This document shows, piece by piece, positions 1 to 64,000 of a stretch of DNA of 64,000 bases. The DNA lies in assembly GCF_000718515.1 (NCBI RefSeq), contig NZ_JNZS01000012.1, forward strand, positions 195,115 through 259,114, in the 5' to 3' direction. Under the pieces are notes generated by a model. That model did no database searches and was not told where the DNA came from. It saw only the letters and a program-made list of their open reading frames with translations. A program made the translations under genes and the position numbers. The stretch comes from Micromonospora parva (lineage in GTDB: Bacteria; Actinomycetota; Actinomycetes; Mycobacteriales; Micromonosporaceae). Position 1 is the stretch's first letter, and the number at the start of each line of letters is the position of its first letter.

Positions 1-1
1 C

Positions 2-2185
2 AGCGCGATGTCCGGTGACATCGTGGTGGAGTTGGCCAACGGCACGTACCGGCTCTCGTCGCCGCTGCGGTTCACCGCCGCCGACTCGGGCAACAACGGC
101 TATCAGGTGATCTGGCGGGCGGCCACCGGCGCGCGTCCGACGATCACCGGCGCGCGGGCGGTCACCGGTTGGTCGCTCGTCGACTCCGGCAGGAACATCT
201 GGCGGGCCAGCGTTCCCGCCGGTCTCGATTCCCGCCAGCTCTACGTCAACGGGGCCGTCGCCACGCGGGCGCGTACCGCGGTGAACCGCTCCGACTTCAC
301 CTTCACCACGTCCGGAATGCGGTTCACCAACAGCGCCCTCAGCTACCTCAACAACCTGGGCAACCAGAACCGTGTCGAGGTGGAGAGCGTCGGTTCGTTC
401 ACCGACCGGTACTCGCCGGTGCAGAGCATCAGCGGGAACTTCCTGACGATGCAGCAGCCCGCGTGGAACAACAACACCTTCGGGTTCGACACCCTCTCCA
501 GCCCGCACCGCGCCGGGCCGTTCTACCTGACCAACGCGTACGAGTTCCTGGACTCGGCGGGGGAGTGGTATCTCAACCCGAGCAACGGCCAGCTCAACTA
601 CATCCCGCTCGCCGGGCAGAACATGAGTTCGGTCAGCGTCGAGCTGCCGCAGTTGCAGTCACTGGTCAACGTCGGGGGCAGCTACGACGCGCCGGCACAC
701 CACATGTCGTTCAGCGGCATCACCTTCACCGGCACCAGCTGGCTCGGCCCCAGCAGCAGCAACGGCTTCGCCGACCAGCAGACCGGCGCCCACATCACCG
801 GCACCTGGTCGCGCCCGTCCGACGCGCTGACCTCCTGCCAGGCCGGCTGCCCCCAGTTCGAGGCGACCCGACCGAACTGGAACCAGATGCCCGCCGCCGT
901 GCAGGTCTCCGCTGCCAACACCATCACCTTCAGCGACTCCCAGTTCGTCAACCTCGGGCAGACGGCGATCGGCATCGGCAACGACGCCAACGCCCACGCC
1001 AGCGGGGTCGGCCTGGGGGCCAGCAACATCACCGTCACGCGCTCCGAGATCGCCCGCAACTCCGCCGGTGGCATCGTGGTCGGCGGTGTGCGGGCCGACG
1101 CCCACCACCCGAGCGACCAGCGGATGGTCAACCGCAACATCACCATCAGCAACAACCGGGTGCACGACCTCGGCCTGGAGTACCGGGGTGTGGTGTCGAT
1201 CCTGACCACCTACGTGAACACGGCACTGGTCTCGCACAACGAGGTCTACAACATGCCGTACACCGGTCTGTCGGTCGGCTACGGCTGGGGAGCCAACGAC
1301 GCCGGCGGCAGCCAGCACTACGCGAACCGGGGGCTGTACAACTACCAGCCCCGCTACACGACGGCGACCACCGCGGCCAACAACCAGGTGATCGGCAACT
1401 ACGTGCACGACGTGATGCAGCAGATGACCGACGGCGGGTGCATCTACACGCTGTCGGCGAACCCGGGCGGGACCATCAACGAGAACTACTGCCTGCGGAC
1501 CAACGGCTGGTTCGGGCTCTACTTCGACGAGGGTTCCCGCTACTACACCGCCCGCAACAACGTGTTCTCCTCCACCGGTACCTGGGCCACCGCCAACTAC
1601 TGGTACGCGGAGAACATGGGCAACTTCACCGTCACCAACAACTGGTCGACGAACAACAGCACGAACGTGACCAACGGTGACCGCGGCAACGTCGTCAACG
1701 GCAACGTCACGGTCACCGGAGGCAGTTGGCCGTCGGGTGCGCAGACGGTGATCAACGCGGCCGGCGTGCAAAGCGGCGGCAGCACCAACCCGCAGAACGT
1801 GCAGATCGTGGGCGTCCAGTCGGGCCGGTGCGCGGAGATCGGCGGGTCGAGCACCACGAACGGCACGCAGGCCCAGCTCTGGGACTGTATCAGCGGGGCC
1901 ACCAACCAGCGGTGGACCCACACGGCCAGCCGGCAGCTCATGGTGTACGGCACCAAGTGCCTGGACGCCTCCGGCCAGGGCACCAGCAACGGCACCACAG
2001 TGGTGATCTGGGACTGCAACGGCCAGGCCAACCAGCAGTGGAACGTCAACGCCAACGGCACGATCACCGGCGTGCAGTCGGGTCTCTGCCTGGACGCCAA
2101 CGGCGCCGGGACGGCGAACGGCACGAAGTTGATTCTCTGGTCCTGCAACGGCGGCACGAACCAGCAGTGGCAGCTGCGCAGCTGA
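2..2185 (+). CDS. Secreted beta-helix protein with C-terminal ricin lectin domain, 5' end missing
   Basis: The frame is open to the left edge, so the start and any signal peptide lie outside the window. The body (to about base 1740) is rich in short Asn/Val/Ile repeats such as NITISNNRVHDL and NNRVHDLGLEYRG, the pattern of right-handed parallel beta-helix (PbH1) carbohydrate-active proteins. From about base 1797 there is a ricin-type (CBM13-like) lectin domain with three QxW repeats (QRW, QQW, QQW) and paired cysteines. The protein probably binds and cleaves a plant polysaccharide outside the cell. The catalytic family cannot be fixed without the N-terminus. It is convergent with the GH32-like gene, with a strong hairpin between them. 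Confidence 0.85.
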   Translation, partial: SAMSGDIVVELANGTYRLSSPLRFTAADSGNNGYQVIWRAATGARPTITGARAVTGWSLVDSGRNIWRASVPAGLDSRQLYVNGAVATRARTAVNRSDFTFTTSGMRFTNSALSYLNNLGNQNRVEVESVGSFTDRYSPVQSISGNFLTMQQPAWNNNTFGFDTLSSPHRAGPFYLTNAYEFLDSAGEWYLNPSNGQLNYIPLAGQNMSSVSVELPQLQSLVNVGGSYDAPAHHMSFSGITFTGTSWLGPSSSNGFADQQTGAHITGTWSRPSDALTSCQAGCPQFEATRPNWNQMPAAVQVSAANTITFSDSQFVNLGQTAIGIGNDANAHASGVGLGASNITVTRSEIARNSAGGIVVGGVRADAHHPSDQRMVNRNITISNNRVHDLGLEYRGVVSILTTYVNTALVSHNEVYNMPYTGLSVGYGWGANDAGGSQHYANRGLYNYQPRYTTATTAANNQVIGNYVHDVMQQMTDGGCIYTLSANPGGTINENYCLRTNGWFGLYFDEGSRYYTARNNVFSSTGTWATANYWYAENMGNFTVTNNWSTNNSTNVTNGDRGNVVNGNVTVTGGSWPSGAQTVINAAGVQSGGSTNPQNVQIVGVQSGRCAEIGGSSTTNGTQAQLWDCISGATNQRWTHTASRQLMVYGTKCLDASGQGTSNGTTVVIWDCNGQANQQWNVNANGTITGVQSGLCLDANGAGTANGTKLILWSCNGGTNQQWQLRS

Positions 2186-2206
2186 CCTGCCGGCTGGGCA
2201 CCGACG

Positions 2207-2241
2207 GGTCCGGGCCGGGGCGACACGCCTCGGCCCGGACC
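2207..2241. terminator. Bidirectional hairpin terminator between convergent genes
   Basis: Arms 2207-2222 and 2226-2241 pair over 16 bp with one G-T wobble and a 3-nt ACA loop. The hairpin lies 22 nt after the stop of the beta-helix gene and 9 nt before the end of the convergent GH32-like gene. There is no T-tract, which is usual for actinobacterial terminators. Confidence 0.75.
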
Positions 2242-2249
2242 TGTCCGGT

Positions 2250-3203
2250 CTACTGCCCGACCGTCGCCCTCGCCGTGTCCACTGTCAGCCCGGTCGCGGC
2301 CCGGTAGCGGACCGGGATCGGGTCGGTGATCTCCCCGACGAACGTGTCGTCGACGTGGTCGAGGAAGCCGATGAGGGACCAGTCGTCGGCGGGTCCGTGG
2401 ACCAGCCGGGGCGCGTACAGGTGCGGGTGGGTGAACGGCTGGGCGGACGCGATGTCCCACGGCCCGAGGGTGCTCTCGCCGGTCGCCACCCAGATCCGGT
2501 GGTCGTCGCGCCGGGCGCTGCCGGTGGCGTCGGTGGAGAACAGCAGCAGCGGTTGCCCGTCGAGGACCGCGACCTGGGGCACCTCGAGGTGACCGAAACC
2601 GGCGGGGGTCGACAGGGGTGGTCGCACCGTCCAGGTCAGCAGGTCGGTGGAGGTGGCGTGGCCGACGACGCCACGGGTGTTCGCCGGCCCGGTGTTGGCG
2701 CGGGCGGTGATGAGCATGTGCCAGCCCTGGCCGTGCGGGTCGGGGAACACCCACGGGTCACGCCAGGCCTGCTCGTACCACAGGTCCGTGTCCAGCAGCT
2801 CATACCAGGTGGGGTCGGCCTGGACGATCGGTTCGCTGCCGTGCCGGTGCCAGGTCATCAGGTCGGCGGAGACGGCCAGCCCGATGCGTTGGACGAGCCC
2901 GTCCTCGGCGCGACCGACACCGGTGTAGAACAGGTACCACAGTCCGTCCGGCCCGCGCACTGTGCAGCCCGTCCAGGTCGCCAGGTCGTCCCAGCCGGGC
3001 GGGTCGGCGGGGACCAGGGCGTCGGCGACCAGCCGCCACGAGCGCAGGTCCGTCGAGACGGCGTGGCCGATCGTGGCCCGGCGGTGGCGGCGGTGCGGGT
3101 CGTGCAGGGCACGGGACGCGCGCAGGAAGAACACGTGCCAGAGGCCGTTGTCGTCCCGCGCGTACCAGCTGTCCCACACCCAGTGGTCGGGTAGACGAAG
3201 CAT
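2250..3203 (-). CDS. GH32-like five-bladed beta-propeller glycoside hydrolase
   Basis: A 317-residue protein with no signal peptide, so it probably acts in the cytoplasm on an imported oligosaccharide. Features of the GH32/GH43/GH68 clan are an N-terminal Asp in WDSWYARDDNG (D11, nucleophile position), RDPWVF (D149, the RDP motif) and EVPQ (E207, the acid/base position). Repeated ST-DL-W strands mark propeller blades. Start ATG at 3203 was chosen because the family-like sequence begins there; the longer open frame upstream is not protein-like. A palindrome matching the operator of the LacI locus lies 17 bp upstream of the start. This, together with the next-door LacI/ABC genes, suggests a fructan-type or related oligosaccharide as substrate, but that is inference. 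Family assignment is moderately sure. Confidence 0.8.
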   Translation of the reverse strand: MLRLPDHWVWDSWYARDDNGLWHVFFLRASRALHDPHRRHRRATIGHAVSTDLRSWRLVADALVPADPPGWDDLATWTGCTVRGPDGLWYLFYTGVGRAEDGLVQRIGLAVSADLMTWHRHGSEPIVQADPTWYELLDTDLWYEQAWRDPWVFPDPHGQGWHMLITARANTGPANTRGVVGHATSTDLLTWTVRPPLSTPAGFGHLEVPQVAVLDGQPLLLFSTDATGSARRDDHRIWVATGESTLGPWDIASAQPFTHPHLYAPRLVHGPADDWSLIGFLDHVDDTFVGEITDPIPVRYRAATGLTVDTARATVGQ

Positions 3204-3219
3204 GGTCGGAAACCTAGCA

Positions 3220-3233
3220 CTAAACCGTTTTAG
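3220..3233. promoter_or_regulatory. LacI-type operator before the GH32-like gene
   Basis: CTAAACCGTTTTAG is a near-palindrome 17 bp upstream of the GH32-like start codon. It matches the core of the perfect repeats at 4466-4481 and 17528-17543, so the neighbouring LacI protein probably represses this gene. Confidence 0.65.
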
Positions 3234-3276
3234 CGTCGGTCCAGGCCAGCCCGGCGGTACGGTCGTGGGCCGTTGG

Positions 3277-4302
3277 TCAGCCGGCCGGGGGCGCGAGGGA
3301 CCGGCGTCGGCGCAGCGGCATCCCCACCAGCGCGGGCTCGGCGACGCCGCCGTCCAGGAGCAGTTCGACAGCACGCCGCCCCATCTGCTCGTGCGGCAGG
3401 GCCGTGGTGGCCAGACTGGGCCGCAACCAGGCGGCGATCGGGTCGTCGTCGAACGAGATGACCGAGATGTCCTCCGGGACGGTCAGCCCCGCCTCGCCGA
3501 GCGCCTGGTAGGCGCCGAAGGCCAACCGGTCGTTCATGCAGATGACCGCGCTGGGGCGCTTCGGCTTGCTCAACAGGCCGCGCATGGCGGCGTACCCGTG
3601 CTCGGGCAACCACTCGGTGCAGAAGCACTCGGCCAGCAGGCTGACGTCCGCCTCGTCCAGGGTCTGCCGGATGCCGTGCAGCCGGGCGCTGGCGGCGAGC
3701 GAGACCTCCGGGTCGTCCTCCTTGAGCCGGTTGCGGCCGATGAGCGCGATCGCGTCGCGGTGGCCGAGCTCCAGCAGGGCGGCGGCGACGGAGCGGCCGG
3801 CCCCCTCGTCGTCGGGGACCACGCTGGGCAGACCGTCGGGGCTGGTGGCGTTGAGCAGCACCACCGGTCCGCCGAGGATGGCCGCGGGCACCGAAAGCCG
3901 TCGGGTCGCCATCGCCGCGTAGATCACCCCGTCGACCTGTCGGTCCAGGACGGCCTCGATGGCGTACTGCTCGAAGGTGGCGTCGCCCTGCGTCTCGGTG
4001 ATGAGCAGGACGTGGTCGCGTTCGCGGGCCGCGTCGAGAGCGCCACGGATGAGGTCACCGGCGAACCGGGTGGTGGCCACGATGTCGGAGACGAACGCGA
4101 TGGTGGCCGTCTTGCGGGTGCGGAGGCTGCGCGCGGCGAGGTTGGGCCGGTAGCCCAGCTCCTCGGCGGCGGCGAACACCCGCTGGTGCGCCTCGGCCGA
4201 GAGTCGGGTGCCCTCCCTGCCGTTGAGCACCATCGACGCGGCGGTCTTGGACAGCCCGGCTCTGCGCGCGACGTCGGCGAGTGTTGCTCTGTTGCGGCCC
4301 AT
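3277..4302 (-). CDS. LacI-family transcriptional regulator
   Basis: A 341-residue repressor. The N-terminal helix-turn-helix reads TLADVARRAGLSKTAASMVLNG (about residues 6-28), followed by the hinge helix and a periplasmic-binding-protein-like sensor domain from about residue 60 to 330. The order HTH, hinge, sugar-binding domain and the length fit LacI/GalR proteins exactly. It is divergent from the ABC importer and lies upstream of the GH32-like gene on the same strand. Palindromes fitting a LacI dimer occur in the shared intergenic region (4466-4481), before the GH32-like gene (3220-3233) and before the esterase (17528-17543). The likely role is to repress these genes until their sugar appears. 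The effector sugar is unknown. Confidence 0.92.
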   Translation of the reverse strand: MGRNRATLADVARRAGLSKTAASMVLNGREGTRLSAEAHQRVFAAAEELGYRPNLAARSLRTRKTATIAFVSDIVATTRFAGDLIRGALDAARERDHVLLITETQGDATFEQYAIEAVLDRQVDGVIYAAMATRRLSVPAAILGGPVVLLNATSPDGLPSVVPDDEGAGRSVAAALLELGHRDAIALIGRNRLKEDDPEVSLAASARLHGIRQTLDEADVSLLAECFCTEWLPEHGYAAMRGLLSKPKRPSAVICMNDRLAFGAYQALGEAGLTVPEDISVISFDDDPIAAWLRPSLATTALPHEQMGRRAVELLLDGGVAEPALVGMPLRRRRSLAPPAG

Positions 4303-4465
4303 CAGTCCTCCGAATCAGGCGCGGTGCCGCAGGCACCGCTCCCGCCCATCATGATGCGTCGCCGCCCAGGATCCAGCGCCGGTCGTGTCGGTGCGGTGTG
4401 AACCCGACGTTTCCGCACCGTTGCCAAGTTGTCCTTGACAGCTTCCCGTGCCACGCGCATGCTCT

Positions 4466-4481
4466 GCTAAATCAGTTTAGC
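4466..4481. promoter_or_regulatory. LacI-type operator in the lacI/ABC intergenic region
   Basis: GCTAAATCAGTTTAGC is a 16-bp palindrome with one central mismatch pair. It sits in the 371-bp space between the divergent LacI gene and the binding-protein gene, and its reverse complement occurs exactly at 17528-17543. Apart from this site and the ribosome binding site at 4661-4666, I see nothing else in 4303-4673. Confidence 0.75.
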
Positions 4482-4673
4482 GACCACTTCTGGTGCATCC
4501 AGAGGCGCCTTCGGTGGCCGTGCCGGCTTCTTTTCCGCTGACGGTACGGGTGCTGCGCCCGGGCGGCAGGTCACGGCGTACGTGTCGTGGCCCCACCCGG
4601 TCGCGCTGGTCCCGGTGGAGCCGTCGCGCGGCCATGGGTCGCGGGACGCGTGGAGATGTCAAGGAGTCATGAA

Positions 4674-6029
4674 ATGGCAGAATTGCTGACAAGGTTTCCG
4701 CGACGGAGAACGGTGCTCCTCGCGTCGCTGCTGGCGGTCGGGATGACCGCGACGGCCTGCAGCGCCCCGGGCGAGGACCGGTCGTCGACCCAGAAGTCCG
4801 ATGCCGCCGTCACGACGGAGCTGGGGACCGACCCGATCACCTTGGAGATGTACGCCGAGACCGGCTTCCCGCTGGCCAAGGCGTTGGCCGAGGAGTTCTC
4901 CAAGCAGCACTCGAACGTCAAGTTCAACATCCGTGAGGACCAGTTCACGGTGATCGTGGAGAACGCGCCCCGGGTGATGGCCTCGGACAACTCGCCCGAC
5001 ATCATCCGGCTCCCCACCATGGTCGACCTGGTCAAGGACGACCTGCTCAAGAACCTCGACCCGTACTTCACCGCGTACGGCTGGGACAAGTTCCCCGCCT
5101 CGCAGCTCGTGCAGCTGCGCGTCGGTGAGAACACCCGGGGCACCGGCTCGCTGTTCGGGATGGGGCTCGGCTACAGCGTCACCGGCGTGTTCTACAACAA
5201 GAAGCTGGCCAGCCAGATCGGCATGACCCAGCCGCCGGCCACCGTGGCCGAGTTCGAGCAGTTGCTGGCCAAGGCGAAGACCGGCGGGGTCCAGCCGATC
5301 ATGCAGTTCAACAAGAACACCGCCGGCATCAACTTCCCGCACCAGGCGCTGCAGAACCAGTTCGGTGACCCGGCCCAGGTCGCCGACTGGATCTTCCAGA
5401 AGCCGGGGGCCACGTTCGACACCCCGGCCGCCCTGAAGGCCACCCAGACCATCCAGAAGTGGGCGCAGGCCGGCTACTTCCCGAAGGACGCCAACGCCAT
5501 CGACTACGCCGGCATGGTGGGGGAGTTCCAGAAGGGCAACGGCCTGTTCATGTTCAACGGTGACTGGGAGTCGGCGAACCTCGACAAGTCGATGCCCGGC
5601 AACGTCGGCTTCTTCCTGTTCCCCACCGAGTCCCCCGGTGGAAAGCACGTGGCGATGTCCGCCCCGAACACCTTCGGCGTCTCCGCCAAGGCGAAGAACC
5701 CGGACGCCGCCGCGTACTTCCTGAACTGGGTGCACACCAACGCCAAGGCCCGGGAGATCTCGGTGACTGTCGGCGGCTCGAGCCCCGGCGGCCCGAGCGA
5801 CCTGCCGGTGCCGGCCGCCGCCCCGAACACCGTGCTCGCCGAGACCCTCAAGGCGTCGCAGCAGCTCGGCGCGGAGAACGGCGCTGTGGACTTCACCGCG
5901 AACGCGACCGGCGGCATCTTCGCCGCCGCGATCACCCCGGAGATGCAGAAGCTGATCGCCGGCCAGCAGACGCCCGAGGGGTACGTGAAGGCGGTCCAGG
6001 CCGAGTACCAGAAGGAACTGTCCCGATGA
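4674..6029 (+). CDS. Sugar ABC transporter substrate-binding lipoprotein
   Basis: A 451-residue extracellular solute-binding protein of the family-1 (MalE-like) type. It has a twin-Arg-containing N-terminus (RRRTVLLASLLAVGM), a hydrophobic stretch and Cys29 in TATACSAPG as the likely lipidated residue; the lipobox is slightly atypical. The body has the usual markers: YAETGFPLAKALAEEF, GVFYNKKL and a late MFNGDWES. The start at 4674 is supported by AAGGAG at 4661-4666, 7 nt upstream. Its stop overlaps the next permease by 4 nt (ATGA). It captures a sugar or oligosaccharide and delivers it to the two permeases. The substrate is not evident; the GH32-like enzyme in the same regulon hints at an oligosaccharide. 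Confidence 0.92.
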   Translation: MAELLTRFPRRRTVLLASLLAVGMTATACSAPGEDRSSTQKSDAAVTTELGTDPITLEMYAETGFPLAKALAEEFSKQHSNVKFNIREDQFTVIVENAPRVMASDNSPDIIRLPTMVDLVKDDLLKNLDPYFTAYGWDKFPASQLVQLRVGENTRGTGSLFGMGLGYSVTGVFYNKKLASQIGMTQPPATVAEFEQLLAKAKTGGVQPIMQFNKNTAGINFPHQALQNQFGDPAQVADWIFQKPGATFDTPAALKATQTIQKWAQAGYFPKDANAIDYAGMVGEFQKGNGLFMFNGDWESANLDKSMPGNVGFFLFPTESPGGKHVAMSAPNTFGVSAKAKNPDAAAYFLNWVHTNAKAREISVTVGGSSPGGPSDLPVPAAAPNTVLAETLKASQQLGAENGAVDFTANATGGIFAAAITPEMQKLIAGQQTPEGYVKAVQAEYQKELSR

Positions 6030-6979
6030 CGTCTGCCCTCGGCAGCGCACCAACCGGGCGCGACGATCGTCGCGCCCGTCCGACCCCCACGCGGGCCCAC
6101 CGTTCTCGGTGGGCCCGCGCGGCCGGGACCGGCTGGTTGTACGTCCTGCCCGCCCTGGTGATGTACGCGGTGTTCGTCCTGCGCCCGCTCGTCCTGACGC
6201 TGCAGTACTCGCTCTACGACTGGAACGGCATCGGGGTGGCCCGCTGGGTGGGCCTGGACAACTACCTCACCGTCTTCACCGACAGCGACCTGCTGAAGAT
6301 CATCGGCAACGCGATCGTCCTGATCGTCTTCTTCAGCTTCATCCCGGTCGCGCTCGGGCTGTTGGTGGCGAGCATGGTCCGCCGGATCACCACCGGCCCG
6401 TTCGGCACCGTCGTCCGGACCATCCTGTTCCTGCCGCAGGTCATCCCCCTGGTGGCGGCGGGCATCGCGTGGAGCTGGCTGCTTTCCTCGAACGGTCTGG
6501 TCAACCAGGTGCTGCGGGCGGTCGGGCTGGGTGGCGTCGCCCGCGCCTGGCTCGGCGACTTCGACACGGCGCTGCCCGCCGTCGGCGTCATCGGGGCCTG
6601 GGTCCTGCTCGGCCTCTGCACGATCCTGCTGGTGACCGGCATGAGCAAGATTGATCCGGCGCTGTACGAGGCCGCCCGCCTGGACGGCGCCGGTCCGTTC
6701 CGCGAGTTCTTCGCCGTGACCCTGCCCAGCCTGCGCCAGGAGATCGGCGTCTGCCTCACCGTGACCATCATCGCGGCCTTGGCGAGCTTCGACATCGTCT
6801 ACATCTCCACCAGCGGCGGGCCCGGCCTCCAGACCACGGTGCCGGGTCTGGAGATCTACCGGCTGGCCTTCTCGCAACGGCAGGTGGGCCTCGCCTCGGC
6901 GCTCGCTGTCGTGCTGATGCTGCTGGTGCTGGCGTGTGTGCTGCCGATCCAGCGGCTCAGCCGAGGGGAGAAGTCGTGA
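6026..6979 (+). CDS. Sugar ABC transporter permease, MalF type
   Basis: A 317-residue inner-membrane permease with six predicted helices. The first begins at WLYVLPALVMYAVFVLRPL, and the family loop EAARLDGAGPFREFFAVTLP (the EAA motif that docks the ATPase) lies near residues 214-233. It overlaps the binding-protein gene by ATGA and the next permease by GTGA, so the three are one transcript. No ATP-binding subunit is encoded in this cluster. In actinomycetes such CUT1 importers commonly use a shared MsiK-type ATPase encoded elsewhere, which is probably the case here. A perfect 13-bp hairpin (6090-6119) lies inside the first 100 nt of the gene. Confidence 0.93.
   Translation: MTSALGSAPTGRDDRRARPTPTRAHRSRWARAAGTGWLYVLPALVMYAVFVLRPLVLTLQYSLYDWNGIGVARWVGLDNYLTVFTDSDLLKIIGNAIVLIVFFSFIPVALGLLVASMVRRITTGPFGTVVRTILFLPQVIPLVAAGIAWSWLLSSNGLVNQVLRAVGLGGVARAWLGDFDTALPAVGVIGAWVLLGLCTILLVTGMSKIDPALYEAARLDGAGPFREFFAVTLPSLRQEIGVCLTVTIIAALASFDIVYISTSGGPGLQTTVPGLEIYRLAFSQRQVGLASALAVVLMLLVLACVLPIQRLSRGEKS
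6090..6119 (+). repeat. Intragenic stem-loop at the start of the MalF-type permease gene
   Basis: Arms 6090-6102 and 6107-6119 pair perfectly over 13 bp (11 of them G-C) around a TTCT loop. The hairpin begins about 60 nt after the binding-protein stop. It may slow transcription or protect the upstream mRNA, so that more binding protein than permease is made. That role is inference. Confidence 0.6.
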
Positions 6980-7800
6980 ACCTGACCCGACGCGAACAGC
7001 TGACCGGGCGTGTCTTCCTGATCGCCCTGATCGTCGTGACCCTGCTGCCGTTCGTGAGCATGTTGTCGGCGGCGTTGCAGCCGCGTGGCACCGTGCCCAG
7101 CGGGCTCGACTGGCCGTCCGACCCGCAGTGGGGGAACTTCGCCGATGCCTTCACCGCCGCGAACATGGGCGCCCTGCTCCGGTCCAGCCTGCTCATCGTG
7201 GCCGGTGTCGTGCCGGTGTCGGTGCTCATCGCGACCATGGCCGGCTTCGGCCTCGGTCAGTTGCGGGTGCCCGGTGGCCGGCTCGTCTTCGGCCTCTTCC
7301 TGCTGGGTCTGACCCTGCCGTTCGAGGCCGTGGTGACGCCGCTCTACTACCAGATGCAGGATCTCGGCCTGCTCAACACGCGCTGGGCCATCATCCTGCC
7401 GCTGATCGGCCTGTACATGCCGTTCGCGGTGTTCTGGATGCGGGCGCACTTCACCAACGTGCCGGTCGAGTTGACCGAGGCGGCCCGGGTGGACGGCAGC
7501 AGCACGTGGCAGTTGTTCTGGCGGGTCCAGGTGCCGCTGGCCCGGCCGGCGATCGCCTCGCTGACCATCCTGATGTTCCTCTGGACGTGGAACCAGTTCC
7601 TGCTCGCCATCGTCCTGGTCGACGACGCCACCAAACGCACCATGGCCGGGGCGCTGGGCGCGTTCCAGGGCCAGTGGGGCACCGACCTGGTGCTGCTGTG
7701 TGCCGGGTCGCTGCTGATCCTGACCCCGACCCTCATCGTCTTCCTGATCTTCCAGCGACAGTTCATCAAGGCCCTGATCCAGGGGTCAGTGAAGGGGTAG
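6976..7800 (+). CDS. Sugar ABC transporter permease, MalG type
   Basis: A 274-residue permease of the CUT1 carbohydrate-uptake family, partner of the MalF-type protein. It starts with GTG at 6976, overlapping the previous stop (GTGA), with GAGGGGAG at 6962-6969 as ribosome binding site. Residues about 8-30 (VFLIALIVVTLLPFVSMLSAAL) form the first membrane helix. The EAA loop reads LTEAARVDGSSTWQLFWRV, about residues 167-185. A C-terminal FQRQFIKALIQGSVKG is typical of MalG-like proteins. It forms the channel with its partner and needs an ATPase from elsewhere. The serine hydrolase gene follows after 3 nt. Confidence 0.94.
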   Translation: MNLTRREQLTGRVFLIALIVVTLLPFVSMLSAALQPRGTVPSGLDWPSDPQWGNFADAFTAANMGALLRSSLLIVAGVVPVSVLIATMAGFGLGQLRVPGGRLVFGLFLLGLTLPFEAVVTPLYYQMQDLGLLNTRWAIILPLIGLYMPFAVFWMRAHFTNVPVELTEAARVDGSSTWQLFWRVQVPLARPAIASLTILMFLWTWNQFLLAIVLVDDATKRTMAGALGAFQGQWGTDLVLLCAGSLLILTPTLIVFLIFQRQFIKALIQGSVKG

Positions 7801-7803
7801 GCA

Positions 7804-8964
7804 GTGGTCACACAGCCACAGATCCACGGCGACGTCGCCGACCGCTACGGGCGCGTCGCGGACGTCTTCCGGGACAACTTCACAGCGCGGGGCGAGGTCG
7901 GCGCCGCGGTCACCGTCTACGTGCGGGGCCGCAAGGTCGTCGACCTGTACGGCGGGGTCGCCGACACCCGGACCGGCCGGCAGTGGGACAGGGACACACC
8001 CGTCGTCGTCTTCTCCTGCACCAAGGGAATGCTGGCGATCTGCGCGTACCTGCTGGTCCAACAGGGCCGGCTCGACCTCGACGCGCCGGTGACGCGCTAC
8101 TGGCCGGGGTTCGGACAGCACGGCAAGGCGCACATCCCGGTGCGCTGGCTGCTCACGCACCAGGCCGGTCTGCCCGCGTTGGACCGACCCCTGACCCTCG
8201 ACGAGGTCCTGGCGTGGGACCCGGTGATCAAGGCGATCGAGGCGCAGGCCCCGTTGTGGGAGCCGGGCACGGCACACGGCTACCACCCGATGACCTACGG
8301 CTGGCTGGTCGGAGAGGTGATCCACCGCATCACCGGCCAACTACCCGGCGCGTTCTTCGCCGACACGCTCGCGGGCCCGCTCGGCCTGCGCACCTGGCTC
8401 GGGCTTCCGGCCGCCGAGAGTGACACCGTCGCCTGGGGCCTGGCGCCGCCGCCGGACCCGGACCCGTTCGAGGACCCGGTCGCCGAACGCGGCATCACCA
8501 TGGGGGGCGCTTTCGCCTTCCCCGCCGACGCCGACGGCCTGGTGAGCTTCAACGACGACGCCATCCGGGCCGCCGGTGTTCCGGGCGCGGGCGCGGTGAG
8601 CACCGCGGACGGCCTCGCCCGCCTCTACGCCGCCTGCGTCTCCGATCTGCCGGGTCAGGCCGGACCGCTGCTCACGTCCGCGTCGGTGCACGACGCTGTC
8701 GTCGTCCGTTCGCGCGGCCAACAGCGACACGGTCCGCCGGACACCGGGCAGCGATGGGGCACCGGCTTCCTGCTGCACTCGCCGCCGGCCCGGCCCCTGC
8801 TCGGTGAGCGCAGCTTCGGCCACGACGGCGCGGGCGGGAACCTGGCCTTCGCCGACGCCGAGCACCAGGTGGGATTCGGCTACGTGGTCAACCAGATGCG
8901 GGGGATGGGCGACGAGCGGGCGAACCGGCTAACCGCCGCCCTCCGCACCTGCCTCGAAACCTGA
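7804..8964 (+). CDS. Serine hydrolase, class C beta-lactamase/esterase-like
   Basis: A 386-residue cytoplasmic protein of the beta-lactamase-related family (EstB-like esterases). SCTK at residues 71-74 gives the SxxK nucleophile and base. HGYHPMTYGWLVGEVI carries the Tyr of the second motif, and a C-terminal FGHDGAGGNLAFAD matches the HxG-type third motif. No signal peptide is seen. The GTG start at 7804 is 3 nt after the permease stop, so it is the last gene of the ABC operon. A plausible job is removing acyl or other ester groups from the imported sugar, but these enzymes are promiscuous and the substrate is unknown. Confidence 0.85.
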   Translation: MVTQPQIHGDVADRYGRVADVFRDNFTARGEVGAAVTVYVRGRKVVDLYGGVADTRTGRQWDRDTPVVVFSCTKGMLAICAYLLVQQGRLDLDAPVTRYWPGFGQHGKAHIPVRWLLTHQAGLPALDRPLTLDEVLAWDPVIKAIEAQAPLWEPGTAHGYHPMTYGWLVGEVIHRITGQLPGAFFADTLAGPLGLRTWLGLPAAESDTVAWGLAPPPDPDPFEDPVAERGITMGGAFAFPADADGLVSFNDDAIRAAGVPGAGAVSTADGLARLYAACVSDLPGQAGPLLTSASVHDAVVVRSRGQQRHGPPDTGQRWGTGFLLHSPPARPLLGERSFGHDGAGGNLAFADAEHQVGFGYVVNQMRGMGDERANRLTAALRTCLET

Positions 8965-8978
8965 CCCGGGCCGCCCCA

Positions 8979-9007
8979 CCCCACCCCGGCCCGCCACCGG
9001 GGTGGGG
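8979..9007 (+). terminator. Hairpin terminator after the ABC/serine hydrolase operon
   Basis: Arms 8979-8989 and 8997-9007 pair perfectly over 11 bp with a 7-nt loop and are followed by TTT. It ends the operon and separates it from the GH43 gene. Confidence 0.75.
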
Positions 9008-9083
9008 TTTCGGCGTGGCCAACCGTCCACTGTGGAACGGAGGGATGTTACGGGGATACTTCGGGCACGTTTCATCGATAGTC

Positions 9084-9108
9084 TTGACAGGTGTTGTTAG
9101 CGATAACA
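9084..9108 (+). promoter_or_regulatory. Promoter -35 box and arabinose-type operator before the GH43 gene
   Basis: TTGACA at 9084-9089 is a consensus -35. TGTTAGCGATAACA at 9095-9108 is a near-perfect palindrome belonging to the same family as the sites at araB and before the last gene of the window. A repressor bound here would block the promoter. Because transcription should start downstream of this site, the ATG at 9111 is unlikely to be the start codon of the gene. Confidence 0.7.
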
Positions 9109-9197
9109 CCATGGCCTTCACGCCGCTCTCGCGTTTGGAGCTCGTCTTGGTCGTGTCGATCCGCTCGGGTGTCCTGAACTCCTCCCGCATCACTCCT

Positions 9198-11663
9198 GTG
9201 AACAGCCTGAACGCCCTCGCACGCCGCACCGGGCGCGCGCTGAGCCGGCTGGTGTCCACAGTGCTGCCACGTCGGCTGCGCCCACTGTGCGCGTTCGCAT
9301 CGGCGGCCACCCTGGTCGCCGCGAGCCTGATGGTCACCCCGGCCGCCGCGCACGACGCCGACGGCTGGTCGCCCCGGTCGTCGTACACCTCGACCGACAC
9401 CGGCGCCGGCACCTACTCGGTGCCGCTGCTCAACGCCGACGTGCCGGACATCAGCGTCGAACGCGTACCGGCCGCCGAGAACGACGAGGGCCGCGACCTC
9501 TACTACATGATCAGCACGACCATGCACCTGAGCCCGGGCGCGCCGATCATGAAGTCGTACGACCTGGTCAACTGGGAGATCGTCAACTACGTCTTCGACC
9601 GGGCGAGCATCGGCGACTCCTTCTCGCTGCGCAACGGTCAGAACTCGTACGGCCAGGGCCAGTGGGCGTCGTCGCTGCGCTACCACGACGGCACGTTCTA
9701 CGCCGTCTTCAACACCAACAACCTCAGCGGGGCGTACCTCTACCGCACCGACGACATCGAGAACGGCCCGTGGCAGCGCACCGCCCTCGGTCGTGGCCTG
9801 CACGACCCGTCGCTCTTCTTCGACGTCGACGGCACGCCGTACATCTTCTATGGCTCCGGCGGCACCAGTGCCGTCCGCCTCAACGCCGGCCTGACCGCCA
9901 TCGCGCAGGACTACCCGAACATCTTCACCGCCAACAACTACGCCGGGCAGCCGTTCATCGGCGGTCTGTTCGAGGGCGCGCAGGTCTACCACATCGACGG
10001 CTGGTACTACGCCGTCATCATCACCTGGCCGTCCGGGCAGGGACGCCAGGTCGTCATGTTCCGGTCGAAGGACCTGCTCGGGCGCTACACCTCGGCCGGT
10101 GGAGTCAACACCTACGAGGCGCGCGGCGTGCTCAACTCCAACGGCTTCGCCCAGGGCAGCCTGGTGCCGATCAGCCGCGCGGACGGCCGCACCGACTGGC
10201 ACGGCATGTTCTTCCGGGACACCTTCCCGATCGGTCGGATCCCGGCGCTCATCCCCGCCACCTGGCAGGACGGGTGGCCGACCTTCGGCGCAGGCGGGGT
10301 CGTGCCGGTCAACGGCCTGTTCGACAAGCCGATCCGGCTCAGCCCGGCGGAGGAGACGTTCGAGCGGCAGAAGAGCATCGTCGCCTCGGACGACTTCGCC
10401 AACGACGCGCCGCACCGGGCGTACCAGGACGAGCAGTGGACGGTCCCGGCGCCGCTCGATCCGGCGGAGATCGCCCCCAACGGGTCGCGGCTCGACCTGG
10501 CGTGGGAGTGGAACCACGCCCCGGACAACCGGTACTGGTCGCTCACCGACCGCGCCGGCTGGCTGCGGTTGACGGCCGGCACCGTCGTCACCGGCCAGTA
10601 CGTCTACACGAAGCTGGCCAACCGGGCCGAGCTGGCGTGGTTCGAGGAGGCGCGCAACACGCTCTCCCAGCGGACGTTCGGGCCACGGCAGTCGGTCCAG
10701 ACCCGGATGGACATCAGCGGGATGAAGAACGGCGACGTCGCGGGCCTGGCGGCCTACAACCGCGGATTCTCGTACGTGGCGGTGAAGCGCGTCGACGGCG
10801 TCAACACCCTCGGTGTGGTGAACCGGTCGCAGCCGTTCGCTGTCGACCTCGACCAGTCGACGCTGGAGAACTTCGTGGCGGGCACGACGGTGCCGCTGGG
10901 CGACGCCACCGACGTGCACGTGAAGGCCGACCTCGACTTCGCCTCGCCGGTGGGCCAACTGTGGACGACGTTCTACTGCAGCCTGGACGGGGTCCAGTGG
11001 ACCCGGCTGGGCAACCGCGTCGGCCCGCAGGCTCTCGACGGCAGCCTCGCGCACTTCATGGGCCACCGGGTGGGTCTGTTCACCTACGCGACCCAGGAGG
11101 CTGGTGGCCACGTCGACTTCGACAACTACCTGCTCAGCGACGTGCTGACCGCGCAGGCCCGATCGTTGAACACCACCGCCCTCGACGCGGCCATCGCCCA
11201 CGCGCGGACGCTCGACGCGCGCCACTACCCGGCCGACGCCTGGGCCACGACGCAGGCCGCGCTCGCCGCGGCGAGCGCGGCACGGGCCGGTCACCTCGGC
11301 ACCCAGAACGAGATCGACGCGCCGGAGCGGGCGCTGAGCTACCAACTGGCCCGACTCGCGGTGCTGGCCGCGCTGCCCGCCACGGCCACCGCCGAGGTGC
11401 GCTGCCTGGGCGGGAAGACGTACGTGGCGGTGCAGGCGCGCAACGACTCGACCGAACCGGTCGAGATCACCGTGCAGACCCCGTACGGGAACCGGTCGTT
11501 CGCGGCCGTCGCGCCGGGAGCGAACGTCTACCAGTCGTTCAACACGCGTACGGCGTCCGTGCCGGCCGGCTCGGCGACGGTCCGGGTCAGCGGCACTGTC
11601 GCCGGTCAGGACGTGAGCACCGTCCACTCCACGCCGCACCCCGCCAACGCCTGCGGCGGCTGA
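9198..11663 (+). CDS. Secreted GH43-type glycosidase with C-terminal accessory domains
   Basis: About 822 residues from a GTG at 9198, chosen to give a normal long signal peptide ending in MVTPAAA; GTG 9153 and ATG 9111 are alternatives. The propeller shows the GH43 acidic triad: the base Asp in NADVPDIS, the middle Asp in GLHDPSLFFD, and the acid Glu in GLFEGAQVYH. After it come a concanavalin-like GH43 C-terminal domain (about 397-655), a helical FIVAR-like segment (about 658-728), and a final 90-residue module with two Cys that ends in CGG. That module is repeated in the next gene. Likely role: releasing arabinose or xylose from extracellular arabinan/arabinoxylan. The arabinose-type operator upstream supports this. 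The exact specificity is unknown. Confidence 0.88.
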   Translation: MNSLNALARRTGRALSRLVSTVLPRRLRPLCAFASAATLVAASLMVTPAAAHDADGWSPRSSYTSTDTGAGTYSVPLLNADVPDISVERVPAAENDEGRDLYYMISTTMHLSPGAPIMKSYDLVNWEIVNYVFDRASIGDSFSLRNGQNSYGQGQWASSLRYHDGTFYAVFNTNNLSGAYLYRTDDIENGPWQRTALGRGLHDPSLFFDVDGTPYIFYGSGGTSAVRLNAGLTAIAQDYPNIFTANNYAGQPFIGGLFEGAQVYHIDGWYYAVIITWPSGQGRQVVMFRSKDLLGRYTSAGGVNTYEARGVLNSNGFAQGSLVPISRADGRTDWHGMFFRDTFPIGRIPALIPATWQDGWPTFGAGGVVPVNGLFDKPIRLSPAEETFERQKSIVASDDFANDAPHRAYQDEQWTVPAPLDPAEIAPNGSRLDLAWEWNHAPDNRYWSLTDRAGWLRLTAGTVVTGQYVYTKLANRAELAWFEEARNTLSQRTFGPRQSVQTRMDISGMKNGDVAGLAAYNRGFSYVAVKRVDGVNTLGVVNRSQPFAVDLDQSTLENFVAGTTVPLGDATDVHVKADLDFASPVGQLWTTFYCSLDGVQWTRLGNRVGPQALDGSLAHFMGHRVGLFTYATQEAGGHVDFDNYLLSDVLTAQARSLNTTALDAAIAHARTLDARHYPADAWATTQAALAAASAARAGHLGTQNEIDAPERALSYQLARLAVLAALPATATAEVRCLGGKTYVAVQARNDSTEPVEITVQTPYGNRSFAAVAPGANVYQSFNTRTASVPAGSATVRVSGTVAGQDVSTVHSTPHPANACGG

Positions 11664-11708
11664 CCCCACCACGAGCCCTCGGCTCATCGACCAGCACCAC
11701 CGGCGACC

Positions 11709-11752
11709 GGCCGGACGGCGCGGAACAGCGGACCTGTCCCGCGCCGCCGGCC
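11709..11752 (+). terminator. Imperfect long hairpin after the first GH43 gene
   Basis: The stem 11709-11728 with 11734-11752 pairs over 18 bp, interrupted by one bulge and one mismatch. It is in the 189-nt gap between the two GH43 genes and may terminate or attenuate transcription. Confidence 0.55.
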
Positions 11753-11852
11753 ACGGCCCCGCCGGTGGTGACGGTCGACCCCTGATGTCCGGACCACCCA
11801 CCGATCCCCCGTACACCGATGACCGCACGTCAGAGATGAAGGAGGATGTCTC

Positions 11853-14273
11853 GTGGAACAACGACTGCGACGGGCGACCCGAGGACGGGTAGCTGCGCTC
11901 GCGACACTGGGCCTGATGCTGGCCACGGGGTTCGTCGCCGGCGCGGCGCCGGTCCAGGCCGCCGACACGAACCTCGTCGTCAACGGCGGGTTCGAGGACG
12001 GCCTGGCCAACTGGTTCGTCAACAACGGAAACGCCGCCGACGGCGCCCAGTTGTCCGTCACCTCGGACGCCTTCTCCGGCGCGACCGCCGCGCACGTCAC
12101 CAACCGGGCGACCACCGGATCCGGCCCGATGCAGGACCTCAGCGGCAAGGTGCAGGCCGGTCAGGCGTACACCCTGACGGCCCGCATCAAGTACGCGAAC
12201 GAGAGCGGACCGGCCACGAAGCAGTTCTTCGCCACCATGCACTACGGCGGCGGCACCTACACCAACCTGGTCAGCGTGACGGCGACGAAGGGTCAGTGGG
12301 CGCAGTTCAGCGGAACGTTCACGATCCCGGCGACGCAGAGCGTGTCGACGGCACGCCTGTTCTTCGAGACCCCGTGGACGAGCACCCCGTCCACGGACCC
12401 GGCCCTGCACCTCATGGACTTCACGCTCGACGACGTGTCGGTGGTCGGCGCCGCGCCGCCTGCCCCGGCGTCGAAGACCATCGAGGTCGTCGGCAAGCTG
12501 CCCGGGGAGCACAACCCGTTGATCGGGCACAAGTTCGGCGCCGACGGCTTCGGTCTCGTGCACGACGGTCGGGTCTACATGTACATGACCAACGACACCC
12601 AGGGGTACGCCCCGAACCCGACCACCGGTGTCTCGCCGGGGATCAACTACGGCGACATCAACCAGATCACGGTGATCTCCTCCGAGGACCTCGTGAACTG
12701 GACCGACCACGGTGAGATCCAGGTCGCCGGCCCGAACGGGGTGGCCCCGTTCACCGCCAACTCGTGGGCTCCGGGCATCACCAAGAAGGTGGTGAACGGG
12801 GTGGAGAAGTTCTTCCTCTACTACGCCAACGGCGGTGGTTCCAGCAATGTGATCACGGGTGCGTCGCCGCTCGGCCCGTGGACCAGCGAGCGCACCAGCA
12901 CGCTGATCGACGGCCGTACCCCCGGTGCCGAGGCCGTCGCGTGGAAGTTCGACCCGGCGCCCTTCGTCGACGACGACGGCCAGCCGTACCTCTACTTCGG
13001 TGGTGGCCCCGCGTCGACGAGCATGCCGCCGGCCGAGCGCTTCAACAACCCGAAGAACATCCGGTCGATCGAGCTCGGCGACGACATGGTGTCGACCGAG
13101 GGGACGGCCGCGGTGGTGGACGCCCCGGTCGCCTTCGAGGCCGGGCACGTCTTCAAGCGCCAGGGCAAGTACTACTTCTCGTACTCCTCGCACTTCGGCG
13201 GGAACGACTTCGGTGGCAGCCAGCAGCCCCTTCCCGGTTACCCCGGCGGTGGGCAGATCGGCTACATGATCTCCGACGGCCCGATGTCGTGGCCGAAGGA
13301 GGCGTACGCCGGTGTGCTCTTCCCGAACCAGTCGCAGTTCTTCGGTGCCGGCACCGGCGGCAACAACCACCAGTCGGTGTTCGAGTTCGGTGGCAGGTAC
13401 TACTTCACCTACCACGCCCCGACGCTGAACAAGCGCATCAACGGCAACACCACCCAGGGGTACCGCAGCCCGCACATCCAGGAGTTGACCTTCAACCCGG
13501 ACGGCACGATCCAGCAGGTCGTCGGCACGTACGCCGGCGTGGACCAGGTCCGGGACTTCGACCCGTACCGCGTCTTCGAGGCCGAGACCTTCGGCTGGAG
13601 CAAGGGCGTCGCGACCACGAAGGTCGACGGCGGCTCCGCCCAGTTCGGTGGTGCGGCACCGAATCTGGTGGTCCGCGACGTCGACAACGGGGACTGGACG
13701 GCGCTGTCCTCGGTGAACTTCGGGGACAGCGGCGCGCGCAGCCTGACGGCGCGGGTGCGTGCGCTCGCCGCCGGCGGGCAGGTCCAGGTCCGGCTGGACG
13801 ACGTCAACGGTCCCGTCGTCGGCACTGTCGCCGTGGACACGCCGGTCGGACAGTGGGCCGAGGTGAGCGCCGAGCTCACCGGCGTCAGCGGCGTGCACGA
13901 CGTCTACTTCACCTACACCGGCCCGGCCGGCGCGGATCTCTTCGAGATCGACACCTGGGCGTTCCAGTCGGCCACCGTCGACCTGCCCGTGACGGTCACC
14001 GCGTCGACGCGGTGCGTCGGTGGCACGGCGTACGTGGCGGTGCAGGTGCGCAACGACCATGACGCGCCGGTGGGCGTGAGCATGGAGACGCCGTACGGCA
14101 CGCGGTCCTTCGCGGCGGTCGCGCCCGGCGCGAACGCCTACCAGTCCTTCACCACCCGGGCCGGGTCGGTGCCGGCGGGTTCGGCGACGGTCCGGGTGAC
14201 CGGGGCGATCGGCGGACAGGACGTGACGACCGTCCGCACCGTGCAACACCCCGCCGGCACCTGCGGCGGATAA
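11853..14273 (+). CDS. Secreted GH43-type arabinofuranosidase-like enzyme with CBMs
   Basis: An 806-residue secreted protein. The GTG start at 11853 has AAGGAGG 7 nt upstream. After the signal peptide (to about residue 35) there is a CBM4/9/22-like beta-sandwich (NLVVNGGFEDGLANW, about 36-205), then a GH43 propeller with the catalytic Asp in KFGADGFG (about 227), Asp in KFDPAPFVDD (about 368) and Glu in FEAGHVF (about 429). A CBM6-like domain starts at FEAETFGW (about 574), and the last 90 residues form the same CGG-ending module as in the preceding gene. The domain order fits arabinoxylan arabinofuranohydrolases and related enzymes. It probably cooperates with the upstream GH43 enzyme on cell-wall arabinans or arabinoxylans. 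Confidence 0.9.
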   Translation: MEQRLRRATRGRVAALATLGLMLATGFVAGAAPVQAADTNLVVNGGFEDGLANWFVNNGNAADGAQLSVTSDAFSGATAAHVTNRATTGSGPMQDLSGKVQAGQAYTLTARIKYANESGPATKQFFATMHYGGGTYTNLVSVTATKGQWAQFSGTFTIPATQSVSTARLFFETPWTSTPSTDPALHLMDFTLDDVSVVGAAPPAPASKTIEVVGKLPGEHNPLIGHKFGADGFGLVHDGRVYMYMTNDTQGYAPNPTTGVSPGINYGDINQITVISSEDLVNWTDHGEIQVAGPNGVAPFTANSWAPGITKKVVNGVEKFFLYYANGGGSSNVITGASPLGPWTSERTSTLIDGRTPGAEAVAWKFDPAPFVDDDGQPYLYFGGGPASTSMPPAERFNNPKNIRSIELGDDMVSTEGTAAVVDAPVAFEAGHVFKRQGKYYFSYSSHFGGNDFGGSQQPLPGYPGGGQIGYMISDGPMSWPKEAYAGVLFPNQSQFFGAGTGGNNHQSVFEFGGRYYFTYHAPTLNKRINGNTTQGYRSPHIQELTFNPDGTIQQVVGTYAGVDQVRDFDPYRVFEAETFGWSKGVATTKVDGGSAQFGGAAPNLVVRDVDNGDWTALSSVNFGDSGARSLTARVRALAAGGQVQVRLDDVNGPVVGTVAVDTPVGQWAEVSAELTGVSGVHDVYFTYTGPAGADLFEIDTWAFQSATVDLPVTVTASTRCVGGTAYVAVQVRNDHDAPVGVSMETPYGTRSFAAVAPGANAYQSFTTRAGSVPAGSATVRVTGAIGGQDVTTVRTVQHPAGTCGG

Positions 14274-14299
14274 CCCCTCATGCAGAGAACGGAGCTCAC

Positions 14300-14932
14300 A
14301 TGAACACAGACAAACGGCGGCAGTTGCTGGCGGCCTGCTCGGTCGGCGCCGTGCTGACCGGGGCGGCGGTGCTGCCGTCGCCCGCGCTGGCCGAGCCCGG
14401 TGACGACGCCAGCGTGCGGGTCACCGTCGACATCGACGAGATCCGGGAACCGGGCGTGCTCGCCCTGTCGATCGCCGGCGACGCCGTCGCGCTCTCCGAG
14501 GACGGCTCGACCCTGCTGGTACGCCAGTTCGTCGGCACCCTGCCGACGGTGACGGTCACCGACACCCGGGTCGCCGACGAGGTGCCCGACGGCGCCAGCT
14601 GGGCGGTGCTCGGCAGCGCGACCGACTTCGCGGGCGCCGCCGGTCAGGCGCCGATCACCGCCGACCACTTCGGTTGGAAGCCGCGCCTGCTCGACGGCGG
14701 CGAGACCGGCCTGGTCACCGAGGGCGAGGAGGTGGTGACCAGCCTGGACGAGCCGACCCAGCCGGGCAACAATGTCGGCCTTGTCGACCAGGAGCTGTTG
14801 GTCTCGGCCTTCGACTCCGCTGCCGTCGCCAGCGACTCGTACTCGGTCAACGCCGACCTGTACCTGCGGACCCCCGCCGAGGTCGCGGCCGGCGAGTACA
14901 GCTCCACCCTCACACTCTCACTGTTCGAGTAG
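14300..14932 (+). CDS. Secreted WxL-like surface protein
   Basis: A 210-residue secreted protein with a clean signal peptide (MNTDKRRQLLAACSVG to ALAEPG). The mature part is acidic, beta-rich and has no catalytic motif. Its segment LPTVTVTDTRV, a single W near GASWAVLGSATDF and the C-terminal AGEYSSTLTLSLFE resemble WxL-domain proteins, which bind peptidoglycan or a DUF916 partner. The similarity is by pattern only. It begins 26 nt after the GH43 gene and is followed by a DUF916-like protein, the usual WxL partner, which strengthens the call. It may help to hold the GH43 enzymes, or the glycan, at the cell surface. Confidence 0.65.
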   Translation: MNTDKRRQLLAACSVGAVLTGAAVLPSPALAEPGDDASVRVTVDIDEIREPGVLALSIAGDAVALSEDGSTLLVRQFVGTLPTVTVTDTRVADEVPDGASWAVLGSATDFAGAAGQAPITADHFGWKPRLLDGGETGLVTEGEEVVTSLDEPTQPGNNVGLVDQELLVSAFDSAAVASDSYSVNADLYLRTPAEVAAGEYSSTLTLSLFE

Positions 14933-14936
14933 TGGC

Positions 14937-14967
14937 CTGGGCGGGGCCCGGACCGGGCCCCGCCCAG
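14937..14967 (+). terminator. Hairpin between the WxL-like and DUF916-like genes
   Basis: Arms 14937-14950 and 14954-14967 pair perfectly over 14 bp around a GAC loop, 4 nt after the stop codon. Because the next gene is on the same strand only 58 nt later, it may lower its expression rather than end the operon. Confidence 0.7.
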
Positions 14968-14990
14968 CCCCGTGCCGAAGGGCCACCTGA

Positions 14991-16070
14991 ATGACCGTCA
15001 CCCCGCTGCGCCGGGCGCTCGCTGTCCTCACCGTCGTGTTCCTCGCGGTTGCGGCCACGCCGGTCGCGGCGGCGGCGGAGCCGGACCCCAAGGCCCTGAC
15101 CTGGACGGTCCAGCCGGCCACCGCGAGTGGCCCGGACCAACGCCGATGGATCACCGCCAGCCTCGACCCGGGGCAGGCAGTGACCGAGCACCTGGCGGTC
15201 CGCAACTTCAGCCGCACCGCCGTCACGTTCGCCCTGAAGGCCGCCGACGGGTACCTCACCGACAAGGGCCGCTTCAACATGCTGTCGTCCGACCGGCCCT
15301 CGGTCGACGGCGGCACCTGGATCGACGTGCAGGACAAGGTCACCGTCGGCCCGAACGAGACGCGGGTCGTGCCGTTCACCATCACCGTGCCCAGGAGCGC
15401 CCCACCGGGCGACCACCCGGCCGGCATCGCCGCGACCGTCAGCAGCGCCGGAGGCACTGTCACCGTCGAGAGTCGGGTCGGGTTCCGGGTCATGCTGCGG
15501 GTCAACGGCTCCGCGCGGGCGGCCCTGGCCGTCCGGGGCCTCGACGCGACGTACTCCCCGTCGTGGAATCCCTTCGCCGGTGGCACGGTGCGGGTCCGCT
15601 ACACCGTCGAGAACGACGGCAACGTCTGGGTCAGCGGCACCAGTCGGGTGGCGATGTCCAACCTGCTCGGCCGCAGCAGCCACGACGCCACCAGCGCCGT
15701 CGAGGAGCTGCTGCCCGGCGGCAGCCGGACGGTGCGGACCCGGGCCGACGGCCTGTGGGCCCTGGGCCGCCTCCGCACGACCGTCACCACGTCGCCGACG
15801 CTGCTGGGCGACGGCCAGGCCGGGGCCGACCTCCGTCCGGCCTCCGCCACCGTCACCACCTGGGTCGTACCGTGGGCGCAGCTCGCACTGCTCGCTCTGC
15901 TCGCCGGCCTGCTCCTGGGGCTGCGGGCGGCGGCCCGGCACCGGCGGCGTCGACTGGCCGGCCTGCTGGCCCGCGCCCGGCAGGAGGGCCGGCAGGAGGC
16001 TCAGGAGTCCGTGCTCGTCGGGGGCGCGGCAACCGCTGGCGAGCCCGACCCGGGCGACGCCCACCGGTGA
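14991..16070 (+). CDS. DUF916-like (WxL-interacting) membrane-anchored protein
   Basis: A 359-residue exported protein. It has a signal peptide (LTVVFLAVAATPVAAAAE), an N-terminal beta-sandwich with LTWTVQPA, RRWITASLDPGQAV and LAVRNFSRTAVTFALKA that matches the pattern of DUF916/WxLIP peptidoglycan-binding domains, a second Ig-like domain (YTVENDGNVWVSGTSRV), then one membrane helix (WAQLALLALLAGLLLGL) and a basic cytoplasmic tail. In Gram-positives such proteins pair with WxL proteins on the cell surface. Here the partner is the preceding gene and the neighbours are GH43 enzymes, so a surface assembly for glycan binding is plausible. The family call is from pattern only. Confidence 0.72.
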   Translation: MTVTPLRRALAVLTVVFLAVAATPVAAAAEPDPKALTWTVQPATASGPDQRRWITASLDPGQAVTEHLAVRNFSRTAVTFALKAADGYLTDKGRFNMLSSDRPSVDGGTWIDVQDKVTVGPNETRVVPFTITVPRSAPPGDHPAGIAATVSSAGGTVTVESRVGFRVMLRVNGSARAALAVRGLDATYSPSWNPFAGGTVRVRYTVENDGNVWVSGTSRVAMSNLLGRSSHDATSAVEELLPGGSRTVRTRADGLWALGRLRTTVTTSPTLLGDGQAGADLRPASATVTTWVVPWAQLALLALLAGLLLGLRAAARHRRRRLAGLLARARQEGRQEAQESVLVGGAATAGEPDPGDAHR

Positions 16071-16131
16071 CCCGTCGACGCGAACAGATCGCGCCGTCGG
16101 GTCGAGGCGTGGCGTCGCCCGACCCGCGACC

Positions 16132-17445
16132 CTACGGCTTGGCCTGGTCGAGCAGCCAGCGCAGGATGCCGTCGTCCTCGTAGGTCGGCCCGAACGCCGC
16201 GTGGTAGTCCGGCACCGAGAACGCGGCGTCCGCGTACTCGGTGTAGCGCACCAGGTCGGCGGCCTGCTCGGGCGTCTTGCCCCGGGCGGCGTACGCCTGC
16301 CGCAGCACCGCCGTGGAGTTGCGCGCGCCGGAGACGTTGAGCAGGTGGTCGTGCTCGCCGTGGGTGATCCACACCGGCACCTCGGCCGCCGCGATGGCGC
16401 TCGCCTGGGTGGCGTTGACCGGGAAACCACCGGTCACCAACCCGCCGGCGAACAGGTCCGGACGCTTGGCGAACGCCTCCCAGAGCAGCTGCGAGCCGTA
16501 CGACACGGTGGTCGCGTACACCCGACGGGTGTCCACCGCGAACTGGTCGACGAACTGGTCGAGCAGTTTGACCAGCAGGTCCGCCTCGGCGGCTCCACCG
16601 ACCCGCTGGTGCTGCGGGGCCAGGACGATGACGTCCTCGGAGGTGCCGGTCCACTGCGGTTGGAGCCACGCGGTCGCCGGGATGTCGGCGGCGAGCTGGA
16701 CACCGAGGTTGTCGCCGTCCCAGCCCATTCCGTGACCGGGCAGGACGACCATCAGCGGGTACGTGCGGCCCGGCTGGTAGTTCTTCGGCAGGTGGTAGTG
16801 GTACGGCAGCACCATCCCACCGCTGAGGAACGAGCCGTAGGTGAACTCGTCGACCAGGTGGTTGACCGGCTTCGCGGTGACCGGTCGGGACTCGCGCGGG
16901 GTGGCGCGGGCGAGCACCGGCCCCTTGCCGGCCCCTCGGCCGGGCTGGCCGTGCACGTCCTCGCGTTGCACGACCCGGGTGGGCAGCTCGGGGTTGACCT
17001 TCACGGTGCAGAGGAACGTCGGGCACTTGGAGACGATGACCGTCGAGCCGCCGGTGTCCGCGGGGTCGAGTTCGACGATGACGTACCTGCCCGGCGTCGA
17101 CCGGTGGTCGTCGCGGGTGTCCGGTGCCGAGTTGGTGTAGGTGCGGGTGACGGTCCGCTCGGCGAGCTTCGGCAGGTCCTCGATGGGGTTGAAGCGGAAG
17201 TTGTAGATGGTGTCGGTCACCGCGAACGTGTCGGTGTCGAGGGTGCGGGGGTTGACAGTGGCCCCGTACTCGATCGCCACCGCGGAGACCTTCTGGCCGT
17301 ACGTGTAGACGGTGGTGATCGGGGTGATGCTGCGGATTCCGTCCGGGCCACCGGGGCTACCGGTCGCGCTGCCGTACGCCGTGCCGGAGGCGGTGGCCAG
17401 GACGACGGCGGTGGCGAGCGGGATCAGTCCTTTTCGCAGTCTCAT
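16132..17445 (-). CDS. Secreted alpha/beta-hydrolase esterase (CE1-like)
   Basis: A 437-residue secreted esterase. After the signal peptide there is an N-terminal Ig-like domain (about 35-150) of the kind seen before PHB-depolymerase/feruloyl-esterase domains. The catalytic domain has the nucleophile Ser315 in TTVSYGSQ (the first Gly of GxSxG is replaced by Thr), an oxyanion segment LPGHGMGWDG and a late ITHGEHDHLL. Likely role: removing acetyl or feruloyl esters from plant polysaccharide. A ribosome binding site GAAAGGA lies just upstream. The 16-bp operator 83 bp upstream is the exact reverse complement of the one at the LacI/ABC locus, so the esterase joins that regulon. Confidence 0.85.
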   Translation of the reverse strand: MRLRKGLIPLATAVVLATASGTAYGSATGSPGGPDGIRSITPITTVYTYGQKVSAVAIEYGATVNPRTLDTDTFAVTDTIYNFRFNPIEDLPKLAERTVTRTYTNSAPDTRDDHRSTPGRYVIVELDPADTGGSTVIVSKCPTFLCTVKVNPELPTRVVQREDVHGQPGRGAGKGPVLARATPRESRPVTAKPVNHLVDEFTYGSFLSGGMVLPYHYHLPKNYQPGRTYPLMVVLPGHGMGWDGDNLGVQLAADIPATAWLQPQWTGTSEDVIVLAPQHQRVGGAAEADLLVKLLDQFVDQFAVDTRRVYATTVSYGSQLLWEAFAKRPDLFAGGLVTGGFPVNATQASAIAAAEVPVWITHGEHDHLLNVSGARNSTAVLRQAYAARGKTPEQAADLVRYTEYADAAFSVPDYHAAFGPTYEDDGILRWLLDQAKP

Positions 17446-17527
17446 GCGGGTCCTTTCTCGGGGGTGGTGCGCTCAGTCGACGAGCCTGCCCGGGACCGGG
17501 AGGGGGACGGGTCGGAGCGAGCCGGTC

Positions 17528-17543
17528 GCTAAACTGATTTAGC
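17528..17543. promoter_or_regulatory. LacI-type operator before the esterase gene
   Basis: GCTAAACTGATTTAGC, the exact reverse complement of the site at 4466-4481, 83 bp upstream of the esterase start. The identity over 16 bases at a distance of 13 kb makes a shared regulator likely. Confidence 0.75.
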
Positions 17544-17684
17544 AGAGCATCGATGGCCGGTCCGGCGCTGTCAATACCGCGCGTGCGCCAACCTGCGGGC
17601 CGGGCTCGGGCGAGCGCCCCGCCCGCTCGCCCGAGCGTCCGGGAGCACTGCAACAAACCTGCAAGCGTCAGCTATTGCCTTCAG

Positions 17685-17698
17685 GGAAACCGCTTTCC
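17685..17698. promoter_or_regulatory. Palindrome before the pectate lyase gene, possible LacI-family operator
   Basis: GGAAACCGCTTTCC is a near-perfect palindrome with a central CG step, the general form of LacI-family operators, in the 478-bp space between the divergent esterase and pectate lyase genes. It differs from the other two operator families in the window. It is 239 bp from the lyase start, so its target is uncertain. Confidence 0.45.
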
Positions 17699-17923
17699 TA
17701 CGATTGCGTTACATCGATGTTTCGATTAACGGTCGGGCGAGTGGCGTCACCAGGAGCGCCGCGCTCACCCGACACATCAGTGCTTCCACCAGGGCACGAA
17801 AGATCTCGATGACATTCTCGCGATTGACTGCCGTCAATTCCTGAACGACGTCAGTCGGCAGGTGTGATCGCGGTGTCCGTCGAGTCGAAACCTGGTACGA
17901 GACGAATGCGAAGGTGAGACGAC

Positions 17924-19474
17924 ATGAGACGACGAGTCGCGTTGCGACGTCGGGCGGTGCTGGCCACCGCGGCCGTGCTGGTAGCGGTCGGGGTGACAGT
18001 GCCGACCCCGCAGGCCTCGGCGGCGGTCGGCAACGCCACCGGCTACGCCACCCAGAACGGCGGGACCACCGGCGGCGCGGGCGGGCAGACGGTGCGGGCC
18101 ACCACCGGGACGGCGATCCACGCGGCGCTGTGCGGTCGGCCCAGCAGCAGCACCCCGATCACCATTGAGGTCAGCGGGACCATCAACCACGGCAACACCA
18201 GCAAGGTGTCGGGGTCGAGCTGCAACACCGCGGCGGGCGTGATCGAGCTCAAGCAGATCAGCAACGTCACCATCATCGGGGTCGGCAGCGCCGTCTTCGA
18301 CCAGCTCGGCATCCACATCCGGGACTCCAGCAACATCATCATCCAGAACGTGACAGTGCGGAACGTCAAGAAGTCGGGCTCGCCCACCTCGAACGGTGGG
18401 GACGCGATCGGCATGGAGAGCACGGTCCGCAACGTCTGGGTCGACCACGTCACCCTGGAAGCCTCGGGTGGGGAGTCCGAAGGGTACGACGGCCTCTTCG
18501 ACATGAAGGACAACACCCAGTACGTGACGCTGTCCTACAGCATCCTGCGCAACTCTGGTCGCGGCGGCCTCGTCGGGTCCAGTGAGAGCGACCTGTCGAA
18601 CGGCTACATCACGTACCACCACAACCTCTACGAGAACATCGACTCCCGGACGCCTCTGCTGCGCGGCGGTGTGGCCCACATCTACAACAACCACTACGTG
18701 AGCCTGCACGAGTCCGGCATCAACTCGCGGGCCGGCGCCAGGGCCAAGGTGGAGAACAACTACTTCCGCGACTCCAAGGACGTCCTGGGCACCTTCTACA
18801 CCAACGAGCGCGGCTACTGGCAGGTCGGCGGCAACATCTTCGACAACGTGACCTGGTCCAGCGCGGGCAGCGAGAACTACCCCGCCGGCCCCAACCCGAC
18901 CTCCACCACCACGGTCAGCATCCCTTACCCGTACAGCCTCGACGGCGCGAGCTGCGTACCGGAGATCGTCCGTCAGACGGTCGGCGCCAACACGGGCCTG
19001 AAGGTGTCGAACGGCAGTTGCTCGCCGCAGACCCCGCCGCCCACCACCCCGCCACCCACCACGCCACCGCCCACCACGCCACCGCCGACCACGCCGCCGC
19101 CCTCCGGTGGGACCAACCTCAGCCTCGGCGCCGGCGCCGACGGCTCCAGCAAGGCCAGCGGGACCAGCTACGGCAACGTCCGCGACGGCGATGTGAGCAC
19201 CTACTGGTCGCCGGCCGGGTCGACCGGCACGATCTCGATCAAGTGGGGCTCGGCGACCCGGGTGTCCCGAGTGGTGATCCGCGAACCGTCCGGCACCCAG
19301 GGCTCCATCGGGTCCTGGCAGCTGATCAACAACGACAACGGCGCCGTCCTGGCCGCCGGCAGCGGGGCCGGAACGATCACCTTCTCCGCGACCTCGTTGA
19401 GCAAGATCAACTTCAAGATCAACAGCTCCGGCGGTACGCCACGAGTCGGTGAGTTCGAGACGTACGCCAGCTAG
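17924..19474 (+). CDS. Secreted PL1 pectate lyase with Pro-Thr linker and C-terminal CBM-like domain
   Basis: A 516-residue secreted enzyme. The signal peptide ends in PQASAAVG. The right-handed beta-helix carries PL1 landmarks: WVDHVTLE (172-179), YHHNLYENIDSRTPLLRGG with the catalytic-type Arg242 or Arg247, and HIYNNHY. It cleaves polygalacturonate by beta-elimination, normally with calcium. Near residues 367-391 there is a linker of PPTTP repeats, then a discoidin-like (F5/8C) beta-sandwich from about 393 that probably binds carbohydrate. It stands alone on its strand, and a 22-bp-arm hairpin follows. This shows that the organism attacks pectin as well as arabinan and xylan. Confidence 0.93.
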   Translation: MRRRVALRRRAVLATAAVLVAVGVTVPTPQASAAVGNATGYATQNGGTTGGAGGQTVRATTGTAIHAALCGRPSSSTPITIEVSGTINHGNTSKVSGSSCNTAAGVIELKQISNVTIIGVGSAVFDQLGIHIRDSSNIIIQNVTVRNVKKSGSPTSNGGDAIGMESTVRNVWVDHVTLEASGGESEGYDGLFDMKDNTQYVTLSYSILRNSGRGGLVGSSESDLSNGYITYHHNLYENIDSRTPLLRGGVAHIYNNHYVSLHESGINSRAGARAKVENNYFRDSKDVLGTFYTNERGYWQVGGNIFDNVTWSSAGSENYPAGPNPTSTTTVSIPYPYSLDGASCVPEIVRQTVGANTGLKVSNGSCSPQTPPPTTPPPTTPPPTTPPPTTPPPSGGTNLSLGAGADGSSKASGTSYGNVRDGDVSTYWSPAGSTGTISIKWGSATRVSRVVIREPSGTQGSIGSWQLINNDNGAVLAAGSGAGTITFSATSLSKINFKINSSGGTPRVGEFETYAS

Positions 19475-19490
19475 GGCCGATGCGGTTCTC

Positions 19491-19536
19491 AGCGGTATAC
19501 CTCAGGGGCATGTTCATGCCCCTGAGGTATACCGCT
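19491..19536. terminator. Very strong bidirectional hairpin between pectate lyase and radical SAM genes
   Basis: Arms 19491-19512 and 19515-19536 are perfect 22-bp inverted repeats. The central CATG-TT-CATG makes the real loop about 6-10 nt. It lies 16 nt after the lyase stop and 40 nt before the end of the convergent gene, so it can stop both. It could also be a dispersed palindromic repeat; no second copy was seen here. Confidence 0.8.
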
Positions 19537-19576
19537 GTTCGGCAGTTCCGCACGGCTGGTCAGCCGAGCGCGGCCG

Positions 19577-20887
19577 TCACGAATCAGTCGACGGCAGGGT
19601 GTCCATGAAGGAGCTGACCGAGAAGACCGCTCGCCCCGGCCCGGCCGGACCGTAACCGGGCGGGCTGGAAAGACCGTGCGCCTCCATCGTCGCCCGGTAG
19701 ACCTCCAGTAGGCGGACGTGGTATTCGAGCGGCGCGCCCTGCGGGTTCGTCCGCCCGAGCGGGGTGGTGGGCTCCGGGCACCAGGTGGTGAACCGGGGCG
19801 TGATCCCCCGGGACATGAAGTAGTCGAGCCCCTCAGCGGTGGAGGCGATCGCCTCGTCGACGCTGGTGAAGCCGTGCGGGGCGGCCATCTCGACGCCCGC
19901 CACGAAGTTCGGGATCACGTTGCGCGGGCCGAACACCTCGGCGGAGTCGAGGATGCGCCGGTGCCACTCCTCCCGACCGACGTAGCGCTCCTTACCCGGG
20001 CAGTACAACTCGAACAACCGCTTGTCCCACACCTCGTAGTTGGGGTGGTAGATGCGGATCCCGTAGTCGTGGAACCGCTGCACATCGGCTCGGGGCAGCG
20101 CCTGGGCCACCACCTTGCCGATCCAGCGGCCCGGGAAACGCTCCTCGATCGCCTGCGCGTACCGGCCGTAGAAGTCGGCCTCGGCCAGCCCGTTGACCTG
20201 CGAGGTGATGCTGCCGCCGGTCAGCGTGTACGCCTGCGACGCGCGGTCGGTGTCGTGCCGGTTGATGATCTCCAGGGCCTCAAGGACCTCGTCCACGGGC
20301 TTGACCCCGGTGTAGGGGCGGCCGGCCTGCTTGTGCTGCCGCCAGTTGTGGTTGATGTCGCAGTACTGGCACTCCTCCTTGGCGCCGAAGTACTGGCAGA
20401 CCCGGAACGCGGTGAGGTAGATGAGATAGCCCCACTGGATCGTCGGGGCGACCTCCATCACCGACTTGCCGTTGGCGAGGGTGTGGCGGTAGTACGCCGG
20501 CATCGGGGGCAGCCCGACATCGGCGATCGGCCGCCCGTCCAGGAACAGGCGCAGTCGACCGTCGCCGTCGGTGGCGACCCGGTACGGCGAACTGGGGTTG
20601 GTGCGGACCGAGACGACGGTCCGGCGTAGCTCGTACGGACCCCCGGTGAGCACGATCTCCTCCGGCGGTCGGCGCAGCGCGGCGGTCCCCAGCTCCGGCA
20701 GCGTCCGGTGGTCGAAGGAGAAGATGAAGTACGACTTCGGCTTGACGTCGCCGTGTTCGTTGTCGGTCAGTGCCGCGTCGTCGAAGGCGAGCCCGCCCCG
20801 CAGCAGGTCCTCCTTGAGGACCGCCTCCCGCGGCACGTGTGGGAAACGGCTCATCAACTCTTCGACGAGGTCGGTGCGCGACGTCAT
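19577..20887 (-). CDS. Radical SAM protein encoded beside sodN
   Basis: A 436-residue protein. The cluster CQYFGAKEECQYC places Cys164, Cys173 and Cys176 in a CX8CX2C pattern, unlike the usual CX3CX2C. A GGSIT sequence some 40 residues later fits the SAM-binding GGE-type motif, and the rest is compatible with a TIM barrel (conserved FVAGVEMAAPHGF and TTWCPEPTTPLG near the end). The start at 20887 was chosen because the reading frame upstream is low-quality Arg/Ser sequence. It follows sodN by 61 nt on the same strand and is probably co-transcribed. A role in making or modifying nickel superoxide dismutase is possible but not shown. No sodX peptidase gene is adjacent. Confidence 0.8.
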   Translation of the reverse strand: MTSRTDLVEELMSRFPHVPREAVLKEDLLRGGLAFDDAALTDNEHGDVKPKSYFIFSFDHRTLPELGTAALRRPPEEIVLTGGPYELRRTVVSVRTNPSSPYRVATDGDGRLRLFLDGRPIADVGLPPMPAYYRHTLANGKSVMEVAPTIQWGYLIYLTAFRVCQYFGAKEECQYCDINHNWRQHKQAGRPYTGVKPVDEVLEALEIINRHDTDRASQAYTLTGGSITSQVNGLAEADFYGRYAQAIEERFPGRWIGKVVAQALPRADVQRFHDYGIRIYHPNYEVWDKRLFELYCPGKERYVGREEWHRRILDSAEVFGPRNVIPNFVAGVEMAAPHGFTSVDEAIASTAEGLDYFMSRGITPRFTTWCPEPTTPLGRTNPQGAPLEYHVRLLEVYRATMEAHGLSSPPGYGPAGPGRAVFSVSSFMDTLPSTDS

Positions 20888-20948
20888 GCGGTTCCTCCCG
20901 AACGTGGTACCCCGAACCGGGTGGCCTGCGCCACCCGGTACCGGCTGC

Positions 20949-21353
20949 TCAGCTCTGCTTGGTCTCCCAGAAGATCTTCGAGATCTCCTCGATCTTCCCG
21001 AGGAGCTGCTCGGCGACCGCCGGGTCCGCGGCGCCCTTCGCGCCGCCGGCACCCGCCAGCTTCGTCGCCTCGTTGAACAGGCCGTGCAGCTGGGGGTACT
21101 TCTCGAAGTGCGGCGCCTTGAAGTAGTCGGTCCAGAGGACCCAGAGGTGGTGCTTGACCAGCTCGGCTCGCTGCTCCTTGATGAGCAGGGAGCGGGTGCG
21201 AAACTCCGGGTCGTCGCTGGCCTGGTACTTCTCGGAGATCGCCTTGATCGACTCGGCCTCGATGCGGGCCTGGGCCGGGTCGTAGACGCCGCACGGCAGG
21301 TCGCAGTGGGCGCTCGCGACGGTACGCGGGCGGAGCGGGCGGGGCAGGTGCAT
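20949..21353 (-). CDS. sodN: Nickel superoxide dismutase precursor
   Basis: A 134-residue protein with a 15-residue leader (MHLPRPLRPRTVASA) before the nickel-hook sequence HCDLPCGVYD. His16, Cys17 and Cys21 (His1, Cys2 and Cys6 of the mature enzyme) are the nickel ligands. The rest (PAQARIEAESIKAI, KEQRAELVKHHLWVLWTDYFK, HFEKYPQLH, IFWETK) is the four-helix bundle of SodN. It converts superoxide to oxygen and hydrogen peroxide. The leader must be cut off to free His1. In Streptomyces this is done by SodX, which is not encoded next to this gene. GGAGGG precedes the ATG at 21353. A consensus promoter lies upstream. Confidence 0.97.
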   Translation of the reverse strand: MHLPRPLRPRTVASAHCDLPCGVYDPAQARIEAESIKAISEKYQASDDPEFRTRSLLIKEQRAELVKHHLWVLWTDYFKAPHFEKYPQLHGLFNEATKLAGAGGAKGAADPAVAEQLLGKIEEISKIFWETKQS

Positions 21354-21427
21354 CAGATTCCCTCCGACGGTGGCGCTCGGCTGACGGACGTCCGGACGCG
21401 ACGGCCCGGACGTGATCATCTAGGGAC

Positions 21428-21456
21428 GCTAGAACCTCAACCCCACTTCATGTCAA
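21428..21456 (-). promoter_or_regulatory. Promoter of sodN
   Basis: On the minus strand TTGACA (21451-21456) and TCTAGC (21428-21433) are separated by exactly 17 bp, a near-consensus housekeeping promoter, about 75 nt before the sodN start. No inverted repeat typical of a nickel-responsive Nur site was recognised. Confidence 0.65.
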
Positions 21457-21459
21457 GTG

Positions 21460-22266
21460 TCATGCTGGTCCGGGGCGCTGCCTCCGGACGAGTGTCAGCA
21501 GGGCGGCGTGTGTCCGCTCGTCAGCGGCCACCACGAGACCGTTCCCACCGGTGTGCAGCGGTTCGCCGTCGAGCCCGGTGACCACGCAACCGGCCGCCTG
21601 GCAGAGCGCGATTCCGGCCGCGAAGTGCACGCTGCGGCTCAGGTCGTGGCGGTCCGTCAGGTAGGCGGCGCGGCGACCGGCGGCGACCCACGCAACGGCC
21701 AGGCTGGTGGAGACCACCCGGGGGTGGAACTGCTCGATGAAGTCCTCGTCGGCGAGCATCCGGGCGGCCAGGAAGACGTCCCGGCTGGGGAACGGCGGGT
21801 CGAGGTTGACGTCGACCAGCCTCGACTCGGCCGACGGCACGAGCCGCTCGTCGGTGCCCGCGAGGCGGACGTACGCGGCACCGCCGTCGGTCCAGAACAC
21901 CTCACCGCTGAACGGGTCCGCCGACGCGGCCACGGCGCAGCCCGTCCCGGTGAGCAGCGCGACGTTGACCGACACGAGCGTGGTGCGGGCGGCGTAGTTC
22001 ACCGTGCCGCAGAGCGGATCGACAAGCCAGGTGCGGCCGTTGTCGCCGGTGCCCGTGCGCCCGCTCTCCTCGCCCACCACGAGGTCGTCGGGGCGCGCCC
22101 CGCGCAGGACGCCGAGGATGGCCTCCTCCGCCTTGATGTCGACGGTGGTGGCGAAGTCGTTTCCGATCTTCATGAAGCGGGTCAGCGGCGACCCGAATCG
22201 CGCGCGGACGACTGCCGCGCCGGCCTCCGCCGCCGCGATGGCCACGGCCTGGTCGGTGATCGACAC
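21460..22266 (-). CDS. Inositol monophosphatase-family protein with an altered metal site
   Basis: A 268-residue protein of the IMPase/FBPase-like phosphatase family. The N-terminal half has VGEESG (Glu66/67) and WLVDPLCGTVNY. The standard motif is DP(I/L)DGT, so the second metal-binding Asp is replaced by Cys86. The C-terminal WDxAAG motif is also changed, to VHFAAG. The fold is probably kept, but magnesium-dependent phosphatase activity may be weak or changed. The GTG start at 22266 is 3 nt downstream of the previous gene's stop, so the two form an operon. The substrate (inositol phosphate, PAP or other) cannot be told. Confidence 0.82.
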   Translation of the reverse strand: MSITDQAVAIAAAEAGAAVVRARFGSPLTRFMKIGNDFATTVDIKAEEAILGVLRGARPDDLVVGEESGRTGTGDNGRTWLVDPLCGTVNYAARTTLVSVNVALLTGTGCAVAASADPFSGEVFWTDGGAAYVRLAGTDERLVPSAESRLVDVNLDPPFPSRDVFLAARMLADEDFIEQFHPRVVSTSLAVAWVAAGRRAAYLTDRHDLSRSVHFAAGIALCQAAGCVVTGLDGEPLHTGGNGLVVAADERTHAALLTLVRRQRPGPA

Positions 22267-22269
22267 GTG

Positions 22270-22863
22270 TCACTCCGGCAGTTCGGTGATCGCGAACCGA
22301 CTGACCACCGCGATCATGATCATCGGGGCGTCGCCGTCGCACTGGTTGACCGAGACCGCGACCCACCGGCCCTCGGCCGCCGTCGGCCCCCACACGGTGA
22401 GGTCGCCGTAGCAGTCCATGTCGCTCAGGGACTGGAACAGCGCCGGCATCGGTGCGCCGGCCTGCTTGCGGAACAGCGGTACGTGCATGGACACCCTGCG
22501 GTGCGGGCCCCAACGGCGGTCAAGTTCACCGACGACAAGGGTCAGGTTCGCCGTGGCGACCTCCTCGGCCTCGTTCCACTCGACGCCGTACACACCGACG
22601 AGGTCGTCGCTCTCCCAGAGCGGAATGATCTGGAAGCCCGCCCCCCGGGTGCCGGTCCACTCACCGGTGGCCGGGTCGCCCTCGCTGACCGGCGCGCCGT
22701 CCGGGGGCAGCTCGGCGGCGAGCAACGACTCGACGTGGGAGACCGCCCGAGCGGTGTCGAACGCCTCACCCGCTCGGGCCGTCACCGGGCTGCTCGTGTC
22801 GCCGCTGACGGTCCGCGCCACATCGTCCGCACTGTGTCTCCCTCGGTCGCCGGCCCCGATCAT
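22270..22863 (-). CDS. Hypothetical protein, 197 residues
   Basis: I do not recognise a family. The protein has no signal peptide or membrane segment. It has a glycine/charged N-terminal 50 residues and a compact C-terminal part with QIIPLWESDDLVGVYGVEW and a strand-rich MIMIAVVSRFAITELPE. The good ATG at 22863 and the 3-nt spacing to the IMPase-family gene indicate co-translation with it. The codon pattern is like its neighbours, so it is probably a real gene. Confidence 0.7.
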   Translation of the reverse strand: MIGAGDRGRHSADDVARTVSGDTSSPVTARAGEAFDTARAVSHVESLLAAELPPDGAPVSEGDPATGEWTGTRGAGFQIIPLWESDDLVGVYGVEWNEAEEVATANLTLVVGELDRRWGPHRRVSMHVPLFRKQAGAPMPALFQSLSDMDCYGDLTVWGPTAAEGRWVAVSVNQCDGDAPMIMIAVVSRFAITELPE

Positions 22864-22923
22864 CGCTCACCTCTGGCCGCTCGGCCACTGTGGTCGCCCC
22901 GATCCAGGCGGTTACCGGGACGA

Positions 22924-23370
22924 TCAGGAAACCGCTGCCCGCACCAGCTCGGTGATCTTCTTCTCCACGGCGGGGCTCCACTTCTGCAGCGCGTACGACG
23001 CCGGCCACATGTCGCCGTCGTCGAGGTTGGCGGTGTCCTGGAAGCCCAGCGTCGAGTACCGGTAGTTGAACTTCCCGGAGTCCTGGAAGAAGACCACGAT
23101 CTTGCCGTCCGCGTTCGCGTAGGCGGGCATCCCGTACCAGGTCTTGGGCGTCAGGTCCGGGGCGGCGGCGGTCACCGTCACGTGCACGCGCTCGGCGAGC
23201 GCCCGATCCTCCGGCTCCATCTGCGCGATCCGGTCGAGGACCGCCTGGAGCCCGTCGGCCTTCTTGGCACCCTTCTTGCCCTCGGCGCGCAGCTCGGCGG
23301 CGCGCTCCTTCATCGCGGCGCGCTCCTCGGCGGTGAAGCCGTCGGACTCGGTGGTGGTCTTCGTGGACAT
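22924..23370 (-). CDS. DUF1801 family protein
   Basis: A 148-residue soluble protein. The C-terminal half has WYGMPAYANADGKIVVFFQDSGKFNYRYSTLGF and VEKKITELVRAAV, the pattern of DUF1801/YdhG-like proteins. The N-terminal 45 residues are charged and lysine-rich (KERAAELRAEGKKGAKK), probably helical and flexible. It has an ATG start with GGGAGA upstream. The function of this family is unknown. It is separated from the upstream-oriented neighbours by 60-200 nt, so it is likely its own transcript. Confidence 0.82.
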   Translation of the reverse strand: MSTKTTTESDGFTAEERAAMKERAAELRAEGKKGAKKADGLQAVLDRIAQMEPEDRALAERVHVTVTAAAPDLTPKTWYGMPAYANADGKIVVFFQDSGKFNYRYSTLGFQDTANLDDGDMWPASYALQKWSPAVEKKITELVRAAVS

Positions 23371-23572
23371 GGGCGGTCTCCCTCTCGTCGTCCGGCTCGG
23401 CGTGCCGCCGGCCGTTCTGGGAAAAGGCTAGGCCGGACGTCGGCCCCGGGGCTTCTCGATTCCTGATCGGTACGAAGCGCCGCCGACTGCCCGAATCGTC
23501 ACGTTTGCTGGTCTAACGGATTGCTGGCTAGGTTGACGGACTCGTCGGGACAGTTCCATGGGGGGACCAGGC

Positions 23573-24346
23573 ATGAGCACCACCGCCGACCGGTTGGCGA
23601 CGGCGTACTCCGACGCCATCGAGACACTCTGCCGGGTGACACCGAAGGGCTGGTACGCCGAACGCGGCACCGCTCGTGCGGGAGTCACCCGCACCGGCAT
23701 CGCGTCGCTCAACGGGGTTTTCGACCTGACCACGGACCCGGACCTCGGCTCGCTCGACGAGTTGGCAACCGAGGTCCGCGCGCAGGTCCGGCACTGGTCG
23801 ATCATCGTCCGGGGTGAGCCCAGCGCCGGGATCGCCGAGCTCGCGGCCCGGCATGGGCTCACCGAACGCGGCGCCCTCCCGCTGTTGGCCTGCGCCACCG
23901 ACGACATCGTGTTCCGGACCGGCTCGACCCAGCAGACCCTGGTACGCCCTGTCGGCGCCGCCGAGAGCGACACGTACACCGCTGCTTTCGCCGAGAGCTT
24001 CGAGGTGCCCGTCGGTGTCTTCGGCTCGCTGATGGGCGGCGCGGTGCTCGACACCGACGGCGTGACCGGCTATCTGGCCGAGGAGTCCGGCCGTCCCGTC
24101 GGCACCGCCCTCGGCATGCGGGCCGCCGGCGTGGTCGGTGTGTTCAACATCGGCGTCGTACCGTCCGCCCGGGGTCGTGGCCTCGGCCGGGCGCTCACCG
24201 AAGCGGTGCTGCGCGACGGCATCGCGGCCGGCGCGGACATCGCCTACCTGCACAGCAGCCCGATGGGCCGGCCGCTCTACGAGTCGATGGGCTTCGCGCT
24301 CGTGCAGAACTGGACCATGTTGACGGCGCGACCGAGCGAAGCGTGA
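23573..24346 (+). CDS. GNAT-family N-acetyltransferase
   Basis: A 257-residue protein with a C-terminal GNAT domain. Motif A is VPSARGRGLGRALTEAVL (about residues 198-215), which binds the pyrophosphate of acetyl-CoA, and LYESMGFALVQNWTML closes the fold. The N-terminal 130 residues may be a second, degenerate GNAT-like half. The ATG at 23573, preceded by GGGGGA, was chosen. The following gene starts 14 nt after its stop. The acceptor substrate is unknown. Confidence 0.87.
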   Translation: MSTTADRLATAYSDAIETLCRVTPKGWYAERGTARAGVTRTGIASLNGVFDLTTDPDLGSLDELATEVRAQVRHWSIIVRGEPSAGIAELAARHGLTERGALPLLACATDDIVFRTGSTQQTLVRPVGAAESDTYTAAFAESFEVPVGVFGSLMGGAVLDTDGVTGYLAEESGRPVGTALGMRAAGVVGVFNIGVVPSARGRGLGRALTEAVLRDGIAAGADIAYLHSSPMGRPLYESMGFALVQNWTMLTARPSEA

Positions 24347-24360
24347 CGGGGGAGAAGGCC

Positions 24361-25080
24361 ATGAGCTTCAGTGAGAACGTGCGTTCGGCCTTCCGGCGGG
24401 GCGAGACCGACGCCGTGGTGCGGATGAGCGAGGCCGAGATCGAGCGGGCGCGGGCGGCCGGCGACCCGGCGGGTGAGGTGGAGGCCCGCTACAGCCTCGC
24501 CCGGGTCGCCATCCGCGGCGGCGACCTGGCGGGCGGGGAGGCCCGGGCGCGGGAGGCCCTGGCGGTGGCGCTGCGCTCCGGCGACCGCGCCCTCGAGGAA
24601 CGGCCGAGGCACGTGCTGGCCGGCGTCGCGCGGATGTCCGGCGACCTGGTTCGGGCGCGGGAGCTGTACCGGGAGAGCATCGCGCTCAACGAGACGCTCG
24701 GCCAACCCAAGACCGTCAACTCCGAGTATCACAACCTGGCGTTCTGCGAGCTGGGGCTGGGCAACCTCGACGTGGCGCGGACGCTGTTCGCCGAGAACCG
24801 CGAGCGGGTGTTCGACAACGGCTGGGCCGACTTCGTGCCGTACGTCTGCGTCGCGGGCGCCGCGCTCGCGACCGCCGAGGGAGATCACCTGCGGGCGGCG
24901 CGGATGATCGGCGTCGCGGATGCCGCGTTCGCGGCGCTCGGCCAGGTGCCGGACCCGGACGACGCGGCGGACCTCGCCCGGATGCGCGCCGCCGCGGTCG
25001 AAGCGCTCGGCCCGGCCGCCTTCGACGAGGAGTACGCCGTCGGCCAGCTCCTCGAACCGAGGGCGGCCTTCGCCGCGTAG
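24361..25080 (+). CDS. Tetratricopeptide-type helical repeat protein
   Basis: A 239-residue all-helical protein with successive units such as EARYSLARVAIRGGDLAGGEARAREAL, RHVLAGVARMSGDLVRARELYRESIAL and EYHNLAFCELGLGNLDVARTLF, which have the A-G-D/N-x-A-R spacing of TPR units. No enzyme motif is seen. ATG 24361 with GGGGGAG 6 nt upstream is better than a GTG overlapping the acetyltransferase stop. It probably acts as a protein-binding scaffold, co-expressed with the acetyltransferase. It resembles C-terminal parts of some actinobacterial AfsR-like regulators, but without their DNA-binding or NTPase domains. Confidence 0.78.
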   Translation: MSFSENVRSAFRRGETDAVVRMSEAEIERARAAGDPAGEVEARYSLARVAIRGGDLAGGEARAREALAVALRSGDRALEERPRHVLAGVARMSGDLVRARELYRESIALNETLGQPKTVNSEYHNLAFCELGLGNLDVARTLFAENRERVFDNGWADFVPYVCVAGAALATAEGDHLRAARMIGVADAAFAALGQVPDPDDAADLARMRAAAVEALGPAAFDEEYAVGQLLEPRAAFAA

Positions 25081-25085
25081 CCGCG

Positions 25086-25802
25086 CTAGGCGGCCCCGGG
25101 TGAGGTCGAGGCTCGGGCGGCGGTGACGATCCGTCCCCGCTCCGACTCCGGGAAGCGGTCGAGCATCGCGCGGACCTCGTCGGCGCTCACGTTGGCGCCG
25201 AACAACTCGCTGCCCGGTTCGAGTCGTACCCCCTCGGCCAGCGGGCCGGCGACGACCGGATCGAAGCCGAGCGCGTCCACCAGTGTCGACACCTCGGCGA
25301 CGTCGGCGCTGTCGTCGCCGGCGATCGCGATGGCCTTGCGCCCGGCCACCCCGGCCGGTCGGGCCTCGTCCTCCAGGTCGTGATAACCCATATGGTTGAA
25401 CGCCTTCACCACCCGGGAGCCGGACAGGAACGCCTGGACGATCTCGCTCGACGAGGTACGCGGGTCGGTGAGGTCGTCGCGGATGCCGTCGATCTCCCAC
25501 CAGTAGTTCATGGCGTCGACGACGAGCTTGCCACGCAACGCCTCGGCGGGGATGCTGCGGTGCTTGCCCAGGGGTAGGGCGAGGACGACGATGTCGGCGT
25601 CGGTCGCCGCGTCCAGCGCGGTGGTGGCCTCGGCCCCCGGGGCGAGCACCTCGACGGTGAGGGCGATCTTCGCCGGGTCGCCGGAGCCGGCTACCCGTAC
25701 CCGGTAGCCGGCGGCGACGGCGAGCCGGGCGAGCACGGTGCCCACCTTGCCGGCACCGAGGATGCCGAGGGTGGCAGGCCGGCTTCGGTCGTTGTCGGTC
25801 AT
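25086..25802 (-). CDS. NADPH-dependent F420 reductase/NAD-binding oxidoreductase-like protein
   Basis: A 238-residue protein with an N-terminal Rossmann motif [23 protein letters not shown] (about 12-34) and VRVAGSGDP, then [25 protein letters not shown] and [13 protein letters not shown], the pattern of F420-dependent NADP oxidoreductases. It starts at ATG 25802. It lies 26 nt downstream of two flavin monooxygenase genes on the same strand and could feed or share cofactors with them. Whether it uses F420 cannot be decided from sequence alone. Confidence 0.83.
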
Positions 25803-25828
25803 GTCGTCCTCTCGCGGGGAAGTGGCGG

Positions 25829-26857
25829 TCAGGCCAGCAGTTCGCGGACCATGGGGATCACCTTCGAGCCGTACAGTTCCACGGCGCGCATGCGGGCGCT
25901 CGCCGGCTGTGCTCCGGCCGAGTAGATGAGGTCGAACCGGCCGACGCCGAGGCTGCGGATCGCCCGGGCCATGCGGCGGGCCACCGTCTCCGGTGAACCG
26001 ATGTAGAGGGAGCCGTTCTCCACCTCGGAGTCGAACTCCTGGCGGCGGATCGGCGGCCAACCCCGCAGTTTGCCGATCCGGTCCCGCATGATCCGGTAGT
26101 GCGGCCAGTAGATCTCCTTGGCCTCCTCGTCGGTGTCGGCGATGAAGCCGGGCGAGTGCATCCCGACCGGGTGCGCGGTGGTGCCGAGTTGCGCGGCGGC
26201 CCGGCGGTAGAGGTCGATGTAGGGCGCGAAGCGGTCGGGAGCGCCGCCGATGATGGCGAGCATGAGCGGAAGCCCGTACTGGGCGGTGCGGACGACCGAC
26301 TGCGGCGAGCCGCCCACGCCGACCCAGGTGTCCAGGCGACCCGACTCGGTCTTCGGGAAGACGTCGGCGTTCTCCAGCGGGGCACGCAGGGTCCCGCTCC
26401 AGGTGACCGGTTTCTCGTCCAGCAACTTCACGAACAGGTCGATCTTCTCCTCGAACAGCGTGTCGTAGTCGCGCAGGTCGTAACCGAACAACGGGAACGA
26501 CTCGGTGAACGAGCCGCGGCCGAGGATGACCTCGGCCCGGCCGTTCGACAGCGCGTCCACGGTGGCGAAGCGCTGGAACACCCGCACCGGGTCGTCCGAA
26601 CTGAGCACTGTCACGCCGGAGGCCAACCGGATCCGCGAGGTGCGGGTGGCGATGCCGGCCAGCACCGTCTCCGGTGTGGAGACGGAGTACTCCGGACGGT
26701 GGTGCTCGCCCAGGGCGATGACGTCGACCCCGAGCTGGTCGGCGAGCACCGCCTCGTCGACGACCTGCCGGATCGCCGCCGCGTGGGAGACGAGATTGCC
26801 GGCGTCGTCCTGCGGTACGTCACCGAACGTGTCAAGGCCGAACAAGAGATCAGACAT
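25829..26857 (-). CDS. LLM-class flavin-dependent oxidoreductase
   Basis: A 342-residue luciferase-like TIM-barrel monooxygenase. Recognisable parts are [63 protein letters not shown], and [12 protein letters not shown]. It is a paralogue of the gene before it (26850-27899), with strong matches throughout. Its ATG overlaps that gene's stop by 8 nt, so the pair is translated together. Such enzymes use reduced FMN or F420 to oxidise an organic substrate, unknown here. The MarR regulator and its inverted operators stand at the head of this operon. Confidence 0.9.
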
Positions 26858-27899
26858 GGTTGGGCTCCTTCGCCAGCAGCTCCCGGACCCGTGGCGCGAC
26901 CGCACTGCCCAGCAGGTGGATCGTGCGCGCACGGGCCTCGCGGGGCAGGTGCATGATGTCGTACTTCAGGTCGAAGCGGCTCAGCCGCAGGTCGCGAGCG
27001 ACAGTGGCGATCTTCTGCGCCACCGTCTCGGGTGAGCCGACGAACAGCGCCCCGTGGTCGATTTCGGCCTCGTAGCGCGCGCGGTCCGGTTTGTAGAAGC
27101 CGCGTTCGGCGGCCAGGGCCGTCGCGACCGGCTGCCAGTACCGCCACCACGTCTCCACCGCCTCCTCGTCGGTGTCCGCGACCAGGCCGAGGGAGTGCTG
27201 CCCGATTGGCGGCAGGGTATGCCCGAACTGTTCGAGCGCCCTGGTGTAGAGGTCGACGTGGCCGGCGAAGCGCTGCGGACGCCCGCCGATGATCGCGAGC
27301 ATGAGCGGAAGTCCGTGCCGGGCGGCGCGGATGACCGAGTTCGGGCTTCCCCCGACCCCGATCCAGGTCGGGATGCCGCCGGCGGGCATCCGTGGGTGCA
27401 GCCGCTGCGCGGTGAGCGGGCTTCGTACCGTGCCGGACCAGGTGACCGGTTCGTCCTGTCGCAGCCGCAGGAAGAGGTCCAGCTTCTCCTCGAACAACCG
27501 CTCGTAGTCGGCGAGGTCGTAACCGAACAACGGGAACGACTCGGTTGCCGAGGCGCGGCCGAGGATCACCTGGGCGCGGCCGTTGGAGACGGCGTCGAGG
27601 GTGGAGAACTCGTGGTAGAGCCGCACCGGGTCGTTGGTGCTGAGCACGGTGACCGAGGTGCCGAGACGAATTCGCTCGGTCGCCGTCGCGGCCGCCGCCA
27701 GCAGCACGGGTGCCGCCGAGTCGTTGTGGCCCTCGCGGTAGTGCTCACCGACGCTGAACACGTCGAGTCCGGCCGACTCGGCGAGCCGTGCCTCGTCGAC
27801 GAGTAGCCGTACGGTCTCGGCGTCGCTCAGGGTCCGGTCGCCGTCGGTGGCGACCTCCCCGAACGAGTTCAGCCCCAGCTCGAAGTCTGCAGCTGCCAT
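26850..27899 (-). CDS. LLM-class flavin-dependent oxidoreductase, first of a tandem pair
   Basis: A 349-residue luciferase-like monooxygenase. Key matches are [69 protein letters not shown] and VGSPETVAQKI, each with a counterpart in the next gene, so the pair arose by tandem duplication. The ATG at 27899 has AGGAGGAG directly upstream. It is divergent from a MarR gene, and two inverted repeats in the 107-bp intergenic region are likely operators. The substrate may be a small aromatic or other xenobiotic that is also sensed by the MarR protein (inference). Confidence 0.9.
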   Translation of the reverse strand: MAAADFELGLNSFGEVATDGDRTLSDAETVRLLVDEARLAESAGLDVFSVGEHYREGHNDSAAPVLLAAAATATERIRLGTSVTVLSTNDPVRLYHEFSTLDAVSNGRAQVILGRASATESFPLFGYDLADYERLFEEKLDLFLRLRQDEPVTWSGTVRSPLTAQRLHPRMPAGGIPTWIGVGGSPNSVIRAARHGLPLMLAIIGGRPQRFAGHVDLYTRALEQFGHTLPPIGQHSLGLVADTDEEAVETWWRYWQPVATALAAERGFYKPDRARYEAEIDHGALFVGSPETVAQKIATVARDLRLSRFDLKYDIMHLPREARARTIHLLGSAVAPRVRELLAKEPNHV

Positions 27900-27949
27900 C
27901 GTCTCCTCCTCGGTGCTCAGCCGGCGAGCTGCGGAAGCAGACCTACCGG

Positions 27950-27990
27950 TTGACGTGTCAATGATGCTAACTTGGCAATTGACACGTCAA
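27950..27990. promoter_or_regulatory. Pair of inverted operators between MarR and monooxygenase genes
   Basis: TTGACGTGTCAA at 27950-27961 and TTGACACGTCAA at 27979-27990 are reverse complements of one another, each almost palindromic, with centres 29 bp apart in the divergent promoter region. This is a typical arrangement for an autoregulated MarR protein. Confidence 0.75.
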
Positions 27991-28006
27991 TTCCCAGGAG
28001 AGTGAG

Positions 28007-28495
28007 ATGACGGACGCCACACCGGCTCGGCGGGGGCGCCAGCTCCCCACCGCCGACGAGCTGCGGATCTGGCGGGACTTCATCGAGACGACGGCAGCGC
28101 TCGGCTCCCGGCTCGAGTCCCGGTTGCAGAGCGACTCCTCGCTCTCGACGGGCGACTACGCCGTGCTCCTCGCCCTCAGCGAGGCGCAGGGTCAGGCGAT
28201 GCGGTCGTCCGAACTCGCCGCGCACATCGGGTGGGAGCGGAGCCGCCTCTCGCACCACCTCGGGCGGATGGAACGGCGCGGCCTGATCCGCCGCCAGGAG
28301 TGCGCGACGGTGCCCCGTGGCGCCGAGGTGCTGCTCACGACAGCCGGCGCCGAGGCGTTCAAGGGCGCCACCGTTCCGCACCTGCGCGCCATCCGTGAAC
28401 TCTTCGTCGACGCCCTCACCCCGGACCAGATCGTCGCGGCGGGCGAGATCGCCACGGCGCTGCGAGCGCGCCTCGACGCCCTGCGCGCGGAGTGA
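28007..28495 (+). CDS. MarR-family transcriptional regulator
   Basis: A 162-residue winged-helix regulator. The DNA-binding part is SSELAAHIGWERSRLSHHLGRMERRGLIRRQEC (about residues 65-98), followed by the wing VPRGAEVLLTTAGAEAF, with dimer helices at both ends. AGGAG stands before the ATG. It is divergent from the flavin monooxygenase operon, with two 12-bp inverted repeats between. It most likely represses both itself and the monooxygenases and is released by a small ligand. Confidence 0.93.
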   Translation: MTDATPARRGRQLPTADELRIWRDFIETTAALGSRLESRLQSDSSLSTGDYAVLLALSEAQGQAMRSSELAAHIGWERSRLSHHLGRMERRGLIRRQECATVPRGAEVLLTTAGAEAFKGATVPHLRAIRELFVDALTPDQIVAAGEIATALRARLDALRAE

Positions 28496-28650
28496 CACGT
28501 CAGGGTGGCTCCCCGGCACTATCGCATTCATAACTGTAAGTGCGCGGGCGATTGCCGACAGCTACGTCCGGGTGGTCCAATCCTCCAGAAAGCCGCCACC
28601 CCGCCCGCCCGCGGGGACGGCGTCGGCCGCGCCGCCCGGGAGGTACGTCC

Positions 28651-30624
28651 ATGAGCGAGACCGCCACCGCAGAGGCCCACCGGGTCAGGCCAGAGCAGTC
28701 CCGCCCGGGACGTACCGAATCGGTGCTGCCGGAACTGCGGGAGATGTGGTGGGAGACGGGGGTGCGGGCGCGCGCCGAGGCCGGCGTCTTCGCCGTCTTC
28801 GCGGAGTTGCCCAGGTTGGTGTGGACCGCACTCGGCATCAGTTGGCGCGCGGACCGGCTCCGTACCGGCGTGGTGGCTGTGGCCACCGTCGGCGCGGGGG
28901 TGATGGCGGCCTTCGGGCTGCTGGCCACGCAGCGGGTGCTGGTGGAGTTGTTCGCCGGCGGGCCGACACCGGACAAGGTGCGGGCGGCACTGCCCGCGCT
29001 GGTCGTGCTGGCCGTGACGGTCGCGCTCCGCGCCGGGATGGGCATCGCCACCGGGTACGCGCAGAACGGGCTGACGCCCCGGGTGAGCCGGGAGGTGGAG
29101 CGGGGCCTGTTCGAGGTGTCCACAGCGGTCCGGTTGGAGGCGTTCGACGCGGACGCGTTCGCCGACGACATGGAACGCGCCTCGCGGGGCACCGAGTCGA
29201 CGATCGGGCTGGTGCAGGCGTCGATGAACCTGCTCGCCGGGCTGGCCGGCCTGCTCGCCGTGGCGGCTGCCGTCATCATCATCCATCCGCTGCTGCTGCT
29301 GGCGCTGCTGGTCGCCACGGTGCCCACGGCATGGGCGTCGTTGCGGGCCGGGCATCTGCGCTACCAGACGTACACCGCCGGATCGGTGCGCCGACGTCGA
29401 CTGTGGCTGCTGCACAAGTTGATGGCCGAACGTGCCTCGGCACCGGAGTTGCGCTCGTACGGTCTGCGCCGGTTCCTGCTCGACCAGTACGACCGGGTGA
29501 TGCGGGTGGAGACCGACATCCAGCTCGCCCTGGCCCGGCGCGTCACCACGACCACCACTGTCGGAGCGATCATCGGTGGCCTCGCCACCGGCACCGTCTA
29601 CGCCCTGCTCGGGTTGCTGCTCCTGGACGGGCAGATCCCGCTCGCCGCGGCGGCGACCTGCGTGATCGCGGTGCAGTCCGCGCAACGGTCCCTGGCCATC
29701 GCGACCTTCCAGGTCGACCACGTCTACACGGAGGGGCAGCACTTCGGCGACTACACCGGCTTCATGACCCGCGCTGACGCCTACCTGCCGGGCAACGCCG
29801 ACGACGAAGCCGGGGCCGCCCCGGACCGGTTGCGGGAGTTGACGGTCAACGGGGTGAGCCTGCGCTATCCCGACCGGGACACCCCGGCCGTCGACGGCGT
29901 CACGTTGACGATCACCGCCGGGCAGACGGTCGCGTTCGTCGGGGAGAACGGCTCGGGCAAGACCACCCTCGCCGCGATGATCGCCGGCCTGCGCGTGCCC
30001 ACCGCTGGCGGTATCGAGTGGAACGGCCGCCCGTTGTCGGAGCTCGACGTCGACGGGCTGCGGGCCCGGATCGCGGTCGTGACGCAGGAATACCACAAGT
30101 GGCCGTTCACCGCGGCCACGAACATCGCCATCGGCGACGTCGACAGCGAGGCCCGGCAGGATCGCATCGAGGCCGCCGCCGGCCGCGCGGTCGCCCACGA
30201 CATGATCAACGAACTTCCGCACGGGTACGAGACACTGCTCGACCGGACCTTCGCGCGCGGTCAGGACCTCTCCGGTGGGCAGTGGCAACGCATCACCGCG
30301 GCCCGCGGCTTCCTGCGCGACGCCGAACTGCTGATCATGGATGAGCCGTCCTCCGCGCTCGATCCGCGCGCCGAGGATGCCCTGTTCCAGGCCATTCGGG
30401 ACCGCAGAGGTCGCGCCACCACGATCCTCATCACGCACCGGCTCGCCAACGTCCGGCACGCCGACCGGATCTTCGTCCTGCACCACGGCCGACTGGTCGA
30501 GGCCGGCTCACACGCCGACCTCGTCGCCACCGGCGGCCGGTACGCCGAACTGTTCGCACTCCAGGCCGCCGGCTACGACGCGAAGCTGAGGGACGGCCAC
30601 CGGCCCGCACCGAGCTCCCACTGA
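28651..30624 (+). CDS. ABC exporter with fused membrane and ATPase domains
   Basis: A 657-residue half-transporter. Membrane helices occupy about residues 70-350, starting near VVAVATVGAGVMAAFGLL. The nucleotide-binding domain has Walker A GENGSGKTT (431-439), signature LSGGQWQR (540-547), Walker B LLIMDEP (about 561-567) and the switch His in ITHRLANV. The start at 28651 has GGGAGG 7 nt upstream. The single ORF suggests a homodimer. It is followed after 66 nt by a two-component system, which may control it. The exported substrate (lipid, drug or peptide) is not evident. Confidence 0.92.
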   Translation: MSETATAEAHRVRPEQSRPGRTESVLPELREMWWETGVRARAEAGVFAVFAELPRLVWTALGISWRADRLRTGVVAVATVGAGVMAAFGLLATQRVLVELFAGGPTPDKVRAALPALVVLAVTVALRAGMGIATGYAQNGLTPRVSREVERGLFEVSTAVRLEAFDADAFADDMERASRGTESTIGLVQASMNLLAGLAGLLAVAAAVIIIHPLLLLALLVATVPTAWASLRAGHLRYQTYTAGSVRRRRLWLLHKLMAERASAPELRSYGLRRFLLDQYDRVMRVETDIQLALARRVTTTTTVGAIIGGLATGTVYALLGLLLLDGQIPLAAAATCVIAVQSAQRSLAIATFQVDHVYTEGQHFGDYTGFMTRADAYLPGNADDEAGAAPDRLRELTVNGVSLRYPDRDTPAVDGVTLTITAGQTVAFVGENGSGKTTLAAMIAGLRVPTAGGIEWNGRPLSELDVDGLRARIAVVTQEYHKWPFTAATNIAIGDVDSEARQDRIEAAAGRAVAHDMINELPHGYETLLDRTFARGQDLSGGQWQRITAARGFLRDAELLIMDEPSSALDPRAEDALFQAIRDRRGRATTILITHRLANVRHADRIFVLHHGRLVEAGSHADLVATGGRYAELFALQAAGYDAKLRDGHRPAPSSH

Positions 30625-30677
30625 GGACGCCACCGCCAGCCCCGGGTCAGACCTTCTCCCGTTCCCCGCCGAGCGGC

Positions 30678-30683
30678 TAGGCT
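30678..30683 (+). promoter_or_regulatory. Leaderless-type -10 element before the histidine kinase gene
   Basis: TAGGCT is placed 7 nt before the ATG at 30691, so the transcript should begin at or next to the start codon. There is no Shine-Dalgarno sequence. The same TAGGCT-N7-ATG arrangement precedes the argS leader peptide. Confidence 0.55.
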
Positions 30684-30690
30684 TCCGCGC

Positions 30691-31824
30691 ATGTCAGGGT
30701 GGCGCGGCCGTTCGGCGAACACGGCCCTGGTGCTCGTCGTCGGCCTGATCGCCCTCGTGGGCCTGGTGGTGCAGTCGCGCGGCCTCGACACCACCGCCGA
30801 ATGGGCGGCCCTGCCGGTGGTGCTGCTCTCGTCCGGCGCGCTGTACGTCCGCCGGCGTCACCCGGTGCCGGTGGGCGTCGTGGCGCTGGCCGCCGTCGGC
30901 GCGTACGGGGTGCTGCTGCACCGGCCCGGCCCGATCATGCTGGTGTTCGTCGTGGCGCTCTACACAGTCGTCGACGAGGGGTATCTCGCGGTCGCCATCG
31001 GGCTGGGTCTCGCCTCGGTGATCGCCTTCGCCGTGGCGGACAGCTACAACCGGTCCCCGACCAGCATGAACGGGGCGACACTGCTGCACGCGGGCTGGCT
31101 CGTCGCGGTCATCGTCGGGGTGACCCGCAACCGTCGCGCCTACCTCGCCGAGGCGCAGGCCCGAGCGGCCGCCGCCGAGCAGCGGATGGAGGAGGAGGCC
31201 CGGCGGCGGGCCACCGAGGAGCGGCTGCGCATAGCCCGGGAACTGCACGACGTGCTCGGCCACCACCTGTCACTGATCAACGTGCAGGCCAGCGCCGCGT
31301 TGCACCGGCCCGATCCGGTCCGGTCCGAGCAGGCCCTCACCGCGATCAAACAGACCAGCAAGGAGACGTTGAGCGAGTTGCGCGCGACGCTCGGCGTACT
31401 GCGGCAGGAGGGTGCGGGGTCGCTCGCGCCCGGACCCGGTCTGTCCCGCCTCGACGATCTCGTCAGGACGGCCGGTCGGCCGGAGTTGGAGATCCGCACC
31501 GAGTTGGCGGAGACCCGGTCGCTGCCGCCGGAGGTCGACCTGGCGGTGTATCGGATCGTCCAGGAGGCGCTCACCAACGTGGCACGGCACGCGGGTGCCA
31601 CCACGGCCGTGGTCCGGGTCCGACCCGACCACGACGACGTGCTCGTGGAGGTCGAGGACGACGGCACCAGCCAACCGGGTACGCCGGGCAGCGGGATCGT
31701 CGGCATGCGTGAGCGGGCGCGGGCACTGGGCGGTTCGTTGAGCGCGGGCTCGCAGCCGGACGGCGGCTTCCGGGTCTGTGCCCGGCTGCCGGTGCGGTCC
31801 GGCCCGGCGGGGGAGCGGGAATGA
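30691..31824 (+). CDS. Sensor histidine kinase (HisKA_3, NarL partner type)
   Basis: A 377-residue membrane sensor. About five hydrophobic segments (from ALVLVVGLIALVGLVV to GWLVAVIVGVT) form the N-terminal 145 residues with little extracellular domain. The dimerisation helix holds the phospho-acceptor His186 in IARELHDVLGHHLSLI. The C-terminal ATPase domain has VQEALTNVARHAGA (N box) and SGIVGMRERARALGG (G box). It overlaps the response regulator by ATGA. The signal is unknown. A leaderless-type -10 precedes the ATG. The pair may respond to the same compound as the ABC exporter just upstream. Confidence 0.93.
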   Translation: MSGWRGRSANTALVLVVGLIALVGLVVQSRGLDTTAEWAALPVVLLSSGALYVRRRHPVPVGVVALAAVGAYGVLLHRPGPIMLVFVVALYTVVDEGYLAVAIGLGLASVIAFAVADSYNRSPTSMNGATLLHAGWLVAVIVGVTRNRRAYLAEAQARAAAAEQRMEEEARRRATEERLRIARELHDVLGHHLSLINVQASAALHRPDPVRSEQALTAIKQTSKETLSELRATLGVLRQEGAGSLAPGPGLSRLDDLVRTAGRPELEIRTELAETRSLPPEVDLAVYRIVQEALTNVARHAGATTAVVRVRPDHDDVLVEVEDDGTSQPGTPGSGIVGMRERARALGGSLSAGSQPDGGFRVCARLPVRSGPAGERE

Positions 31825-32480
31825 TCCGGCTGCTGCTCGTCGACGACCAGACCCTGGTCCGCGCCGGTTTCCGATCCATCCTGGACGGCGAGGACGGCAT
31901 CGAGGTGGTCGGCGAGGCTGCCGACGGCGCGCAGGCGGTGCGGCTCGCCCGGCAACTGCGGCCGGATGTCGTGCTCATGGACATCCGGATGCCCGGGCTG
32001 GACGGCCTGGCCGCGACCGGGGAGATCGTCGGGAACTCCGACGCCCGGGTCATCATCCTGACCACGTTCGACCTGGACGAATACGTCTACGGGGCGCTGC
32101 GCGCCGGCGCCAGCGGCTTTCTGGTAAAGGACACCGAACCGGCCGAGTTGATCCACGGCGTGCGGGTGGTGGCCCGGGGCGACGCGCTGATCGCGCCGTC
32201 GATCACCCGTCGGTTGATCGCCGAGTTCGCGGCCCGGGCCGGGCATCCCGACCCGGGGCCGCGACTGAGCGTGCTCACCGAACGGGAGCGGGAGGTGCTG
32301 GCGCTGGTAGCGGCCGGCCTGTCCAACGACGAGATCGCCGCGCGACTGGTGCTGAGCCCGGCCACCGCCAAGACACATGTCAGCCGGATCATGACCAAGG
32401 CGGCTGCCCGGGACCGGGCCCAGTTGGTGATCCTCGCCTACGAGTCCGGCCTGACCGTGCCCGGTTGGCTCACCCGCTAG
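31821..32480 (+). CDS. NarL/LuxR-family response regulator
   Basis: A 219-residue regulator. The receiver domain has DD at 8-9, phospho-acceptor Asp54 in VLMDIRMPG, and Lys in GFLVKDTEP. The C-terminal LuxR-type helix-turn-helix is LTEREREVLALVAAGLSNDEIAARLVLSPATAKTHVSRIM (about 151-190). It overlaps the histidine kinase gene by 4 nt, and the two form a two-component system. A hairpin terminator separates it from the convergent membrane protein. Its targets are not shown by the sequence. Confidence 0.95.
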   Translation: MIRLLLVDDQTLVRAGFRSILDGEDGIEVVGEAADGAQAVRLARQLRPDVVLMDIRMPGLDGLAATGEIVGNSDARVIILTTFDLDEYVYGALRAGASGFLVKDTEPAELIHGVRVVARGDALIAPSITRRLIAEFAARAGHPDPGPRLSVLTEREREVLALVAAGLSNDEIAARLVLSPATAKTHVSRIMTKAAARDRAQLVILAYESGLTVPGWLTR

Positions 32481-32496
32481 CGACCACCGCCTCCGG

Positions 32497-32522
32497 GCTG
32501 GCCGGCAGAGCCACCGGCCGGC
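32497..32522. terminator. Hairpin between the response regulator and a convergent membrane-protein gene
   Basis: Arms 32497-32505 and 32514-32522 pair over 9 bp with one G-T wobble and an 8-nt loop. It lies 17 nt after the response-regulator stop and can serve both convergent genes. Confidence 0.6.
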
Positions 32523-32533
32523 GTCCTGATCGG

Positions 32534-32968
32534 TCAGGCGGTCAGCCGGTCGGTGCGGCGGGCGCGGGCCAGCGCCAGCCCGCCGAGGGCCGCGCTGATC
32601 ACCCCGACCACCACTGCCACGTAGGCCCCACCCAGCCCGTTGCCGGTGCCGACACCGCCGTCGGAGGTGACCACCACCAGCGCGCCGAGCGCCAAGCCGA
32701 TCAGGCCCGCCGCCAGGGCCAGGAAGGCTCCGAGGCTGCCCGAGCCGGTGCCGATGCGACTGGCGGGGCGGGCCAGAGCCAGCCCCCCGACGACGGCGCC
32801 GGCCAGGCCCAGCAGGACGGCGGCGCTGGCACCGAGACGCCCGGAGCTCATGGAGAGCGCAGCGGCTGCGGTCGACTGGGCCGAGGCGTGCGCGGCTGCC
32901 GGCGCGCTGAGCGTGATCCCCCCGATTGGGACGGCTACGGCGGTGGCGAGCAGGTGGCGGACGGACAT
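32534..32968 (-). CDS. Small four-segment membrane protein
   Basis: A 144-residue hydrophobic protein with a signal-like N-terminus (HLLATAVAVPIGGITLSAPAAAHA) and three further helices: ASAAVLLGLAGAVVGGLALA, LGAFLALAAGLIGLALGALVVV and YVAVVVGVISAALGGLALA. GLALARPASRIGTGSGS and GGLALARARRTDR show an internal repeat. It resembles small actinobacterial membrane proteins of unknown function, perhaps DUF6223. It is convergent with the response regulator. The ATG at 32968 and the start of the mature part look normal. Confidence 0.75.
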   Translation of the reverse strand: MSVRHLLATAVAVPIGGITLSAPAAAHASAQSTAAAALSMSSGRLGASAAVLLGLAGAVVGGLALARPASRIGTGSGSLGAFLALAAGLIGLALGALVVVTSDGGVGTGNGLGGAYVAVVVGVISAALGGLALARARRTDRLTA

Positions 32969-33262
32969 CGTGGTTCCCCTCGGTCGGCTGACGACTACAT
33001 GCGGCAGCGTAGGAACGGGACCGCCCGCGAGTCGTCATGCCGGAGTTGCCAACGGGCCTACCACCCGGGATGTACGCGCTCGCAACGGCGTACCGCCGCG
33101 GTTGTCTCCCCGGGCTTGCCCGGCCCCACGACCCCGGCGCGAGCTGAGCGGGAATGGCCCTTGACCTGGGGTTTTGTCGGATCCGAGCAGTGGCGTTCAC
33201 GGTCTGCGAGTGGTACGACTGATGCATCGGACCAGGTGGTGCGGGTTCAGGAGGTGACATCC
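32969..33262. other. Intergenic region without a recognised gene
   Basis: A 294-base stretch between the membrane-protein gene and the small coupled genes. No convincing ORF, tRNA or palindrome was found. It must hold the promoter of the small genes; TTGACC at 33161 could be a -35 box but no matching -10 is clear. Confidence 0.5.
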
Positions 33263-33373
33263 ATGCTTCTCACAAGCACCCCGCCTCGACACCGGCCCTG
33301 CCATCTGGCGGCCGTGGAGATTCCGCCCCAGCGGGGGATCGCGGCGCCGTCGTCGACGCCGAGGGCACCATGA
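33263..33373 (+). CDS. 36-residue small protein, translationally coupled to the next gene
   Basis: The ATG at 33263 is preceded, 5 nt upstream, by AGGAGGTGA, the longest anti-16S match I noticed in the window. The frame encodes MLLTSTPPRHRPCHLAAVEI and then a Pro/Arg-rich tail, and its TGA overlaps the ATG of the next gene (ATGA). The peptide has no recognisable family. It may be functional or may only carry ribosomes into the following gene. The strong ribosome binding site and the exact overlap argue that it is translated. Confidence 0.5.
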   Translation: MLLTSTPPRHRPCHLAAVEIPPQRGIAAPSSTPRAP

Positions 33374-33753
33374 CAAGTCCGGAGAACACCGAGGAAAAGG
33401 CGGCTGCCTACGCCCGCGGTCTCGACGCGGGTCGGATCGAGCAACGTCTACAGGGGCACGATGAGCACCTGCGAAAGATCAATGGTTCGATCGACTCGAT
33501 GACGCAGGCTCTCCAATTTCTCACCGAGGAGCTCCGCGCCAACGTCGCCCTGTTCAGCGCCAACATGACCGCAGACCGCCGGGACACCAGCGAGCGGGAG
33601 AGGATCGCCGCCGTGCGGGTGGAGGAGGCGGGCATCGTCGAATCCCAGAGGACGGTCCGGTGGACGGCGTGGCAGCGCTGGTCTGCCGTCGCCGGCGCGA
33701 TCATCCTGGTGGTGAACTTCGGCCTGGGTCTCTACCTCGCGTTCGGCCGTTGA
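33370..33753 (+). CDS. Small tail-anchored coiled-coil protein
   Basis: A 127-residue protein. The first 100 residues are charged and helical (RIEQRLQGHDEHLRKINGSIDSMTQALQFLTEEL), likely a coiled coil. A single C-terminal membrane helix, WSAVAGAIILVVNFGLGLYLAF, ends the protein, so it is probably anchored with its N-terminus in the cytoplasm. It resembles small tail-anchored proteins and haemolysin XhlA-like proteins in shape only. Its ATG overlaps the stop of a 36-codon ORF with a near-perfect ribosome binding site, which suggests coupled translation. Confidence 0.72.
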   Translation: MTSPENTEEKAAAYARGLDAGRIEQRLQGHDEHLRKINGSIDSMTQALQFLTEELRANVALFSANMTADRRDTSERERIAAVRVEEAGIVESQRTVRWTAWQRWSAVAGAIILVVNFGLGLYLAFGR

Positions 33754-33809
33754 CCGGGTGGCAGCGCTGGTAGCCCGGTGGACCCGGGGTGTTGAGGTCA
33801 ACAACCGCG

Positions 33810-34298
33810 TCACTGCATTGAGGAGTCGCCACCCGGTCTGGGCTCCAGCACCACCACAGTGGTTTCCGACGATCGCCGCGCCGCATGGGCCTCGAAGTTC
33901 TTGTCGGCCCCGCGCCAGCGTGGCCACAGTCGCGTCCGCTCGTCGGCGGTGGCGGCCCGGCCGCGGACCAGCCGCCGCCCGTCAGCCAGGTCCACTGACG
34001 CGTCCGGGTGGGCCTGCAGGTTGAGCCACCAGGCGGGGGCGCCCTCGCCCCACCCGTTCATCGCCACCCCGACCAGGTTGGGGCCGTCCTCGAAGTACGC
34101 GAGGATGACGCTACGTTGCTGGCCGGTGCGGCGACCGGTGGTGGTCAGTCGCAGCGTGCCCCAGCGGTGCTCGCGCGGCCGCCACAGCCCGACCCGGCTG
34201 CCGGTGACCCGGTACAGACCCCGGTGCACCGACCAGGCCAGCCGGATGAACCACCGCGGCGGCAGCCACGGTGCCTTCGTCTCCTGAGCATCGGACAT
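33810..34298 (-). CDS. Deazaflavin-dependent nitroreductase-family protein (Ddn-like)
   Basis: A 162-residue protein with the split beta-barrel signature of F420-dependent Ddn-like proteins: RLTTTGRRTGQQRSVILAYFEDGPNLVGVAMNGWGEGAPAWWLNLQAHPDASVDL. The TTGRRTG and NLQAHPD segments are the most typical. Start ATG 34298 has GGAGG 5 nt upstream; the open frame continues far upstream but is not coding. It likely uses reduced F420 to reduce or detoxify a substrate. It is monocistronic as far as can be seen. Confidence 0.87.
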   Translation of the reverse strand: MSDAQETKAPWLPPRWFIRLAWSVHRGLYRVTGSRVGLWRPREHRWGTLRLTTTGRRTGQQRSVILAYFEDGPNLVGVAMNGWGEGAPAWWLNLQAHPDASVDLADGRRLVRGRAATADERTRLWPRWRGADKNFEAHAARRSSETTVVVLEPRPGGDSSMQ

Positions 34299-34477
34299 GA
34301 CGACCTCCTCCACCGACCACTGCTGATGGCCCGGCAGGCTGCCGTATCCGGTAACCCCACTGTGGACCGAGAGCCCAAGGTCTCCCGGCGTGAGCACAGC
34401 TTGCGTCCTGTTGTCCATGATCCGACCGAGGAACGGACCGATCGGTGGAAGCCCCGTCTCGGCGGCAGCCGGGTGAG

Positions 34478-35242
34478 CTACCGCTGCCAGGCGTCGATGG
34501 CGCGTACGCCGTCGCGCACGACCCGGTCCAGGATGGCCGGGTTGCCGCTGGTGCCCTCCCACCCCTGGTCGTTGAAGACCGTCACCGCGCTGTCGACGCG
34601 GGCCACGGCGATCTGGCTGGACGCGGTGCCGCCGGTGCGTTCGCCGTTCAGGCTCGTCTCCGGCCAGGTCCGGGTCAGCAGCAGCCCCTCGCCACCGACC
34701 CCGGTCAGCACCTCGCTCTTGACGGTGACCCGGTTTCCGGCCTGCTCGTAGGAGGGACACGCCTGCACGGCGGTGCGAAGCCGGTCCAGGTAGGCCGAGG
34801 CTCCGGCGCCGTCGAAGGTGAAGATGGTCTGGTGGATCATCCCCTGCGGCACGTTGCTGGCGGGCTCGCCGGCCGTCTGGTAGGTGACGGTCATCGCGGC
34901 GCTCGCGGTGACCTGCCGGCCGCCGGTGCCGAACTCGTTGCCGCACAGCGTCGGCAGGGCCTCCTCGACGGGTGTCGTCCGTCGTGGAGACTTCCGCAGC
35001 TCGGCGGGCAACTCGACGAAGGCCGAGGTCGGGATGGTCACCCGGGTGCTCGCGCTCGGAGATGGTGACTCCGTCGGGGGCGTTGACGTTGCCGCGCTCG
35101 TCGGTGCGGTGGTCGCCGGTGCGGAGCCGGGCGGATCATCGGTGGTGGTGCAGGCGGCGGCCAGCGCGATGGTGCCGAGCAGTGGGAGCAGCGCGAGCGA
35201 GCGTCGGGTACGCGCCGGTGGCAGTGGTACGGATCGGCTCAT
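34478..35242 (-). CDS. Secreted lipoprotein of unknown function
   Basis: A 254-residue exported protein. The signal peptide ALLPLLGTIALAAACTTTDD has lipobox AAAC, with the lipidated Cys at about residue 31. A Pro/Ser/Thr-rich linker (about 40-75) follows. The globular C-terminal part has paired Cys (LCGNEFG and QACPSYEQ) and resembles the sensor-like domain of actinobacterial PknH-type lipoproteins (QIAVARVDSAVTVFNDQGWEG), but this is a weak similarity. ATG 35242 is best spaced behind AAGGGG. It is divergent from the argS leader. Confidence 0.75.
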   Translation of the reverse strand: MSRSVPLPPARTRRSLALLPLLGTIALAAACTTTDDPPGSAPATTAPTSAATSTPPTESPSPSASTRVTIPTSAFVELPAELRKSPRRTTPVEEALPTLCGNEFGTGGRQVTASAAMTVTYQTAGEPASNVPQGMIHQTIFTFDGAGASAYLDRLRTAVQACPSYEQAGNRVTVKSEVLTGVGGEGLLLTRTWPETSLNGERTGGTASSQIAVARVDSAVTVFNDQGWEGTSGNPAILDRVVRDGVRAIDAWQR

Positions 35243-35362
35243 CATCACCCCTTGTCTGTGCCGGGAAGGTGCCCAGCACCGCGCCGACCGAAACGATCAC
35301 CAGGCGGCGCGGGGATCGACCGGGCCACCGGAATTGAGGTGTCGTCACATCGACCGGGCCAC

Positions 35363-35368
35363 TAGGCT
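35363..35368 (+). promoter_or_regulatory. Leaderless-type -10 element of the argS leader
   Basis: TAGGCT followed by exactly 7 nt and the leader-peptide ATG at 35376. The transcript should begin at the ATG itself. No good -35 box was seen at the normal distance. Confidence 0.55.
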
Positions 35369-35375
35369 GCCCCGC

Positions 35376-35471
35376 ATGACCAGCGTAATCGCTCACCGCA
35401 CCACCGGACTGTCGGGTGACGTCCAGGTCGGTGCGGAGCGACGCCGGCGACCCGTCGCCCGCCCGCGCTGA
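35376..35471 (+). CDS. Arginine-rich leader peptide upstream of argS
   Basis: A 31-codon ORF that ends in AERRRRPVARPR. Seven of 31 residues are Arg, including four in a row read by CGA, CGC, CGG and CGA. Its ATG lies 7 nt after a TAGGCT -10 element, so it is probably read from a leaderless mRNA. The stop is 10 nt before a perfect hairpin (35482-35507), and argS begins 119 nt after the stop. This is the arrangement of a ribosome-mediated attenuator: when charged Arg-tRNA is scarce the ribosome should stall on the Arg run and prevent the hairpin, raising argS expression. The element is inferred from sequence only. Confidence 0.7.
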   Translation: MTSVIAHRTTGLSGDVQVGAERRRRPVARPR

Positions 35472-35481
35472 CCTGTTCCTG

Positions 35482-35507
35482 CGACCGGCGGATCGAGCCG
35501 CCGGTCG
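35482..35507 (+). terminator. Attenuator hairpin between the leader peptide and argS
   Basis: Arms 35482-35491 and 35498-35507 pair perfectly over 10 bp (CGACCGGCGG and its complement) with a 6-nt ATCGAG loop. The 3' arm can instead pair with CCGGCG at 35445-35450 inside the Arg codons, which gives a possible antiterminator. Confidence 0.65.
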
Positions 35508-35590
35508 TTCGCTGGTCGTCCTCGGTCCGCCCGCATCTCCCCGTCAACGGCTCGCGTGACAGCGCGGGTCCGAGCGAGATCGGCGTACCC

Positions 35591-37336
35591 ATGGATCTTG
35601 AAAAGTTGTTGTCCGACCGGCTGGCACCGGCGTTCGCGGCGGTGGCCGGCGGCCCGGTCGACCCGCTGGTGCGGCGGTCCGGGCGCGCGGACTTCCAGTC
35701 CGACGCGGCGCTGGCGCTGGCCCGGCGGCTCGGTCGCCCGCCGCGGGACATCGCCGGCGCGGTGCTGGCCCACGCGGTGCTCGACGACATCGGCGTGTCG
35801 GCCGAGGTCTCCGGGCCGGGTTTCATCAACCTGACACTCGCCGACCGGGCGCTGGCCGACCTGGTCGCCGGGCTGGCGGGCGACGCCCGGCTCGGCGTGC
35901 CGCCGACGGCGACGCCGCAGACCGTGGTGGTCGACTACTCGGCGCCCAACGTGGCGAAGGAGATGCACGTCGGGCACCTCCGCTCGACCGTCATCGGTGA
36001 CGCGGCGGTGCGGCTGCTGACCTGGCTCGGGCACCGGGTGGTGCGGGTCAACCACCTGGGTGACTGGGGGACACCGTTCGGCATGCTGATCGAGCACCTG
36101 ATCGACCTCGGTGAGGCCGAGGCCGCGCAGCACCTGTCGATGGGCGACCTGGACACCTTCTATCGGGCGGCCCGTGTGAAGTTCGACGAAGACGAGGCGT
36201 TCCGGGAACGGTCCCGGCTGCGGGTGGTCGCGTTGCAGGGCGGCGACGAGCGGACCCGGCGGCTGTGGCGGCTGCTGGTGACGCAGTCCGAGCGGTACTT
36301 CCTGACCGTGTACGACCTGCTCGACGTGGGGTTGTCCGGCGACGACTTCCGGGGCGAGAGCGCCTACAACCATCTGCTCGCTGGTGTCGTCGACGACCTG
36401 GACCGGCTGGGGCTGCTGCGGCCCAGCGGTGGGGCCGAGTGCGTCTTCCCGCCCGGGTTCACCGGCCGGGACGGCGCGCCGTTGCCGCTGATCGTGCGCA
36501 AGAGTGACGGTGGGTACGGCTATCCGGCCACCGACCTGGCCGCGCTGCGGCAGCGCGTCGGCGAGCTGGGCGCGACCCGGCTGCTGTACGTCGTCGGCCT
36601 GCCGCAGCGGCAGCACTTCGCGATGGTGTTCGCCGTCGCCGAGGCGGCCGGTTGGCTCCGCCCACCGGTCCGGGCCGAGCATCTGGGCTTCGGGTCCATC
36701 CTCGGCGCCGACGGTCGGATGCTGCGTAGCCGGGCCGGTGAGTCGGTGAAGCTGGTCGGCCTGCTGGAGGAGGCGGTCGCCCGCGCCACCGACCTGGCCC
36801 GCAGCAGAAACCCGGACCTGGACGCCGAAGCCGCCGCCGAGATCGGCCGCGCGGTGGGCATCGGCGCGATCAAGTACGCGGACCTGTCCGTCGACCGGAC
36901 CAAGGATTACGTCCTGGACTGGGAGCGGATGCTCGCGCTGGACGGCAACACCGCGCCCTACCTCCAGTACGCGTACGCCCGGATCCGGTCGGTGCTGCGG
37001 CGGGCCGGGACCGCCGCGCAGCCGGATGCGCCGATCGTCCTCGCGCGGCCGGACGCGCCGATCGTCTTCGCGCAGCCGGCGGAGCGGGCGCTCGCGGTCG
37101 AGCTGCTCGGCTTCGCCGGGGTGGTCGGCGAGGTGGAGCGGAGCCTCGAACTCCACCAGCTCGCCGGGTACCTGCACCGGCTGGCTACCGCGTTCAGCGC
37201 GTTCTACGAGCGCTGCCCGGTGCTGCGCGCGTCGGACGAACTGCGGGAGAGCCGGCTGCTGCTGGCCGGGCTGACCGCCCGGACCCTGCGGCAGGGGCTG
37301 GACCTGCTCGGCATCCGAACGTTGGCGCGGATGTGA
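35591..37336 (+). CDS. argS: Arginyl-tRNA synthetase
   Basis: A 581-residue class I aminoacyl-tRNA synthetase. It has the N-terminal ArgS-specific domain (FQSDAALALARRLGRPP, SGPGFINLTL), the HIGH-type motif HVGH at 126-129 within SAPNVAKEMHVGHLRST, VNHLGDWGTPFGMLI, the Rossmann YPATDLAAL, GRMLRSRAGESVKL in place of KMSK (usual for ArgS), and the helical anticodon-binding DALR domain at the end (PYLQYAYARIRSVLRR). It charges tRNA(Arg) with arginine. It is preceded by a probable Arg-codon attenuator. The ribosome binding site just upstream is weak. Confidence 0.97.
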   Translation: MDLEKLLSDRLAPAFAAVAGGPVDPLVRRSGRADFQSDAALALARRLGRPPRDIAGAVLAHAVLDDIGVSAEVSGPGFINLTLADRALADLVAGLAGDARLGVPPTATPQTVVVDYSAPNVAKEMHVGHLRSTVIGDAAVRLLTWLGHRVVRVNHLGDWGTPFGMLIEHLIDLGEAEAAQHLSMGDLDTFYRAARVKFDEDEAFRERSRLRVVALQGGDERTRRLWRLLVTQSERYFLTVYDLLDVGLSGDDFRGESAYNHLLAGVVDDLDRLGLLRPSGGAECVFPPGFTGRDGAPLPLIVRKSDGGYGYPATDLAALRQRVGELGATRLLYVVGLPQRQHFAMVFAVAEAAGWLRPPVRAEHLGFGSILGADGRMLRSRAGESVKLVGLLEEAVARATDLARSRNPDLDAEAAAEIGRAVGIGAIKYADLSVDRTKDYVLDWERMLALDGNTAPYLQYAYARIRSVLRRAGTAAQPDAPIVLARPDAPIVFAQPAERALAVELLGFAGVVGEVERSLELHQLAGYLHRLATAFSAFYERCPVLRASDELRESRLLLAGLTARTLRQGLDLLGIRTLARM

Positions 37337-37358
37337 CGGGCCGGCTCCCCGGCCCCGG

Positions 37359-37730
37359 TCAGCGGGCCCGCTTCGTCGCCCGCTTCCGGGGTGGCGTCAA
37401 CAGGTCGGCGATCTGCGCGATCGCGGCGGGCACCAGGCGGTAGTACGCCCAGACCCCACGCTTGTCGCGTTCGAGCAGGCCGGCCTCGGTGAGGATCCGA
37501 AGGTGATGACTCACCGTCGGTTGAGAGAGATTGAGCGCCGACGTGAGGTCACTCACTGACGCCTCACCCTCCGGCGCGGACTGGATCAGGCTGAGCAACC
37601 GGAGTCGCGCCGGATCGGCGAAGGCCTTCAGCACCCCCGCTAGCCGCTCGGCATCGGCCCGCTTGATGGGATCGCCGGTGAGCGGCGAGATCGCAGGCAT
37701 GGCAGTTTTCGCAGTTCCCACGCCTGCCAT
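37359..37730 (-). CDS. ArsR-family transcriptional regulator
   Basis: A 123-residue winged-helix protein: LAGVLKAFADPARLRLLSLI, then SVSDLTSALNLSQPTVSHHLRILTEAGLLERDKRGVWAYYRLV. These are the ArsR/SmtB signatures. The metal-binding CxC motif of arsenic or zinc sensors is absent from the recognition helix region, so it may sense something other than metal. ATG 37730 was chosen, though MPAIS at 37700 is possible. It is convergent with argS at its 3' end and lies downstream of the xylanase gene, separated by a strong hairpin. No target is evident. Confidence 0.88.
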   Translation of the reverse strand: MAGVGTAKTAMPAISPLTGDPIKRADAERLAGVLKAFADPARLRLLSLIQSAPEGEASVSDLTSALNLSQPTVSHHLRILTEAGLLERDKRGVWAYYRLVPAAIAQIADLLTPPRKRATKRAR

Positions 37731-37845
37731 AGTGACACCAACACCATCAATAAACCGGCAGAAACCGACACCAGCCCTCCGATGGCGTCCAGATGGCGCA
37801 ACGACGCCACCGAACGTGAGTCGAACGCCGACGTCCGTGGTGGCA

Positions 37846-37887
37846 GACGGGCCGTGTGGAGCTTCGGCAAGCTCCACACGGCCCGTC
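37846..37887. terminator. Strong hairpin after the GH10 xylanase gene
   Basis: Arms 37846-37864 and 37869-37887 are perfect 19-bp inverted repeats around a CGGC loop, 15 nt after the xylanase stop. It isolates the xylanase transcript from the ArsR gene. Confidence 0.8.
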
Positions 37888-37901
37888 CGGCGAAATGCGT
37901 G

Positions 37902-39095
37902 TCAGCGGCGCGGTTTGGGGGCGACGCGGGGCAGGACGTACGGCGGCCCAGCGAAGATCAGGTCGGACTTCAACTCGTGGTAGGCCCGCTTGGGCTGGTA
38001 GTTCTCGTCGTAGATGGTGGCCAGGCCCTCCGGCGGGTCGCTGAACCAGCCGGGCACCCACGAGTGGTTGTCACTGAAACCCCAGACCGTGTACGACAGG
38101 CAGCTCCGCACGGCGAGGCACGCCTTCATCAGCACGCTGAAGTTGGCGGCCGACGCCTGGAGCCGCGGGTTGATCTCCTCCGAGTTGCCCGCCTGGACGC
38201 CCGCCGTCAGTTGACTGCGGACGTCGACCTCGGTGAACGCCGTCGCGACGCCGAGCCCGCTGAACTTCTTCAGCGCCGCCGTCACCTGGAGGGTGTCGAA
38301 GTTGCCGTACTGGGTGCCCAGGTGGCCCTGGGCGCCGACGCCGTCGATCGGGACACCCTGAGCGCGCAGGCTCTTGGTCATGTCGTACACGAACTGGGTC
38401 TTGTCGTCGGCCGGGTTGCCCGAGCCGAACGCCTCGATGTTGTAGTCGTTGTAGAACAGCAGCGCCTTCGGGTCGGCGGCCCGTGCCCAGCGGAACGCGT
38501 CGGCGATGTAGCCGGGCCCCAGGTTCTGCGCCCAGAAACCCTTGTAGTGCAGTGTCGACGGGGTGTCCCAGGGGTCGCTGACCGCCTCGTTGACCACGTC
38601 CCACTGCCAGATCTTGCCCTTGTAGCGGTTGACGACAGTGGTGATGTGCTTGCGCAGCAGCTCGCGCAACTCCTGCTTGCTGATGGAGCCGTCGGCGACG
38701 CCACTGGTCAGCCAGGCGGGCAACTGGTTGTGCCAGACCAGCACGTGACCACGCACGCTCTGCCGGTTGCGCTTGGCGAACTCCACGAACTCGTCGGCCG
38801 GAGCCCAGTTGTAGGTGCCACGGGTGGGCTCCAGGCTCTCCCACTTCATCACGTTCTCGGCGGTGACCGAGGCGAACTCGGTGGAGGCCAGCTTGCGGTA
38901 CTGGGGGTCGCTGGCGTCGTTGAGGGCGTCCATGTCCACCGCGGTGCCGACGTGCAGACCGTGGCGCAGGCCGAGGGTGGCGAGGCTCTGCGTCATGGGG
39001 TCGTACGGCCGGCTCGCGGTGGCCGGCACCGTGTTCAGCGTCGCGACGGTCGCGACGGCGACCAGGCCGACGGTCGACCACTGCCTTAGCTTCAT
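37902..39095 (-). CDS. Secreted GH10 endo-1,4-beta-xylanase
   Basis: A 397-residue secreted xylanase with signal peptide VGLVAVATVATLNTVPATA. The GH10 barrel shows VTAENVMKWESLEP, GHVLVWHNQLPAWL, WQWDVVNEAVSD (the acid/base Glu), FYNDYNIEAFG and FTEVDVRS (the nucleophile Glu), with VWGFSDNHSWVPGWF near the end. No carbohydrate-binding module is attached. AAGGAAGG precedes the ATG. It cuts xylan chains outside the cell and fits the arabinoxylan-degrading enzymes elsewhere in the window. The upstream region has direct AAACTTCCGG repeats that may bind a regulator. Confidence 0.95.
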   Translation of the reverse strand: MKLRQWSTVGLVAVATVATLNTVPATASRPYDPMTQSLATLGLRHGLHVGTAVDMDALNDASDPQYRKLASTEFASVTAENVMKWESLEPTRGTYNWAPADEFVEFAKRNRQSVRGHVLVWHNQLPAWLTSGVADGSISKQELRELLRKHITTVVNRYKGKIWQWDVVNEAVSDPWDTPSTLHYKGFWAQNLGPGYIADAFRWARAADPKALLFYNDYNIEAFGSGNPADDKTQFVYDMTKSLRAQGVPIDGVGAQGHLGTQYGNFDTLQVTAALKKFSGLGVATAFTEVDVRSQLTAGVQAGNSEEINPRLQASAANFSVLMKACLAVRSCLSYTVWGFSDNHSWVPGWFSDPPEGLATIYDENYQPKRAYHELKSDLIFAGPPYVLPRVAPKPRR

Positions 39096-39262
39096 GTGCC
39101 TTCCTTCCAAACGATCAATGGGAATGTGTCGATCAGGGAGGCGAGGGTCCGGTGCTGGCCGGCGGGAACGTGGTCGGGTGGGCGGGCGACACCGGTGGTT
39201 CCGGCCGGAAACCGGAAACCCGCTCGAAACGTTAAGCCGATCTATGTCTGGGCGTCAACGGT

Positions 39263-39328
39263 GAAAACTTCCGGAAATTCATCACATGACCTGCGCAGCC
39301 CTGGGCCACCAAGCGTCGAAACTTCCGG
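39263..39328. promoter_or_regulatory. Direct repeats upstream of the xylanase gene
   Basis: AAACTTCCGG occurs at 39265-39274 and again at 39319-39328, 170-235 bp before the xylanase start. The first copy sits within GAAAACTTCCGGAAATTC, which is partly palindromic. The AT-richer bases stand out. The function is inferred. The rest of the 316-bp intergenic region shows nothing clear. Confidence 0.4.
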
Positions 39329-39411
39329 GATCAGCTTCCGGCCCCGGCGCACGCCGGTGGCATCGTCGACGCGGTGGTCGACGATGCCCCGGTGCCGTTG
39401 GGTAAGACCGG

Positions 39412-40233
39412 TCAGCGCAGGCCGGCGAAGAGGTCGTCCTCGGGGGTCGGCGCGCCGGTCCGGTCCCGGACCCGCAGGAAGGTCTCCACGCCCATCAGCT
39501 CGGTGAACCGCTCCTGACCGAGTTGCAGGAAGAAGATGTTCTCGGTCTGACTGGCGTGCGTGGCCAGCGCGTTGAACTTCTGCGCGCCGAACTTGCTCGT
39601 GTCGACCCAGGTGGTGATCTCGTCGTCGGGGAGGCCGAGCTGCGGCTGCGACGCGTCCGGCTCGGCCCAGTCGACGCCGAGCTCCTTCATGATCCGACCG
39701 AACTCCGCGAACGCCGTACGCGGCACCGTGGTCCAGTAGACCTTCGCCGGGACGTCCGTCTGCTCGACGGCGGCCATGGTGATCCGATGCGCCTGGATGT
39801 GGTCCGGGTGGCCGTAGAAACCGTTCTCGTCGTACGTGACGATCACGTCCGGCTGGTACTGCCGGATCAGCTCCGCGAGCCGGGTCGCCGCCTCCGCCAC
39901 CGGGGTCGTCCAGAACGCGCCGGGCTGGTCGTTGGTCGGCCAGCCCATCATCCCCGAGTCGGCGTAGCCGAGGGTCTCCAGGTGGGTGACGTTCAGCGCC
40001 GCGCAGCTGGCCTCCAGCTCGGCCTGACGCATCGCCACCACGGCGGCCGGGTCTTGCCCCTCCTCGCCCGGCTTGACCCCACCCGGGCCGTCCCCACATC
40101 GCCCGTCGGTGCAGGTCACCAGCACGGTGGTGACCCCCTCGGCGGCATAGCGGGCGAGGACGCCGCCGGTGCTCGTCGCCTCGTCGTCGGGGTGGGCGTG
40201 CACCGCCATCAGGGTCAGAGGTCGCTCAGCCAT
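39412..40233 (-). CDS. PIG-L family deacetylase, Mca/MshB-like
   Basis: A 273-residue zinc hydrolase. AHPDDE at residues 13-18 gives the zinc-binding His and Asp, and YDENGFYGHPDHIQAH has the third ligand. LETLGYADSGMMGW resembles mycothiol S-conjugate amidases, which cleave GlcN-inositol conjugates to remove toxic adducts; other PIG-L proteins deacetylate sugar amines. It is likely a cytoplasmic detoxification or deacetylation enzyme, but the exact substrate cannot be told. ACCCTA at 40240-40245 (TAGGGT on its strand) stands 6 nt before the ATG, so the mRNA is probably leaderless. Confidence 0.88.
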   Translation of the reverse strand: MAERPLTLMAVHAHPDDEATSTGGVLARYAAEGVTTVLVTCTDGRCGDGPGGVKPGEEGQDPAAVVAMRQAELEASCAALNVTHLETLGYADSGMMGWPTNDQPGAFWTTPVAEAATRLAELIRQYQPDVIVTYDENGFYGHPDHIQAHRITMAAVEQTDVPAKVYWTTVPRTAFAEFGRIMKELGVDWAEPDASQPQLGLPDDEITTWVDTSKFGAQKFNALATHASQTENIFFLQLGQERFTELMGVETFLRVRDRTGAPTPEDDLFAGLR

Positions 40234-40424
40234 GCCAACACCCTACGGTTCCGCGGCTACCACTCCACGACCTCCACCCGCAACGACGGCGGGGAGCGGG
40301 CATCCTACCCAGTTCGGCATCCGCGCAGCGGTCCTTGTGTGAACGGTGATCACGTCCCGGGCGGGTCGCTAGATTCGGCCGTGATCAGCCCAACCGAGCA
40401 GGTACGGACGTGGGGAGAGAGCCG

Positions 40425-41330
40425 ATGGCAAGAGCCGCTGGCGGGTTCACCGACCTGCGACAGGTCGAGGCCGGACTCCTGAACGTGGGGTACGTGGACG
40501 CCGGGCCGCCCGACGGGGACCCGGTGATCCTCCTGCACGGGTGGCCCTACGACATCCACAGCTTCGTCGACGTCGTACCGCTGCTCACCGCTGCCGGTCA
40601 CCGGGTCGTCGTCCCGTACCTGCGGGGTTACGGCACGACCCGGTTCCTCGCCGACGACACCATGCGCAACGGCGAACCGGCGGCGATGGGGCTCGACCTC
40701 ATCGCCCTGATGGACGCCCTGAAGATCGACACCGCGAAGCTGGCCGGCTTCGACTGGGGCGCGCGGACCGCCGATGTCGTGGCCGCGCTGTGGCCCGAAC
40801 GCTGCCGAGGGTTGGTCTCGGTCAGCGGCTACCTGATCGCCAGCCAGGAATCCGGTAAGGCGCCGCTGCCGCCGAAGGCGGAGTTGGCGTGGTGGTACCA
40901 GTACTACTTCGCCACCGAGCGCGGGCGGGAAGGTTACGACAAGAACCGGCGCGCCTTCAACAAGCTGATCTGGCACACCGCGTCCCCCCGGTGGACCTTC
41001 GACGACGCGACCTACGACCGCAGCGCCGCGGCGTTCGACAACCCCGACCACGTCGACATCGTGATTCACAACTACCGGTGGCGGATGGCCCTCGCCGACG
41101 GCGAGGCACAGTACGACGAGATCGAGCAGCGTCTCGCCGGGCAACCGAAGATCAGCGTGCCCAGCATCTCCATGGAAGGCGACGCCAACGGTGCGCCCCA
41201 CGTCGAGCCCACCGTCTACGCCAAGCAGTTCACCGGGCCGTACGAGCACCGGACCGTGGGTGGCGGCGTCGGGCACAACCTGCCGCAGGAGGCGCCGCAG
41301 GCCTTCGCGGACGCGGTGCTGGAGGTCTGA
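40425..41330 (+). CDS. Epoxide hydrolase/haloalkane dehalogenase-like alpha/beta-hydrolase
   Basis: A 301-residue alpha/beta-hydrolase. VILLHGWPYDIHSF carries the HGxP oxyanion motif. GFDWGARTADVVA has Asp as nucleophile, as in epoxide hydrolases and haloalkane dehalogenases, not Ser. A C-terminal GGGVGHNLPQEAPQAF supplies the catalytic His. ATG 40425 with GGGGAGAG 7 nt upstream was chosen over the in-frame GTG 40410. It is convergent with prfH, 4 nt apart. Its physiological substrate is unknown. Confidence 0.88.
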   Translation: MARAAGGFTDLRQVEAGLLNVGYVDAGPPDGDPVILLHGWPYDIHSFVDVVPLLTAAGHRVVVPYLRGYGTTRFLADDTMRNGEPAAMGLDLIALMDALKIDTAKLAGFDWGARTADVVAALWPERCRGLVSVSGYLIASQESGKAPLPPKAELAWWYQYYFATERGREGYDKNRRAFNKLIWHTASPRWTFDDATYDRSAAAFDNPDHVDIVIHNYRWRMALADGEAQYDEIEQRLAGQPKISVPSISMEGDANGAPHVEPTVYAKQFTGPYEHRTVGGGVGHNLPQEAPQAFADAVLEV

Positions 41331-41334
41331 GTCG

Positions 41335-41964
41335 CTAGCCTCCCGGCCGCCGGGGCGTCGGGCGTTCCACCCGCACCGGGTCGCCGCGGACCAGCCCGTC
41401 GTGGATGCGCCAGCGGGCGGTGGTGACGGCCCGCCGGGCCGCCTCGTCGCCCTGCTCGACGCGTTGGCGCAGCAGCTCCACCGCGATCCGGCGGTTGAGA
41501 CTGAACTGCCGCTCCTCGTCCACCACGACGACGATGCCCGAGGGGCGGTGCGTCGCGCGTACCGCGGTGCTGGCCTTGTTCCGGTGCTGACCACCCGGCC
41601 CGCCGGTGCGGCAGGCGACGACGTCGACGTCCGCGTCGCGGAACGTCGTGGGTCGGGCGTCGCGTTCGGGTGGCTGGGCGGTGACGTACCAGTTCTTCCG
41701 GCCGCTGCCCGACCGGTACGGGCTGGGGGCCTGCCAGCACAGCGTCCCGGTCCACGACGCCGCGAACGCCTCGGCGTCGGCGCCGGAGATCCGGATCAGC
41801 ACCGACCGGTAGGTGCCGGCGCGGTCACCGGGCACCGCGTGCACCTGCTGGATCGTCAGACCTCGGCGGGTGCCCTCGCCCCGCAGGCGGTGCAGCAGCT
41901 GACCCAGTGCCCAGGCGCACTCCTGCGGCCCCCGTCCCGCCGACAGCAGCAGGAACACGTTCAC
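41335..41964 (-). CDS. prfH: Peptide chain release factor H
   Basis: A 209-residue release-factor-like protein. The GGQ motif lies in CRTGGPGGQHRNKASTAVRATH (GGQ at 124-126), followed by a basic C-terminal tail. It lacks the stop-codon recognition domains of RF1/RF2. The N-terminal 90 residues are a separate domain. It overlaps rtcB by 4 nt. PrfH paired with RtcB is known to recognise ribosomes damaged in the decoding centre, release the nascent chain, and allow RtcB to re-ligate the 16S rRNA. That role is inferred from the pairing and family. Confidence 0.92.
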   Translation of the reverse strand: MNVFLLLSAGRGPQECAWALGQLLHRLRGEGTRRGLTIQQVHAVPGDRAGTYRSVLIRISGADAEAFAASWTGTLCWQAPSPYRSGSGRKNWYVTAQPPERDARPTTFRDADVDVVACRTGGPGGQHRNKASTAVRATHRPSGIVVVVDEERQFSLNRRIAVELLRQRVEQGDEAARRAVTTARWRIHDGLVRGDPVRVERPTPRRPGG

Positions 41965-43148
41965 GACCGGCCCCGCCTGCCGCGGTGTCCCCGCCGGTCC
42001 GCTCGGGCGGCGGACCCGGGGTCGGGCGTCTTGTAGGTGACCACTGGCGTCGTGGCGAGCACCGGCGTGGCCAGGCGGTGCTCGACCAGGTCGGCGATCA
42101 CCTGCTCGATGCGCTTGTACGCGGTGGGCGCCTCCTCGAAGAGCAGCTGCCGGTCACCGCACACCACCAGCGACCCGACCGGGGTACGCCGCAGCTCCTC
42201 GACGGTGTGCTTGGCCCGGCCCCGCCGCAGGGCGTCGGCGCGCGACATCTTGCGGCCCGCGCCATGGGCCACGGAATGGTTGGCGTCCGGCCCGGCGTGC
42301 GTGGCCACCAGGTAGGAAGCCGTGCCCCGGGTGCCGGCGATCAGGACGTCGCGCCCGTCACCCGGCGCCGCGCCCTTGCGGTGCAGGTAGATTCCGTCCC
42401 GAACCTCGACCAGGTTGTGGCACTGGTCGACGATCGGCGCGGTGGGTTCGGCCCCCAACGCGTGCGCCACCCGGGCGGCCAGCACCCGGCGGTTGAGCGA
42501 ACCCCAGCGCACGGCGTCGTCGTGGCTGCGCAGGTAGGCGGCGGGGTCGACAGCCGGCCCGGCACCGTGGACCTCGGTGTGCGCCCGCAGGATCCGCTCG
42601 CCCAGGCCACGGGAACCGCTGTGCACGATGAGCACGAGGTCGCCCGCGTCGAGCCCGAGCCGGCCGGCGTGCCGCCCGTCGAGGATGGTGTCGACCCGGG
42701 CCAGCTCCACGAAGTGATTGCCCCGGCCGACCGTCCCGAGCCCGTCCAGGTGACCGGCCGGAACGTCACCGTCGACGGCGGCCCACGCCGGGTCGTCGGC
42801 GTCGCGTACCGGGTCGAGCGCCTGGTCGAGGTCGGGGAACCGGGCGGCGAGCCGTTCCGGTACGGCCCGTTTCAGCTTGATCGGAAACACGGCGATGCCG
42901 CAGCCGATGTCGGAGCCCACCAGGAACGGGTACAGCACTGTCGACGCCATGGCCGCGCCGATCGGCGCGCCCTTGCCGGGATGCAGGTCCGGCATCGCGG
43001 CGACGTGCCGCATGCCGTCCAGGGCGGCGACCTGTCGACACTGGGCGAGCGCCGCGGACTCGATCCAGCTCGTCGGTGAGGCGAACACCGTGACGGTGGC
43101 CGGGGTGGACGGGGGCAGGGGCTCCCGAGGGAGGTGGTGCTGGGACAA
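41961..43148 (-). CDS. rtcB: RNA-splicing ligase RtcB (RtcB2 type)
   Basis: A 395-residue RNA ligase. MPDLHPGKGAPIGAAM and VGSDIGCGIAVF hold metal ligands including Cys83. GRGNHFVEL, VHSGSRGLG and AHGAGRKMSR (the GMP-accepting His region) complete the active site. It joins 2',3'-cyclic phosphate to 5'-OH RNA ends with GTP and manganese. The start appears to be TTG at 43148 with a weak ribosome binding site; an internal GTG is possible. It overlaps prfH by 4 nt. The adjacent prfH indicates repair of cleaved rRNA rather than tRNA splicing. Confidence 0.95.
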   Translation of the reverse strand: MSQHHLPREPLPPSTPATVTVFASPTSWIESAALAQCRQVAALDGMRHVAAMPDLHPGKGAPIGAAMASTVLYPFLVGSDIGCGIAVFPIKLKRAVPERLAARFPDLDQALDPVRDADDPAWAAVDGDVPAGHLDGLGTVGRGNHFVELARVDTILDGRHAGRLGLDAGDLVLIVHSGSRGLGERILRAHTEVHGAGPAVDPAAYLRSHDDAVRWGSLNRRVLAARVAHALGAEPTAPIVDQCHNLVEVRDGIYLHRKGAAPGDGRDVLIAGTRGTASYLVATHAGPDANHSVAHGAGRKMSRADALRRGRAKHTVEELRRTPVGSLVVCGDRQLLFEEAPTAYKRIEQVIADLVEHRLATPVLATTPVVTYKTPDPGSAARADRRGHRGRRGRS

Positions 43149-43319
43149 GGAGGCTCACTTCTCGCTTGCGAACGTGGGAACGGACGGCGTCACGGCCCCG
43201 GGAGGCGTCACCGGTGGCGCGGAGCAGGGGGTGGTGTCCGTCAGTACGTCATGGCCGTCACTCTGGCCCAGGCAGGTCGGCCCGACAACTGATTTTCCTT
43301 CACGACGTACGCTGCCGCG

Positions 43320-43850
43320 ATGAGCGCACCGCGTCGCGTCCTGGTCTACGGGGTGTACGGCTCCGGCAAGTCCACCCTCGCGGCGCGGCTGGCCGACCAC
43401 CTCGGACTGCCCTGGCATCCGGTGGACGATCTGCTCTGGCAACCGGGCTGGGTCGAGGTGCCGGTCACCCAGCAGCGCAGCCGGATCGAGGAGATCTGCC
43501 GACGGGACCGCTGGATCATCGACGGGGCGTACCACGGGTGGCGGGACGTCCCGCTGGCCCGCGCCGACCTGGTCGTCGGCCTGGACTATCCACGGTGGTG
43601 CTCGTTCGGACGGTTGCTGCGCCGCACCGCCCGTCGGGTGGTCACCGGCGAGGTGATCTGCAACGGCAACCGCGAGTCGCTGAGCAGTGTGCTGTCCCGG
43701 GACTCGATCCTGCTGTGGCACGTCACCGCGTTCGGCCGGGCCCGCCGGCGGATGCGGGCCTGGCAGGCGGACCCGTCCGCGCCGCGAGTGGTGTTACTGC
43801 GCTCCCCGGCGGAGCTGGACGCTTGGCTGGCCGGCCTGCCCGGTCGATGA
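43320..43850 (+). CDS. P-loop adenylate kinase/topology modulation (FlaR)-like protein
   Basis: A 176-residue NTPase with Walker [13 protein letters not shown] (9-20), DDLLWQPGW and [11 protein letters not shown], the pattern of the AAA/FlaR-like nucleotide kinase family. A TACGCT element 6 nt before the ATG suggests a leaderless transcript. It has no signal or membrane segment. It stands alone and divergent from rtcB. The target of its phosphotransfer, if any, is unknown. Confidence 0.85.
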
Positions 43851-44003
43851 GGTCGCGCGGAGAGCCGCCGAACTGAGCTCTGACCGAGCTCGCACCGGGT
43901 GCCGTACTCATTCGACCAGGTGGACGCCGCCGGCCCGCTCCATCGGGGAGCGGGCCGACGATGTCACGTGGCCCGGCCGTACTCGCGCCGGCCGGGCCAC
44001 CGG

Positions 44004-45194
44004 TCAGGACTCCTGGCGTCGACGCCGGGCGAGGAGGAACGCGAATGCGCCCAGCACGACCATCACACTTCCGACGCCGGTCATGGTCGGGACCACACCG
44101 CCACCGGTCACCGGCAGGACCGGGGCTTGGCCGCCTGGGCCACCGGGTCGACCGGGTGCACCAGGCGCGCCCGGGCTGCCAGGTGCTCCGGGGGGCCCGG
44201 ACGGACCAGGTACGCCGGGCGCTCCGGGTGCTCCAGGGCTACCGGGCGCTCCGGGCGCTCCGGGGCTGCCGGGCGCTCCGGGGCTGCCGGGGGCACCAGG
44301 GCTGCCGGGGGCACCAGGGCTGCCGGGCGCACCAGGGCTGCCGGGCGCACCGGGGCTGCCGGGCGCACCGGGGCTGCCGGGGGCACCGGGGCTGCCGGTC
44401 GGCCCGGGCGGGCCGGTGGGTCCGGGCGGGCCGGTGGGTCCGGGTGGGCCGGTCGGCCCGGCGCAGACCGGTGCGGTGATGACGTTGGTATCCAGGGTGA
44501 CGGCGGCGGTGCGTGCCAGCGCGCGGCCCTGGAGGGTCGCGCCCGTGGCCATCGTGATCGCGGCCTGAGCCATGATTGTGCCGACGAAGGTGGTGCCCGT
44601 GCCGATCGTCGCCGAACTGCCGATCTTCCAGAACACGTTGCAGGCCGAAGCCCCGTTGATCAGGACGACGCTGCTGTTCGACGCCGTCGTCAGCGAGGAG
44701 TCGACCTGGAAGATGAACACGGCGGACGGGTCGCCCTGGCCGTTGAGCGTCAACGGTCCGGTGAGTTGGGCGGCTCCGATCCGGTAGACCCCTTCGTTGA
44801 GCGTGTTGCCGCCCAGCTCCGCCGGGAGGTTGGTGAACGGCGTCCGGCCGGCGGCATCGTTGAAGGCGATGGTCAGGTCGCTCTGAGCCTGTAGAGCGAC
44901 AGCGTCACCGAGGTGCACCTCGCCGCCGATGGTTGCCGTCTCGAATCCGGACGCGGTGTTTCCGGGGTACCGACCGAGGCTCTGAGCCAGGAAGCTGGGC
45001 CCGGTGTTGGTGGGTTCCGCTCCGGCCAGGACGGAGAAGTCGGCCGCCGTGCCCAGGTTGACCGGTGCTTCCTGCGCGTTGGCTGCGGTCGAGCTGAAGA
45101 GCAGCAGGCTGGCTGCCACTGTGGCGGCTGCGCCGGCCGCAAGCGCCGGCAGGACCACCTGTCGCCGTAGCCAGTGTTTGGGTTTAGCTGTCAC
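44004..45194 (-). CDS. Ice-binding-fold surface protein with collagen-like repeats and LPXTG anchor
   Basis: A 396-residue secreted protein from GTG 45194, with GGAGGG upstream. The signal peptide ends at about ANAQEA. The first domain (about 40-245) has the DUF3494/ice-binding pattern: [56 protein letters not shown] and [22 protein letters not shown]. Next come about 35-40 Gly-X-Y triplets (GPTGPP and GSPGAP units), then LPVTGGG (44103-44117), a membrane helix and RRRR, the sortase-anchor layout. It likely makes a collagen-like stalk that displays an adhesin-like domain on the wall. No sortase gene is near. The ice-binding fold does not prove ice binding. Confidence 0.88.
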
Positions 45195-45433
45195 AGAACA
45201 CCCTCCGTGGGTACTACTCGCAGGAGACGTCAAGCCAGTGGCGTCCTGCGTGATATGGCCTGTATGGCGCCGATAAGCGCGTTGACTACCACATCACGGC
45301 GGGTGTTCGAATGGGGGCAAATTGGCGCAATGACCGACGCGCATCTATCTGAATAGGACAGATATTCGCATTCTTGTTCGCCGGTTTCGACAAGCGGCGG
45401 GTGCGCACCCGGGGCGACCGAGCAGATCTCGGC

Positions 45434-46147
45434 CTATCGCCGGACGGCCGGGACCGGCCTGATCGCACGGCCGAGGACGCAGGGCGAGGATGGGCTGTTG
45501 CTGGTGGCCGGGAAGCGGAACCGGCGCAGCTGCGTCACCTCGAAGCCGGCCGCTGCGATCGCCGCGACGGTGTCGCGGTTGGTGTGGCAGCCCGCGAACA
45601 GCCTCGGCCACACGGTGGCGTCGACGAGACGTTGGGCGCGGTGCAGGCCGGTGGCCTCCTCGGCGGCCACGTGCTCGAAGAACCGCACCTGGCCTCCGGG
45701 GCACAGCACCCGGCTGATCTCCGCCAACGCGCTCGCCTGATCGGGCACCGTGCACAACACCAACGCGACCACGGCCGCGTCGAACTCGCCGTCCGCGGCG
45801 GGCAGCGCCTGGGCCAGAGCGTCGACGACGGTGACCGGAATCGGCGCATCCGCGGCGGCACGCTCGGCGGCGGCCCGCAGCCGCCGTTCCGGTTCGACAG
45901 CGAGGACCTGGGTGACAGACGGCGGGTAGTGGGCAAACATCCGCCCGTTGCCCGCACCGATCTCGATCACCCGGCCGGACAGGCCGGCGACCAGCTCCCG
46001 CCGGAACGCCGCCGTGCCGGCGCGGTCCATGGCGACGCTGAGTCGCTCGTACACCCGGGCGAACACGGGGTGGGACACCGTGGCCACGTCGACCTCCACT
46101 GATGGCGTGATCTCCGTAAGACGCTTTCTCCGGCGATTGTCCTGCAT
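45434..46147 (-). CDS. Class I SAM-dependent methyltransferase
   Basis: A 237-residue protein. Motif I is VIEIGAGNGRMFAHYP, followed by VLAVEPERRL, AAVVALVLCTVPD and LCPGGQVRFFEHV, the usual Rossmann SAM-binding order (UbiE/Methyltransf_11 type). It has an N-terminal lid (VSHPVFARVYERLS). ATG 46147 was chosen. It is divergent from the oxidoreductase gene. The substrate is unknown, perhaps a lipid quinone or small metabolite. Confidence 0.88.
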   Translation of the reverse strand: MQDNRRRKRLTEITPSVEVDVATVSHPVFARVYERLSVAMDRAGTAAFRRELVAGLSGRVIEIGAGNGRMFAHYPPSVTQVLAVEPERRLRAAAERAAADAPIPVTVVDALAQALPAADGEFDAAVVALVLCTVPDQASALAEISRVLCPGGQVRFFEHVAAEEATGLHRAQRLVDATVWPRLFAGCHTNRDTVAAIAAAGFEVTQLRRFRFPATSNSPSSPCVLGRAIRPVPAVRR

Positions 46148-46217
46148 CCGCGCACGCTTTCCGTCTTACTGATGGGCAGCACGACTCAACCCAGTGCAGA
46201 CAGGATGTGGTCCGACC

Positions 46218-46973
46218 ATGAAGATCGTCGTCATCGGGGGCAGTGGCCTCATCGGTTCCAAGGTCGTGGACCGCCTCGGCGCCCAGGGCCACGAGGCGGT
46301 GGCGGCATCGCCGAAGACCGGCGTGAACACCCTGACCGGCGAGGGCGTGGCCGATGCGCTCGCCGGGGCCGAGGTCGTCGTCGACACGTCGAACTCGCCG
46401 TCGTTCGAGGACGCCGCCGTACTGGAGTTCTTCGAGACCTCGACCCGGACGCTCCTCGCCGCCGCGTCGGACGCCGGGGTGAATCACTACGTGGCGCTCT
46501 CCATCGTGGGGAGCGACCGGATCCCGGACAGCGGTTACATGCGCGCGAAGGTCGCTCAGGAGAAGCTCATCGTCGCCTCCGGAATCCCGTACTCGGTGGT
46601 GCACGCCACCCAGTTCTTCGAGTTCCTCCAGGGCATCATCGACGCCGCCACGGACGGCGACACCGTGCACCTCGCGCCGGTGCTCATCCAGCCGATGGCC
46701 GCTGACGACGTGGCGGCCGCGGTGACCGAGGTCGCGCTCGGCGCGCCGACGAACTCCGTGGTCGAGGTCGCTGGTCCGGAGCAGTTCCAGCTCGACGAGT
46801 TGGGCCGCTCGCTCCTCGCCGACCAGCAGGATCGCCGCACGGTGGTGGCCGACCCCGACGCCCGGTACTTCGGCGCCAGGCTGAACGAACGCTCGCTCGT
46901 TCCGGCCGACGGCGCCCGCACCCCCGGCACCGCCCTGGCCGACTGGCGTGCGGCGGCTGGCCGGGGACGCTGA
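46218..46973 (+). CDS. NAD(P)-binding SDR/NmrA-like oxidoreductase
   Basis: A 251-residue protein. The dinucleotide motif IVVIGGSGLIGSKVVDRL (residues 3-20) is the atypical SDR GGxGxxG type. YMRAKVAQEKLIVASGIPYSVVHATQFFEF continues the NmrA/SDR_a5-like pattern. It probably senses or uses NADP(H). ATG 46218 was chosen. It is divergent from the methyltransferase and convergent with the membrane hydrolase. The function is not known. Confidence 0.87.
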   Translation: MKIVVIGGSGLIGSKVVDRLGAQGHEAVAASPKTGVNTLTGEGVADALAGAEVVVDTSNSPSFEDAAVLEFFETSTRTLLAAASDAGVNHYVALSIVGSDRIPDSGYMRAKVAQEKLIVASGIPYSVVHATQFFEFLQGIIDAATDGDTVHLAPVLIQPMAADDVAAAVTEVALGAPTNSVVEVAGPEQFQLDELGRSLLADQQDRRTVVADPDARYFGARLNERSLVPADGARTPGTALADWRAAAGRGR

Positions 46974-46983
46974 GCCGGCCCCG

Positions 46984-49215
46984 CTACCTCGGCGTCGTGG
47001 TCGGGCCAGCCCGCCCGCCGAGGCGCCGCACCAGCTCCCGAACCGCCTCGGTGAACGGCTCGTCGGACTCGTCCGGCCAGTGCCCGTGGATGGGTGGGGC
47101 GACGCTGTCCCCGGGGGGCGTCACCACATCGCGGGGATCGCGCTGTCGGCGATCGACAGCTGCTGTCGGGTCGCCGGTGGTATCCGGCGCGGGTGACGGA
47201 TTCGGGGAGAAGATCCAGCCACCGATGGGATCGGTGTCGCGCCACAGGTTCACCCAGCGCCACCCCACCCGCTGGCCGATCTCCTGTAGTGCCGCGTCGT
47301 CGAGGTAGGCGGGGAAGGGCCGCGCGCAGAAACGGCGCAGCGGTGATCCGTGGGTGAGCAGGGCGACCCGGTCGCCGATCTGCGGCCGCAGTTGGAGCAC
47401 CGCGGCGGCGAGCAGAATCGAGCCGTGGCTGTGCCCGGTCAGCAGCACCGCGTCGCCGCGCTCGACCAGGTAGGTGATTCGGCGGGCCAGTTCCGGCACC
47501 GCCCGCCTGGAGTAGCAGGGTGGCGCGAACGGGTGGGCGGCCCGGGGCCAGAAGGTGCCAAGGTCCCAGAGGACGCCGATGTAGCGGCGGTACGGCTCGG
47601 TCCGGTACGCGAAGATGGCGCCGATGACCAGGCCGAGGATGATTGCCCCGATCACCCAGCTGCTGAGCGCGATGGCGAACGTGATCGCCTCCGCCGGCAA
47701 TCGGATGTTTCGCTCGATCACGTCGCCCGGCAACTGGCCGAGCAGGCCGACCGTGGTGGTGGCCGTGGCGAGTCCGGCGAGGCAACCGTAGACCACTGCC
47801 AACGGCACCAGTTTCTCGGTGAAGCGGGCCCGAGCTATCGCGTCTCGGACCTGCCTCAGGCGGAGCTCGGCCTCGGCCGGCGCGTTCGGGAAGTCGCGCG
47901 CGACGATCGCCGCCGCAGCCCGGCGTCGACTCCGGCGGGAGATCAGGATGACCAGAACGGCGACGATCGCGGTGACCACCACCGCGCGGAAGAAGCCGTA
48001 GATCGCCCAGGTGAAGGCCCGGGGCGGGCCGGTGGCGATGCCCTCCCCGGTCGGCACGCCGCGATCCAGGAAGTCCGCCACCCGGCAGACCAGCTCTGCG
48101 GAGTACGCCACCGCCGTACTGATCCCGGTGGCCGCGACAACGAGAGCGCCCAACCCGAACAGCGGGGTGGCGTCGCGCTCCCGGCTCCGGTACCAGAGCA
48201 GCACCACGCCCAGGGCGGCCATCAGTGTCGTCTGAGCCGCGAACACACCGACCACTGTCGGGTCGTAACCGGGCAGCCCGCGCTCCTGCGGCCACGGCTG
48301 CGAACTGGTCGACACGTGTGCCACGACGACCACGGTCAGGATGATGGCAGCGGTCCGGAGGGTGCGGGTGACCCGGTCGAGCCGCTGGTCGGCGGGGTAC
48401 CGGTCCATCAGTGGCGGGGTGCAGAGCATCCCCACGCAGCTCGTCAGGATCACCCCCGTGATCGCCGTCAGCGCGATGGTGGCCGCCGAGGCGTCTCTCG
48501 CACCCTGGGCGAGGAGCAGGACGAGGTCCAGCGTCGCGAACGCGGCGGCGACATGGATGGCCCGCAACCGGCCCACCAGCGGCTCGGCGTCCCACTGGCC
48601 GACGGTGTCGAGCCGGCAGGCGGAGCCGCCCTGATCGGGTGCGCGAAACGCCTCGAAGGCTCGCCCCGGACGACAGCTGATCAGCCAGATCAGGCCGATC
48701 GCGGCGGCCGGGACCAGCGCGAGCACCGCCAGCCGCAGCCCGATCGTCCGCCCACCCAACCAGGACAACCAGCTGCGTCCGGTGAGGCAGCTCGGCGAGG
48801 CCAGGCACTTCCAACCGACGAGGTCCAGGGCGACGCCGGCGATGGCGAGCACGTACAGCACGGTGAGCGTGAGCCCCAGCACCCGGCACAGGGACTTGAC
48901 CGCCGCCTCGGAAGCCGGGTTCGCCGGGCGCATCCAGATCGCGACGTTGACAAGCATGAAGGGGAGCAGGAACACCACCGCCAGGGTGCGGGTCACGGTG
49001 CCCGAGGGCAGGTCACCCCAGCGGTACGCCTCCAGCGTCACCCCCGGCACGCTCGCGCTGTCCGAGGACCGGGGGCGCGGCCGGTAGAACCCGCCACTGC
49101 GGTCACCGGCGACCTGCCCGGTCTGCTGCAGGCCCAGCACCTGTGCGGGACTCGCGCCGGAGACTCCGTGCACCCGTAGCTCCACGACGCCACCGGAGCT
49201 GTCCGGCCCGCTCAA
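46984..49215 (-). CDS. Large polytopic membrane protein with alpha/beta-hydrolase domain
   Basis: A 743-residue protein. It opens with a short cytoplasmic VVELRVHGVSGASPAQVLG, resembling a hydrolase N-terminal HG strand. About ten membrane helices follow (from LAVVFLLPFMLVNVAIW to AIILGLVIGAIFAY). Then comes a cytoplasmic domain with VLLTGHSHGSILLAAAVL (a GxSxG nucleophile elbow) and LLTHGSPLRRF. The hydrolase fold is thus interrupted by a long membrane block, which is unusual. The start is TTG at 49215 by frame; a GTG further in is possible. The C-terminal 70 residues are Pro/Asp-rich. The substrate may be a lipid. Confidence 0.8.
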   Translation of the reverse strand: MSGPDSSGGVVELRVHGVSGASPAQVLGLQQTGQVAGDRSGGFYRPRPRSSDSASVPGVTLEAYRWGDLPSGTVTRTLAVVFLLPFMLVNVAIWMRPANPASEAAVKSLCRVLGLTLTVLYVLAIAGVALDLVGWKCLASPSCLTGRSWLSWLGGRTIGLRLAVLALVPAAAIGLIWLISCRPGRAFEAFRAPDQGGSACRLDTVGQWDAEPLVGRLRAIHVAAAFATLDLVLLLAQGARDASAATIALTAITGVILTSCVGMLCTPPLMDRYPADQRLDRVTRTLRTAAIILTVVVVAHVSTSSQPWPQERGLPGYDPTVVGVFAAQTTLMAALGVVLLWYRSRERDATPLFGLGALVVAATGISTAVAYSAELVCRVADFLDRGVPTGEGIATGPPRAFTWAIYGFFRAVVVTAIVAVLVILISRRSRRRAAAAIVARDFPNAPAEAELRLRQVRDAIARARFTEKLVPLAVVYGCLAGLATATTTVGLLGQLPGDVIERNIRLPAEAITFAIALSSWVIGAIILGLVIGAIFAYRTEPYRRYIGVLWDLGTFWPRAAHPFAPPCYSRRAVPELARRITYLVERGDAVLLTGHSHGSILLAAAVLQLRPQIGDRVALLTHGSPLRRFCARPFPAYLDDAALQEIGQRVGWRWVNLWRDTDPIGGWIFSPNPSPAPDTTGDPTAAVDRRQRDPRDVVTPPGDSVAPPIHGHWPDESDEPFTEAVRELVRRLGGRAGPTTTPR

Positions 49216-49435
49216 CCGCGCTGATCCATCCGACGTCCCCCCGAGGCGTCCCGCCGCCCTTGTCCCGCTACCCCCACCTCGACGACACGCGCCGGGGCCG
49301 GCGGCCGAGCGGGTCTACCCGAACCGGACCCGCTCAATCTCGGCCGTCCCTGGTGCTGCCACCCGACCGGCGCGCTGTGGTCGACCGGCCCGTGCGTGCG
49401 AGGGTTGAGCCGGTCGTGGCGGGGTAGGTGCCGCC

Positions 49436-50581
49436 ATGGTCGCTGCCGGTCGGCGCGGAGCGGACGCGGGCCCGTCGACAGCGCGGCGCTGGGACCGCCT
49501 GCTGGCCGCCTGGCACGACCGGGTCCGTCGGGTACGCGCCATCGGCGGCCTCGCCCTGCAGGCCGGCCTGGCGGCGGCACTGTCCTGGTTCGTGGCGCAC
49601 TCGCTGCTGCACGTGTCGCAGCCGGTCTTCGCGCCGATCTCCGCCGTCTCGACGCTCGCCGCGTCCGTCGGCCAGCGGTTGCGTCGCACCATCGAGCTGA
49701 TCATCGGTGTGACCGTCGGGGTGCTGATCGGCGACCTGCTGCTCCTGGTGACCGGCACCGGGTGGTGGCAGCTCGCCCTGATCGTGGTGCTGGCGATCGT
49801 CGTCGCGCTCTTCCTCGCCGGCAGCGCGGCGGTGGTGATCCAGGCCGGGGCGACGGCGGTTCTCATCGCCACGCTCAGCCCAACCGTCCGGGACCTGGAG
49901 ATCCCGCGGTTCGTGGACGCGTTGATCGGGGGAGGGGTGGCGTTGCTGGTCACCGCCGTGTTGCTGCCGCTGAACCCGCTACGGGTGCTCAACCGGGCCG
50001 CCCGGCCGGTGTTCGATCTCCTGCTGACCCAGCTCGACGCCACCGCCGAAGCGCTGGCCGAGCGGGACGCCGCGCGGGCCCGTACCGCCCGGGGTGAGCT
50101 GCGGCAGAGCGCGGGCCGGTTGAAGGCGTTCGTCGAGGCGGCCCAGGGCGCCCGGGAGGCGAGCACCCTGTCGCCGGTGTACTGGCACCAGCGGCACGGA
50201 CCGGTGGGCCGGTACGCGCAGGCGGCGGAGCTGATCGACCGGGCGACGCGGAACAGCGGCACCCTGATCCGACGGTCGGTGACGCTCATCGAGGACGGCG
50301 AGCCGGTGCCGGAGTCGTTGCCGAGGGCGGTGGCCGAGCTGGCCGAGACCGTCCGCCTGCTCAAGCGGCAGTTCGCCGCTGGCGCTGAGCCGAATCGGGC
50401 GCGGGAGCAGGCACTGCGGGCGGTCGCGACGGCCGGGAACGCCTATCGGGACGGTGTGGGCTTCTCCGGTGCGGTGGTGGTGGCGCAGGTCCGGACCACG
50501 GTCAGTGACCTGCTGGTCGCCACCGGCCTGACCCAGGAGGGCGCGAATCACCTGGTCCGGAGGGCTTTCGGCGATCTCTGA
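49436..50581 (+). CDS. FUSC/aromatic acid exporter-family membrane protein
   Basis: A 381-residue inner-membrane protein. About five or six helices (AGLAAALSWFVAHSLLHVSQPVFAPISAV to ALIGGGVALLVTAVLLPL) form the N-terminal 180 residues, with LRRTIELIIGVTVGVLIGDLLLL, typical of FUSC_2/ArAE_1. A cytoplasmic helical domain follows. Such proteins export aromatic acids or envelope-stress compounds. GGTAGGTG just before the ATG may give a leaderless transcript. Confidence 0.87.
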   Translation: MVAAGRRGADAGPSTARRWDRLLAAWHDRVRRVRAIGGLALQAGLAAALSWFVAHSLLHVSQPVFAPISAVSTLAASVGQRLRRTIELIIGVTVGVLIGDLLLLVTGTGWWQLALIVVLAIVVALFLAGSAAVVIQAGATAVLIATLSPTVRDLEIPRFVDALIGGGVALLVTAVLLPLNPLRVLNRAARPVFDLLLTQLDATAEALAERDAARARTARGELRQSAGRLKAFVEAAQGAREASTLSPVYWHQRHGPVGRYAQAAELIDRATRNSGTLIRRSVTLIEDGEPVPESLPRAVAELAETVRLLKRQFAAGAEPNRAREQALRAVATAGNAYRDGVGFSGAVVVAQVRTTVSDLLVATGLTQEGANHLVRRAFGDL

Positions 50582-50620
50582 CGGTCCGGCGGCGCCCATC
50601 GGCGCCAGTTGTTGGCGCAT

Positions 50621-50674
50621 ATCTGAGCCATCGCTGTTGCCATCTGAGCCAAAGTGGTGCCATCATGGTGCCAT
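50621..50674 (+). promoter_or_regulatory. Direct repeats before the ribbon-helix-helix gene
   Basis: ATCTGAGCCA occurs at 50621-50630 and 50642-50651, and TGGTGCCAT at 50655-50663 and 50666-50674. The last repeat overlaps the start codon of the RHH-type protein, as expected for an autoregulator. This is inference. Confidence 0.45.
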
Positions 50675-51197
50675 GGAGCTGAGGTCATACGTCGAGAACC
50701 TGCGTAACGAGTTCGCCGTGGCGGCGGAGGGTGTGGACCCGGAGGCCCGGGTGCTGGCCGAACGGCTCTTCACGCAGTTGGAGGCGGCGACCCGTCTCAC
50801 GCTGCTCGAAGCGCTCTCCGACGCGGCTGACGAGATCACCCGTGACCTCGCGCCGGGCTCGGTGCACGTCCGGTTGCGCGGGCGCGAACCCGACTTCGTG
50901 GTGACCCCGGCCAGCCCGCCGGCCGAGCTGGCGAGCGAGGCCAGCGGCCCGCCACCGCTGGCGGTGCCAGTGTCCGCGCCCGACGGTGACGAGGGCGGCA
51001 CCTCGCGGATCAACCTCCGGCTGCCCGACCACCTGAAGGCCAGCGTCGAGGAGGCCGCTGGGCGCGCCGGGCTCTCGGTCAACGCCTGGCTGGTGCGCGC
51101 CGTCGCCGGTGCCGTCGGGGCGGGCGACCCGGAACGTCGTCCGCCGCGCCGGGTGGAGCCGACCTCCGGCCAGCGCTTCACCGGCTGGGCCCGCTAA
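50673..51197 (+). CDS. HicB-like ribbon-helix-helix protein
   Basis: A 174-residue protein. The N-terminal 60 residues are helical and acidic; the C-terminal part has SRINLRLPDHLKASVEEAAGRAGLSVNAWLVRAVAGAV, a ribbon-helix-helix DNA-binding domain as in HicB/Arc-type antitoxins. No toxin gene is adjacent, so it may be a regulator of the following DUF4097/ABC genes. ATG 50673 overlaps one of two short direct repeats that could be its own operator. Confidence 0.8.
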   Translation: MELRSYVENLRNEFAVAAEGVDPEARVLAERLFTQLEAATRLTLLEALSDAADEITRDLAPGSVHVRLRGREPDFVVTPASPPAELASEASGPPPLAVPVSAPDGDEGGTSRINLRLPDHLKASVEEAAGRAGLSVNAWLVRAVAGAVGAGDPERRPPRRVEPTSGQRFTGWAR

Positions 51198-51268
51198 CTT
51201 CCCGTACCCCCATCCGCCGCGCCGCTGACCAGCGGCAACCTTCGCCGACCACCTTCCGGGAGACCACC

Positions 51269-52111
51269 ATGCCTGTTTTCGAGACGCCAGAACCGATTGC
51301 CGTCCAGATCGAGCTGCCGATCGGCGACGCCTGGATCGCCGCGAGCGACCGCACCGACACGGTGGTGACCGTGCGTCCCCGCGACCCGTCGAGCAAGGCC
51401 GACGTGAGCGCCGCCGACCAGACCACCGTCGAGTTCGCCGCCGGGCAACTGGTGATCCGGGTGCCCAAGAGCTGGCGCCGCTACGGGTTCGGCCCCGGGC
51501 CGTCGGTCGACGTCCTGGTCGAGCTCCCGACCGGGTCGCGGGTGCACGCCGAGGCGTCGTGGGCGGCGTTCCGCTGCGAGGGCCGGCTCGGCGAGTGCCG
51601 GATCAAGACCGGCAGCGGCATCCGGCTCGACGAGACCGGGCCGTTGGAGATCGACAGCAGCCACGGCGAGGTCGCGGTCGAGCGCGTCCTCGGACCCGCC
51701 CGGGTGAAGGCCTCGTCCGGCAAGGTGCGCATCGGCGCGGTCGACGGCACCGCCGAGATCAAGAATTCGTCCGGCGACTGCTGGATCGGCCGCAGCGGCG
51801 GCGACGTCCGGATCAACACGGCCTACGGCGACATCACCGTGGACGCGTCGCTGGGCTCGGTGACGGCGCGTACCGCCTACGGCAACCTTCGGCTGGGTGA
51901 GGTCGCCCGCGGCGCGATCGATGTGCAGACGTCCTACGGCGCCATCGAGGTCGGCATCCGTCGCGGGACCGCCGCGTGGCTCGACGTCAGCTCCAAGCAC
52001 GGCCGCGTGCACAACGCGCTGGAGTCGACCGGCAGCCCGGCGCAGACCGACGAGACGGTCGAGGTCCGGGCGAACACCTCCTACGGCGACATCATGATCC
52101 GCCGCGCCTGA
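51269..52111 (+). CDS. DUF4097 beta-strand repeat protein
   Basis: A 280-residue protein made of repeating beta-strand units (IKTGSGIRLDETGPLEIDSSHGEVAVERVLGP, INTAYGDITVDASLG, ARTAYGNLRLGEV, VQTSYGAIEVGI), the DUF4097/adhesin-like beta-helix pattern. It has no signal peptide. It lies 32 nt upstream of a DrrA-like ATPase gene and is probably in the same operon, perhaps as a scaffold or sensor. GGGAGA precedes the ATG. The function of this family is not known. Confidence 0.85.
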   Translation: MPVFETPEPIAVQIELPIGDAWIAASDRTDTVVTVRPRDPSSKADVSAADQTTVEFAAGQLVIRVPKSWRRYGFGPGPSVDVLVELPTGSRVHAEASWAAFRCEGRLGECRIKTGSGIRLDETGPLEIDSSHGEVAVERVLGPARVKASSGKVRIGAVDGTAEIKNSSGDCWIGRSGGDVRINTAYGDITVDASLGSVTARTAYGNLRLGEVARGAIDVQTSYGAIEVGIRRGTAAWLDVSSKHGRVHNALESTGSPAQTDETVEVRANTSYGDIMIRRA

Positions 52112-52143
52112 CCCCCACCGCGCCGACCACGAATGAGGAGACC

Positions 52144-53121
52144 ATGACCAGCTCCACGAACCCCGCGATCGTCGCCACCGACCTGCGCAAGTCCTACGGC
52201 GACAAGGTCGTCCTGGACGGCGTCGACCTGATGATCACCGAGGGCACGATCTTCGCCTTGCTCGGTCCGAACGGGGCCGGCAAGACCACCACCGTGCAGA
52301 TCCTCTCCACCCTGATCAGGGCCGACGGTGGCGATGCGCGCATCTTCGGCCACGATCTGACCCGGGAGCCCGACGCGGTACGCGCGCTGATCGGCGTCAC
52401 CGGCCAGTTCTCCGCCGTCGACAACCTGCTCACCGCCCGGGAGAACCTGACCCTGATGGCCGACCTGTGCCACCTGGGCAGGGCCGCCGGCCGGCGTCGG
52501 ATCGCCGACCTGCTCGACCAGTTCGACCTGACCGAGGCGGCGGCCAAGCCGGTGTCGACGTACTCCGGTGGCATGCGCCGGCGGCTCGACCTGGCGATGA
52601 CCCTGGTCGGCGAGCCCCGCGTCATCTTCCTCGACGAGCCGACCACCGGCCTCGACCCGCGCAGCCGCCGGGCCATGTGGCACATCATCCGGGCGCTCGT
52701 CGCCGAGGGCGTCACCATCCTGCTCACCACGCAGTACCTGGAGGAGGCCGACCAACTCGCCGACCGGGTGGCGTTCCTCGACCACGGCCGTCTGATCGCC
52801 GAGGGCACACCACGCGAGCTCAAGCGGCTCATCCCGGGCGGTCACGTCGTATTGCAGTTCGCCGACCAGGAAGGGCTCGACTCGGCGGCCCGGACGTTGC
52901 AGGCCGCCACCCGGGACGACGCGGCGCTCACCCTCCAGGTGCCCAGTGACGGTGGGGTCGGGTCACTGCGATCCCTGCTCGACCAGCTCGACAGCGCCTC
53001 GATCAGCGTGGCCGGGCTCTCCGTGCACACCCCCGACCTCGACGACGTCTTCCTCACCCTCACCGGTCAGCCGGACACCCGGGCCGGCCGGACCCATCAC
53101 GAAAGGGCTTCCGCGCGATGA
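52144..53121 (+). CDS. DrrA-like ABC transporter ATPase
   Basis: A 325-residue ABC ATPase of the drug-resistance (DrrA) type. It has Walker A GPNGAGKTTT (about 40-49), signature YSGGMRRRLDLA, Walker B VIFLDEPTTGLD, the switch region LTTQYLEEADQ, and a C-terminal DrrA extension ending VHTPDLDDVFLTLTG. The ATG at 52144 has GAGGAG 5 nt upstream. It overlaps the permease gene by ATGA. It energises export of a hydrophobic compound, possibly an antibiotic or lipid. Confidence 0.95.
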   Translation: MTSSTNPAIVATDLRKSYGDKVVLDGVDLMITEGTIFALLGPNGAGKTTTVQILSTLIRADGGDARIFGHDLTREPDAVRALIGVTGQFSAVDNLLTARENLTLMADLCHLGRAAGRRRIADLLDQFDLTEAAAKPVSTYSGGMRRRLDLAMTLVGEPRVIFLDEPTTGLDPRSRRAMWHIIRALVAEGVTILLTTQYLEEADQLADRVAFLDHGRLIAEGTPRELKRLIPGGHVVLQFADQEGLDSAARTLQAATRDDAALTLQVPSDGGVGSLRSLLDQLDSASISVAGLSVHTPDLDDVFLTLTGQPDTRAGRTHHERASAR

Positions 53122-53906
53122 GCACCATCTCCCTCGCCGTCCGCGACTCCAGCACCATGCTGCGGCGCAACCTGCTGCACATGCGGCGGTACCCGTCGAT
53201 GACCTTCCTGCTCATCGGCATCCCGATCATCATTCTGCTGCTCTTCGTCTACGTCTTCGGCGGCACGCTCGGCGCCGGCCTCGGCCCGTCCGGCGACCGC
53301 TCGCAGTACGCCAACTACGTCACGCCCGGCATCCTGCTCATCACTGTGGTCAGCGCGGCGCAGGGCACCGCCATCTCGGTCGCGATGGACATGACCGAGG
53401 GGATCATCGCCCGGTTCCGGACGATGTCGATCTTCCGACCGTCGGTCCTGACGGGTCACGTGCTGGGCAGCCTGGTCCAGACCATGCTCAGCCTCGCGGC
53501 CGTCACCGTCGTGGCGCTGCTGGTCGGGTTCCGGCCCACCGCCAACCCGGTCGAGTGGCTCGCCGCCCTCGGCGTCCTCGCCATGGTCACCTTTGCGCTC
53601 ACCTGGCTGTCGGTCGCCCTCGGTCTGGTCAGTGACAGCGTCGAGACGGCCAGCAACCTGCCCATGCCGCTGATCCTCCTGCCGTTCCTCGGAAGCGGGT
53701 TCGTCCCCACCGACTCCATGCCGGCCGCCGTGCGGTGGTTCGCGGACTACCAGCCCTTCACGCCCGTCATGGAGACCCTTCGCGGCCTGCTCCTGGGCAC
53801 CGGGATCGGGAACAACGCCACCATCGCCGTCGTCTGGTGCGCCGTCATCACCGTGGCCTGCTTCCTCTGGGCCAAGGCGCTCTACAACCGCAACCGGACG
53901 AGCTGA
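53118..53906 (+). CDS. ABC-2 type (DrrB-like) exporter permease
   Basis: A 262-residue permease with six hydrophobic segments (MTFLLIGIPIIILLLFVYVF to NNATIAVVWCAVITVACFLW). YVTPGILLITVVSAAQGTAISVAMDMTEGIIARFRTMSI is the ABC2 signature region. ATGA overlap couples it to the ATPase. The two form a DrrAB-like efflux pump. A hairpin terminator follows. Confidence 0.94.
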   Translation: MSTISLAVRDSSTMLRRNLLHMRRYPSMTFLLIGIPIIILLLFVYVFGGTLGAGLGPSGDRSQYANYVTPGILLITVVSAAQGTAISVAMDMTEGIIARFRTMSIFRPSVLTGHVLGSLVQTMLSLAAVTVVALLVGFRPTANPVEWLAALGVLAMVTFALTWLSVALGLVSDSVETASNLPMPLILLPFLGSGFVPTDSMPAAVRWFADYQPFTPVMETLRGLLLGTGIGNNATIAVVWCAVITVACFLWAKALYNRNRTS

Positions 53907-53943
53907 CCCGACCGGCGCGCGGTCTCGCCATCAGCTCGCGGAA

Positions 53944-53976
53944 CCGGCGGCTCGGCCCAGGGGGCCGGGCCGCCGG
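53944..53976 (+). terminator. Hairpin terminator after the DrrAB-like operon
   Basis: Arms 53944-53957 and 53963-53976 pair over 14 bp with one G-T wobble and a 5-nt loop, 38 nt after the permease stop. Confidence 0.75.
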
Positions 53977-54089
53977 CTCGTGGTGTCGCGCGGCCTGCGG
54001 GGGCGGCGGCGCGCGCACCTGAGCGGGCTGTGGACCGGGTGTCCCGTCGCTGTCCGACCCGGGCGGCCAGAGCGCCTCAAGACGTCGAA

Positions 54090-54103
54090 TGTTATCGATA
54101 ACA
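54090..54103. promoter_or_regulatory. Distal perfect arabinose-type operator
   Basis: TGTTATCGATAACA is a perfect 14-bp palindrome 433 bp before the araB start. It matches the consensus of the other arabinose-type sites. No gene begins close by, so it may serve as a remote operator for DNA looping with the site at 54495. Confidence 0.7.
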
Positions 54104-54224
54104 CAGCCGCGTCGCCCGGTTGCGCGCGGCGTGGGCAGCCGGTGCGGAGCGCTCACCCAAGAGCCCGCAAGGTCATTGACGGCAGTGGTGCGGATCCGAG
54201 CGGGGGAACGCGCGAGCCCGATGA

Positions 54225-54238
54225 TGTTATCGCTGCCA
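54225..54238. promoter_or_regulatory. Half-conserved arabinose-type operator
   Basis: TGTTATCGCTGCCA keeps the left half of the consensus exactly but not the right. It lies 298 bp before araB. The 629-bp region 53907-54535 holds the terminator, three operator-like sites and the araB promoter; I see no convincing gene in it. Confidence 0.4.
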
Positions 54239-54480
54239 TTGCCACCGAAAGTTTAGGTGGTCGCTATCGGACGGTCGTCCCGCAGTGTCCGGCGCACCGC
54301 ACCTGTCGCCTCGCCTGTCGACGGCCATCTGGTGGGCATCCGGTCCGCGCCGAGGCCCCGTTCGGCACCTGATCGGCGCACTTGCCGTCGGAATGGTGTG
54401 CTTTGCACCGGTCCGCTATCAACCCTCCCGAGTCGGTCCGCCTTCCGCGTTCCGTTACGGAGCTGTTGCGGGTAGATGTC

Positions 54481-54509
54481 TTGACGAGGCTGGATGTGAG
54501 CGTTAACAC
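54481..54509 (+). promoter_or_regulatory. araB promoter with overlapping operator
   Basis: TTGACG at 54481-54486 and TAACAC at 54504-54509 have a 17-bp spacer. The operator-like TGTGAGCGTTAACA covers 54495-54508 and so overlaps the -10 region. A bound repressor would block transcription of the arabinose operon. Confidence 0.65.
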
Positions 54510-54535
54510 TATCCCCGTTAACGGTGGAGGTGAAC

Positions 54536-56218
54536 ATGAACCGTGTGGACGGAGCTGACGACCGCTATGTCGTCGGTGTCGATTACGGCACCCTGTCCGG
54601 GCGAGCTCTGGTGGTCCGTGTCGGCGATGGTGCCGAACTGGGGACCGCGGTGCACGAGTATGGCGATGGCGTGATCAGCACGGCGCTGCCGGGAGGTCGA
54701 GCGCTACCCCCGGACTGGGCCCTGCAGAACCCGCAGGACTACCGCGACGTGCTGCGGTACGCCGTCCCGGCGGCGGTGTCCGCCGCAGGGGTGGACCCGG
54801 CGGCGGTGGTCGGCATCGGCATCGACTTCACCGCCTGCACCGTGCTGCCGACGCTCGCCGACGGCACTCCACTGTGCGAGACGCCCGAGCTGCGCGACCG
54901 ACCGCACGCCTGGGTCAAGCTGTGGAAGCACCACGCCGCGCAGCCGCACGCCGACCGGATCAACGCGCTGGCCCACGAGCGGGCCGAGCCGTGGATCGGC
55001 CGGTACGGCGGCAAGATCTCCGCCGAGTGGCAGTACGCCAAGGGCCTGCAGCTCCTGGAGGAGGACCCGGAGGTCTACGACCGGGCCGAGCGCTTCATCG
55101 AGGCGGCCGACTGGATCGTCTGGCAGCTCTGCGGCACCGAGACCCGCAATGTCTGCACGGCCGGATACAAGGGCATCCTGCAGGACGGTCAGTATCCCGC
55201 CAAGGACTTCCTGACCGCGCTCAACCCCAACTTCGGTGACTTCGTGGCCAAGTTGGACGGTCCGTTGCTGCCCCTCGGCGCCCGCGCCGGCTCGCTCACC
55301 GCCCAGGCCGCCGCATGGACCGGCCTGCCGGAGGGGATCGCGGTGGCCGTCGGCAACGTCGACGCGCACGTCACCGCGGCGTCCGCGCAGGCGGTGCAAC
55401 CCGGTCGGCTGGTCGCCATCATGGGCACCTCGACCTGCCACGTGGTCAACGGCGCGGAGGTCGCCGAGGTGGCCGGCATGTGCGGTGTCGTGGACGGCGG
55501 CATCAGCCCCGGCGCGTGGGGTTACGAGGCCGGGCAGAGCGGCGTCGGCGACATCTTCGGCTGGTTCGTCGAGCACGCTGCCCCGGCCGGCATCGACTCG
55601 CACGAGCGCCTCACCGAGCTGGCCGCGAGTCAGCCCGTCGGCGCGCACGGCCTGATCGCGCTCGACTGGTGGAACGGCAACCGGTCCCTGCTGGTCAACC
55701 ACGACCTCAGCGGCATGATCGTCGGGATGACCCTGGCCACCCGGCCAGCGGACATCTACCGGGCCCTGCTGGAGTCCACCGCGTACGGCACCCGGATGAT
55801 CATCGAGGCGTTCGTCGACGCCGGAGTCCCGGTGAACGACCTGGTGATCGCCGGTGGTCTGACCAACAACGCGCTGCTGATGCAGATCTACGCCGACGTG
55901 ACCAGGCGTCCGCTGAACATCATCGCCTCGTCGCAGGGTCCGGCGCTGGGCTCGGCGATCCACGCCGCGGTCGCCGCCGGTGAGTTCCCCTCGATCCACG
56001 AGGCGTCGCAGGCGATGGGTCGGGTGCACGAGGCCGTCTACCGCCCGGACCCCGAGCGGGCCCGCGCCTACGACGCCCTCTACGCCGAGTACCGGGCGCT
56101 GCACGACCACTTCGGTCGTGGCGGCAACGACGTCATGCTCCGCCTGCGGGCGATCCGCAACGCGGCGGTCGAGACCGCCGCTACCCCGCACGAGACCCCG
56201 CTGGAGGTGGTGGCGTGA
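54536..56218 (+). CDS. araB: L-ribulokinase
   Basis: A 560-residue sugar kinase of the FGGY family. The N-terminal VGVDYGTLSGRALVV and GIGIDFTACTVLP fit AraB. IMGTSTCHVV, GYEAGQSGVGDIFGWFV and VIAGGLTNNALLMQIYADVTRRPLNII complete the FGGY pattern. It phosphorylates L-ribulose to L-ribulose 5-phosphate, the second step of arabinose use. ATG 54536 with GGAGG upstream is preferred over a GTG within the ribosome binding site. araD follows with a 4-nt overlap (GTGA). Operators of the arabinose type lie upstream. Confidence 0.96.
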   Translation: MNRVDGADDRYVVGVDYGTLSGRALVVRVGDGAELGTAVHEYGDGVISTALPGGRALPPDWALQNPQDYRDVLRYAVPAAVSAAGVDPAAVVGIGIDFTACTVLPTLADGTPLCETPELRDRPHAWVKLWKHHAAQPHADRINALAHERAEPWIGRYGGKISAEWQYAKGLQLLEEDPEVYDRAERFIEAADWIVWQLCGTETRNVCTAGYKGILQDGQYPAKDFLTALNPNFGDFVAKLDGPLLPLGARAGSLTAQAAAWTGLPEGIAVAVGNVDAHVTAASAQAVQPGRLVAIMGTSTCHVVNGAEVAEVAGMCGVVDGGISPGAWGYEAGQSGVGDIFGWFVEHAAPAGIDSHERLTELAASQPVGAHGLIALDWWNGNRSLLVNHDLSGMIVGMTLATRPADIYRALLESTAYGTRMIIEAFVDAGVPVNDLVIAGGLTNNALLMQIYADVTRRPLNIIASSQGPALGSAIHAAVAAGEFPSIHEASQAMGRVHEAVYRPDPERARAYDALYAEYRALHDHFGRGGNDVMLRLRAIRNAAVETAATPHETPLEVVA

Positions 56219-56907
56219 ACGCCGAGGTGACCCGACAGATCGCCGAGCTGCGCGAGACCGTCGCCCGCCTGCACGCCGAGCTGACCCGGTACAACCTGGT
56301 CGCCTGGACGTCCGGCAACGTCTCCGCGCGGGTTCCCGGCCAGGACCTGATGGTGATCAAGCCGAGTGGGGTGAGCTACGACGACCTCACCGCGGCCACG
56401 ATGGTGGTGTGCGACCTCGACGGCGTTCTCGTCGAGGGCGACTTCGCCCCGTCCAGCGACACCGCCGCCCACGCCTACGTCTACCGGGCCATGCCCGAGG
56501 TCGGCGGCGTCGTCCACACGCACAGCTCGTACGCGACCGCCTGGGCGGCGTGTGGCGAGCCGATCCCCTGCCACCTCACGGCGCAGGCCGACGAGTTCGG
56601 CGGGGAGATCCCGATCGGTCCGTTCGCGCTGATCGGCGGCGACGACATCGGCAAGGGCATCGTGGCCACGCTCGCCGGGCACCGCTCGCCGGCGGTGCTG
56701 ATGCGCAACCACGGCGTGTTCACCATCGGCCGCGACGCCCGCGCGGCGGTCAAGGCGGCGGTGATGTGCGAGGACGTGGCCCGGACCGCGCACCTGGCCC
56801 ACACCCTCGGGCGGCCGGTCCCGATGGCACAGGCCGACATCGACTCACTCTACGACCGCTACCAGAACGTCTACGGCCAACAACCAGTCGCACCGGCGGG
56901 TTCCTGA
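56215..56907 (+). CDS. araD: L-ribulose-5-phosphate 4-epimerase
   Basis: A 230-residue class II aldolase-fold epimerase: LVAWTSGNVSARVPG, VIKPSGVSYDDL, VVHTHSSYATAWAACGEPI (the zinc-binding HTH), and LMRNHGVFTIG (the third His). It turns L-ribulose 5-phosphate into D-xylulose 5-phosphate, which enters the pentose phosphate pathway. The GTG start overlaps the araB stop. The length is normal for AraD. It is the second gene of the operon. Confidence 0.96.
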   Translation: MNAEVTRQIAELRETVARLHAELTRYNLVAWTSGNVSARVPGQDLMVIKPSGVSYDDLTAATMVVCDLDGVLVEGDFAPSSDTAAHAYVYRAMPEVGGVVHTHSSYATAWAACGEPIPCHLTAQADEFGGEIPIGPFALIGGDDIGKGIVATLAGHRSPAVLMRNHGVFTIGRDARAAVKAAVMCEDVARTAHLAHTLGRPVPMAQADIDSLYDRYQNVYGQQPVAPAGS

Positions 56908-57033
56908 CCCTCACCGAAACCCCGGGACCCGTCGGTCTGCACCACGCGCACCAGCACGCACCACCCGCGTACGCCGCTCTTTCGCACCTCGGCGGCCGGC
57001 GCGGTTACCCACCACATCCACCAAGGAGATTCG

Positions 57034-58038
57034 ATGGGAAAGATGCGAATGCAGTCCGCTCCGTGGCGTGCTGCCGCGGTCCTCGCCAGCGTGCTGCTGG
57101 TCGGCGGCGTGGCGGCCTGCGGTAACAGCGACACCGGCGGCGGCGGGTCCAAGGACGACGGCAAGATCACGATGGGCTTCTCCCAGGTCGGTGCGGAGAG
57201 CGGGTGGCGTACCGCGAACACCACCTCGATCAAGGAGTCCGCTGCCGCCGCGGGGATCGAGCTGAAGTTCGACGACGCTCAGCAGAAGCAGGAAAACCAG
57301 ATCAAGGCGATCCGCAACTACATCCAGCAGAAGGTCGACGTGATCGCCTTCTCGCCGGTGGTGGAGTCCGGCTGGGACACCGTGCTCAAGGAGGCCAAGG
57401 ACGCCGGCATCCCGGTCATCCTGACCGACCGCTCGGTGGACTCGGCGGACAAGACCCTGTACAAGACCTTCCTCGGCTCGGACTTCGTCAAGGAGGGCCG
57501 GCTCGCCGGTGAGTGGCTGGTCGAGCAGAAGAAGAGCGCCTCGGGCCCGGTGAACATCGTCGAGCTGCAGGGCAACACCGGTGCGGCGCCGGCGAACGAT
57601 CGCAAGAAGGGCTTCGGTGAGGCGATCGCCGCCAACCCGAACCTGAAGATCATCGCCTCGCAGCCGGGTGACTTCACCCGGGCCGGCGGCAAGCAGGTCA
57701 TGGAGCAGTTCCTCAAGGCGTACCCGAAGATCGACGTGCTGTTCGCGCACAACGACGACATGGGTCTGGGCGCGCTCGAGGCGATCACCGCGGCCGGCAA
57801 GACGCCCGGCAAGGACATCACGATCATCACCGTCGACGCGGTCAAGGATGGCATGCAGGCTCTCGCCGACGGGAAGTTCAACTTCATCGCGGAGTGCAGC
57901 CCGCTGCTCGGCCCGCAGCTGATGGACCTGGCCAAGAAGGTCCACGCGGGCGAGGAGGTGCCGCCTCGGATCGAAACCGAGGAGACCACCTTCACGACTG
58001 AGCAGGCGAAGGAAGCTCTGCCCAACCGTAAGTACTGA
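57034..58038 (+). CDS. Arabinose ABC transporter substrate-binding lipoprotein (YtfQ-like)
   Basis: A 334-residue type 1 periplasmic-binding lipoprotein. The signal peptide ends at lipobox VAAC (Cys29). The body has GFSQVGAESGWRTANTTSIKESA, VDVIAFSPVVESGWD, IPVILTDRSVD, GNTGAAPANDRKKGF and VDVLFAHNDDMGLGALEAI, the pattern of YtfQ-type galactofuranose/arabinofuranose-binding proteins. AAGGAG precedes the ATG. It captures extracellular L-arabinose, or arabinofuranose released by the GH43 enzymes (inferred from operon context). Two hairpins follow before the ATPase gene. Confidence 0.94.
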   Translation: MGKMRMQSAPWRAAAVLASVLLVGGVAACGNSDTGGGGSKDDGKITMGFSQVGAESGWRTANTTSIKESAAAAGIELKFDDAQQKQENQIKAIRNYIQQKVDVIAFSPVVESGWDTVLKEAKDAGIPVILTDRSVDSADKTLYKTFLGSDFVKEGRLAGEWLVEQKKSASGPVNIVELQGNTGAAPANDRKKGFGEAIAANPNLKIIASQPGDFTRAGGKQVMEQFLKAYPKIDVLFAHNDDMGLGALEAITAAGKTPGKDITIITVDAVKDGMQALADGKFNFIAECSPLLGPQLMDLAKKVHAGEEVPPRIETEETTFTTEQAKEALPNRKY

Positions 58039-58046
58039 TCGACGAC

Positions 58047-58074
58047 GGGGTCGCCGCGCTCGCGTGGCGGCCCC
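58047..58074 (+). repeat. Stem-loop after the arabinose-binding protein gene
   Basis: Arms 58047-58058 and 58063-58074 pair over 12 bp with two wobbles around a CTCG loop, 8 nt after the stop. It may reduce read-through to the transporter genes so that the binding protein is made in excess. Confidence 0.6.
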
Positions 58075-58133
58075 GCCGCGTCGCCTCCCTACCCGAAACG
58101 GACCGGGCTTGGCCCGCGACGACCCCGAGTACC

Positions 58134-58174
58134 ACGCCCGCCCGAGCGACCCCCAGGGGCGACCGGGCGGGCGT
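58134..58174 (+). repeat. Second stem-loop before the arabinose ATPase gene
   Basis: Arms 58134-58143 and 58165-58174 pair perfectly over 10 bp; the 21-nt loop contains a further short CCCC/GGGG pairing. It lies about 54 nt before the ATPase start and may work with the preceding hairpin. Confidence 0.5.
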
Positions 58175-58227
58175 CGCGGGGACGTGGCGGCCCTTCCGTG
58201 TCGACAACCCAGAAGAGGTCTGATGGG

Positions 58228-59769
58228 ATGACGGATAGCCGTCCGGTCCTGACGATGACCGGGATCAGCAAGTCCTTCCCCGGGGTGCGCGCACTCCACG
58301 ACGTCAACTTCCGGCTCTTCCCCGGCGAGGTGCACGCCCTGATGGGCGAGAACGGCGCCGGCAAATCGACCCTCATCAAGGTGCTCACCGGTGTCTACGA
58401 CACCGACGAGGGCGCGATCACCCTCCATGACGAGCCCGTGTCGTTCAGCGGGCCGATGCAGGCGACCGCCGCCGGTGTGAGCACCGTTTTCCAGGAAGTC
58501 AACCTCTGCACCAACCTCTCGGTGGCGGAGAACATCTTCATCGGCCGTGAGCCCCGCCTTTTCGGCGCGGTCCGCTGGGGCGAGGTTCGCCGCCGCGCCC
58601 GAGCCCTGCTGGCCCGCCTCGACCTCGACCTCGACGTCAGCGCGCCGCTCGGCTCGTACTCCCTGGCGATCCAGCAGATGGTCGCCATCGCCCGCGCGAT
58701 CGACATCAAGGCGCGGGTGCTGATCCTGGACGAGCCGACGTCCAGCCTCGACGCCGACGAGGTGGCGCAGCTGTTCCGGATCATGCGGCAGCTGCGCGAC
58801 GAGGGTATCGCCATCCTGTTCGTGACCCACTTCCTCGACCAGGTCTACGAGATCGCCGACCGGATCACCGTGCTGCGCAACGGCGGGCTGGTCGGCGAGT
58901 ACCTCACCACCGAGCTGCCCCAGCTTTCCCTGGTCGAGAAGATGATCGGCAAGGAGCTCGACGTCCTGGAGGGCATCGAGGAGCACTCCCGGCGGGACCT
59001 GGCCACTCTGGAGGAGGGCACCCCCCTGGTGGCGGTGTCCAACTTCGGTCGAGCGGGCGCTGTCGAGCCGTTCAGCCTCACCATCCACGCCGGCGAGGTG
59101 GTGGGCCTGGCCGGCCTGCTGGGCTCGGGGCGTACCGAGGTCGCGCGGTTGTTGTTCGGGGCCGACCGGAGCGACGGGGGTCAGGTAGCTGTCGACGGCA
59201 CGGCGAGCAGCCTGCGCACCCCCGCCCAGGCGATCGACCACGGCGTGGGCTTCTGCTCGGAGAACCGCCGCGCGGAGGGGATCGTCGCCGACCTGTCGGT
59301 GCGCGAGAACATGATCCTCGCCATGCAGGCGGCGCGTGGCTGGCTGCGGCCCATTCCGCGTCGTCGCCAGGACGAGCTGGTCGACAAGTACGTCAAGGCC
59401 CTCAACATCCGGCCCGCCGACCCGGAGGTTCCGGTCCGCAACCTCTCCGGCGGCAACCAGCAGAAGGTGCTCCTGGCCCGGTGGCTGATCACCGAGCCCC
59501 GGCTGCTGATCCTCGACGAGCCGACCCGGGGCATCGACATCGGCGCGAAGACCGAGATCCAGAAGCTCGTGACGCAGCTGTCCGACGGCGGCATGGCGGT
59601 GCTGTTCATCTCCGCCGAGCTGGAGGAGGTGCTGCGCCTGAGCCACAAGGTGGCCGTGATGCGGGACCGGCAGATGGTCGCGCAGCTCGCCAACGACGAG
59701 AGCCTCGACGCCGACCGCATCATGCAGACCATCGCCAGCGGATCCCACCGGGAGGAGGCAGACCGATGA
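58228..59769 (+). CDS. Sugar ABC transporter ATPase (duplicated, AraG/YtfR type)
   Basis: A 513-residue tandem ATPase. The first half has Walker A GENGAGKST (about 36-44) and Walker B VLILDEPTSSLD. The second half has a degenerate Walker A (GLLGSGRTEVARLL), signature LSGGNQQKVLLARWL and Walker B LLILDEPTRGID. This is the CUT2 pentose/ribose importer layout. It energises arabinose uptake with the two following permeases. ATG 58228 follows AGAGG; a GTG at 58198 is less likely. It overlaps the first permease by ATGA. Confidence 0.95.
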   Translation: MTDSRPVLTMTGISKSFPGVRALHDVNFRLFPGEVHALMGENGAGKSTLIKVLTGVYDTDEGAITLHDEPVSFSGPMQATAAGVSTVFQEVNLCTNLSVAENIFIGREPRLFGAVRWGEVRRRARALLARLDLDLDVSAPLGSYSLAIQQMVAIARAIDIKARVLILDEPTSSLDADEVAQLFRIMRQLRDEGIAILFVTHFLDQVYEIADRITVLRNGGLVGEYLTTELPQLSLVEKMIGKELDVLEGIEEHSRRDLATLEEGTPLVAVSNFGRAGAVEPFSLTIHAGEVVGLAGLLGSGRTEVARLLFGADRSDGGQVAVDGTASSLRTPAQAIDHGVGFCSENRRAEGIVADLSVRENMILAMQAARGWLRPIPRRRQDELVDKYVKALNIRPADPEVPVRNLSGGNQQKVLLARWLITEPRLLILDEPTRGIDIGAKTEIQKLVTQLSDGGMAVLFISAELEEVLRLSHKVAVMRDRQMVAQLANDESLDADRIMQTIASGSHREEADR

Positions 59770-60836
59770 ACGACACCATGAGCCGCTTCCGGACGATGAC
59801 CGGTCACCGGCTGTTCTGGCCCGCCGCCGTGCTGTTCGCCATGCTCGCCGCGAACACGATCTACCGGCCCGGGTTCCTGTCCATCGAGCTCAAGGACGGG
59901 CACCTGTACGGGACGCCGATCGACATCCTGCGGCTGAGCGCACCGCTGATCCTCGTCGCGCTGGGCATGACCCTGGTCATCTCGACCGGCGGCATCGACC
60001 TGTCGGTCGGCTCGCTCTGCGCGATCAGCGGCGCGATCGCCTGCATGTACATCAGCAAGCAGCCCGACCAGAGCAGCATTGCCGTGGTGGCGACCGCCCT
60101 CGCGATGGCGATGGGGGTCTCGCTCGTGCTCGGCGCCTGGAACGGGGTGCTGGTGGCAGTGATCGGCATCCAACCGATCATCGCCACCCTGATCCTGATG
60201 GTCGCCGGGCGGGGTCTCGCCCAGCTGATCACCGAGGGTCAGATCATCACCATCAACTCCGAGCCGTACCGGGCGATCGGCCTGGGCCACGCGTTGACCC
60301 TGCCGCTGGCCATCTTCATCGCTCTCGCCGCGGCACTGCTCGTCGCCGCGTTCACCCGTCGCACCGCGCTCGGCATGATCATCGAGTCGGTGGGCGGCAA
60401 CTCGGTGGCCAGCCGGCTGGCCGGCATCCGGTCCGGCCGGGTCATCTTCCTCGCGTACGTGATCAGCGCCGCGTGTGCCGCGGTCGCCGGTTTCATGATG
60501 ACCGCCAACGTCTCCAGTGCCGACGGTAACGCCGCCGGCCTCTGGGTCGAGCTGGACGCGATCCTCGCTGTCGTCATCGGCGGCACCTCCCTCGCGGGTG
60601 GCCGGTTCTTCCTCAGCGGCACCATCATCGGTGCGCTGATCATCCAGACACTGACCACCACCGTGTACGCGATGGACATCTCGCCGCAGACGTCGCTGCT
60701 GTTCAAGGCGGTCGTCGTCATCGCCGTCTGCCTCATCCAGGCGCCGGCCTTCCGGGCCCGGTTCACCCGCCGCAGGCGCAACGCCCCGCCGCCCGCCCCC
60801 GTCGCCGACAAGCCGAAGGAGCAGGTGCCGGCATGA
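59766..60836 (+). CDS. Arabinose ABC transporter permease (YtfT/AraH-like)
   Basis: A 356-residue inner-membrane permease of the ribose/arabinose (BPD_transp_2) family. [31 protein letters not shown] holds the signature GGIDLSVGS. Later helices include AVVIGGTSLAGGRFFLSGTIIGALII. It overlaps its neighbours by ATGA at both ends. It forms a heteromeric channel with the next permease. Confidence 0.95.
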   Translation: MNDTMSRFRTMTGHRLFWPAAVLFAMLAANTIYRPGFLSIELKDGHLYGTPIDILRLSAPLILVALGMTLVISTGGIDLSVGSLCAISGAIACMYISKQPDQSSIAVVATALAMAMGVSLVLGAWNGVLVAVIGIQPIIATLILMVAGRGLAQLITEGQIITINSEPYRAIGLGHALTLPLAIFIALAAALLVAAFTRRTALGMIIESVGGNSVASRLAGIRSGRVIFLAYVISAACAAVAGFMMTANVSSADGNAAGLWVELDAILAVVIGGTSLAGGRFFLSGTIIGALIIQTLTTTVYAMDISPQTSLLFKAVVVIAVCLIQAPAFRARFTRRRRNAPPPAPVADKPKEQVPA

Positions 60837-61822
60837 CCACTGGAACGCTTACCGCCGGTCGTAACCGGTTCCGGCTGCCGAGGAAGCAGATACCGGTCCT
60901 GGCGACGCTCGCCCTGCTGCTGGTGATGTACGGCATCGGTGTCTCGCAGTACACGGCGTTCTCCAACGTCCAGGTCATCTTCAACGTGTTCATCGACAAC
61001 GGCTTCCTGCTCGTCGTCGCGGTGGGCATGACCTTCGTGATCCTCACCGGTGGCATCGACCTGTCGGTCGGTTCGGTCGTCGCCATGACGGCGATGGTGT
61101 CGGCCGCGCTGCTGCAGGACGGCATGCCGGCGGCGCTGGTGCTCGTCATCGCGCTGCTCATCGGCCCGACGCTCGGCCTGCTGATGGGCTGCGTCATCCA
61201 CTTCTTCGAGATCCAGCCGTTCATCGTCACGCTCGCCGGGATGTTCTTCGCCCGGGGCATGTGCACGTTCATCTCCGGCGCGTCGATCCCGATCACCGAC
61301 GGCTTCTGGACCGCGATGTCGCAGGAGCGGATCGGGAACCCCCGCGGCAACTTCGTGTCGATCAGCGTGCTGATCGCCTTCGTGGTGGTCGCCATCGCCG
61401 CGTACGTGCTGGCCTACACCCGGCTGGGGCGCAACGTGTACGCCATCGGCGGCAACCCGCAGTCGGCGCTGCTGATGGGCCTGCCGGTGGGGCGGACCCG
61501 GATCGCCGTCTACACGATCAGTGGTCTGTGCTCGGCCATCGGCGGGATCCTGCTGTCCTTCTACACCCTCTCCGGCGCGCCGCTGATCGCCGTGGGGATG
61601 GAGCTGGACGTCATCGCCGCCGTCGTCATCGGTGGCACGGTGCTCACCGGCGGCGCGGGTTACGTCTTCGGCACGGTACTCGGCGTGCTGGTCCTGGGCG
61701 TGATCCAGACCCTCATCACCTTCGATGGGAGCCTCAACTCCTGGTGGACCAAGATCGTGATTGGCGGCCTGCTCTTCGCGTTCATCCTCCTCCAGCGCCT
61801 CATCGGAATCCGTTACAAGTGA
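60833..61822 (+). CDS. Arabinose ABC transporter permease (YjfF-like)
   Basis: A 329-residue permease paralogous to the previous one. [28 protein letters not shown] carries the family signature, and [31 protein letters not shown] ends the core. It begins with an ATGA overlap. Together with the binding protein, ATPase and first permease it forms a four-gene importer of the YtfQRT-YjfF type. araA begins 26 nt after its stop. Confidence 0.95.
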
Positions 61823-61848
61823 CCGCCCCTCTCGCGGAAGGCAACCCC

Positions 61849-63351
61849 ATGGCACCACACACCGAACCCGAGATCTGGTTCCTCACCGGCAGCCAAGGCA
61901 TGTACGGCGAGGAGACGCTCCGCCAGGTGGCTGAGCAGTCCCGCCAGATCGCGGCAGCACTCGACGACTCGCCGCAGATTCCCGCCCGCGTGGTCTGGAA
62001 GCCCGTCCTGACCAACAGTGGTGAGATCCTGCAGGTCTGCCGGGATGCCGCCGCCCAGGGTGCCGTCGGGGTGATCGCCTGGATGCACACGTTCTCGCCG
62101 GCCAAGATGTGGATCTCCGGTCTGGACGCGTTGCAGACACCGCTGCTGCACCTGCACACCCAGGCGAACGTTCTGCTGCCGTGGAACGACATCGACATGG
62201 ACTTCATGAACCTGAACCAGGCCGCGCACGGCGACCGCGAGTTCGGGTACATCCAGACGCGCCTCGGTGTGGCCCGTAAGACGGTGGCCGGGCACGTCAG
62301 CGACCCGCGGGTGACCACTCGCATCGGGGCGTGGGCGCGCGCCGCGCTGGGCTGGTCGGCGATGCGGTCGCTGCGCCTGGCCCGCTTCGGCGACAACATG
62401 CGCGACGTCGCGGTGACCGAGGGCGACAAGGTCGAGGCCGAGCTGCGGTTCGGCGTCTCGGTCAACACCTACGGCGTCAACGACCTGGTCGAGGTGGTCG
62501 GCGAGGTCACCGACGCGCAGGTGGACGACCTGGTCAAGGAGTACCAGGACACCTACCGCATCGTCGGCGAACTGCTGCCCGGCGGCGATCAGCACGACGC
62601 GCTGCGCTACGCCGCGCGCCTGGAGTTGGGCATGCGCGCCTTCCTGGACGCGGGTGGGTTCCGGGCCTTCACGACGAACTTCGAGGACCTCGGTGGGCTG
62701 CGTCAGCTGCCGGGCATCGCCGTACAGCGGCTGATGGCGGACGGTTACGGCTTCGGCGGTGAGGGCGACTGGAAGACCTCGGTCCTGGTCCACACCCTCA
62801 AGGCGATGTCGGTGGGGGTGAGTGGCGGCACCTCGTTCATGGAGGACTACACCTACGACCTCACCCCGGGCAACGAGCTGGTGCTCGGCGCCCACATGCT
62901 GGAGGTCTGCCCGACCATCGCGTCGGACGTGCCCAACGTGGAGATCCACCCGCTGAGCATCGGTGGCCGGGAGGACCCGGTCCGGCTGGTGTTCGACGCC
63001 GCACCCGGTCCGGCGGTGGTGCTCGGGTTGGCCGACATGGGGGAGCGGTTCCGGCTCGTGGCCAACGAGATCGACGTCGTGTCCCCGCCGCAGCCGCTGC
63101 GCCGGTTGCCGGTGGCCCGGGCGGTGTGGCGTCCGCGCCCCGACCTGCCGGTCTCGGCCGAGGCGTGGATCACCGCCGGCGCCCCGCACCACACGGTGCT
63201 GTCGCAGGCGGTGGGCGTGGAGGAGCTGCACGACCTGGCGGAGATGAGCCGCACCGAGCTCGTCGTCATCGACGCCGACACGCAGCCGCGCCGCTTCGCC
63301 GACGAGATCCGCTGGAACCAGGCCTACTACCGGCTGGCCCGCGGCTTCTGA
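61849..63351 (+). CDS. araA: L-arabinose isomerase
   Basis: A 500-residue enzyme that converts L-arabinose to L-ribulose, the first step of the pathway. The N-terminus is [16 protein letters not shown]. The metal-binding residues correspond to Glu305 in GGEGDWKT, Glu332 in FMEDYTYD, His349 in [12 protein letters not shown] and His447 or His448 in APHHTVLS, the same positions within a few residues as in E. coli AraA, which is also 500 long. The ribosome binding site is weak (GCGGAAGG). It is the last gene of the operon, with a hairpin terminator after it. Confidence 0.97.
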
Positions 63352-63376
63352 TTCGCGCGCTCTGATCGCGCTCGAC

Positions 63377-63419
63377 ACGGGTGGTCCATCCCTGCCTGCG
63401 GCTGGGGTGGACCACCCGT
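63377..63419 (+). terminator. Hairpin terminator after the arabinose operon
   Basis: Arms 63377-63392 and 63404-63419 pair over 16 bp with one wobble and an 11-nt loop, 25 nt after the araA stop. Confidence 0.75.
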
Positions 63420-63474
63420 TCGCGTGTGGTCCCGGCGTACGTGAGGCGGCCGTGTTACGGCTTGACTAACAGCA

Positions 63475-63488
63475 TGTTATCGCTCACA
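63475..63488. promoter_or_regulatory. Arabinose-type operator upstream of the last gene
   Basis: TGTTATCGCTCACA, one of two copies in the 337-bp region before the last gene. TTGACT at 63462-63467 lies 13 bp before it, the same relation as at 9084 and 54481. Confidence 0.65.
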
Positions 63489-63589
63489 GTCTATAGCCAA
63501 GATGGTCGATGTCTTTGACTGTCCGGCCACGCGCGCGTTCCACCTCTCTCGGTTGCGGCAGCTCATCGCCGCGACCGTCGGGATGACGG

Positions 63590-63603
63590 TGTTAGCGATC
63601 ACA
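63590..63603. promoter_or_regulatory. Second arabinose-type operator upstream of the last gene
   Basis: TGTTAGCGATCACA, 86 bp before the start codon at 63689 and 115 bp from the first copy. Two spaced operators suggest cooperative or looped repression. Confidence 0.65.
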
Positions 63604-63688
63604 TGGCCGGACGTCGGTCAGCTCGGTGCCCCGCCCGGTGCCGCGGACGCGACCCAGATCGCTCGGTTGACGTCAGCAGAGGAGGATC

Positions 63689-64000
63689 ATGCTTTCCATC
63701 GGTCGGGTTCCCCGGGGTGCGCCACGTCGGCGCGGGTGGCTGTCGAGACTTGCTGTCGCCGCGATGACGCTGGTGGTCGGTGGCGCCGCCGCAGCCGTCG
63801 CCTCGGCGCCCGCGTCAGCGGCGACTGTCGACACCAGTGCCTGGTACGTGTTGGTGAACCGCAACAGCGGCAAGGCCCTGGACGTGTACAACCTGGCGAC
63901 CAACGACGGCGCGCGGATCACGCAGTGGACCCGCAACAACGGTAACCAGCAGCAGTGGCAGTTCGTCGACTCCGGTGGAGGCTACTACCGGGTGAAGTCG
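63689..64000 (+). CDS. Secreted protein with ricin-type lectin domain, 3' end missing
   Basis: The first 104 codons of a gene cut by the window edge. GGAGGA directly precedes the ATG. A long signal peptide (RLAVAAMTLVVGGAAAAVASAPASAA) is followed by YVLVNRNSGKALDVYNLATNDGARITQWTRNNGNQQQWQFVDSGGGYYRV, the first repeats of a ricin-type (CBM13/RicinB) domain with the QxW motif (QQW). The catalytic domain must lie downstream; in actinomycetes such N-terminal lectin domains are often joined to GH43 or GH62 arabinofuranosidases. Two arabinose-type operators upstream support a role in arabinan or arabinoxylan degradation. Confidence 0.85.
   Translation, partial: MLSIGRVPRGAPRRRGWLSRLAVAAMTLVVGGAAAAVASAPASAATVDTSAWYVLVNRNSGKALDVYNLATNDGARITQWTRNNGNQQQWQFVDSGGGYYRVKS

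Follow-up and report, generated by a model that had tools for sequence, protein, structure and literature searches.

What controls the gene for an arginine--tRNA ligase that follows a short, arginine-rich open reading frame in Micromonospora parva, and where does such a reading frame come from? The 64,000-nt stretch of DNA analysed here (the window) raises both questions. In Actinobacteria, leader peptides have been described upstream of aminoacyl-tRNA synthetase genes in Streptomyces lividans (leuL2-leuS, trpL2-trpS, alaL-alaS and thrL-thrS), in a paper whose main text contains neither 'args' nor 'arginine' (PMC8079986). Leaderless short ORFs with polycysteine runs were found in mycobacteria (Canestrari 2020, as described in PMC9031893). 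A 2005 survey reports that it found no RNA regulatory structures conserved ahead of arginine operons in Actinobacteria (PMC1262725). In Salmonella, orf34-speF is described as sensing arginine through consecutive Arg codons, ribosome pausing and alternative mRNA folds (PMC6386406). Among the papers ranked highest in searches of the open-licence literature we recognised no description of an argS leader peptide, which is weak evidence of absence. Our reading, to which we give a probability of about 0.78, is that the locus carries a ribosome-mediated attenuator tying an auxiliary argS, argS2, to the level of charged tRNA-Arg, with a leader that would be a shrunken gltX2 gene.

Results

The leader ORF and its flanking signals

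All features of the locus lie on the forward strand of the window. A -10-like box, TAGGCT (35363..35368), sits 7 nt 5' of the ATG of an ORF of 31 codons plus TGA (35376..35471; ATG at 35376, TGA at 35469-35471), and with the box at this distance a leaderless transcript is expected. The peptide, MTSVIAHRTTGLSGDVQVGAERRRRPVARPR, is also the C-terminal part of a longer, GTG-started frame; the short form is the one recorded for the window's own locus, L001. The Arg run CGA-CGC-CGG-CGA (35439..35450) would provide the stall codons, judging from its sequence and from CGA enrichment in relatives. Some of these codons can pair with the end of the leader in a small hairpin read from the sequence, GGCGAC-CC-GTCGCC (35446..35459), which is possibly a pause or protector stem.

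Ten nucleotides separate the leader stop codon from a 10-bp hairpin, CGACCGGCGG-ATCGAG-CCGCCGGTCG (35482..35507), hereafter B:C, with its 5' arm at 35482-35491, the loop at 35492-35497 and its 3' arm, C, at 35498-35507. Farther 3' lies segment D, CTCGGTCCGCC (35521..35531), the putative partner of a stretch formed by the hairpin 5' arm and loop (35487..35497). Directly before the start of the synthetase gene is GAGATCGGCGTACC (35576..35589), whose GGCGTAC block is found, at most 40 nt from the gene start, in 105 of the 150 distinct argS2 upstream regions compared. No U-tract stands 3' of B:C in the window, and a consensus scan of 35240-35700 returned no promoter-like or terminator-like site.

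By itself, an ORF of this kind is a modest signal. The 64-kb window holds, on both strands, 20 ORFs of 8-60 codons with a T[AT]NNNT box 5-8 nt upstream, and four of them, the leader included, contain RRR; the chance expectation for a boxed RRR ORF is about 0.007 per 280-nt stretch. With four in 64 kb, a lone case means little, and the real argument is conservation across species.

The downstream gene

The gene at 35591..37336 encodes an arginine--tRNA ligase of 581 aa, with a TIGR00456 score of 429.5 bits (cut-off 261.65) and the Pfam domains Arg_tRNA_synt_N, tRNA-synt_1d and DALR_1; the solved structures nearest by sequence are arginine--tRNA ligases (6ao8 and 4oby). A second argS above the TIGR00456 cut-off is present in the same genome (G000:C11:47172-48743), and two segments align between the products, at 26-30% identity. 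All 61 genus genomes searched have an argS above the cut-off that is of the 557-560 aa type (in G027, open frame 905), and this type also occurs in genomes with no match of the window type, such as G001, G003 and G012. In the family, 262/354 genomes match the ArgS2 protein of the window at E up to 1e-120. Judged by sequence, the gene at 35591 is a divergent auxiliary argS2 and not the housekeeping argS. The preliminary description of this DNA had listed the 31-codon ORF, TAGGCT 7 nt upstream, four Arg codons and a 10-bp hairpin, all placed before argS. Rereading the sequence recovered every one of these elements, and an arginine--tRNA ligase gene does follow them, but it is the auxiliary copy. 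ARAGORN called a tRNA-Gly at 35660-35750; this lies in the coding sequence of argS2 and was discounted as a probable false positive.

Conservation of the leader

The upstream set comprised 161 loci (150 distinct) from three sources. The contig source gave 80 loci, of which 13 were kept and the other 67 had no such leader in the scan; two of these 67, L060 and L065, have weak leader candidates, taken as chance. The relatives search contributed L001 and 24 of 29 further loci (L107 and L109-L112, with no leader by eye, were left out), so that 72 loci without a clear leader had been removed before the 150-region scan. The family search supplied 123 new loci, taken in rank order from the matches listed down to about 61% identity; the set thus ends above the matches of lower identity (about 100 genomes). 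To count as a leader, an ORF had to have 8-60 codons, three or more of them for Arg, and be preceded at a distance of 5-8 nt by a T[AT]NNNT box.

The 150 distinct regions divide into 122 with a leader ORF, nine with a gltX2 tail plus the RNA element and 19 with neither, counts that are partly by design because leaders were selected for at least three Arg codons and the box. The unselected, rank-ordered family loci gave 96 leaders, eight gltX2 tails and 19 with neither (123 loci), and the 148 whole-genome loci 120, nine and 19, respectively. The arrangement typical of actinobacterial leaderless genes, a -10 box 5-8 nt before the predicted start, is present as TANNNT in 121/122 leaders, the looser T[AT]NNNT having been a selection criterion. 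The longest Arg run comprises five codons in eight leaders, four in 79, three in 23 and two in 12. The very short leaders L231 and L232 are doubtful cases.

Within the group that has neither feature, L198 keeps the box, the start and the hairpin and has lost the Arg tail, many loci have a box directly before argS itself, and L202, L210 and L220 (tree rows L269, L278 and L280) fall outside the clade of the ArgS2 tree that carries the element. Leaders with the RNA element occupy one large clade of that tree (two ArgS2 trees were built, with 101 and 58 rows). A Catellatospora-type group has a different RNA and Arg runs of CGA-CGA-CGA or CGA-CGA-CGC; the amino acid is therefore conserved where the RNA is not. 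In the L301 leader, CGC replaces CGG within the run.

The choice of Arg codon is also biased. CGA occurs within the longest Arg run in 121/122 leaders and accounts for 200 of their 843 Arg codons, as against 1/61 in argS2 of the window and 1/48 in the matched part of argS1. Failure to find the ORF or its Arg run conserved in relatives had been named at the outset as a ground for abandoning the proposal, and CGA had been called the rarer codon. The survey removes the former concern, since a leaderless-type Arg-codon leader before an arginyl-tRNA synthetase gene is conserved among relatives, at argS2, and it extends the latter remark from one locus to nearly all leaders.

Two mutually exclusive helices

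Covariation was assessed in alignment A1, which holds 48 diverse sequences chosen from 117 by a similarity cut; related rows share changes, which inflates all the counts that follow, and the Actinoplanes-type changes may be one event. For B:C, 90.2% of cells are paired and 13 two-sided changes were counted, against 3.4 in shuffles and fewer with slid partners, with compensatory changes in the outer stem. Its weak points are that only three pairs show a two-sided change, a number reached by 170/500 shuffles, and that the outermost pair fails in 33/47 sequences. For B:D (35487-35497 with 35521-35531), 95.6% of cells are paired, with 23 two-sided changes against 6.1 in shuffles. Sliding the partner by one column lowers pairing to 53.9% or 38.4%, although the -1 slide still gives 17 two-sided cells and 316/500 shuffles match or exceed its number of further pair types. 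The B and D sequences change together from GGCGGATCGAG/CTCGGTCCGCC in the Micromonospora type to GGCGGATCGATC/GATCGATCCGCT in the gltX2 type and GGCGGGTCGATC/GGTCGACCCGCC in Actinoplanes L020; some Micromonospora loci (L007 and kin) have an internal mismatch in B:D. The two helices use the same 5' arm and are thus mutually exclusive, and the compensatory changes support the view that both are evolutionarily conserved alternatives.

The hairpin after the leader had been described as a terminator. That it is strong and maintained by compensatory changes is upheld by the alignment, but it has no U-tract, which leaves its status as a terminator unproven; no U run follows the helices anywhere in A1. 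The end of D lies 22-23 nt from the argS2 start in six Salinispora-type loci, 25-34 nt in seven Actinoplanes-type loci, 66-70 nt in nine gltX2-type loci and a median of 56 nt (29-70) in 75 others.

The specificity of the element was examined with covariance model R1, which was run on 150 family genomes with stricter filters, under which weak elements may be missed; 60 rows in 50 genomes were listed. All 29 listed rows with E up to 1.7e-5 adjoin argS2 upstream (24 by coordinates, five after fetching); above that value, three rows lie before argS2 by coordinates and one (E 1.4e-4) after fetching. Known argS2 places account for 32 of the 60 rows, five of these being short reverse-strand hairpin matches. 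Twelve further rows were fetched, and six of them precede argS2 (E 3.7e-10 to 1.4e-4). At this sensitivity, none of the rows placed by coordinates or fetched points to a clear element before another operon; the 16 remaining rows have E of 4.7e-4 to 0.0097. The other six fetched rows (E 5.5e-5 to 8.5e-4) were not before argS2 and were judged chance matches. Rfam covariance models gave no match in the window at the gathering cut-off, a search of five loci at E up to 0.1 was equally negative, and a T-box, tRNA or riboswitch identity was rejected on these searches.

Folding with ribosome masks

Equilibrium folding was computed in four ribosome states for 96 of the 117 sequences, gltX2 loci being given with their last 16 codons only. 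The mean probability of B:C was 0.88-0.96 and that of B:D 0.02-0.04 in all states. L185 shifts from B:C to B:D or to leader pairing when the ribosome is stalled, as L104 does at one of the two stall positions, and in L011 a ribosome placed on the stop codon abolishes B:C; these shifts are not all in the same direction. Since B:C dominates nearly every state, equilibrium folding predicts no clean ribosome-driven switch.

Ribosome position has a modest effect when the RNA is cut before arm C (117 sequences). Pairing of the 5' arm with the leader then averages 0.59 with a stalled ribosome, 0.51 with one at the stop codon and 0.36 with none; the better of two stall positions exceeds the stop position by over 0.1 in 72/117 sequences and falls below it by over 0.1 in 10/117. 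A switch between B:C and B:D is thus backed by evolution and only weakly by the thermodynamic model.

The antiterminator originally suggested, in which CCGGCG within the Arg codons of the window would sequester the 3' arm through its CGCCGG, is complementary on paper. Its mean pairing was 0.01-0.04 across the four states (96/117 sequences), with exceptions in L011 with the ribosome at the stop codon (0.72) and in stalled L185 (up to 0.39), and CCGGCG is missing from gltX2-type tails and from L301. This part of the proposal is not sustained.

A gltX2 gene in the place of the leader

In nine loci (L104, L177, L179, L180, L181, L183, L184, L186 and L189) the element lies directly 3' of gltX2. In G006 (L104), the one locus of the nine where second-copy status was checked, the genome has another gltX copy, and gltX2 shares 76% identity with it. 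The 3' end of these genes is nearly frozen: the fourfold-site difference among the nine genes is 0.039 over the last 18 codons against 0.216 in the body, and 0/184 body windows are as low. When the codons fixed by the search string (the final four sense codons plus the stop) are set aside, the tail still gives 0.046, and 2/188 windows are as low. CGA accounts for 18/45 Arg codons of the tail against 2/108 of the body. The gltX1 control (12 relatives fetched; L247, whose end was unreadable, was dropped, leaving 11 genes) gave a tail difference of 0.308 against 0.270 in the body, and a CGA count of 0/65. A frozen, CGA-rich tail like that of gltX2 is to be expected if a leader operates within the gene.

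Some short leaders retain recognisable pieces of such a gene. In L185, the gltX2 promoter region and GTG start are fused to the last 46 or so gltX2 codons, the promoter and start part (64 nt) being 81% identical to its counterpart in L317 (E 1e-13). L215 has the same upstream sequence as L185. The L178 leader begins MISSGIRVR, where gltX2 genes begin MASSDIRVR or MTSSDLRVR (start codons read as M), and has RRERTVARLRAV close to its C-terminal end.

Tail matches were evaluated without gaps, with 2000 codon shuffles, for 20 leaders hand-picked from the 122. None of the 2000 shuffles was as high for L185, L105, L108, L133, L192, L194, L195, L197, L011 and L106, and the nine named after L185 are 69-98% identical to the gltX2 tail; L108, for example, is 80% identical, with a codon-shuffle maximum of 0.67. 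For L193 a single shuffle in 2000 was as high, and the L192 leader carries the native GltX core RERRVARLRA. The match was not significant in 9/20: the window leader (0.51; 133/2000 shuffles as high), L084, L005, L097, L144, L176, L018, L234 and L178, the last of which seems to have a small indel in a test that was ungapped.

N-terminal matches to gltX2 were computed for all 122 leaders with 500 shuffles each, and 21 of them were shown. L178 agrees at 19/24 positions and L106 and L108 at 16/24 (0/500 shuffles as high), followed by L192 (1/500), L187 (3/500), L011 (6/500) and L194 (9/500). The window leader (11/24; 186/500 shuffles as high) and the Actinoplanes-type leaders gave no significant N-terminal match. 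The gltX1 starts entered this comparison with an offset of 3 nt, and the gltX1 values are therefore no fair control here. As the window leader has no significant match of its own, we infer its origin from its clade relatives, L108 and L133 among them. The short leader is probably an internally deleted gltX2.

Discussion

Taken together, these comparisons suggest that the leader and hairpin probably turn argS2 on when arginine-charged tRNA is scarce. RNA polymerase would start at or beside the leader ATG and a ribosome would translate the leaderless ORF, stalling on the CGA-led Arg run when Arg-tRNA is short. The position of the ribosome would then bias the partner taken by the hairpin 5' arm, namely the leader end, the 3' arm C or segment D, and the choice of partner would set argS2 expression, presumably upwards on starvation. 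The output could be termination, either Rho-type or at a hairpin without a U-tract, or translation. In one clade the full gltX2 gene replaces the leader, and its own 3' end would act as the leader of argS2.

Of the marks by which an attenuator is recognised, the locus has a predicted short ORF with cognate codons, as do 122/150 regions, with nine gltX2 tails besides, and mutually exclusive helices 3' of the proposed stall codons, B:C and B:D, both of which covary. An intrinsic terminator with a U-tract was found neither by the consensus scan nor in the alignment. The U-tract is not a strict requirement, because actinobacterial leaders without a clear one, trpL2 and thrL, are described in S. 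lividans (PMC8079986). The leaders of that species resemble the present one in being actinobacterial, in having cognate codons and in preceding a synthetase gene, and a leaderless start is stated for leuS, trpS and thrS (PMC8079986). Unlike them, the argS2 system serves an auxiliary gene, favours CGA, has two covarying exclusive helices and apparently descends from gltX. The mycobacterial polycysteine ORFs share the leaderless design and the use of a codon run as attenuator, but the amino acid is Cys and the operons are others (PMC9031893).

The same sensor may have another output: the leader may act on the translation or stability of the argS2 mRNA, as in Salmonella orf34-speF, so that the hairpins would set ribosome access or RNase sites and not termination. 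This reading overlaps the attenuator reading that we prefer, and we regard it as possible though somewhat doubtful. The missing U-tract behind both B:C and B:D and the conserved GGCGTAC block near the argS2 start agree with it, as does the precedent of speF, in which two consecutive Arg codons are described as being sensed via mRNA structure and stability (PMC6386406). Yet with D ending 22-70 nt before the argS2 start, B:D does not overlap a usual ribosome-binding site. What the precedent shares is consecutive Arg codons in a short ORF; we claim no sequence relation. The speF leader is gammaproteobacterial, its target is an ornithine decarboxylase, RNase G and Rho have effects there, and its ORF, with a start codon at mRNA nucleotide 32, is not leaderless (PMC6386406).

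A classical mechanism, with B:C as an intrinsic terminator whose 3' arm is captured by the Arg codons to give the antiterminator, would account for the strength and covariation of B:C, and hairpins without a U-tail also lie 3' of gltX1 in some relatives (L238 and L249, by eye). We consider it improbable, given the near absence of pairing between arm C and the leader and the loci that have no CCGGCG; besides, a ribosome stalled on the CCGGCG codons would cover them and so would block the antiterminator pairing. Still less probable is that the hairpin is a protein operator, for instance for ArgRS autoregulation on a tRNA-like loop, with the ORF incidental. The loop letters are UCG or CCG in most loci, as an operator might have them, but AUUGAG loops occur (L090 and L149), and D varies along with the loop, a sign of base pairing. 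An operator would also leave the Arg run, the CGA bias and the frozen gltX2 tail unexplained.

The attenuator reading would add arginine and argS to the amino acids and genes with proposed leader-peptide control in Actinobacteria. In Streptomyces coelicolor, a gene for an auxiliary, antibiotic-resistant TrpRS is reportedly under ribosome-mediated transcriptional attenuation through a leader with Trp codons, work attributed to Vecchione and Sello in 2010. Both cases would put an auxiliary synthetase under ribosome-mediated attenuation; they differ in the amino acid (Trp there, Arg here), and no inhibitor is known for the argS2 case. By analogy with that inducible, antibiotic-resistant spare TrpRS, argS2 may encode an inducible spare ArgRS, a reading that makes the search for a natural ArgRS inhibitor testable.

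As to origin, we think it rather likely that the leader was born from a gene: the gltX2 tail would sense Arg in one clade, and elsewhere the body would have been deleted repeatedly, with promoter, start and Arg tail kept. The series from gltX2 to leader would then give a concrete example of how a leader peptide may originate, and of a coding gene whose 3' end also senses tRNA charging on behalf of its downstream neighbour. The reverse course, in which the short leader is ancestral, gltX was inserted in frame and the gltX2 ends were taken from the leader, appears unlikely. In its favour, all nine rows with a gltX2 operon fall in a single clade of 16 rows in the ArgS2 tree, and gltX2 gene ends differ from those of gltX1. 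Unordered parsimony counts two changes for gltX2 gains and losses and does not settle the direction, so the origin reading rests on sequence similarity. The birth of the leader from gltX2 agrees better with leaders outside the gltX2 clade, such as L192 and L108, which share the native GltX core or tail, and with G042, which belongs to a different family and gave no argS2 match, yet has a gltX2 with a near-identical tail (..ALDRMS).

In genome G006, an open frame convergent to argS2, the gene for the auxiliary, divergent arginine-tRNA ligase, occupies positions 1-1455 of locus L104, where the 3' end of gltX2 (second glutamyl-tRNA synthetase gene) replaces the leader. This frame has no Pfam match and is similar, by eye, to a frame that follows gltX2 in G042 (locus L282), a genome of another family where gltX2 stands alone. 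From the likeness of the two sequences, it appears as if argS2 had been inserted or lost between gltX2 and the convergent frame. In G014, the gene immediately 5' of argS2 (locus L108), which reads TGDRPTGRLHLGHYVGS..., was judged by eye to resemble a tryptophanyl-tRNA synthetase, so that argS2 would adjoin another synthetase gene in this genome as well.

The block GAGATCGGCGTACC (35576-35589), which precedes the argS2 start, is strongly conserved across loci; it is not a clear ribosome-binding site, and its frame is not kept from locus to locus. L198 is a natural variant of the leader, in which the box, a GTG start and the hairpin are present and the Arg-coding part is absent.

The tRNA-Gly (TCC) that ARAGORN predicts at 35660-35750, within the argS2 coding sequence, is probably a false positive of GC-rich coding DNA. 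The family search returned two argS2 matches per genome in some cases (G292, G254, G023 and G203).
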